Below, in pieces: positions 1 through 27,140 of a DNA stretch of 27,140 bases. Under the pieces are notes generated by a model. That model saw only the letters and a program-made list of their open reading frames with translations, ran no database searches and had not been told where the DNA came from. The position numbers and the translations under genes are program-made. The DNA comes from a virus: positions 1 to 27,140 of the IMG/VR virus record IMGVR_UViG_3300005518_000437; one strand, 5' to 3'. Position 1 is the stretch's first letter, and every line of letters begins with the position of its first letter.

Positions 1-240
1 CTAAGACTTGCCCACTAGCTTATCAATAATCTCATGCGGGTCCGCTTGCAAGACTCGTGTGATGTCAAGTAACTCCACCACGTCGAGTCTCCGTTCCCCG
101 CGTTCATACTTCGAAACAAACGACTGAGGCTTCTTGAGCTTGACGGCCAGTTGATTTTGAGAGAGACCCTTCTGTTCACGCAGGGAGATGAGGATTGAGA
201 GCAGGAGCCTGTATCGTTTGGTAAAGACCGAGTGCGTCAC
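1..240 (-). CDS. XRE-family (Cro/CI-like) transcriptional regulator
   Basis: A small DNA-binding repressor of the XRE helix-turn-helix family, about 79 residues from the GTG at 240. The run LREQKGLSQNQLAVKLKKP followed by QSFVSKYERGERRLDVVEL is the classic five-helix XRE core, with the recognition helix at QSFVSKYE. The frame is open upstream to a TTG at 393, but the extra 51 residues are basic and low in coding character, so I prefer the GTG at 240. No Shine-Dalgarno precedes it. A -10-like TATATT on the minus strand at 253-248 would place the transcript start almost on the GTG, so the mRNA may be leaderless. The gene diverges from the double-HTH gene at 634; together they resemble a phage immunity switch. 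The family call is solid; the role and start are inferred. Confidence 0.8.
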   Translation of the reverse strand: MTHSVFTKRYRLLLSILISLREQKGLSQNQLAVKLKKPQSFVSKYERGERRLDVVELLDITRVLQADPHEIIDKLVGKS

Positions 241-517
241 CCGACGAATATAAAACCTAAAACGGGTTGAACCCAAAACGGGTTTGGCATAAACTGACAA
301 TCGCTTTAGCGGCTTAGAGGGTGTGCCGCACGCATGGCTCCCAGGAACCTCGCGGCGCGTGTGCCCTCTCTTTTTTTTGCGGACGCTTAACAAGATTTTC
401 AGAACTGTCTATACATGTATTTATTTTCGTGAAAGTATTCACAGAAAATCGTTCTGACCCCATCATGGAGACTAGGGCAACGAGCGACGAGCTAAAAGGG
501 GTTTGCATAAGGGAGTT

Positions 518-545
518 AAAAGGGCAATTAATTGACGGCCCTTTT
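518..545 (+). promoter_or_regulatory. Hairpin enclosing a -35 box
   Basis: AAAAGGGC (518-525) and GCCCTTTT (538-545) form a perfect 8-bp inverted repeat around a 12-nt interval that contains the TTGACG -35 hexamer of the rightward promoter. As DNA it could be an operator; as RNA it resembles an intrinsic terminator for any transcript entering from the left. Both readings are possible. Confidence 0.45.
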
Positions 546-560
546 CTTTAGCAGTATCCT
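532..560 (+). promoter_or_regulatory. Sigma70-type promoter for the double-HTH gene
   Basis: TTGACG at 532-537 (5 of 6 consensus), an exact 17-nt spacer, and TATCCT at 555-560 (4 of 6). Transcription would begin near 567, giving a leader of about 65 nt before the ATG at 634. The only reasonable promoter seen in this gap for the rightward gene. Confidence 0.45.
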
Positions 561-633
561 CGACTTGGCCTAAAAATAAAACGAACAGGAATCCTCGTCT
601 GCAATAGGACTTGAGTTCAGGAGAGGTGTGTAT

Positions 634-1155
634 ATGGCACGAGTAGTCTTTGGTAAACAAACACAAGCAGAGCGCCGAGCCTTTGGACACGCGATACGAG
701 TCGCGAGAATCAGGAAGGGTCTCAGGCAGGAAGATTTGGCACCCTATGTGGGATGCGCCAAGTCTCGTATTTCTTTTATTGAAACTGGCAAGAGCACTGT
801 GAGTAGCGAAGAACTAGCGACGCTCGAAAGAGTGTTAGGCAGGATTCGCAAGCGCGAGCGATGCTCCTTGGCCGAGTTTGGGCGAACCGTACGGCGACAG
901 AGAGTTCGGGCGGGCCGGTCGGTAAATGAGGTTGCGGCCGAATTAGATATCTGGGCGGACAGGCTCACGCGAATCGAACTCGGCCAACACAAGCCGCGAC
1001 CCAGCGAGAAGGCTAGGCTCGAAAAACTACTAGGCGTCAAGCTACCCGAGCCCGAGGACTACGCCAGAATCTATCCGACGAAGCGCTCGACCACTACCAA
1101 GCAGAGAACAGGGCGACGGCCAGCCCAACGGCTCCGCACAAGCGGTAGCTTATGA
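634..1155 (+). CDS. Regulator with two tandem XRE-type HTH domains
   Basis: A 173-residue protein with two helix-turn-helix domains in series. The first spans about residues 17-70 (IRVARIRKGLRQEDLA, then SRISFIETGKS). The second spans about 79-135 (LAEFGRTVRRQRVRAGRS, then ADRLTRIELGQHKP). The C-terminal 35 residues are basic and probably disordered. The ATG at 634 is chosen over the in-frame GTG at 628 because AGGAG at 619-623 is well placed for it. The second domain has W-A-D-R in the turn where an XRE domain usually has a small polar residue, so it may be degenerate. It diverges from the single-HTH gene at 1-240 and lies just upstream of the replication initiator, the position expected of an early regulator. 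Target sites are unknown. Confidence 0.8.
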   Translation: MARVVFGKQTQAERRAFGHAIRVARIRKGLRQEDLAPYVGCAKSRISFIETGKSTVSSEELATLERVLGRIRKRERCSLAEFGRTVRRQRVRAGRSVNEVAAELDIWADRLTRIELGQHKPRPSEKARLEKLLGVKLPEPEDYARIYPTKRSTTTKQRTGRRPAQRLRTSGSL

Positions 1156-1185
1156 GGTCTGTTCGAGGTTGTCGCTAAATAACGA

Positions 1186-1228
1186 AGACCGTCACGGGTC
1201 TAAGCCGCGACGGTCTCAATTTCGAAAT
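1186..1228 (+). promoter_or_regulatory. Inverted repeat and palindrome upstream of the initiator gene
   Basis: AGACCGTC (1186-1193) and GACGGTCT (1209-1216) are a perfect 8-bp inverted repeat with a 15-nt loop, followed by the 10-bp palindrome ATTTCGAAAT (1219-1228). Both lie in the 121-nt gap before the initiator start at 1277. No U-tract follows, so an operator or leader structure is likelier than a terminator. Confidence 0.4.
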
Positions 1229-1276
1229 CGAATGGAGAGTCTGTACTACAAAACACATACCCCAAAAGGAGTGCAT

Positions 1277-2539
1277 ATGCTTACTAAACAGAGTTTACCA
1301 AATTCCAAAATTAGCGTCTATAGATTGCCGAAAGACTCGGACAACAGGTTTGCTATGGTTGATAGAAGATTCCTTTCAGATGACCATCTTAGCTGGGAGG
1401 CCAAGGGACTACTCGTCTACTTGCTCTCAATGCCGAACGACTGGTCGTTCCATCCAAAAGAAATCCGAACGCATGGGCCAGCGGGCAGGGACAAATTCAG
1501 TCGGATGCTCAGAGAGCTTGAGTGCGCTGGTTATATCAGGCGCTCCAAATGGCGGGATGCGTCCGGAAAGTGGCGCTGGGCATGGGAGGTGTTTGAATCG
1601 CCTGAGTTGTCGGAATCAGCATATTTTGAAGAATTCACCGAGACGGAAAACCCGTCAGTGGCGAATTTTGAAAAATCCACCGTGACTGAAAAACCGTTTA
1701 CGGTAAAACCGTCACCGGAAAAACCGTTTACGGAAGACCCGTTTACGGAGAACCCGTCAATATACTTAGACTGTCAGACTAATACTGATTCGACTAATAC
1801 TGATTGGACTAATACTGAGGCACAGAGAGGGGACAATTTCATGCACGATACTGCTGTGCATGAAATTGGCGGGCCTACGCTTGTGCACGAAGACGTGCCC
1901 GGCGCGAGCCCGCAACCTGTAGCCGACCTAGACCTTTCAAATTCTCGTTCGTTCTTCGCTGCTGACTCGGTATCCAGCATCGAAAGTAGGAATGTTTCTT
2001 CCTTAGAGGTAAAACCGTTCGTATCGACGGCATCTGTAGCAACAAGTGATACGGCCGCTGCGCCCGCGAATGTAATGCAGATTTCTTCTGTGCTTCAAGC
2101 CATAGCCACGTCTGCGGCCGAAGCTTCCGTTAGCCCCAACGCATACATGCCTCAGGGCGCGGCGTCTGGGGGCGATTCTCGGCAGACACTAACAGTTGAG
2201 GCTGAGGCTGCACGCGAAAACACGAGAGATGACTTTAACGAGCGTGCTGAGGCCCGTCGTGCGGCTGTTAACAAGGCACTCGCCATCGCCGGTTTTAACA
2301 GCGTTGAAGGAGAGCAGGATGCATACGAGCGGGGCGAAGGTGAGGAGCGCGTTGTCATTCGCCGGGCCTTTGGTAGCTGGCGTGTTTACGCAACAACAAT
2401 CAGTAGTTTGACTGGCAAGTCGATTTTGGTTTTGGAGACGCAGCACGATACGGTGGAGCTAGCAATCGACGCAACAGCCCGCAACAACATTGACTCCGGG
2501 TATACAAGTGTTGACGCGGCAACAGCGGTCGCTGCATAA
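1277..2539 (+). CDS. Phage replication initiator-like HTH protein
   Basis: A 420-residue protein whose N-terminal 110 residues form the winged-HTH domain of phage/plasmid replication proteins. It has the typical start VDRRFLSDDHLSWEAKGLLV, then a segment on one-by-one gene activation by helix packing (GRDKFSRMLRELECAGYI) that matches DnaD/RepA-type initiator domains. Residues 119-161 are degenerate five-residue repeats (EKPFT, EDPFT), followed by TNTDSTNTDWTNTE at 168-181. Such Asn/Thr tracts are usual in this family. The remainder is Ala-rich and probably disordered, with a possible small domain after residue 340. The ATG at 1277 follows AGGAG at 1267-1271; an in-frame ATG at 1169 has no comparable site. 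Its coding DNA holds the iteron-like repeats at 1680-1820. A role in origin binding is inferred from the family and the repeats. Confidence 0.72.
   Translation: MLTKQSLPNSKISVYRLPKDSDNRFAMVDRRFLSDDHLSWEAKGLLVYLLSMPNDWSFHPKEIRTHGPAGRDKFSRMLRELECAGYIRRSKWRDASGKWRWAWEVFESPELSESAYFEEFTETENPSVANFEKSTVTEKPFTVKPSPEKPFTEDPFTENPSIYLDCQTNTDSTNTDWTNTEAQRGDNFMHDTAVHEIGGPTLVHEDVPGASPQPVADLDLSNSRSFFAADSVSSIESRNVSSLEVKPFVSTASVATSDTAAAPANVMQISSVLQAIATSAAEASVSPNAYMPQGAASGGDSRQTLTVEAEAARENTRDDFNERAEARRAAVNKALAIAGFNSVEGEQDAYERGEGEERVVIRRAFGSWRVYATTISSLTGKSILVLETQHDTVELAIDATARNNIDSGYTSVDAATAVAA
1652..1759 (+). repeat. 15-bp periodic CCGTTTACGG repeats (iteron-like array 1)
   Basis: CCGTTTACGG occurs exactly at 1694-1703, 1724-1733 and 1739-1748. 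A variant CCGTCACCGG at 1709-1718 and the partial CCGTCA at 1754-1759 keep a strict 15-nt period; weaker copies lie at 1652-1661 and near 1680. Each core is itself an inverted repeat (CCGT-TT-ACGG). The spacing gives pentapeptide repeats in the initiator. Similarity to origin iterons within an initiator gene, as in lambda O, is an inference. Confidence 0.6.
1777..1820 (+). repeat. Three 15-bp direct repeats GACTAATACTGATT (array 2)
   Basis: GACTAATACTGA recurs at 1777, 1792 and 1807 with a 15-nt period; the first two copies share 14 of 15 bases. The unit is A+T-rich and sits immediately downstream of the CCGTTTACGG array, like an unwinding element beside iterons. It encodes the TNTDSTNTDWTNTE tract. 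Confidence 0.6.
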
Positions 2540-2767
2540 CACTCGCGATGCCGAGTCAACGCAAAACTATTGACTGCATATTCTATAATCGAGGTAGGTT
2601 AGAGCTTTAGTTTCATTTGAAGTGCAGTGCAGGCCGGTGGTCCCACACCGAACATCGTATAACTGAATAACTCGCAATCCCGACCACGGTCGGTCTGGGT
2701 TTCCAGCCAAGGTATTGCCACCGCGAAAAATCTGAACAGTCGAGGTGTGCCTAACACTAGGAGACGC
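2540..2767 (+). promoter_or_regulatory. Intergenic region with a -10-like element and a palindrome
   Basis: These 228 nt hold no supported gene. A perfect TATAAT at 2584-2589 could be a -10 element, although no good -35 lies 16-18 nt upstream. CCGACC-AC-GGTCGG at 2680-2693 is a 14-bp palindrome that could be an operator between the replication gene and the small paralog pair. Confidence 0.3.
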
Positions 2768-3124
2768 ATGGCACGAAATCTGAGTCGAAGCAGGCGCAAA
2801 GAAATCAGAGCGAAGAAGAAACAGTCATACGTGTTGGAGCATCAGCGGGAACTCGCTGAAGCGGCGCGTAAGCGCTATCTACTGATGCTCGACCCAGAGA
2901 CAAATCGCACACAGCTACGCAGCCTTGAACGAAGCACGCCGGCATTCGGTTTGCGAGCCGCGTTCGGCGCGATGATGGAGCGGGTGTTTAGGTATGCGCC
3001 CACTCCGATACCTACATGCGACATCGAGCACTTTAGATTTCATACCGTTGATTGTACGGACGACTACTCCGAGATGTTACTGCGCTGGCATCAGGCAAGA
3101 CTCTTAGAGAGACAGGCGGCTTAG
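2768..3124 (+). CDS. Small protein of unknown function, paralog A
   Basis: A 118-residue protein that I do not recognise. The ATG at 2768 follows AGGAG at 2759-2763; an in-frame GTG at 2747 lacks a site. The first 45 residues are strongly basic with runs such as SRSRRKEIRAKKKQ, suggesting nucleic-acid contact. The C-terminal half aligns with the next gene: GLRAAFGAMMERVFRYAPTP then CDIEHFRF here, against GLTASIGRVLQRAKMYTPPF then HDIRFFRF there. Both then continue with an acidic stretch (DCTDDYSEM; ELTDDPEEM) and an amphipathic helix. The gene pair therefore arose by duplication. Location in the early/regulatory block suggests a regulatory or replication-linked role, without direct support. 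Confidence 0.65.
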   Translation: MARNLSRSRRKEIRAKKKQSYVLEHQRELAEAARKRYLLMLDPETNRTQLRSLERSTPAFGLRAAFGAMMERVFRYAPTPIPTCDIEHFRFHTVDCTDDYSEMLLRWHQARLLERQAA

Positions 3125-3140
3125 GTTCCCACCCAAGGGC

Positions 3141-3187
3141 CGGGAGCGGGTTCTCACGTAACTATACACTCAAAACTCTCGCTCCCG
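3141..3187 (+). other. Stem-loop in the gap before paralog B
   Basis: CGGGAGCG (3141-3148) pairs with CGCTCCCG (3180-3187) across a 31-nt loop; one G-U and one G-C pair can extend it inward. It ends 10 nt before the ATG at 3198, which has no Shine-Dalgarno, so the structure could influence initiation. Confidence 0.4.
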
Positions 3188-3197
3188 TCCGTCCACT

Positions 3198-3527
3198 ATG
3201 CGCAAGAAAGAGCACTTCATTAATCCCAGCCACCAGCGCGGCATTGACGAGAGGTTGCGCCGTAGCTTTCGCGTTGTTTTCGATGTGAACCACAAGGCTG
3301 AAGTTTACTCGGTTGAAGAACGTGGGAAAGCATATGGCCTGACCGCGAGCATCGGGCGCGTGCTACAGCGGGCGAAGATGTATACCCCGCCCTTCCTCAC
3401 GGCTCACGATATTAGGTTCTTCAGATTCGAAGACAGCGAGCTAACGGACGACCCCGAAGAAATGCAACGTCGCTTTGCGCGGGCTCACGAATTCGAAACA
3501 AGGCTCCGAAAGCTTTTTGGCATATGA
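3198..3527 (+). CDS. Small protein of unknown function, paralog B
   Basis: A 109-residue protein, paralogous to the one encoded at 2768-3124 over about 80 residues. The shared core runs from a beta-like FRVVFDV segment through YGLTASIGRVLQRAKMY to HDIRFFRFEDSELTDD. The N-terminal basic tail of paralog A is shorter here (MRKKEHFINPSHQR). The start at 3198 lacks a Shine-Dalgarno; a hairpin sits directly upstream. The TGA at 3525-3527 abuts the ATG of the four-HTH gene, so the two are probably translationally coupled and may work together. Function unknown. Confidence 0.65.
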   Translation: MRKKEHFINPSHQRGIDERLRRSFRVVFDVNHKAEVYSVEERGKAYGLTASIGRVLQRAKMYTPPFLTAHDIRFFRFEDSELTDDPEEMQRRFARAHEFETRLRKLFGI

Positions 3528-4832
3528 ATGACAACCTCGGCTGCTCAGGCTCCACAGGCTCAACAACGCATACTGGTCACTACCCTAGAAGCCGCAGCGA
3601 GACTCGGTGTTACTAGATACTCATTTCTCAAGTGGGTGCAGCACGGTGTCATAAGGCCCGTCATTAGGGGCAGGCGCGGTGGCAGTAAGCCGCGACCCCA
3701 TCAGTTTGACCTTGAAGAAGTTTTAAAGCTTGCGCGCACCACTCAACGGATAAAGCCGACTCGTAAGGTCACAGACGATGACCTCGTGACCACCCGACAG
3801 ATACACGAGCTTTTCGGTGTAAGCCCAACCACACTTTGGAAGCGTGTTAGGGCGGGCACACTGGAAGTAGTTGCACATCGCGCAACGGGGGTTGGGAAAG
3901 GCCGCACAAACTTCTATCGCATGGCAGATGTTCAGCGAGTTGTCGCTGAGATAGGCGGAGCCGATAGCTTAGCTAGGACTCCCACCCTCGTTTCGATTCT
4001 CGAAGCAAGCGCGATGTTGGGCATCAAACAGCGAACCCTCGAATCCTGGAAAACGAAGGGCTGGATTACGGCGGTTGCGGCAAAAGAAAAGCACAGACGC
4101 GTCCTCAGGTACGACCTTGAGCAGCTCCGGGCGTTCGTAGCAGACCACACACACGGCAAAGACGATGGCAAGACATCGGACGACACCGTGCTTTCGACAT
4201 ACAGGGCCTCAGAAGCGACCGGCATTTCGAAGCACACGATTGTGCAGTGGCTAAGCAACGGGCTACTACATCCCGTGCGAAAGTGCGCGACGGGCAGCTA
4301 CTACAGAGTCGGCGACCTACGACGGGTCAAGAGCGAAGTCGAACAGCGAACAACTGATGACGAGTACTTCACATTCGCGGCCAGGTATTACTTCACGATG
4401 GGCGATGAGCCGCGTGCCATTGTAACCGCGATGGTTTGTGCCTATGGGGGTGATGAGAGCCCTGAGTATGTGCTGTCTGACGCTATTGCGGCGGTGATGG
4501 CGACTCTGAACTGCGGGATGTCTTGTTGTGCGTCGCTTAATCGTCAACAGCGCATTGAGAAGCTGAAGAGTTTCAATAAGGTCTATGCGCCCGAGCCTCA
4601 CCGATGCTCCACACTCGATTACTCACACAGCCACGCCGATGAGTACGACTCTGTGGATGCTGATGGTGATGGCGATGAGTTCGACTCAGTATTAAGACGA
4701 AACGAGAGTGCGCAAGACGACGCATGGCGGAAAGAACAGCGCGAGTTGTTCTGGCTGCGTCTGAGCGGGAAGTACCGACGATGGGCGGTTGATTACCGTC
4801 AGCGACTTCGTAGCTGCGAAAACGTGATTTAG
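3528..4832 (+). CDS. Protein with four tandem MerR/excisionase-like HTH domains
   Basis: A 434-residue protein built from four winged-HTH units of about 55 residues. They are at 14-70 (VTTLEAAARLGVTRYSFLKW), 84-141 (VTTRQIHELFGVSPTTLWKR), 152-205 (VSILEASAMLGIKQRTLESW) and 219-270 (LSTYRASEATGISKHTIVQW). Each follows the MerR/Xis pattern: an A-x-x-x-G-[VI] turn, a recognition helix ending in W or R, a wing with a basic loop, then a helix beginning with D or D-L. The C-terminal 160 residues are different: a helical segment with a Cys cluster (NCGMSCCASL), an acidic Asp-rich linker at 370-388 and a basic Trp-containing tail. Single-domain excisionases are usual; four in one chain suggests binding to an extended multi-site target. 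It begins immediately after paralog B. Whether it acts as regulator, excisionase or partition protein is unknown. Confidence 0.68.
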   Translation: MTTSAAQAPQAQQRILVTTLEAAARLGVTRYSFLKWVQHGVIRPVIRGRRGGSKPRPHQFDLEEVLKLARTTQRIKPTRKVTDDDLVTTRQIHELFGVSPTTLWKRVRAGTLEVVAHRATGVGKGRTNFYRMADVQRVVAEIGGADSLARTPTLVSILEASAMLGIKQRTLESWKTKGWITAVAAKEKHRRVLRYDLEQLRAFVADHTHGKDDGKTSDDTVLSTYRASEATGISKHTIVQWLSNGLLHPVRKCATGSYYRVGDLRRVKSEVEQRTTDDEYFTFAARYYFTMGDEPRAIVTAMVCAYGGDESPEYVLSDAIAAVMATLNCGMSCCASLNRQQRIEKLKSFNKVYAPEPHRCSTLDYSHSHADEYDSVDADGDGDEFDSVLRRNESAQDDAWRKEQRELFWLRLSGKYRRWAVDYRQRLRSCENVI

Positions 4833-4936
4833 CGCGGTGGCTCTCTGTCGCTGACAAGGGGGCCAGACCAGAGGGCTGCCGTGCTTGGTTTATGGGCTTG
4901 AGTAGTGGGTGTTATCGGGAATTCAGGGGGCTGACG

Positions 4937-5155
4937 ATGATGCCCGGCGCAACTCAAGCCCACCCAATCCTCAGCACGATTATGTACGAAACAGAATGTT
5001 TGCATTTTGACGGCGCTGTCAACGAGGACAGCTATCGGATGCTGTGTTACCTGCCGCTCGGGCATGAGGGCAAGCATGAATATGCGCCCTATCTCGAAGC
5101 CGAGGGATTTGAAGACTGGGTAGAAAAAGTTATTCCGGCGAAGGCACGCCTGTGA
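4937..5155 (+). CDS. Small Cys/His (putative zinc-binding) protein
   Basis: A 72-residue protein. The ATG at 4937 is preferred over an upstream in-frame ATG at 4892 because AGGGGG at 4925-4930 is ideally placed. It contains C-x-H near the middle (ECLHFDG) followed by CYLPLGHEGKHEY. The C-x(n)-P-x-GHEG-x-H pattern recurs in many small phage proteins and is probably a zinc site made by C, H and the two later ligands. No partner or substrate is evident. It ends 8 nt before the start of the first beta-rich gene, whose Shine-Dalgarno overlaps its stop codon. Confidence 0.6.
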   Translation: MMPGATQAHPILSTIMYETECLHFDGAVNEDSYRMLCYLPLGHEGKHEYAPYLEAEGFEDWVEKVIPAKARL

Positions 5156-5163
5156 GGTAAGAA

Positions 5164-5652
5164 TTGAAACCAGATGGATATGTCTATGCGGTGCGGTTGG
5201 CACCAACAGCGATTACGGCAGCAAAGACCCTGATACAAATCAAGACGGGTGCTGCACCCATAGAAATCGTCATGGCGCGTGTCTACCAAGTAACTAAGAC
5301 CGCCTCGGAACTACTAAACATCCAACTCATTCAATACACTGGCTCACCGACTGCTGGCACCGTGACGAGCTTCACGCCCCAACCGCTCTCGCCAAACGAC
5401 GTGGCCGCGCTCGCCGTTGGTAGTACCTCGGCTACTGGGGTGAATGCGACGGCAGAACCGACAGGCGGCACCGCGAATGTTCTTGATGAGACAGCCTGGA
5501 ACGTGGTGAACGGCGAATGGATGCATTTGCCAGTCCCAGAGTCCCGCATATGGGTTGCACAGGGCGGCAAGCTGTTTACGTTGAAACTCAATACTGCCCC
5601 AGCGGCATCAATGACCATTGGTTGCGTGGTGCACGTCGTTGAGTATCAATGA
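5164..5652 (+). CDS. Beta-rich phage protein, probable virion component
   Basis: A 162-residue protein starting at a TTG, supported by GAGGTAAG at 5153-5160. The first ATG in frame, at 5272, would remove a conserved-looking beta segment. The chain is rich in Thr, Val and Ala with alternating hydrophobics (AAKTLIQIKTGAAPIEIVMA; SMTIGCVVHVVEY), and the region TAEPTGGTANVLDETAWNVV then WMHLPVPESRIWV recalls a family I know from phage structural loci. Its stop overlaps the next start in ATGA. It precedes the terminase genes, so it would be made at the start of the late transcript. A surface or decoration role is inferred. Confidence 0.6.
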   Translation: MKPDGYVYAVRLAPTAITAAKTLIQIKTGAAPIEIVMARVYQVTKTASELLNIQLIQYTGSPTAGTVTSFTPQPLSPNDVAALAVGSTSATGVNATAEPTGGTANVLDETAWNVVNGEWMHLPVPESRIWVAQGGKLFTLKLNTAPAASMTIGCVVHVVEYQ

Positions 5653-6014
5653 GAGCTGGCGCAACTCAACACCAAACCGGCGGGGCGGGCGCACTTACAG
5701 TAAAGGGCTGGCGGCTCTATTACGGCGACGGCAGTACAGTCGATAGCCGAAACACCGCATGGCAACAAGCAAGGAACGATAACGTACAGGCCCTCATAGT
5801 TTTCTATAATGAGTGTTACGAAATCTGGGAGGGCGCACACCTAAAGAGTTATCCCTACAGCAAGGTCTATTGCCAGCAAGACTACTACTGGCTGTACGGC
5901 GCTGGGACCGCCGAGGATGCTAGGACCCAGCAGCACATAAAGCGGGGTAGGCTGCTGAAAGATGACGAGTGGTGGGCACTCTATGACCGCATTCATAACG
6001 ATTTGATTTTCTAA
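5649..6014 (+). CDS. Conserved phage protein, Trp/Tyr-rich
   Basis: A 121-residue protein overlapping the previous gene by ATGA and the next by TAATG. The core begins VKGWRLYYGDGSTVDSR and continues through VQALIVFYNECYEIW, DYYWLYGAGT and a C-terminal helix with RGRLLKDDEWWALYDR. This arrangement is familiar from phage structural neighbourhoods, where its function is not known. The aromatic content and lack of signal peptide or membrane segment suit a small virion or assembly protein. Tight coupling to two beta-rich genes suggests that the three products are needed together. Confidence 0.6.
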   Translation: MRAGATQHQTGGAGALTVKGWRLYYGDGSTVDSRNTAWQQARNDNVQALIVFYNECYEIWEGAHLKSYPYSKVYCQQDYYWLYGAGTAEDARTQQHIKRGRLLKDDEWWALYDRIHNDLIF

Positions 6015-7276
6015 TGTCGAACGGTTTCAAAGTTGGAGTATTTAATAAATCTACCGGCGCTGCTCCAGTCGACCAGTCCGTAACCGGAGTTGGGTTTACC
6101 CCAAAAGCTCTCATCCTTATTTGTACAGCGGCGACAGCCGAAGGTTCCCAATCCGACCTTGCGCTGGCGATTGGTCTGACAGCGGGTGCAACACAGTCGG
6201 AGAGTCTCACGGCCTGGTCCGACGATAATGTCAGTACCTCCAGTACATGGCAGGCAAAATTGGCGAGAGCCCTCACTATTACGGCGATAACTTCCGGGGT
6301 TGCCGCCCAGTGTGACTTGAAGTCATTCGATTCGGACGGATTCACGCTGAGATGGCTTACGAACGATGCGAATGCCTATAAGATTCAGTACATAGCATTT
6401 GGCGGAAGTGATATCACAAATGCTGCCGTGAAGTTCATGACCCATCAAACCGGCACCGGTAACAAGAGTTTCACCGGCGTTGGTTTCCAACCCGATATAA
6501 TTTTTCTTTTGAGTGATAACTTCAGCACTCCCGGTCACTTTGGAAACTCAGGACTCTCTATAGGGCTTGGGGCTGGAATGTCCGCGACTAAACGTTGGGC
6601 GACCTGCATAAGTGCGGATACCGGCGCGACAATGGCTAATGCCCTGAACGCTCAGACATACCAGCGCACAGACTCTATTTATCTAAGCGTCAATCCCAGC
6701 GGTAGTCAGGAACATCGTTTCGATTTGGTATCAATGGACTCGGACGGGTTCACTCTGAATCAAATTGCTAATGTGTCCGACGTCGACTTTGGCGTGCTTT
6801 GCATCAAAGGCGGCTCGTGGGATTTGGGCAGTTTCGCTAAGACTACAGGCGCAGCGCCAGTAGACCAATCAGTGACCGGGCTCTCGTTCGCTCCGGATGG
6901 GTTCATCCTCGCAAGCGGTAAAGACGTGGCGGCGAGTACAAGTATCGTGGCAAACGCTGTGAATTCCATGGGTGCAGCATCAGGCCCCACTGAGCGCGCC
7001 GCAACTAACGTCTTCATGAGCGATACGTCGATACCTACCGCTGCACGCTCGGGCATCTGGACTAATCGGTGCTTCGCTGGCCAAGACCCAAACTCCGCAG
7101 TGAATATCGCGGATATTAAGTCCCTGAATAGCGATGGCTTCACAGTCACTTGGACTACTAACGATACAGGTAACAATCCGGGCATCCTCTGGGTGGCCGC
7201 TAAGCTCGCAGGACCCGGTGAGTCATTCCCGGCTGGCCATCTAAGAACTACGCCAACGCCACTGCTGAGAATGTAG
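6014..7276 (+). CDS. Repeated beta-sandwich protein, possible receptor-binding or surface protein
   Basis: A 420-residue protein made of about three related units of 130-145 residues. The units start at GVFNKSTGAAPVDQSVTGVG, at NKSFTGVGFQPDIIF and at GSFAKTTGAAPVDQSVTGLS. They end at DSDGFTLRW, MDSDGFTLNQ and LNSDGFTVTW respectively. The pattern of short strands, Gly/Thr richness and absence of helices indicate repeated beta-sandwich domains, as in virion surface proteins. No signal peptide is present. Its location before the terminase, the lack of any tail-tip gene after the tape measure, and its size make it the best candidate in the window for a receptor-contacting protein. That role is inference; a decoration protein is an alternative. 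Confidence 0.6.
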   Translation: MSNGFKVGVFNKSTGAAPVDQSVTGVGFTPKALILICTAATAEGSQSDLALAIGLTAGATQSESLTAWSDDNVSTSSTWQAKLARALTITAITSGVAAQCDLKSFDSDGFTLRWLTNDANAYKIQYIAFGGSDITNAAVKFMTHQTGTGNKSFTGVGFQPDIIFLLSDNFSTPGHFGNSGLSIGLGAGMSATKRWATCISADTGATMANALNAQTYQRTDSIYLSVNPSGSQEHRFDLVSMDSDGFTLNQIANVSDVDFGVLCIKGGSWDLGSFAKTTGAAPVDQSVTGLSFAPDGFILASGKDVAASTSIVANAVNSMGAASGPTERAATNVFMSDTSIPTAARSGIWTNRCFAGQDPNSAVNIADIKSLNSDGFTVTWTTNDTGNNPGILWVAAKLAGPGESFPAGHLRTTPTPLLRM

Positions 7277-7325
7277 CGTCGTGCCAATTGCGCCCGCGTG
7301 CTCTCAGAACAGAAGGACATTCCGC

Positions 7326-7772
7326 ATGAAGAAGCAGGTTTCGTCATCATCACACGCAACACAAAAAACAATATCCACGCCCAAGATGAAGCGCGCTTCG
7401 TTTTGGAAACCGAAATTCATCGAGGCATTACGTGATACGGCTAGTGTTTATCACTCGTGTAAGGCTGCGGGCATTGAACGTAGTACGGCATACAGAGCGC
7501 GAGATGTTGATGAGCAGTTCCGCAAGGCGTGGAACGACGCGTTAGAGGATGCTGGAGACCAAGTGGAGTACGCATTACGCAAGCGTGCATGTGACAAGTC
7601 TGACTTGGCGTCCATCTTTTGGTTGAAGAACAATCGTGAGAAGTACAGGGAACACACCAGGCTTGAGTTGACAGGCCCTCAGGGCGGACCGATTCAGATA
7701 GAGCAGGCCGCGTCAGAGTTCGATTCCAGGCTGGCCGCGTTGATGACAAGGATTACAAAGGGCAGTGATTAG
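7326..7772 (+). CDS. Terminase small subunit-like DNA-binding protein
   Basis: A 148-residue protein with an N-terminal HTH: FIEALRDTASVYHSCKAAGI then ERSTAYRARDVDEQFRKAWN. This is the signature of small terminase subunits and related phage packaging proteins, which recognise the packaging start and recruit the large subunit. A central helix (DQVEYALRKRACDKSD) probably mediates oligomerisation. LKNNREKYREH and a Gly-rich GPQGGPIQ lead to the C-terminus. The ATG at 7326 follows AAGGA at 7313-7317, preferable to an upstream GTG at 7281. The large subunit gene begins 174 nt downstream, so the pair is in canonical order. Confidence 0.75.
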   Translation: MKKQVSSSSHATQKTISTPKMKRASFWKPKFIEALRDTASVYHSCKAAGIERSTAYRARDVDEQFRKAWNDALEDAGDQVEYALRKRACDKSDLASIFWLKNNREKYREHTRLELTGPQGGPIQIEQAASEFDSRLAALMTRITKGSD

Positions 7773-7946
7773 CGGCCCATTTTCCTTTCGATTATTTTCG
7801 GTTGTCCCTTAAGTAAGCAAAACCCCAGTTAACGAATTCCTGTAAGCCCTTGTTTAAGTGCGGGTTACAGAAGGTCGGACGAGCCCGTCTGCATAATGAC
7901 ACTTATCGGACGCGGTTAAGTGGCTGAAATACAACGCTTAGATTAA
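7773..7946 (+). other. Structured 174-nt gap between terminase genes
   Basis: No gene fits here. A stem CTGTAA (7840-7845) and CCC (7847-7849) pairs with GGG (7862-7864) and TTACAG (7865-7870), with one bulged G. A second hairpin, GACG-AGCC-CGTC, lies at 7878-7889. TTAAGT occurs three times, at 7809-7814, 7854-7859 and 7916-7921. The ATG at 7947 has no Shine-Dalgarno. The region could be a packaging (cos/pac) site, an RNA element or a promoter region; none is proven. Confidence 0.4.
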
Positions 7947-9236
7947 ATGTCCCAACAGGTCACCGCCGCTTGGCTAGCCTCACTCCCCGATGTTCAAAGA
8001 ACGCAGTTCTTGGCGGGTCTGACTACTAAAGACAAGGCGATGCTCCGCTACAAGTGGAGCTTCTGGGCGCGTGAGAAACAGGTCGCGCCCTCAGGCGATT
8101 GGTTCATATGGTTGGTGCAGGCGGGCCGTGGGTTTGGAAAGAGCAGGGCCGGTGCCGAGTGGGTGCGGTCAAAGGTTGAAACAGGGAAGGCGAGACGCAT
8201 TGCGTTAGTTGGCCGTACAGCGGCCGACGTGCGTGATGTCATGGTGCGGGGTGAGTCCGGCATTCTCGCATGCAGTCCCCCAGAGTTCCGGCCCGAGTAT
8301 GAACCATCCAAGCGATTGCTTACGTGGTCGAACGGCGCAATCGCGACGTGCTATTCAGCGGATGAGCCTGACTTGTTACGCGGCCCCGAGCACGACTGTG
8401 CATGGGCTGATGAGATTGCTAGCTGGCAACGTCCCGAAACGTGGGACATGTTGCTGCTCGGCCTCAGGCTCGGCGAGCAGCCGCAGGTAGTTGCCACTAC
8501 CACGCCGAAGCCAGTGAAGCTTATTCGGGCATTAGTAGAGAAGGCTCGCAAAGACAACTCGGTCATCATCACTAGGGGCAGCACTCACGAGAACAGCGCG
8601 AATCTTGCGGCCTCGTTTCTTGAACAGGTTGTTGACGCCTATCACGGCACGAGGCTTGGCCGTCAGGAAATAGACGGTGAGTTGCTTGAAGACGTTGTTG
8701 GGGCGCTCTGGCAGTGGTCGTGGATTCTAGATAACAGAGTAGAGAGCGCACCCGAGCTACAGCGCATTGTTGTGGCTATAGACCCAGCGACCACACATGG
8801 GGAGTCGTCGGATTACACCGGCCTTGCAGTAGTCGGAAAAGGTAACGACGAGCATTTCTATGTACTGCACTCCGAAGGCGTGAAGCTGAGTCCTGACGGC
8901 TGGGCGCAACGGGCGCTGTCACTCTACGACAAATATCTCGCAGACAAGATTATCGCTGAGCGCAACAACGGCGGTGAGATGGTCGAGGCGACAATCAGGA
9001 ATGCACGTCGCAATGTGCCCGTGAAGACCATACACGCCTCACGCGGCAAGACAGTACGAGCCGAGCCAATAGCCTGCCTCGCGGAGCAGGGAAAAATTCA
9101 TCATGTCGGAGTCTTCGAATCGTTGGAAGAGGAACTAACTCGTTTCCCTACAGCCACCGAACACGATGATGAGGTCGATGCATTGGTCTACGCACTGAGT
9201 GAGCTATCAGGCCGCAAGACGATTCGATTCGCATGA
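7947..9236 (+). CDS. terL: Terminase large subunit (DNA-packaging ATPase/nuclease)
   Basis: The packaging motor: it docks on the portal, hydrolyses ATP to translocate DNA into the prohead and cuts concatemers. At 429 residues it is a normal length. The ATPase has Walker A QAGRGFGKS at 58-66, a Walker B ending DCAWADE at 150-156 and a coupling segment VVATTTPKP at 181-189. The nuclease is RNase H-like: Asp279 in VAIDP, Glu338 in AERNNGG, and the final acidic cluster HDDEVDALVYAL at 406-417. No Shine-Dalgarno precedes the ATG at 7947, but the N-terminal sequence continues the family and no better start exists. It overlaps the portal gene by ATGA, consistent with stoichiometric coupling. Confidence 0.93.
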   Translation: MSQQVTAAWLASLPDVQRTQFLAGLTTKDKAMLRYKWSFWAREKQVAPSGDWFIWLVQAGRGFGKSRAGAEWVRSKVETGKARRIALVGRTAADVRDVMVRGESGILACSPPEFRPEYEPSKRLLTWSNGAIATCYSADEPDLLRGPEHDCAWADEIASWQRPETWDMLLLGLRLGEQPQVVATTTPKPVKLIRALVEKARKDNSVIITRGSTHENSANLAASFLEQVVDAYHGTRLGRQEIDGELLEDVVGALWQWSWILDNRVESAPELQRIVVAIDPATTHGESSDYTGLAVVGKGNDEHFYVLHSEGVKLSPDGWAQRALSLYDKYLADKIIAERNNGGEMVEATIRNARRNVPVKTIHASRGKTVRAEPIACLAEQGKIHHVGVFESLEEELTRFPTATEHDDEVDALVYALSELSGRKTIRFA

Positions 9237-10513
9237 CAAACGCTTCACTACTCAAAAGAATGGCACTACGCGTCAAGGGCATATTCAGTGGGCAGGGGTC
9301 TGACGGCCCGCGCTTCTTCAACTGGGCCTTTGATAGTCCCGCGTTGTTCTCTCGCTCTCGGATAAACTACGAGAGCGAGGTAGGCGATGTAACGCGCAAC
9401 AGTCTTGTCATGGCCGCGTCACGCTGGGTGGGGTCAACTATTCCTGAAGCGCCGCTAGTGGTACTGAGCAACAAGACCGGCAAAGACGAAGTTGTATCGA
9501 ATCATCCATTGGTGAAGCTTTGGAAGAGGCCGAATCCCTTTCACTCGGGCTCAACGCTGCTCAAGTGTTTTGCGCTCAGTTGGCTTACGGACGGCAATGT
9601 ATTCTTCTTGAAGCGCCGTAATGCTCGCGGCGTCCCGGTTGAGCTTTATTATTTGCCGCACTGGATGGTGTTTCCGCGCTGGCCGTCTGATGGTTCAAAG
9701 TTTCTCAGTCACTACGACTACATTGTTGATGGGCAAGCCACTCGCTATGACCCCTCAGAGATAGTGCACATATCGGACGGGATGAATCCGCTCACACGCA
9801 GAGGAACGTCCCCGTTGCGGGCACTGATGCGCGAGATATTCTCAGACAATGAGGCCGCGCACTTTTCGGCGGCGCTTCTAATCAACAGCGGCATCCCGCC
9901 CTACATAGTTACAAGTCGCGACAATGCGGACATTGATGAAGAGTCGTTGAAGGAAGCTATCAGACGCCAGAGCACAGGAGACCACAGGGGTGAGCCGATA
10001 GTGGCCAGTGGCGGTATTGAGATTAAGCAACTCAGCTTTGACCCTGACTCATTGAACCTCAAAGCATGCCGGATGATTAATGAGGAGCGTGTGTCGGCGG
10101 TTCTCGGCATTCCTGCAATCGTTCTCGGCTTTGGCGCGGGACTTGAGCGTTCCACGTTCGCCAACTTCCGCGAGGCTCGAGAAGCTTATACAGAGAGTTA
10201 TTTGCTGCCGCTGTGGAGACACATAGCCGAGGAGCTATCGCTTCAACTCCTAACGGACTTCACAACGGACGAGACTATGCGCGTATCGCATGACCTTACG
10301 CAGGTCAGGGTCCTGCAAGACGACCAGAACAAGTTGTATGCGCGACTGACAGTCGGCGTTCGTGGAGGCTGGATAAAGAGAAGTGAAGCTCGGGCGGCTG
10401 TCGGATTGGACGTGATGCCCGAGGATGATGTGTATCTTCTCGTGAGTGTCGCTAATACGAGCACCTTTGAGGCGACGGCTGCCTTAGGAAAAAGCGCAGG
10501 ACGTGCGGCGTGA
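9233..10513 (+). CDS. Portal protein, HK97 family
   Basis: A 426-residue portal that forms the dodecameric ring at the capsid vertex through which DNA enters and leaves. Family markers include an early RNSLVMAASRWVGSTIPEAP, HPLVKLWKRPNP, GNVFFLKRR, the MVFPRWP beta segment, SPLRALMREIF, INSGIPPYIV, and the late IPAIVLGFGAGLERSTFANF segment, which matches the HK97 portal wing/stem transition. A C-terminal region with VSVANTSTFE and a short Ala-rich tail is typical. It starts within the terL stop codon (ATGA). The stop is followed after 12 nt by the 3' end of an opposite-strand gene, so the late transcript must run antisense across it. Confidence 0.92.
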   Translation: MTNASLLKRMALRVKGIFSGQGSDGPRFFNWAFDSPALFSRSRINYESEVGDVTRNSLVMAASRWVGSTIPEAPLVVLSNKTGKDEVVSNHPLVKLWKRPNPFHSGSTLLKCFALSWLTDGNVFFLKRRNARGVPVELYYLPHWMVFPRWPSDGSKFLSHYDYIVDGQATRYDPSEIVHISDGMNPLTRRGTSPLRALMREIFSDNEAAHFSAALLINSGIPPYIVTSRDNADIDEESLKEAIRRQSTGDHRGEPIVASGGIEIKQLSFDPDSLNLKACRMINEERVSAVLGIPAIVLGFGAGLERSTFANFREAREAYTESYLLPLWRHIAEELSLQLLTDFTTDETMRVSHDLTQVRVLQDDQNKLYARLTVGVRGGWIKRSEARAAVGLDVMPEDDVYLLVSVANTSTFEATAALGKSAGRAA

Positions 10514-10525
10514 GCAAGTGCGGCG

Positions 10526-11203
10526 TTATCGTTTCGGGTAAATCAGTTCGACTCCTCTGCGATTTATCATTGCCATTCGCACTTCTTCCATGATGTGTCG
10601 CGGAACGTCCAATGCATTAACGCCTGAGGGAAAGAACTCTAATGGCATCACCCTCTCATTAAAGAGCCATTTTATTCCGGCTTTGAGTCTAGGACCAGTC
10701 ACTTCATAAGTGACGTTGTCCCAAATCTCCTCAGCAACGAGTTTATCCATCATTTGTGGATTGACCTCGGGGTCGAAAGTGACAGCGCGCGTTATGCACT
10801 CAAGAGGAATGACGCCTCTGTAGGCAACTCCGCCCCACTCATTCAGGGAGGCTTGCCATAGGTGCTGGTTCGCTTCTAACTCATTCGCCGCGCGTTCGAG
10901 GGCTGCCTCGGCTTCTGCATCCGTTGCGCCCTCATCTGTGTACTTCGCGGCAATGAAGACCTGCTCTGGATAGAGGAGTGTAGCATTCAAGAGAGAGCTA
11001 TCAATCTCTACGACTGCCCATCTCTCGTTGCTTTTGGAGGCTAAATGCCTTGCAAAGCACGTTGCAGAATACGTCGTCAAATAGACCATCTCTGACAAGG
11101 TATCAAGGACTGGAAAGTTAGCTGGCGCATCGCCTCGGGGTTTTAGCCCTTCTTCAATTATGCGGCGAGCCTTTGATTCAGATGTACCGTGATAGAGCTT
11201 CAT
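10526..11203 (-). CDS. ADP-ribosyltransferase-like phage protein
   Basis: A 225-residue protein on the opposite strand to the late operon. It begins LYHGTSESKARRIIEEGL at residues 3-20, then has VYLTTYSATCFARHLA at 40-55 and GGVAYRGVIPLECITRAV at 124-141. The LYHGT strand, the Y-L-T strand and a later R-G-V-I-P strand are the core of the ADP-ribosyltransferase (PARP/Tpt1-like) fold; His5 and Tyr41 would bind NAD or a nucleotide. The catalytic Glu is not certain; Glu135 is a candidate. Relatives with the same three blocks occur in phages and bacteria and remain uncharacterised to my knowledge. No signal peptide. Inversion within the head genes marks it as a self-contained moron-like gene. A toxin, anti-defence or host-takeover function is inference. 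Confidence 0.7.
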   Translation of the reverse strand: MKLYHGTSESKARRIIEEGLKPRGDAPANFPVLDTLSEMVYLTTYSATCFARHLASKSNERWAVVEIDSSLLNATLLYPEQVFIAAKYTDEGATDAEAEAALERAANELEANQHLWQASLNEWGGVAYRGVIPLECITRAVTFDPEVNPQMMDKLVAEEIWDNVTYEVTGPRLKAGIKWLFNERVMPLEFFPSGVNALDVPRHIMEEVRMAMINRRGVELIYPKR

Positions 11204-11316
11204 ACCGTAAGTATCGCCCCTCGAACCTAATTACGCTAGAGAGAGCCTGTTTCAATTTGGCCTAGCGAAACACGCTGGGCACGCTGACGCTAAGCCTAGA
11301 GAGGGCATGCGCATTA
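11204..11316. promoter_or_regulatory. Divergent gap with inverted repeat
   Basis: The gap between the leftward ART-like gene and the rightward beta-protein gene. CGCTAG (11234-11239) plus GCC (11245-11247) pairs with GGC (11259-11261) plus CTAGCG (11262-11267), leaving a five-base bulge. A minus-strand TTGAAA at 11255-11250 could be the -35 of the leftward gene, but the matching -10 is poor. A related CTAGAGAG sequence recurs near 11236 and 11296. Confidence 0.35.
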
Positions 11317-11616
11317 ATGACCAATAGCTATGACCGAGGGGACCTGGTACACCTGACCGCTACGTTTTTGGCCAATGGCTTCCCGACGGACCCAAGTGGA
11401 ATCGTATTCAAAACCAAGTCGCCTTCGCGAGTGGTCACAAGTTATGTGTATGGCATAGCCGGTCAGTTGGTGCGTGACTCGACGGGTGTATATCACATCG
11501 ACTTACGGCCAACAGAAGTTGGTAAATGGCAGTATCGCTGGGAGGCGTCGGGCGCGGCTGAGTCTGCGGAGAGCGGCCGGTTCTATGTTCGCCGATTGAA
11601 CATCTCAAACGACTGA
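11317..11616 (+). CDS. Small Ig-like beta-sandwich phage protein
   Basis: A 99-residue beta protein. It has the familiar pattern YDRGDLVHLTATFLANGFPT, DPSGIVFKTKSP, VRDSTGVYHIDLRP, VGKWQYRWEASG and ending with a FYVRR strand. Small proteins of this pattern are common in phage head and neck clusters and resemble Ig-like domains; they are usually left as hypothetical. GAGGGC at 11301-11306 offers a moderate ribosome site. Its position just before the protease and capsid genes suggests a virion or assembly role. Biochemical function unknown. Confidence 0.6.
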   Translation: MTNSYDRGDLVHLTATFLANGFPTDPSGIVFKTKSPSRVVTSYVYGIAGQLVRDSTGVYHIDLRPTEVGKWQYRWEASGAAESAESGRFYVRRLNISND

Positions 11617-11665
11617 CGCCAGTCCTACTACAGCACCCCCTAACAACCATTGGAGTGAATAGCTG

Positions 11666-12550
11666 ATGAAGCTAGAGCGGAAGTGTGTCTCTTTTTATCT
11701 CAAATCCGACAGTCTGCAATCAGGCGAGTTTGCTGGGTATGGCGCAGCGTTCTCGAATCTTGACCGTACAGGCGACATCATCGCGCCGGGTGCATTCACT
11801 GCCGGGCTACCTGAGTTCCTCGCTAACGGCTTCATCGCATGGATGCACGAGTGGGACTCGCCGATAGGCAAGGCAATAGAGGCGCGCGAAGACGAGCAGG
11901 GCCTCTTCATCAAGGGGCGTATTTCTGACACGGTTCAGGGCCGTGATGCGCTGACTCTATTGCGCGACGGAGTAATCAAGAAGCTCAGTATTGGCTATCG
12001 CATCAAGGACGCCGAGTTTTTCAACAGTCTCGATGAACTGGCCGCGTATGCACGCACAAACAATATAACGCTCAGGCTCGATGAGCTTGATGGCGTGATA
12101 GGCGGCGTGCGCCTACTCAAGCAAATCGAATTATACGAAATATCACTTGTAACCGTGCCTGCAAATCCCGAGGCGGCGGTTACAGCAGTCAAAGAATTAG
12201 ATGCACTCATAGAAGGCGGGCTGCATGCTGGCTTGCCTTTCACTGAACACTCGCTGGCAGTGCGTGCCGCGCTAGCTGAGTTTGCAAATCGCGCAAAAGC
12301 AATCCAAGAGCTTCGCCAGAAAGAAGGCCGCGTTCTTAGCAATGCGAACAGACAGAAACTGCAATCTGTCATCGACGCATGGTCGGCAGGACAAACCGCG
12401 GTCGATTCAATCAAGGAACTTCTCGCCTCAAGTAAACACTCAGAGATGAGTGCCGCTGAGAGTCCCGACAAGAGCGCCGCGAATGAACAGGCGCGAAAGC
12501 TCTACGCCCAGTTTTTACGAAATGAAGCCACACAGCTAGGCGCTGCCTAG
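11666..12550 (+). CDS. HK97-type prohead protease
   Basis: A 294-residue serine protease that cleaves the capsid scaffold domain during maturation. The family hallmarks are GYGAAFSNLDRTGDII at 24-39, MHEWDSPIGKA with probable catalytic His61, LSIGYR with Ser108, and ELYEISLVTVPANPEA at 155-170. The C-terminal 120 residues carry GRVLSNANRQKLQSVIDA, a segment seen in this group after the protease fold, and an Ala-rich tail that may assist assembly. TGGAG at 11651-11655 precedes the ATG at 11666. The capsid gene follows after 38 nt, as in HK97. Confidence 0.92.
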   Translation: MKLERKCVSFYLKSDSLQSGEFAGYGAAFSNLDRTGDIIAPGAFTAGLPEFLANGFIAWMHEWDSPIGKAIEAREDEQGLFIKGRISDTVQGRDALTLLRDGVIKKLSIGYRIKDAEFFNSLDELAAYARTNNITLRLDELDGVIGGVRLLKQIELYEISLVTVPANPEAAVTAVKELDALIEGGLHAGLPFTEHSLAVRAALAEFANRAKAIQELRQKEGRVLSNANRQKLQSVIDAWSAGQTAVDSIKELLASSKHSEMSAAESPDKSAANEQARKLYAQFLRNEATQLGAA

Positions 12551-12588
12551 AGGCTCGCTGGTAGCGACCAGAAGAACAGGAGAAATCT

Positions 12589-13833
12589 ATGTCCAAGTTG
12601 AGAGAGATGGCCGAAGAAATTGCGGCCAAGCGGCAAGCACTTGCCGAGATATTCGCAAGCCACACCACTGCCGGTGAGCTTGACATGCCGATGAACATCG
12701 TTGAGGACGTGCGTGCAAAGAACAACGAACTCACCGACCTATCCAAGAAGTATGAGCAAGCCCTCGAAAGTCAGCGCATTGCGACTGACAACCGAACGGC
12801 TCTTGAGAAGCTAGACCGTGAGGCTGTGACCGGTGTGCGTTTCCCAGCGGGTCAAGCCGCGAGCTTCTCGGTGACCGATGACGGCAAGGGTCACAAGACG
12901 CTCGGCGAGTTGTTCGTTGAGAGCAAGGACTACAAGGGCCGTGTTGGTCGCCATGTGACCAGCTCATTTAACTACTCAATCGAGTTTCCGGATGTCGATG
13001 TCAAGACCGTGCTGACCACGACCACGGGTTACCCGCCTGAGTCGTTGCGCAGTGGCGTGCTGGTGCCCAGCGCACAGAGGGCCTTGAGGGTCGGCGACCT
13101 GATTCCGCAGGGCAACACGTCGCAGAACGCCGTGAAGTTCATGCGTGAAACCACGTTCACGAACAACGCGGCAGAGCGAACGGAAGGCAACGCATTGGCC
13201 GAGTCCGCGCTTGCCTACACTGAGGTAAGCTCGCCCGTCCAGAGTCTCGGCACCTTCATCCCGGTAACTGAGGAACAACTCGATGACGTTGACGGTATGC
13301 AAAGTCTCATCAATGACCGGCTGGTCTTTATGGTTGGTCTGCGCGAGGACTCGCAGCTACTCAATGGCGACGGCAATGCGCCGAACCTCGCGGGCATTCT
13401 GAACACCGCAAACATTCAGACTCAAGCCAAGGGCGCGGACCCTACGCCTGATGCCGTGTATAAGGCGATGGTCAAAGTTATGACCACGGGTGACGCCTCG
13501 CCCGACTCTGTAGTGTTTCACCCCGTTGACTGGCAGGACGTGCGTTTGCTTCGGACGACGGATGGTATCTACATCTGGGGCTCGCCGAGTGATGCTGGCC
13601 CCGAGCGCATCTGGGGTCTGCCGGTTGTGTTGACTACAGCCATTGCTCAGAACACCGCGCTTGTCGGAGCCTTCCGTGGGTATTCCCACATTTCCCGTCG
13701 CAAGGGTGTGACCGTAGAAGTCGGTTACATCAATGATGACTTCCAAAAGATAAAGAAGAGTATCCGTGCGGTCGAGCGATTGTCCCTAGAGGTCTTGAGA
13801 CCGTCCGCGTTTTGCACCGTCACCGGTGTCTAG
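12589..13833 (+). CDS. Major capsid protein, HK97 fold
   Basis: A 414-residue capsid subunit. Residues 1 to about 90 are charged and helical (AEEIAAKRQALAEIFA; VRAKNNELTDLSKKYEQAL), the delta scaffold domain removed by the protease. The mature part contains SGVLVPSAQRALRVGDLIPQ, FMRETTFTNNAAERTEG, SLGTFIPVTEEQLDDVDGMQ, GDGNAPNLAGILNTA, and a C-terminal FRGYSHISRRKGVTVEVG then FQKIKKSIRAVERLSLEVL. All are landmarks of the HK97 P and A domains. AGGAGAAA before the ATG gives strong initiation. A terminator-like hairpin follows the stop, which would raise its mRNA level relative to downstream genes. Confidence 0.95.
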   Translation: MSKLREMAEEIAAKRQALAEIFASHTTAGELDMPMNIVEDVRAKNNELTDLSKKYEQALESQRIATDNRTALEKLDREAVTGVRFPAGQAASFSVTDDGKGHKTLGELFVESKDYKGRVGRHVTSSFNYSIEFPDVDVKTVLTTTTGYPPESLRSGVLVPSAQRALRVGDLIPQGNTSQNAVKFMRETTFTNNAAERTEGNALAESALAYTEVSSPVQSLGTFIPVTEEQLDDVDGMQSLINDRLVFMVGLREDSQLLNGDGNAPNLAGILNTANIQTQAKGADPTPDAVYKAMVKVMTTGDASPDSVVFHPVDWQDVRLLRTTDGIYIWGSPSDAGPERIWGLPVVLTTAIAQNTALVGAFRGYSHISRRKGVTVEVGYINDDFQKIKKSIRAVERLSLEVLRPSAFCTVTGV

Positions 13834-13857
13834 TTAGCACACAATGAGTGCGCAATG

Positions 13858-13891
13858 TCGGGCATGGCCTAGCTGTGCCCGATTTTCATTT
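13858..13891 (+). terminator. Terminator or attenuator after the capsid gene
   Basis: TCGGGCA (13858-13864) pairs perfectly with TGCCCGA (13876-13882), followed at once by TTTTCATTT (13883-13891). It lies 24 nt after the capsid stop and ahead of the Shine-Dalgarno of the next head gene. Partial termination here would favour capsid expression. The U-tract is broken by CA, so efficiency may be modest. Confidence 0.65.
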
Positions 13892-13908
13892 CTAAGGAGA
13901 GAAATCAA

Positions 13909-14481
13909 ATGCCAGTAATCGAAGGCGGAAACATTATCGAGGGCGGCGCGGATATTTTTAGCGTTGCTATTGGCAGTCCTGCTGCCGTGTCAAACACCGC
14001 AGTGCATGGTGCCGTTACGGACAATGGCGCACAGCAAGTAATCACGACCGCAATCACGAGTCCCGATGTTCCACGCAACATAACGGCTACAGCCGGAGGA
14101 ACGGCGGGCGACATCAAGGCCATTCAGGTTGTTGTTGTTGGCACTGACGCGGACGGCAATGGCATTACCGAAACCCTTCCCGCGTTCACCGTTGATACAG
14201 CGGGTACCGTGACGGGCAATAAAGCGTTTAGGAGTGTCACGAGCATCACTATTCCCGCGCACGATGGGAATGGCGCAACGACTGCGGTTGGTTACGGCTC
14301 CAAGCTTGGCCTCGGCCATCGCCTGAGCCGCAACAGCGTGTTTGCCGCATTCCTGAACGGCGTCAGGGAAGCCACGGCTCCGGTTGTTACGACCGATGCA
14401 ACAACACTGTGCAACAACACGGTCACGCTCAACTCTGCGGTGAACGGCAACCCGGTTGTCATTGACTACTACAGGAGCTAG
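13909..14481 (+). CDS. Head-associated beta-rich protein (possible decoration protein)
   Basis: A 190-residue protein directly after the capsid gene with AAGGAG upstream. It is Ala/Thr/Gly-rich with strand-like segments: PRNITATAGGTAGDIKAIQV, VVGTDADGNGITETLPAF, TVTGNKAFRSVTSITIPAHD, and a C-terminal NGNPVVIDYY. No signal or membrane segment. Proteins with the same DADGNGITETLP block are common at this position in siphoviral genomes and are probably capsid decoration or fibre proteins. The assignment rests on position and beta content rather than on proven homology. Confidence 0.65.
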   Translation: MPVIEGGNIIEGGADIFSVAIGSPAAVSNTAVHGAVTDNGAQQVITTAITSPDVPRNITATAGGTAGDIKAIQVVVVGTDADGNGITETLPAFTVDTAGTVTGNKAFRSVTSITIPAHDGNGATTAVGYGSKLGLGHRLSRNSVFAAFLNGVREATAPVVTTDATTLCNNTVTLNSAVNGNPVVIDYYRS

Positions 14482-14483
14482 AC

Positions 14484-14741
14484 GTGGAGTTCATTAGAGC
14501 GAATAACGAACAACCCAAGACCTATGTGGCTAGTCAGCGTTTGTTTCTGACGAGGGACCGCAGCCGTGTGGTTGAGGAGAGTAGTCCCGACGCGGCTTTC
14601 TTACTCGTACCCGAGGGCGGACTCCTCAGTGAAGCTGAGGCTCGGCGGTACGGGTTGCTCAATCAAAAAGCCATCGTAGGCCCACCGCTCAACAAGGCTG
14701 TGCTTAGCGCCCCCGAGAACAAGAGGAAGTCGAACAAGTAA
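14484..14741 (+). CDS. Small conserved head-locus protein
   Basis: An 85-residue protein beginning at a GTG; AGGAG at 14473-14477 lies inside the preceding gene's end and gives a normal spacing. The pattern RLFLTRDRSRVVEESSPDAA then FLLVPEGGLLSEAEARRYGL is characteristic of a small protein found beside capsid and connector genes in many phages. The Y-G-L segment is followed by a basic, probably disordered tail. The function is not known to me; position suggests a head-completion accessory role. Confidence 0.65.
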   Translation: MEFIRANNEQPKTYVASQRLFLTRDRSRVVEESSPDAAFLLVPEGGLLSEAEARRYGLLNQKAIVGPPLNKAVLSAPENKRKSNK

Positions 14742-15224
14742 ATGCAAACCGACGATTTCGCCGCGATGGAAGAACTCAAGCGGCTTTCTCAATTCGATGT
14801 TGAGCCCACTATCGATGAAGCCGACCTCGACACGATTCTCAGTCAAGTTCAGGTCTGCTCTGTATGGGTCTCAGGTACTGCATACAGCTACGGCGATGTG
14901 GTTGTGCCTACTTCAGCGAATCAAAACGGGCGCAGGTATCGCTGCGTGCGCTCAGGCACGAGCGCGGCAACTGAGCCCACTTGGAATGAGTTTCAGGACT
15001 CACGCACGGCAGACGGCTCAACTCTCATATGGGAAGAGTGCGGCGCACAACCAAGGTCGCTTTGGGATATGACGAGGGCGGCGCACAAAGCATGGCTGTT
15101 TAAGGCGTCCAAGGCTGCCCCTGATTTTGACTTCTCTGGCGCGGGTGAAAGCTATAAGCGCTCACAGGTAGTAGAGCACTGCTTAGAGATGGCGCGGAAG
15201 TATGCGCCGGTTGCGATTGCATAA
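14742..15224 (+). CDS. Head-tail connector-like protein with a CBM-like insertion
   Basis: A 160-residue protein placed where the first head-tail adaptor is expected. The N-terminal (FAAMEELKRLSQFDVEPTID) and C-terminal (DMTRAAHKAWLFKASKAA; VVEHCLEMARKYAPV) helices suit a gp6/gp15-like connector. Between them, residues 41-100 form a separate beta module: VWVSGTAYSYGDVVVP, NGRRYRCVRSGTS, EPTWNEF and DGSTLIWEECG. That module looks like the small Trp-rich carbohydrate-binding-like repeat often attached to phage structural proteins. An exposed loop module at the neck is plausible. The start is adjacent to the previous stop with no separate gap. Confidence 0.62.
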   Translation: MQTDDFAAMEELKRLSQFDVEPTIDEADLDTILSQVQVCSVWVSGTAYSYGDVVVPTSANQNGRRYRCVRSGTSAATEPTWNEFQDSRTADGSTLIWEECGAQPRSLWDMTRAAHKAWLFKASKAAPDFDFSGAGESYKRSQVVEHCLEMARKYAPVAIA

Positions 15225-15225
15225 G

Positions 15226-15591
15226 ATGCGAACCCTGACGACCGAACAAATATCACGAATGCGGAGCACTGTTGCCGACAACTTCACAAGCATAGCCGAT
15301 GTTGTGCGGCCGTCAGCGGCTATCAATGGCCGTGGCGGAGCGAGTATCACGACTAGTCTCGTGGCGCGTGTCGCCTGCCGGATAGTCGAAAGCAAGACAC
15401 CCGACGAGCGCATGAGCGGTCAGCAGTTGAAAGCGTTCTCTGGTTACATTGTCTACGTTCCTGTCGGTACGGACGTGAAGCCCAAGGACCAAATCGTTAG
15501 CGGCTCGCTCACACTGGAGGTGCTCGATGCGATTGATGCGCCTTCAACAATCCTCGCCCTGGCTGTGTATGCGGTGAGGGTGCGCGCGTGA
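15226..15591 (+). CDS. Head closure/neck-like protein
   Basis: A 121-residue protein. The ATG at 15226, one base after the previous stop, is preferred to an earlier in-frame ATG that would overlap the upstream gene. It has an N-terminal helix (LTTEQISRMRSTVADNF), a strand-rich middle (GASITTSLVARVACRIVES) and a C-terminal beta region with GYIVYVPVGTDVKPKDQIV and a final LAVYAVRVRA. Size, order and fold pattern suit the head-tail stopper (gp16/FII-like) that seals the capsid before tail joining. No individual motif proves this. Its stop overlaps the next gene in GTGA. Confidence 0.6.
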   Translation: MRTLTTEQISRMRSTVADNFTSIADVVRPSAAINGRGGASITTSLVARVACRIVESKTPDERMSGQQLKAFSGYIVYVPVGTDVKPKDQIVSGSLTLEVLDAIDAPSTILALAVYAVRVRA

Positions 15592-15911
15592 ACCGATTAA
15601 CAATCAGGGTCCGCAAAGAGAACAGGGCGTCTCAAGTCACTGAGCAGTTCACAAAGTTGGCGGCGGACGCAGTGCGTGAGACCGCCGAGAGTGCGGCAGC
15701 AGAGGCACGTGCCCTAGCGCCCGTTCGTACGGGCCGTCTGCGGGCCTCAATAGAAGTTGTTCAAATAAGCGAAACCGAGATGGCGTTCGGGGCGAGCGCG
15801 GAGTACGCGCCCTTCGTAGAATTTGGGAGTTCGCATCAGGCTCCTCATAGCTTCATCACGCCCGCGACGATTAACGCACGCGAGAAGTTAGCGCGGAACC
15901 TCACGGAATAA
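15588..15911 (+). CDS. HK97 gp10-like neck/tail-joining protein
   Basis: A 107-residue protein starting with GTG in a GTGA overlap. It carries the gp10 signature: a long helix AADAVRETAESAAAEARALA, the invariant-looking APVRTGRLRASI, and YAPFVEFGSSHQAPHSFITP. This family lies between connector and tail terminator genes and participates in joining heads to tails. All key blocks are intact. Translation is coupled to the upstream stopper gene and the next start abuts its stop codon. Confidence 0.82.
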   Translation: MNRLTIRVRKENRASQVTEQFTKLAADAVRETAESAAAEARALAPVRTGRLRASIEVVQISETEMAFGASAEYAPFVEFGSSHQAPHSFITPATINAREKLARNLTE

Positions 15912-16334
15912 ATGATAACAGTCAACGGAGTCGTTGAGTCTTGGTTGTATTCCAAGCTCACAAGCAACTCTGCAATCAATACGGCAGTCACTGGACATGT
16001 TTTTGACTCAGAGATTCCGCAGGAATTAGGCGAGGTCTATCCGTGCCTTCTCTATGCCTTCATTGCGGGTGGCGACACGATGTATGCGGCCAGCCGAGCC
16101 TTCTCGGTACTGCTGTACAAGGTAGTTGTCGTTGGCCCCGCGAGCTTTGAAGTCCTTGACCAAATCTATGGGCCAGTTGATGGACTGCTTCAAGGTAGTG
16201 CGGGTGTTGTGACGGGCGGTGAAGTCATCTCTTGCATTCGCAAGCAGCCGTTCAAGCTCACAGAGACAGAGCCGGGCGGCCGAAAGATTAGACAGTCAGG
16301 CGGCTTCTATAGCGTTCTAGCCAGAACAATCTAA
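15912..16334 (+). CDS. Tail terminator-like protein
   Basis: A 140-residue protein positioned between the gp10-like and major tail genes. It has an N-terminal helix (GVVESWLYSKLTSNSAINTA), HVFDSEIPQELGEVYPCLLY, then strands ending with SGGFYSVLAR. That is the layout of DUF3168/gpU-type tail terminators, which cap the tail tube and set its end. Identification is mainly by gene order and secondary-structure pattern. It begins directly after the preceding TAA. Confidence 0.65.
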   Translation: MITVNGVVESWLYSKLTSNSAINTAVTGHVFDSEIPQELGEVYPCLLYAFIAGGDTMYAASRAFSVLLYKVVVVGPASFEVLDQIYGPVDGLLQGSAGVVTGGEVISCIRKQPFKLTETEPGGRKIRQSGGFYSVLARTI

Positions 16335-16418
16335 GACAGTCATTTCCATTACAAGCCATAGCTCACGCGCCGAGCATTGTTCCCTTCAGTCCCCACCACG
16401 AAGAGGAGAAACCAAGCT

Positions 16419-17411
16419 ATGGCAGCTATCGCAAAGGTTTATCGCGGTGTGCAGTGCGGAGTCGAAACCACCTCAGGCACAAGCACGGCAGCAAACAAGA
16501 AACTCAACTCTTTTGACCTCACACTCACGGGTCAAGGCGAGTCTCGGATATTCAGTCCAATCGGCAGCAAGCGCAACACGCTCGTTGTCCCGCCGGGCAA
16601 GCGCTGGACGCAGGCATCAATCGACGGTATCCCGACTTACACGCAGATGGTCTATCTGCTTTCCGGGCTCCTGCGCGCCGCAACCATCAGCACGCCTGTC
16701 GGCGCGACAAACGCCAGACGTTGGCTCTTCGACCTTTCCGCAAGTGCGCAGGATGACCCGAAGACCTTTACGGTCGAGCAGGGCAACAGCACCCGCGCCC
16801 AGAAGTTCACCTATGGCTATCTGAACGAGTTCTCACTTGAGTTCAGCAAAGGTGACGTGTCTATGTCCGGCACAATGATGGGAAGGGCGTTGCAGGATGC
16901 CATCACAATCACGGCGAGCCCCACGGCCATAGCGCTTGAGCCAATTGCGCCGCAGCACGTCGACGTCTTCTTTGCCGACACGCAGGCAGGTCTGGACGGC
17001 GCAACGAAACTCGCCGGCGACTTCTCCGCATCGTTCAAGCTTAGTAATCGCTTTGCTTCTCAATACCGGCTCGATTCGACGCAGACTTCTTTTGCCACAA
17101 TCGTTGAGCTAAAGCCCGATGTAGAACTGTCACTCGTTTTGGATGCCGACAACGCGGGCTATGCGCCGTTAGCAAAGCTCACGGCCGGTTCGAAGCAATT
17201 CATCCGCGTGCAAGCCGTGAGCGGCAACGAGGTGGAGACGGGACAACCCTATAAATTCAATCTCGATTTCTGCGGGGCTGTTGCTGCATATCCGGGTACG
17301 GGTGAGCAAGATGGCGCGGTCACTGTCGAGTGGGTCTTCAAAGCTATCGAAGACCCTACCTGGGGTAAGGACTTCGAGATTTACCTCATCAACGCTCTGA
17401 CGAGCCTATAA
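16419..17411 (+). CDS. Major tail (tube) protein
   Basis: A 330-residue protein that is probably the polymerising tube subunit. The ATG at 16419 follows GAGGAG at 16403-16408; the earlier in-frame ATG at 16377 has no site. Sequence features are those of tube proteins: YRGVQCGVETTSGTSTAANK near the start, repeated beta strands, FTVEQGNSTRAQKFTYGYLN, and a conserved-looking SLEFSKGDVSMSGTMMGRAL. It is larger than minimal tube proteins, so it may include an extra surface domain in the C-terminal half. A strong ribosome site and position immediately before the chaperone and tape measure support the call. Confidence 0.83.
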   Translation: MAAIAKVYRGVQCGVETTSGTSTAANKKLNSFDLTLTGQGESRIFSPIGSKRNTLVVPPGKRWTQASIDGIPTYTQMVYLLSGLLRAATISTPVGATNARRWLFDLSASAQDDPKTFTVEQGNSTRAQKFTYGYLNEFSLEFSKGDVSMSGTMMGRALQDAITITASPTAIALEPIAPQHVDVFFADTQAGLDGATKLAGDFSASFKLSNRFASQYRLDSTQTSFATIVELKPDVELSLVLDADNAGYAPLAKLTAGSKQFIRVQAVSGNEVETGQPYKFNLDFCGAVAAYPGTGEQDGAVTVEWVFKAIEDPTWGKDFEIYLINALTSL

Positions 17412-17456
17412 GCGCAAAGGCTAAACTTCAGTCCCCCACCAAGGAAAGGCAGACAT

Positions 17457-17825
17457 ATGGCATTTCGACCACAGAAGCATACTCAAGTTGTGCCCTTGAC
17501 GATTAGTTTCGGGGACGACGAATCACTTGTTGTTTACTACAAACCTTTTGCACTCACGTTCGGCGATGCGAAGCAGCTAGTCGGCAGTGAGATAGACAAG
17601 AAAAGCGACGCCGAGAAGCTCGACATCATGGTTGAGTACTTGCTCAAGTACATCGACCGAGCCGACTGGGAAGATGAGAACGGCAAACCGCTAGGCTTCA
17701 ATCGCGAAGTGCTTGAGACCCTGCCCATCTTCATCGTGCAAAAGATATTCAGCGCCGTAATGGATGCCGTGAACAGCGGCGGCTCTAAAAGTCCAGAGGG
17801 TAATTCAGAAGTATCTGGAGAGTGA
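17457..17825 (+). CDS. Tail assembly chaperone, short form
   Basis: A 122-residue protein corresponding to the G component of a G/GT chaperone pair, which binds the tape measure during tail assembly. Features include an N-terminal beta segment (VVPLTISFGDDESLVVYY), a central helical stretch (AEKLDIMVEYLLKYIDRADW) and VLETLPIFIVQKIFSAVM. The last 14 residues of this frame (after about 17784) are polar and low in coding character, while the +1 frame over the same bases encodes a clean amphipathic helix. That points to frameshifting near AAAA at 17787-17790. The unshifted stop is at 17823. Confidence 0.8.
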   Translation: MAFRPQKHTQVVPLTISFGDDESLVVYYKPFALTFGDAKQLVGSEIDKKSDAEKLDIMVEYLLKYIDRADWEDENGKPLGFNREVLETLPIFIVQKIFSAVMDAVNSGGSKSPEGNSEVSGE

Positions 17826-18006
17826 TGGCAAGTTGGGTAAGGCCCAATTGCCCGATTGGCTCGTAGAGGACACGGTTGCGCGTCGTTACGGCGTCACACC
17901 CGCTGATGTCAGAGCGATGCCGTATGAAGATGTAAACCGGGCGCTCATTGTGATGAGTGCAGAAGGAGCAGCCGAGCGAACTAGAGCCCGCCGGGCATCT
18001 CGCTGA
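17788..18006 (+). CDS. Tail assembly chaperone, +1-frame extension (T part)
   Basis: This reading frame lacks its own ATG but is clearly coding. From 17791 it reads VQRVIQKYLESDGKLGKAQL, then PDWLVEDTVARRYGVTPADV and PYEDVNRALIVMSAEGAAER, ending at TGA 18004-18006. It is +1 relative to the short form and is closed upstream by TGA at 17770, so a shift must occur between 17773 and 17822. The most likely site is TCT-AAA-A at 17784-17790, where a Lys tRNA can slip from AAA to AAA one base forward. The long product would be about 182 residues. An independent TTG start at 17833 with GGAGAG at 17817-17822 is a weaker alternative, as is a one-base sequencing error. Confidence 0.7.
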   Translation, partial: KVQRVIQKYLESDGKLGKAQLPDWLVEDTVARRYGVTPADVRAMPYEDVNRALIVMSAEGAAERTRARRASR

Positions 18007-18030
18007 CCGCACAGAACAGAGGATACAGAC

Positions 18031-18243
18031 ATGGAAAGAGATGGACTCATTCTTGACCGCGAGCCGCGTTACTTCACCGAGCATAGTGCTGATGAACTCA
18101 CGGCGCTCGGCTTCAACGACATACAGCTTTCGGGCATACGCGAGTGTTTGGCCAAACGCAAGCTCTACCTCAAGGGGGAAAGCGAGAGGTTCACGCACTC
18201 AGCACGTCCGGTTGCGCCAGCCCTTGATAGCACCAAGCGATAA
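18031..18243 (+). CDS. Small protein between tail chaperone and tape measure
   Basis: A 70-residue acidic/basic mixed protein with AGAGGA at 18018-18023. Sequence features are limited: an N-terminal EPRYFTEHSADELTALG and a helix SGIRECLAKRKLYLKG. I do not recognise a family. Position suggests a tail assembly accessory. It is followed after 29 nt by a strong intrinsic terminator. Confidence 0.6.
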   Translation: MERDGLILDREPRYFTEHSADELTALGFNDIQLSGIRECLAKRKLYLKGESERFTHSARPVAPALDSTKR

Positions 18244-18272
18244 CAGGCATTAGCAGTTAACCACAAGAAAGA

Positions 18273-18300
18273 GGGAGCACTAGCTCCCTTTTTCTTTTTT
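18273..18300 (+). terminator. Strong intrinsic terminator before the tape measure
   Basis: GGGAGC (18273-18278), tetraloop ACTA (18279-18282) and GCTCCC (18283-18288) form a perfect stem followed by TTTTTCTTTTTT (18289-18300). An A-rich tract (18265-18272) upstream can extend pairing with the U-tract. This is the clearest rho-independent terminator in the window. It lies inside the tail operon, 29 nt before the tape-measure ATG, so readthrough, antitermination or a new promoter is needed for the long gene. Confidence 0.88.
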
Positions 18301-18329
18301 GGTGACACCCCACCACGCCCTACTCACAC

Positions 18330-21300
18330 ATGTCAACCAGTATTGAAGCTCTAAGAGCATATGCAGTCATAGGTGCGGACCTAACCGAGTTGAAGCGAGG
18401 CGTTCAGGATGCTGACGCCGAACTTTCCAAGATTGGGGCGAATGCATCGGCGGCTGGCCTGAGTGAGTTTGTCGGTCGCATAAGCGCGAAGCTCAACAGT
18501 GTTGGCAGCTCGCTCACTGGCATCGGCATAGGGTTAACGGCTGCCTTTACCGCTCCCGTAGGGCTTGCGGTCAAAGCCGCGTCCGACCTTAGCGAGACTG
18601 TAAACAAGGTAGACGTTGTTTTCGGTTCCGCTTCGGGGAGCATTCAGCAATTCGCTCAGGGCTCGGCATCGGCAATGGGGCTCTCGCGCCAGAAGGCGTT
18701 AGAGGCTGCTGCCAGTTTCGGCAACCTGTTTGTCACCATAGGCTCAAGCGGCGACGAAGCCGCGAAGATGTCTGTAGCGATGGTCAGGCTTGCCACGGAC
18801 CTCGCATCCTTCCACAACATAAGACCCGAAGAGGCTCTGGAAAAACTGCAGTCAGGTCTCGTCGGTGAAGCAAGGCCCCTACGCGAAGTTGGCATTCTCC
18901 TCAACGAAACCGCGACGAAGGCAGAGGCCGCCAAGCTCGGATTCAAGGGAGTTGGTGGTGAGCTAACGGAACAACAGAAGGTTCTCGCCCGCTACAACTT
19001 AATCCTTCAACAGTCAGGCACCGCGCAGGGTGACTTCGCGCGCACGGCGGATGGACTTGCTAATACGAGTCGTATTGTCAGGGCGCAAATAGAAGACCTC
19101 GCCGCAAATCTCGGCAGCGTCCTCTTGCCGGTTGCTCAAAAAGCACTGCACGTCTTTAGCGACCTCCTCGCAAAATTCCAACAACTGCCTGAGGGTCTAC
19201 AACAGACCATTGTTGTAATCGCGGGAGTCGGCGCGGTACTTGGGCCGCTCGTTCTAATTGCGGGCCAGTTCATCTCGGCCATAGGGACAATCGGTTCTGC
19301 TGTAAGCGGTATCACTGGACTGTTCAGCGCGTTTGGCGGGGCTGCGGGTGCGGCGGGCGCGGCTGCCGGTGGTGCCGAGGTTGCGGTAGCAGGACTCGGT
19401 GCGAGCTTTGCCGCCATTGCCGCTCCAATCGCAATTGCTGTTGCCGCCATTGCCGCCGTTGCTGCGGCGATAGCGAGCAACGTTGGCGGCGTGCGCGACA
19501 AGATAGGCGCGCTCATCTCCGAGCTACAGGATGCCTTCTCGAGATTCGTTGACTTCCTGTCCTCGATGAAGGATTCGTTCGAGCAGATTTGGAATGGCGT
19601 GCTCACCATTCTTGGCGGAGTAGTAGCGGCTGTTGGCGACATACTCGGCGGGCTCGTCGATGTCATCCGCGCGATTCTGGCCGCGATTCAAGGTGACTGG
19701 TCAAAGGCTGGGGAGTTACTCAAGAGCGCGAGTGTCAGCATCTGGCAGGGCATAGTCTCGTTAGTAGTCGGCGTCGTCAGCGGACTGGTGAATATTCTCT
19801 CCGGGCTCTGGGATGTAACTACCAATGTCGCAATCGCTGCATGGAATCTGCTCAAAGATTCAGTTGTTAGTCTCGCCCAAATAATTGTCGATAGTGTAGT
19901 CGAGTTTTTCTCGACGCTGCCTGAGAGAGCCGGCGCATTCCTGGAAGCACTTCCCGGAGTTGCGGGGCAAGCTCTGGGTCTGCTCGCTGGCGAAGCTTAC
20001 AAGTACATAAGCGAGTTTGTAACGACCATCATAGACGGCGTATCGAGTCTCGGGGCGCTTATCTGGAGCGCGCTGAAGTCAGCGCTGAATGCGGTCGTTG
20101 CATTCTTCGTTAATTTATTCACCACAGGGAGGAATGGCGCACAGAGCTTTCTCGCTGGCGTCTGGGAGTTCCTCAAAGACCTGCCGCAGCTCTTCGTTGA
20201 CGCGGTTCAAGCCGTATTCAACTTCCTCGTTGAGTTACCCGCCAAGCTGTTGGCTTGGGGCAAGTCCATCGCCTCTAGTTTCTGGAGCGGTCTGCAATCA
20301 GGCTTCGCGGCGGGTCAGAGCGGCGCGCTTGAGAACACGCTGAGTGGAGTTGTCGGCGCAATTGGTGAGAGCACCAAGCAGAACATAACGAGTGTCGGCG
20401 CGGGTCTGAAGAACTCCATGAGCGGAATGCTCGGTGGAGTCGGCGAGGCGGGTAAGTCCGAAGGCAACAAGGCCGGTGTGAAAATCGGCGCGGGTCTCGG
20501 CGAGGGAATAAAGAAAGGTCACAAGCAGGTCAAGGAAGGCTTCGATGACCTAACCAAACATGCGCAAGAAGACTTACAGGGCTTCTTACAGACGCTCGGC
20601 TTCGGGATAAAGCTTACCAAACAACTTTGGAATGGCATGACGAGCGATTTGAAAGATGCGCTCAAGAGCCAATCCAAGGCATGGGCTGATGGCCAGCGTG
20701 AGCAAGATGCCCAGCTAGCCAGTTTCGTGGCCCGCTCGAAGGTAAGCCTGGATGACGTTAACAACTTCATTAAGGCGAGCGGTGTCGATGCCAAGGTAAG
20801 TGCTAAGCAGTTTGCCGATGCATTCGGTTCGAGTGCTGACTCTCTTGTACCCCTCATCAATAAGGTCAAGGAGGCACAGGCGCAGGCTGAGCTACTGCGC
20901 ACGAAGCTCATTGTAGAGTTCACCCAGTCTCTGCCCACGATTGAGAAGAATGTCATAGGCGTCGGCTCGGCATTTTCACGGCTGAGCGGCAGCAGCAGTC
21001 TCGCCTTCGAACAGATGAAGAGCGATGTCGATAACTTCGTCAACGGGGTTATCAGCGGCGAAGGCAGCAAGATGAACTCGGCAATCAGGTCCATCGAGAC
21101 CGAGTTCATGGAAGTTGCTAGGTCCGCGCATCTGTCCTCAGAAGAGGGCAAGACAGCCTTCATCAGTTTTGTCGACACTCTTGCGAATGAGGTCGGAGGC
21201 AAAGGCGCAGAGGTACTTCGCAGCTACACCGACCAGCTACGGAAGACGATGGCCGAGGATACGGCCAAAGGTGTTAGCGCGGCCACACTAGCCTTCGCTG

Positions 21301-23876
21301 AGTTTGGTGACAAGAGTGTTGTAGACATAGCCCGCGTCAAGGACGCGATGGCTGATGTATCCGACGCTGTTGCAGGCTCCGACACACTGAAGGTCAAAGA
21401 CGCGCTGGAGAAAATGCACGCGCTCTTTGTGGAGTTGGGTGCGAAGGCGGGCATCAGTCTTGACGAAATAGAAACCGCTTTTAAGCGCTATGCCGACACC
21501 GCTACTCAGAAGGGTTCAAACACAACTCGGCAAGTAGCGACAGAGATTGAGGCCGCATTCGCGCGCATAGTCGGCGCATCGCGCGTTATGCAGTCCGCAC
21601 TCGGTAGTACATTCTCCAGCAATTCGATAATCCTTGCTCAATTCCGCGACGGCTTCACATCGCTTGAGCAAGCGGTGACAGCCCATAACATCCCGAACAT
21701 CGTGTCGGCCCTAGACAGCCTGCACAAGAAGGTCGAGGAGACCGGGAGACTTAACGGGCTAACGACCAAACAGATTGAGGCTCAGTGGCGGCAACTGTTC
21801 GACGCGGCCAAACAGCAGTTCCCCGAGATGACCAAATTGCTGGAGGACTACGATGCCATCCAGCGCAAGATAGGCGAGACCGATGCCTTCCAGAAACTCG
21901 CTGACGCGGTCGGCGGACCCATAGCGAATGTAATCAAGGGTGCGCTCAAAGGGCTGGGCGATTACTCCAAAGAAACCCTCGAAAAGATAGGCGAGTTCGC
22001 AAGCGGTATCCAAGACATCGTTGGCTCAATGCCCGGCAAGATAGGTGACTCGCTTCGTAAGGTTCAATCCGAAATAGAGCGGTGGGTAACGTTCATTAAC
22101 GGCGTTCTCAAGGTGCTTCACGGTATCTGGAACAGTGTACCCGAGAGTATCGAGAAGGCCGTTGAGAGCATCATCTCCATATTTCAGAAGAGCACTAAGA
22201 CAATCGCGGACACGGCTACTACGTCCCAAGACGCGATTCAGAAGGCCGCTAAGAAAGCTTCTGCAGAAACCGAAGGTATGGCGTCCTCCGTCGAAGGCAG
22301 CACTTCGAAGATGGGCAAAGCCTTCGCCGTTGCTGCTAGTGCTGTCGGCGCATTCGTCACTGGCCTGGCTACTGCGAATGCCACGGGCAGCAAGTTAATC
22401 GGAAGTCTCACGGGTGGCTTACAGGGTGCCATGTCGGGCTTCGCTGCGGGCGGGCCAATTGGCGCGGTCATTGGGGGCATTGGCGGAATCCTTGGTGGGT
22501 TGTTCGGCGGTGGCAAGAGTGCGGCTCAAAAACAGAAAGAGAAGCTAGAGCTTGAGCGGTTGAAGCAGGATGTTCAGAAGGGCGCTCAAGAAGTAATGCA
22601 GGCTGCATTCGACACGATGCAGAAGGCATTAGAGACCTTTGAAAAACTCGCCGACTTTACCAAGACCCCACGTCGGCTGATTAGCCTGTTCTTCGCACAG
22701 ATGCAGACAGTCATCAAGCACTTCATTGCGCTTGCCGCAGTGTGGTCTGTGCAGATGCTGGATGCGGCAAAGCGTTTTGCCGAGAGTATCGGTCCAGTTC
22801 TCGAAACAATCGGAGTTGGAGTTGAGGCTTTTGAAAAGCTGAGCTTCTTTACTGGTGTCCCGGACAAAGCACTTGTCCTCTTCTTTGTTGCGCTGGAACG
22901 GACGCTCGCACTCTTCAATGACATATCCGACAACTGGACTCGCAAGGCCCTGAGAATCGCCCGCCGCTTCGCGGGCCAGGCGTCAGACATCGTTACGACC
23001 ATCGGTACTGGCGTCGAGGCGTTCCTGCGGCTGAACGACTACAAGGGTATCTCCGCCGAAATTTTTGACCTGTTCGCGCGAGACCTTGAGTTCGCTGTGA
23101 ACCGCATGATTGAGGTGAGCGACAACATCAGTAATCGCTTCCTCAAGCAGGCCCAACGATTCTCTGACAGAACGCTTTCGATAGTCGCGCTTATCAAAGA
23201 AGGCGTCGATGCGTTTCAGGGTATCAATGACTACAAGGCCATTAGCGCTGAGATATTCGACCAGTTCTTAGCCGACCTGAGAATGGCCGTCGAGAAGATG
23301 CAGATAGTAGTCGGTGCGATTGACACCGAGATGCTTTCGATGGCATCCGCATTCGCTCAGAAGTCCATGAGCATCTTTGCGGCAATAAAAGCCGGGGTCG
23401 AGGCATTCACTGCGCTGCGAGACTACAAAGCGATTCCTGCGGAAATTCTCAATCAGTTCTTGGATGACTTCAAGAACGCAATCGCGCTGCTTAAGGAGAC
23501 GTTGGCTGTAGCTCTTGAAGGCGAGGAGCTTGCCGCGAAGTTTCAAGAGGCGGCGCTCAAGATTGCCGACTCTCTCACGAAGGCTGGACAGACCCTCGCG
23601 GGTATCGGTGGTAGCGCAGCGCGGGCCACAACTGCGGTGGTTGCCGTCGGGGCCGCGACTGTCATGGGTGTAGCGAGCGCCGGAAGTGCGAGCACGTTTA
23701 CGCCCGCCGCCCTAACGACTCAAACAACGAGCATTGTTTATGGCTCTACTACAACCCACATCGAGGAAGGGCCGATATATTTGCAGGTCGATATGCGGCG
23801 CATAAAGGACGTCGAAGACCTGATTGACATTATGAATGAGGCGCGCCAGAAGAGACGCGCTCGGAAGGTCGCTTAG
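18330..23876 (+). CDS. Tail tape measure protein
   Basis: An 1848-residue protein that sets tail length and is ejected ahead of DNA. The usual relation of about 0.15 nm per residue suggests a tail near 275 nm. The N-terminal 250 residues carry the TMP pattern ALEAAASFGNLFVTIGSSGD then VRLATDLASFHNI and PEEALEKLQSGLVGEARPLR. Hydrophobic segments lie at about 55-75, 290-385 (very Ala/Gly-rich), 420-460 and 485-510. Three units of about 105 residues occur around 875-1180. Five exact 64-residue units occupy residues 1434-1753. The ATG at 18330 has no Shine-Dalgarno. It follows the terminator at 18273-18300. Confidence 0.94.
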   Translation: MSTSIEALRAYAVIGADLTELKRGVQDADAELSKIGANASAAGLSEFVGRISAKLNSVGSSLTGIGIGLTAAFTAPVGLAVKAASDLSETVNKVDVVFGSASGSIQQFAQGSASAMGLSRQKALEAAASFGNLFVTIGSSGDEAAKMSVAMVRLATDLASFHNIRPEEALEKLQSGLVGEARPLREVGILLNETATKAEAAKLGFKGVGGELTEQQKVLARYNLILQQSGTAQGDFARTADGLANTSRIVRAQIEDLAANLGSVLLPVAQKALHVFSDLLAKFQQLPEGLQQTIVVIAGVGAVLGPLVLIAGQFISAIGTIGSAVSGITGLFSAFGGAAGAAGAAAGGAEVAVAGLGASFAAIAAPIAIAVAAIAAVAAAIASNVGGVRDKIGALISELQDAFSRFVDFLSSMKDSFEQIWNGVLTILGGVVAAVGDILGGLVDVIRAILAAIQGDWSKAGELLKSASVSIWQGIVSLVVGVVSGLVNILSGLWDVTTNVAIAAWNLLKDSVVSLAQIIVDSVVEFFSTLPERAGAFLEALPGVAGQALGLLAGEAYKYISEFVTTIIDGVSSLGALIWSALKSALNAVVAFFVNLFTTGRNGAQSFLAGVWEFLKDLPQLFVDAVQAVFNFLVELPAKLLAWGKSIASSFWSGLQSGFAAGQSGALENTLSGVVGAIGESTKQNITSVGAGLKNSMSGMLGGVGEAGKSEGNKAGVKIGAGLGEGIKKGHKQVKEGFDDLTKHAQEDLQGFLQTLGFGIKLTKQLWNGMTSDLKDALKSQSKAWADGQREQDAQLASFVARSKVSLDDVNNFIKASGVDAKVSAKQFADAFGSSADSLVPLINKVKEAQAQAELLRTKLIVEFTQSLPTIEKNVIGVGSAFSRLSGSSSLAFEQMKSDVDNFVNGVISGEGSKMNSAIRSIETEFMEVARSAHLSSEEGKTAFISFVDTLANEVGGKGAEVLRSYTDQLRKTMAEDTAKGVSAATLAFAEFGDKSVVDIARVKDAMADVSDAVAGSDTLKVKDALEKMHALFVELGAKAGISLDEIETAFKRYADTATQKGSNTTRQVATEIEAAFARIVGASRVMQSALGSTFSSNSIILAQFRDGFTSLEQAVTAHNIPNIVSALDSLHKKVEETGRLNGLTTKQIEAQWRQLFDAAKQQFPEMTKLLEDYDAIQRKIGETDAFQKLADAVGGPIANVIKGALKGLGDYSKETLEKIGEFASGIQDIVGSMPGKIGDSLRKVQSEIERWVTFINGVLKVLHGIWNSVPESIEKAVESIISIFQKSTKTIADTATTSQDAIQKAAKKASAETEGMASSVEGSTSKMGKAFAVAASAVGAFVTGLATANATGSKLIGSLTGGLQGAMSGFAAGGPIGAVIGGIGGILGGLFGGGKSAAQKQKEKLELERLKQDVQKGAQEVMQAAFDTMQKALETFEKLADFTKTPRRLISLFFAQMQTVIKHFIALAAVWSVQMLDAAKRFAESIGPVLETIGVGVEAFEKLSFFTGVPDKALVLFFVALERTLALFNDISDNWTRKALRIARRFAGQASDIVTTIGTGVEAFLRLNDYKGISAEIFDLFARDLEFAVNRMIEVSDNISNRFLKQAQRFSDRTLSIVALIKEGVDAFQGINDYKAISAEIFDQFLADLRMAVEKMQIVVGAIDTEMLSMASAFAQKSMSIFAAIKAGVEAFTALRDYKAIPAEILNQFLDDFKNAIALLKETLAVALEGEELAAKFQEAALKIADSLTKAGQTLAGIGGSAARATTAVVAVGAATVMGVASAGSASTFTPAALTTQTTSIVYGSTTTHIEEGPIYLQVDMRRIKDVEDLIDIMNEARQKRRARKVA
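20952..21878 (+). repeat. Three ~105-residue repeats in the tape measure
   Basis: Within the tape measure, three diverged units share a helix pattern. They contain MKSDVDNFVNGVI then HLSSEEGKTAFISFVDTL; VKDAMADVSDAV then ISLDEIETAFKRYADT; and FRDGFTSLEQAV then LTTKQIEAQWRQLFDA. Spacing between equivalent points is about 107 and 102 residues. Duplication is inferred from the aligned pattern; identity is low. Confidence 0.5.
22629..23588 (+). repeat. Five 64-residue tandem repeats in the tape measure
   Basis: Five consecutive units of exactly 64 residues (192 nt) begin at 22629, 22821, 23013, 23205 and 23397. Units open with LETF, VEAF, VEAF, VDAF and VEAF, continue with a [FY][TK] turn and a [LF]-F-x-x-x-[LM] helix, and close with [TKI]-x-G. 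Units 3-5 share DYK-[GA]-I-[SP]-A-E-I. No gaps are needed to align them. They probably form a helical rod and a length-encoding block. Confidence 0.85.
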
Positions 23877-23929
23877 CGTCAGCGGCAAGCATTACTTTCA
23901 TCCCCCTGTATTTCAAAAGGAGTAGGACT

Positions 23930-24361
23930 ATGGCGAACTCACTTTATGACTTCGGCCGCGAGAGTTTCTTAAGTGGTGGTGCCGATTGGGATACCGATAC
24001 CATCAAGGTAACTCTCATCGATACAGCCAACTATACCGTAAACCTTGCGACGCATCAGTACATGAACACCAACACGGTGCCAGCGAGCGCTAAGGTAGCT
24101 GTGTCGTCTGCATTATCTGGTAAGACCGTAACCGCCGGTGTCGCTGACGCGAATGACGTAACGTATTCTACGGTCACTGGCGCGAGCGTGGAAGCAATAA
24201 TCATATGGAAGGACGGCGGCGGCGGCGGTACGTCCGCGTCTGGAACGACGGATATATTGCTTGCCTATGTGGACACAGCCACGGGACTCCCAGTCACCCC
24301 AAACGGGGGCGATATTACGGTTCAATGGGATTCGGGCAGTTCTCGCATCTTCAAGTTGTAA
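23930..24361 (+). CDS. Conserved phage beta-rich protein downstream of tape measure
   Basis: A 143-residue protein with AAAAGGAG upstream. It starts MANSLYDFGRESFLSG and continues DTDTIKVTLIDTANYTVN, SSALSGKTVTAGVADANDV, VEAIIIWKDGG and ATGLPVTPNGGDITVQWDSG. This combination is a recurrent small phage protein, usually unassigned and near tail or fibre genes. Beta-rich, no signal peptide. It is in the position where a distal tail protein would normally start, but it is much shorter. A tail-tip or fibre-associated role is a guess. Confidence 0.65.
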   Translation: MANSLYDFGRESFLSGGADWDTDTIKVTLIDTANYTVNLATHQYMNTNTVPASAKVAVSSALSGKTVTAGVADANDVTYSTVTGASVEAIIIWKDGGGGGTSASGTTDILLAYVDTATGLPVTPNGGDITVQWDSGSSRIFKL

Positions 24362-24426
24362 GACAAAATCCACAGCATCCGGTCGTCACCAACTCTAGGT
24401 GGGCTGACGGAGCATTAGGAGGAAAC

Positions 24427-24654
24427 ATGGCAGAGTATAAGGACATGATTACAGATGAATTGGTTGCGGCACGCGATGAGCTTGTACAGCAACGTGAGGC
24501 GGTACGCGCAAAGCTGTCGGCCATCAGTGCCGTCATTGGGAGCCGAGAAGCAGAGGAGTCGCTACAGAAGAAGTTGGCGTCCATGAGTCCAGCCGAGGTC
24601 GAAGCGCTCAAGAGGCTGACACAAAAGGTTGAGCCGAAGGGCGTCGATATATGA
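24427..24654 (+). CDS. Small coiled-coil protein
   Basis: A 75-residue helical protein. AGGAGG at 24417-24422 fixes the ATG at 24427; a longer frame beginning at 24205 overlaps the preceding gene and is not credible. The helix DELVAARDELVQQREAVRAK has heptad character, and a second helix ends MSPAEVEALKRLTQKVEP. Size, order and composition are reminiscent of small coiled-coil proteins near tail ends, but no function can be named. Its TGA overlaps the next start in ATGA. Confidence 0.7.
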   Translation: MAEYKDMITDELVAARDELVQQREAVRAKLSAISAVIGSREAEESLQKKLASMSPAEVEALKRLTQKVEPKGVDI

Positions 24655-24929
24655 GAGACGAATCACCAAGGTACCTGCGAGTAACGGGGTCGCTTGCTTT
24701 TATCACGGATGGAAATGGCCGGATTATTTCCAAGTTTCCGGCCAGTGTCAGCCAACAAGAAGCATGCGCTGAGTTAGACGCCGAGGAAATCATCCGTTTG
24801 TTTTGGGAGGCCAACGCGTCGCCCTGTTCGGCATGGTACGAAGGCAAGATGATTATGGTGAGTCCCGAGGGCTTGTTGAAGTTCGCCGCCAAGCTGATGG
24901 CTGGTCGTTTTCTAGTCAGACCGTTGTAA
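24651..24929 (+). CDS. Small protein of unknown function, last gene of the late operon
   Basis: A 92-residue protein, coupled to the coiled-coil gene through ATGA. Segments include YLRVTGSLAFITDGNGRIIS, AELDAEEIIRLFWEANASPC and SPEGLLKFAAKLMAGRFLVR. The pattern is mixed alpha/beta with no membrane segment. I do not recognise it. It is the final rightward gene before two hairpins and the leftward genes. Confidence 0.6.
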   Translation: MRDESPRYLRVTGSLAFITDGNGRIISKFPASVSQQEACAELDAEEIIRLFWEANASPCSAWYEGKMIMVSPEGLLKFAAKLMAGRFLVRPL

Positions 24930-24930
24930 G

Positions 24931-24998
24931 GGCCGGGCGCTTTCTCGCTCGCGCTCGGCCTAGCCTGAGTGGGTATCCCTGCCTTTGCCCACTCAGGC
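24931..24998. terminator. Two consecutive hairpins between converging genes
   Basis: GGCCGGGCGC (24931-24940) pairs with GCGCTCGGCC (24951-24960), one G-U included. Then GCCTGAGTGGG (24963-24973) pairs perfectly with CCCACTCAGGC (24988-24998). They start directly after the late-operon stop codon and 40 nt before the end of the leftward gene at 25038. No U-tract follows on either strand, so this may be an mRNA 3'-stabilising structure as well as a terminator. Confidence 0.6.
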
Positions 24999-25037
24999 GC
25001 TTAATTGGCACGCGGCGCAACGCGTCGTGCGCAGAAC

Positions 25038-25424
25038 TTAGACCTTTGCCTTTCCTTCCTTGAGGTAGTTCTCAACACCCTTGAAGAACTTATCCGCAAT
25101 GCGCCCGCCCGCGCCCCATGCGAATAGCTGCGCCTTCTTTTGCGTATTGAGCTGAACGCGCACCTTGCCATCGTCGGTCTTCTTAACCACAACCCCGCAG
25201 CGAAAGCCATTGCTAGCCATCGAGATTCCTGAGTGAAAATTCAGGATGCCACTTTCCTTGTCGCTATGCTCGATGACGAAGTTTTCGTTAGCTGACGCCA
25301 CTACCGCTTCCCACACCTTCTCGAATGACACATCGTACGTCCGGGTCTTGTCATCCTTATCCTTCGCGATGCCCGCCGTAACCGAGAGCACCACCAACAG
25401 AAGCCCACAAGTAAGCTTTCTCAT
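25038..25424 (-). CDS. Secreted protein with Sec signal peptide
   Basis: A 128-residue exported protein. The ATG at 25424 is preferred because GGAGGG lies 8 nt upstream and the sequence MRKLTCGLLLVVLSVTAGIA is a clean Sec signal with a likely cleavage after AGIA. The mature part has FEKVWEAVVASANENF, then HSDKESGILNFHSG, SMASNGFRCGVVVKK, LNTQKKAQLFAWGAGGRIAD and a terminal KFFKGVENYLKEG. This resembles small periplasmic proteins I associate with Acidobacteriota; that host hint is from memory. It is not a typical phage structural protein and may be a conversion gene or bacterial flank. A GGC-free TTGAAC/GATAAA pair upstream is only a weak promoter candidate. Confidence 0.72.
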   Translation of the reverse strand: MRKLTCGLLLVVLSVTAGIAKDKDDKTRTYDVSFEKVWEAVVASANENFVIEHSDKESGILNFHSGISMASNGFRCGVVVKKTDDGKVRVQLNTQKKAQLFAWGAGGRIADKFFKGVENYLKEGKAKV

Positions 25425-25482
25425 CTCTATAACCCTCCGAATGTTTTGATTAAACACGCCGGTCGATTTATCGCTCGATTGC

Positions 25483-25510
25483 CCTCACGAGTTCAAGTCG
25501 AATTGTGAGG
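25483..25510 (-). other. Hairpin just after the SWIM gene
   Basis: CCTCAC (25483-25488) and GTGAGG (25505-25510) form a 6-bp inverted repeat immediately beyond the TAG of the SWIM gene. There is no U-tract in the leftward direction, so intrinsic termination is uncertain. Confidence 0.3.
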
Positions 25511-25511
25511 A

Positions 25512-25802
25512 CTAGCCGTCTAGTAGATGCTTGACGGCCGCCAGCTTGTAGTGCGCGCAACGCCTTCGATAGAAGTATGACTCGCATGGGCACACACGTA
25601 GTTTGAGATTCACCCGGTAGGTCTTGTCCCGAATGCTTGCTGACGGCACGCTGTACACACCTTCCTCAACCCTCTTGACCCTCAAGAGCCGCGCAAGAAA
25701 CGACACCACTCGCGACTCCCCAAGCCATTCTTGTAACGTGCCGATTAGCTCTAGCTCTGATGTAGGCAGGACTACTGTCGGCTGTTTTCTTCCAAAGTGC
25801 AT
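25512..25802 (-). CDS. Small SWIM-type zinc-finger protein
   Basis: A 96-residue protein from the ATG at 25802, which follows a GAGGA site; an ATG at 25820 is less well placed. The C-terminal third contains RVCPCESYFYRRRCAHYKLA, which matches the SWIM zinc-finger pattern C-x-C-x(n)-C-x-H, with ligands in CPC and CAH. The preceding strands (YSVPSASIRDKTYRVNLKLR) suit the beta hairpin found before SWIM fingers. The N-terminal 55 residues contain a helix (ELELIGTLQEWLGESRVVSF) of unknown role. SWIM domains bind DNA or protein and often occur in transposases, SWI2/SNF2 proteins and recombination factors. Here it stands alone, so it could be a regulator or a fragment. Confidence 0.7.
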   Translation of the reverse strand: MHFGRKQPTVVLPTSELELIGTLQEWLGESRVVSFLARLLRVKRVEEGVYSVPSASIRDKTYRVNLKLRVCPCESYFYRRRCAHYKLAAVKHLLDG

Positions 25803-25820
25803 GCTTCGTTCCTCGTGCAT

Positions 25821-26241
25821 TGACTCGTCTGAAATCGGCAGTTATACGCCCCTAATTGACACCGGAACGGAGGAGCGAGCGCAGGTAGACCTTCCCCAAG
25901 GTCCACCCAAGAAGTTTGACACCGTGACGGTATCGCTTCGCTTGGTACTTGGTTCCCGCTGGCCGGGGTATGGGGCTACGAGAGTCCCACGGGCCGGATA
26001 TTTAACGTCTGCCCAACGAAGGCTGGCACCTCAAGAAAAATCATTCGCTTCAGGCCCACCACTCGGCATAGCCCTGCTTTCTGTTGCTCAGGCTCAATCT
26101 TCATTCCGAGTACCTGTCGGCGGTTTCTCTCGCCGCGAATTTCTTGATGTGTTTTGACCAAGCAGCCCCTTCCCACAGACGGAAGCTCGCGCTCCCACAC
26201 AACAGAGAAAGCCCAATGCAAGTCTGCTGCGTGTCTAAAAA
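25821..26241. other. Gene-poor 421-nt region with direct repeats
   Basis: No convincing gene was found. Open frames on both strands lack ribosome sites and overlap one another. A 15-base element TTGACACCG-GA-ACGG at 25856-25870 recurs as TTGACACCG-TG-ACGG at 25916-25930 (13 of 15 identical). The second copy contains the inverted repeat ACCGT-G-ACGGT (25921-25931). Neither TTGACA has a proper -10, so operator or regulator sites are likelier than promoters. Confidence 0.35.
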
Positions 26242-26439
26242 CTAGTTAACCGAAGCGCCGAGACCGAGCGCTTTCTTTATCTTGGCAAGGGTCGCTGGCG
26301 GTGGTATCGCCACCCCGCACTCGTAGCGAGTGATATTGTAAGTTGGCTGCCCAACCAGTTGACCCAACTCGTACTGCGTCAGACCTTTCCTGATTCGTGC
26401 AACTTGAATTTCGAGACTCAGACCTGTCTTCTTGTTCAC
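26242..26439 (-). CDS. Short XRE-type HTH regulator
   Basis: A 65-residue single-domain XRE protein starting at GTG with GGAGG about 5 nt upstream. The core is LSLEIQVARIRKGLTQYELG followed by YNITRYECGVAIPPPATLAK, with the recognition helix at PTYNITRYE. Length is near the minimum for the fold. It lies between the gene-poor repeats at 25856-25931 and a membrane protein gene, either of which could be controlled by it. A minus-strand TATAAT at 26528-26523 is a possible -10 element. Confidence 0.8.
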   Translation of the reverse strand: MNKKTGLSLEIQVARIRKGLTQYELGQLVGQPTYNITRYECGVAIPPPATLAKIKKALGLGASVN

Positions 26440-26627
26440 ACACGACCTCCATTAAAGCTTTGGATATGTCTCGCGTCGTACCGTGGTTTGTCCGGCTTGG
26501 GCGCTGTTGACTATCTACCTTTATTATAAAGCCCGCTGCAATAGTTATGGTGGATTTGACTCGGCGGGCTCACGAACAGAGTAACTAAAACTTGCTTTAA
26601 GGCTTTGCTAAAACTGAGGTAGGAACT
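26440..26627. promoter_or_regulatory. Upstream region of the short XRE gene
   Basis: A 188-nt gap with no gene. A perfect minus-strand TATAAT (26528-26523) could be the -10 of the XRE gene, leaving a leader of about 75 nt; no clear -35 is visible. Confidence 0.3.
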
Positions 26628-27140
26628 CTACTGGTCTACTATTACTCTACCATTAACAACTATACGGGTCCGTGTTTCACCGCCGATTGCGGACGTCTGG
26701 ACAGAGACATTTTGCCCTTGAACAAACGCTGAACCTTGGGCCTGAGCTTGTGAATAGTTGTATTGCGGAACAAACACTGAACTTTGGGCTTGAGCTTGTG
26801 AATAGTTGTATTGCGGAGCTTCAGGCTCGTCCGATTCATCGTTGATGGGTGTTGCTCTTCGAACAGTGGAATTCTTAGCACGCGCAACAGTTTTCTCAAC
26901 CGGCGCAGCTTCGGGTTGATTGGTCGCTGTCGCTGTCGATTCCGGTTTTGCGGGCGTGACCGTTAGGGTCTGGCTACCGTCCTTATTGTCGTCGCCCACA
27001 GTTACTTTGACATTCAGAAGGCTAATATGAATAGTATTCCCATTAATCTGAATAATTTTGGGCGCGCCAAAAGCAAGAATCAGCCCCATTATCCCCATCA
27101 TCATGAGCTTACCAATCCAATGATTTTGCTTACTTTCCAT
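26628..27140 (-). CDS. Membrane-anchored low-complexity protein
   Basis: A 170-residue protein whose ATG is the last codon of the window, so the true start could lie further upstream. A single hydrophobic segment at about residues 11-28 (KLMMMGIMGLILAFGAP) can anchor it to the membrane. Residues 57-108 are Thr/Ala/Glu-rich and probably disordered. Two 16-residue copies of PQYNYSQAQAQ-[SG]-S-x-FV follow at 108-139, encoded by a 48-bp tandem duplication. The end, TRTRIVVNGRVIVDQ, may form a small beta element. No function can be named. It may be host or conversion DNA. Confidence 0.6.
   Translation of the reverse strand: MESKQNHWIGKLMMMGIMGLILAFGAPKIIQINGNTIHISLLNVKVTVGDDNKDGSQTLTVTPAKPESTATATNQPEAAPVEKTVARAKNSTVRRATPINDESDEPEAPQYNYSQAQAQSSVFVPQYNYSQAQAQGSAFVQGQNVSVQTSAIGGETRTRIVVNGRVIVDQ
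26721..26816 (-). repeat. 48-bp tandem duplication in the membrane protein gene
   Basis: Two adjacent 48-nt copies, 26721-26768 and 26769-26816, differ at only three positions, all transitions. They encode the QYNYSQAQAQ repeats. High identity indicates a recent duplication or conversion. Confidence 0.85.

Follow-up and report, generated by a model that had tools for sequence, protein, structure and literature searches.

Iterons and A+T-rich repeats inside a winged-helix initiator gene mark a probable replication origin in a tailed-phage contig

The window analysed here, a virus sequence of 27,140 nucleotides, is a 27-kb linear contig that carries terminase, portal and capsid genes and is therefore regarded as a fragment of a tailed phage. 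Near one end lies a gene whose product best matches PHROG 4707, ‘replication initiation protein’ (E=6.5e-24), with PHROG 428, 270 and 186 also matching, in agreement with the preliminary description of this DNA, which had named it a replication initiator gene from the sequence alone. Searches with tblastn returned matches to the initiator in 227 phage records. A Pfam scan gave nothing above cut-off, including no match to the RepA_N domain, and yielded only a sub-threshold MarR match. The gene and the elements within it are as follows.

1277..2539, plus strand: replication initiator gene of the winged-helix type (420 aa; ATG at 1277, AGGAG upstream)
1334..1609, plus strand: N-terminal winged-helix domain (residues about 20-111; recognition helix from G70-R71)
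1644..1654, no strand assigned: isolated CGG-N5-CCG dyad CGGAAAACCCG upstream of array 1 and off its 15-bp register, read from the sequence
1686..1696, no strand assigned: degenerate iteron CTGAAAAACCG in register with array 1, read from the sequence
1701..1756, no strand assigned: array 1, four 15-bp iteron dyads CGGTAAAACCG, CGGAAAAACCG, CGGAAGACCCG and CGGAGAACCCG (starts 1701, 1716, 1731 and 1746), the proposed initiator-binding sites
1760..1776, no strand assigned: spacer, read from the sequence, where relatives have CTACTAA 13 nt past the last GG and the window has diverged to ATATACTTAGAC
1777..1818, no strand assigned: array 2, three 15-bp A+T-rich repeats GACTAATACTGA, the proposed unwinding element, from TRF and sequence

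Residues 1-127 of the initiator fold as a winged helix in an AlphaFold2 model of moderate confidence (mean pLDDT 69), with a helix at 70-84 and wing strands at 87-93 and 99-106. The nearest solved structures are all replication proteins, namely the Geobacillus primosome protein DnaB (Z 8.6), the pSK41 RepA N-domain (Z 7.9), RctB (Z 7.4) and DnaD (Z 6.7), where structural-aligner values below 8 may reflect a shared arrangement alone and a family absent from the aligner's list is not thereby excluded; Foldseek returned no structure for this model at E<=1e-3. The C-terminal 230 residues (window 1850-2539) had no family match and no relative in the Pfam, PHROG and relatives searches, and may constitute a new helicase- or primase-recruiting domain. 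Neither a DnaD-like C-terminus, nor an adjacent DnaC-type loader gene, nor any helicase loader was found in the 27-kb contig fragment.

Between the two domains the DNA is organised into two arrays with a 15-nt step. The sequence CCGTTTACGG occurs at 1694, 1724 and 1739, with the variant CCGTCACCGG at 1709, and GACTAATACTGA occurs at 1777, 1792 and 1807, with ACTAATACTGA at 1778, 1793 and 1808; TRF detects both arrays (1688-1757, score 84; 1777-1818, score 77), so that the coordinates and strict 15-nt period given in the preliminary description are all correct. The dyad CGG-N5-CCG, however, describes the repeat better, and CCGTTTACGG is then the junction where two such dyads meet. Array 2 is A+T-rich as had been proposed, but array 1 was also described as G+C-rich, whereas its consensus unit (about 40% G+C) is richer only than array 2 (about 33%) and not than the window (54%). 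GG-N5-CC dyads follow one another three or more times at a 14-16 bp step at a single place in the window, 1702/1717/1732/1747, and did so in 0 of 100 first-order Markov null sequences. The 15-lag DNA identity of both arrays also exceeded a synonymous-recoding null built on the window's codon usage (array 1, p=0.0008; array 2, p=0.0002), in line with the earlier suggestion that identity is stronger in the DNA than in the protein. The adjacent A+T-rich repeat block expected of an origin of the 80alpha/TP901-1 type is present at 1777-1818. No DnaA box was found in the window, and CTACTAA is absent at +13 after the last dyad, where ATATACTTAGAC and then three copies of ACTAATACTGA stand instead.

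To place these arrays within the family we gathered about 250 loci by protein match and by DNA pattern, from which a first non-redundant set of 116 genes and a larger one of 132 were drawn; an alignment of 14 sequences was too diverse for the locus search, while smaller alignments were usable. Across the 116 genes, autocorrelation past the winged helix reached 0.426 at 15 nt, compared with about 0.28, and showed weaker repeats of the signal at 30 and 45 that the N-terminal control did not have, as it also had none at 15, and GG-N5-CC was counted 322 times past the winged helix versus 29 in that control. Runs of at least three regularly spaced dyads lie just 3' of the winged helix, in the linker, in 53 of the 132 non-redundant relatives, and none occurs in 460 kb of sequence flanking them. 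The circular plasmids pAT1 and pCALKR01 have the same layout as the phage initiator genes, and a rep_origin is annotated at the equivalent place in the 80alpha and phiJB records. Close relatives of the whole initiator were not found in IMG/VR. The best portal relative is 81% identical and its contig is without the initiator; since no relative was found that shares the structural genes and the initiator together, synonymous change could not be traced among close relatives. A search of viral contigs for two copies of ACTAATACTGA gave six matches, one in the gene of a clear initiator (L215), and the rest other proteins or unclear. In L210 (minus strand, near 4329-4430) a ACTAATACTGA array is adjoined by an iteron of another kind, CTACAGTAGAAAACCTACAGTAGATTAA, and is covered by a short open frame that has no N-terminal winged helix.

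The dyads are conserved as DNA and not as protein. Under synonymous recoding of the 116 genes CGG-N5-CCG was observed 157 times versus 23±4 expected, and CTACTAA 69 times versus 5.8±2, while TTAGTAG, the reverse complement of the latter, stood at expectation; the leucine codon CTA takes a 41% share in the linker versus 11% elsewhere. Protein repeats kept while third codon positions vary freely, a pattern looked for in the 116 relatives, were not seen. Runs with a step of 15 lie in frame 2 in 39 genes and in frame 0 in 12, and in sixteen genes neighbouring dyads occupy more than one frame. With a step of 16 the dyads of locus L078 pass through frames 2, 0, 1, 2, 0 and 1, and with a step of 14 those of L050 through frames 2, 1, 0 and 2; such steps carry the dyads of a single gene through every frame, as no duplicated peptide could, and, with dyads also read in different frames in different phages, the conserved unit is DNA. 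Array 1 of the window and that of 80alpha are identical at 37 of 45 bases in shifted frames, and consequently read as EKPFTVKP in the one and GKTVNGKT in the other. The suggestion in the preliminary description that the amino-acid repeats follow from DNA sites is supported by dyads conserved in alternative frames. In a Brevibacillus plasmid (L208, 1787-1880) the iteron array switches midway from frame 2 to frame 0.

A second conserved element accompanies the dyads in many relatives. CTACTAA is present in 81 of them, and in 52 of these 81 its start lies exactly 13 nt past the GG of the last dyad, in two frames. When both frame classes are aligned on CTACTAA they share the DNA consensus cGGAAAAtCCg-CACTACTAA-TA-TAA, in which the CTACTAA block is 78% A+T versus 54% before it. 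The third reading frame was not seen among the relatives, and step-15 dyads are probably confined to two frames because the third would read CTACTAA as TAC TAA, a stop. On the bottom strand CTACTAA is 3'-GATGATT-5', which matches the DnaA-trio consensus, 3'-GAT-5' (PMC8287927). In the window, which has no CTACTAA at +13, triplets of the 3'-GAT-5' type at a short fixed distance were not found, and the unwinding role that we propose for array 2 accordingly draws on its composition and position.

Recognition helix and half-site also appear to vary together. The outer base of the half-site is C in 80% of cases where residue 71 is Arg, in 43% where it is Lys and in 26% for other residues, a link for which p ranged with the clustering from 0.0003 (62 clusters) through 0.04 (44) to 0.11 (29), so that relatedness may account for part of it. 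The phages 80alpha and phiJB amount to a swap made by nature. As far as the array 1 border their identity is mostly 53-77%, and they differ in winged helix and array 1; from CTACTAA onward they are nearly identical and share that block and the C-terminus. Together with the recognition-helix link, a swap at this border suggests that specificity, that is the winged helix plus its iterons, moves as one cassette. The phiJB locus (L006, 1810-1890) has iterons of the CGGAAAACGGATTTT type with a different winged helix, alongside the CTACTAA block and C-terminus of 80alpha.

In phage lambda, ori consists of iterons beside an A+T-rich element within gene O. The preliminary description had likened the window to lambda ori, and the likeness holds in the sense that the two would work alike but not as homology; with lambda O compared by profile scans, we claim a functional parallel only. 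In SPP1 too, gp38 binds oriL inside gene 38, where, as in the window, iterons stand beside an A+T-rich element within the initiator gene (PMC6316719). The closest architecture to the proposed window origin is the RepA_N/phage replisome-organizer type. For 80alpha, ORF20 is not complementable in trans, ORF20 and ORF21 together are enough for plasmid replication, and the authors suggested an origin embedded in the ORF20 gene (PMC5499656). ORF20 and the window initiator have homologous winged helices (41% over aligned pieces), and the 80alpha counterpart of array 2 is ACTAATAATGA, with the same 15-bp step; 80alpha differs from the window in that its array 1 is in another frame, CTACTAA is present, a DnaC-type loader gene lies next to the initiator gene, and the C-terminal domain is not the same. 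The initiators of TP901-1 and Tuc2009 bind repeats in their own genes, and these repeats act as origin (PMC8965321). TP901-1 Orf13 belongs to the same winged-helix family as the window initiator, and Orf13 and Tuc2009 Rep, annotated as DnaD-like, have TGG-N5-CC repeats and CTACTAA in the gene whereas the half-sites of the window are CGG. Among RepA_N plasmid initiators, the N-terminal winged helix of pSK41 RepA binds Rep boxes located centrally in rep, with an A-tract in the box, and its linker is dispensable as protein (PMC5703833). The window model aligns with 4pql and 5kbj at Z 7.9 and 7.2, while Foldseek gave no match at E<=1e-3, and the window initiator differs from RepA_N plasmid initiators such as pSK41 RepA and the pPR9 hybrid in matching no RepA_N family in Pfam. 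Finally, the basal unwinding system of bacterial oriC parallels the relatives in its order of double-strand sites, a short spacer and then a trio-like element, CTACTAA in the relatives (PMC8287927), and departs from the window in its DnaA box and DnaA initiator, the window also being without CTACTAA at +13.

Taken together, these data make it highly probable that the block at 1686-1818 is the origin of the phage, located in its own initiator gene and composed of initiator-binding iterons and an unwinding element. The candidate origin of the preliminary description is thereby supported, and in 80alpha and TP901-1 origins in this gene have experimental support (PMC5499656; PMC8965321). The locus belongs to a known kind, the 80alpha/TP901-1-type phage replisome organizer with the origin in its own gene, and computation established that the sites exist, that they are conserved as DNA, and where and in what geometry they occur across relatives. 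GC skew, which had been proposed as a check, makes no turn at the locus on this contig, itself a fragment. For the window phage we infer a route from binding to helicase loading. Dimers of the N-terminal winged helix, in the predicted stoichiometry, would bind the tandem CGG-N5-CCG dyads at a 15-bp step and build a nucleoprotein array that would melt the neighbouring A+T-rich repeats (the three copies of ACTAATACTGA), to which helicase and loader would then be recruited. The linker peptide, being encoded by the origin, would for the most part be an incidental product of its DNA sites.

An interdomain linker is to be expected in a protein of this kind, and the pentads are in frame in the window and in most relatives, with 39 of the 51 runs at step 15 sharing a frame; the repeats might accordingly belong to the protein, as Pro/Thr pentapeptides forming a flexible linker that joins the DNA-binding and C-terminal domains, and their DNA identity might stem from recent tandem duplication. 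We regard this as very unlikely, given that dyads recur in other frames and at the non-triplet steps of 14 and 16, that synonymous sites are constrained and the CTA leucine codon enriched in the linker, and that the corresponding linker of pSK41 can be dispensed with as protein (PMC5703833). Improbable as well, if to a lesser degree, is a role of the array as an initiator-bound control site for autoregulation, copy control, or partition and incompatibility, with replication beginning elsewhere. Operators and centromeres are also typically palindromic tandem sites, and binding by the initiator is not in itself proof of an origin, but the sites here lie deep in a coding region with a strand-specific A+T-rich element adjoining at fixed spacing, and in 80alpha autonomous replication needs no more than ORF20 and ORF21 (PMC5499656). 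That the dyads act as mRNA hairpins in attenuation or translation control seems hardly credible: a 191-nt RNA is slightly more stable in its fold than shuffled sequences (z=-2.0), an effect that is weak and expected of short inverted repeats, while the CGG-N5-CCG stems would have only 3 bp and one strand of the spacer is rich in A, like that of a bent DNA site.

Extending the origin reading from the window to the family, it is conceivable, although we put this forward tentatively and with rather more doubt than confidence, that these loci represent a very widespread type of origin, found in phages and plasmids alike, with one frame-blind grammar. Under it, (C)GG-N5-CC(G) dyads at a 14-16 bp step would be followed at exactly +13 by a strand-specific CTACTAA that serves as a DnaA-trio-like single-strand loading element without DnaA, and the pentapeptide repeats of the initiators would be by-products. 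In the open-licence papers searched we came across no account of a frame-independent grammar, of the 13-nt spacing or of the likeness to DnaA-trios. If true, the origins of many uncultured phages and some plasmids could be read directly from the initiator gene, each origin paired with its matching DNA-binding domain, and the trio-like block would offer a test of whether opening through single-strand triplet elements is general among origins and not a speciality of DnaA.

Several further features of the window were observed outside the initiator gene. At 254-284, near the start of a helix-turn-helix ORF (1-393, minus strand), AACCCAAAACGGGTTG occurs in almost two copies with a 16-bp step and is palindromic and operator-like. 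Two adjacent small ORFs at 2747-3124 and 3198-3527 resemble tandem paralogs and have no family match, and 3528-4832 encodes a 434-aa protein with four tandem stretches matching HTH_17/excisionase-like domains. A 48-bp tandem repeat in two copies lies at 26720-26817 within a minus-strand ORF.
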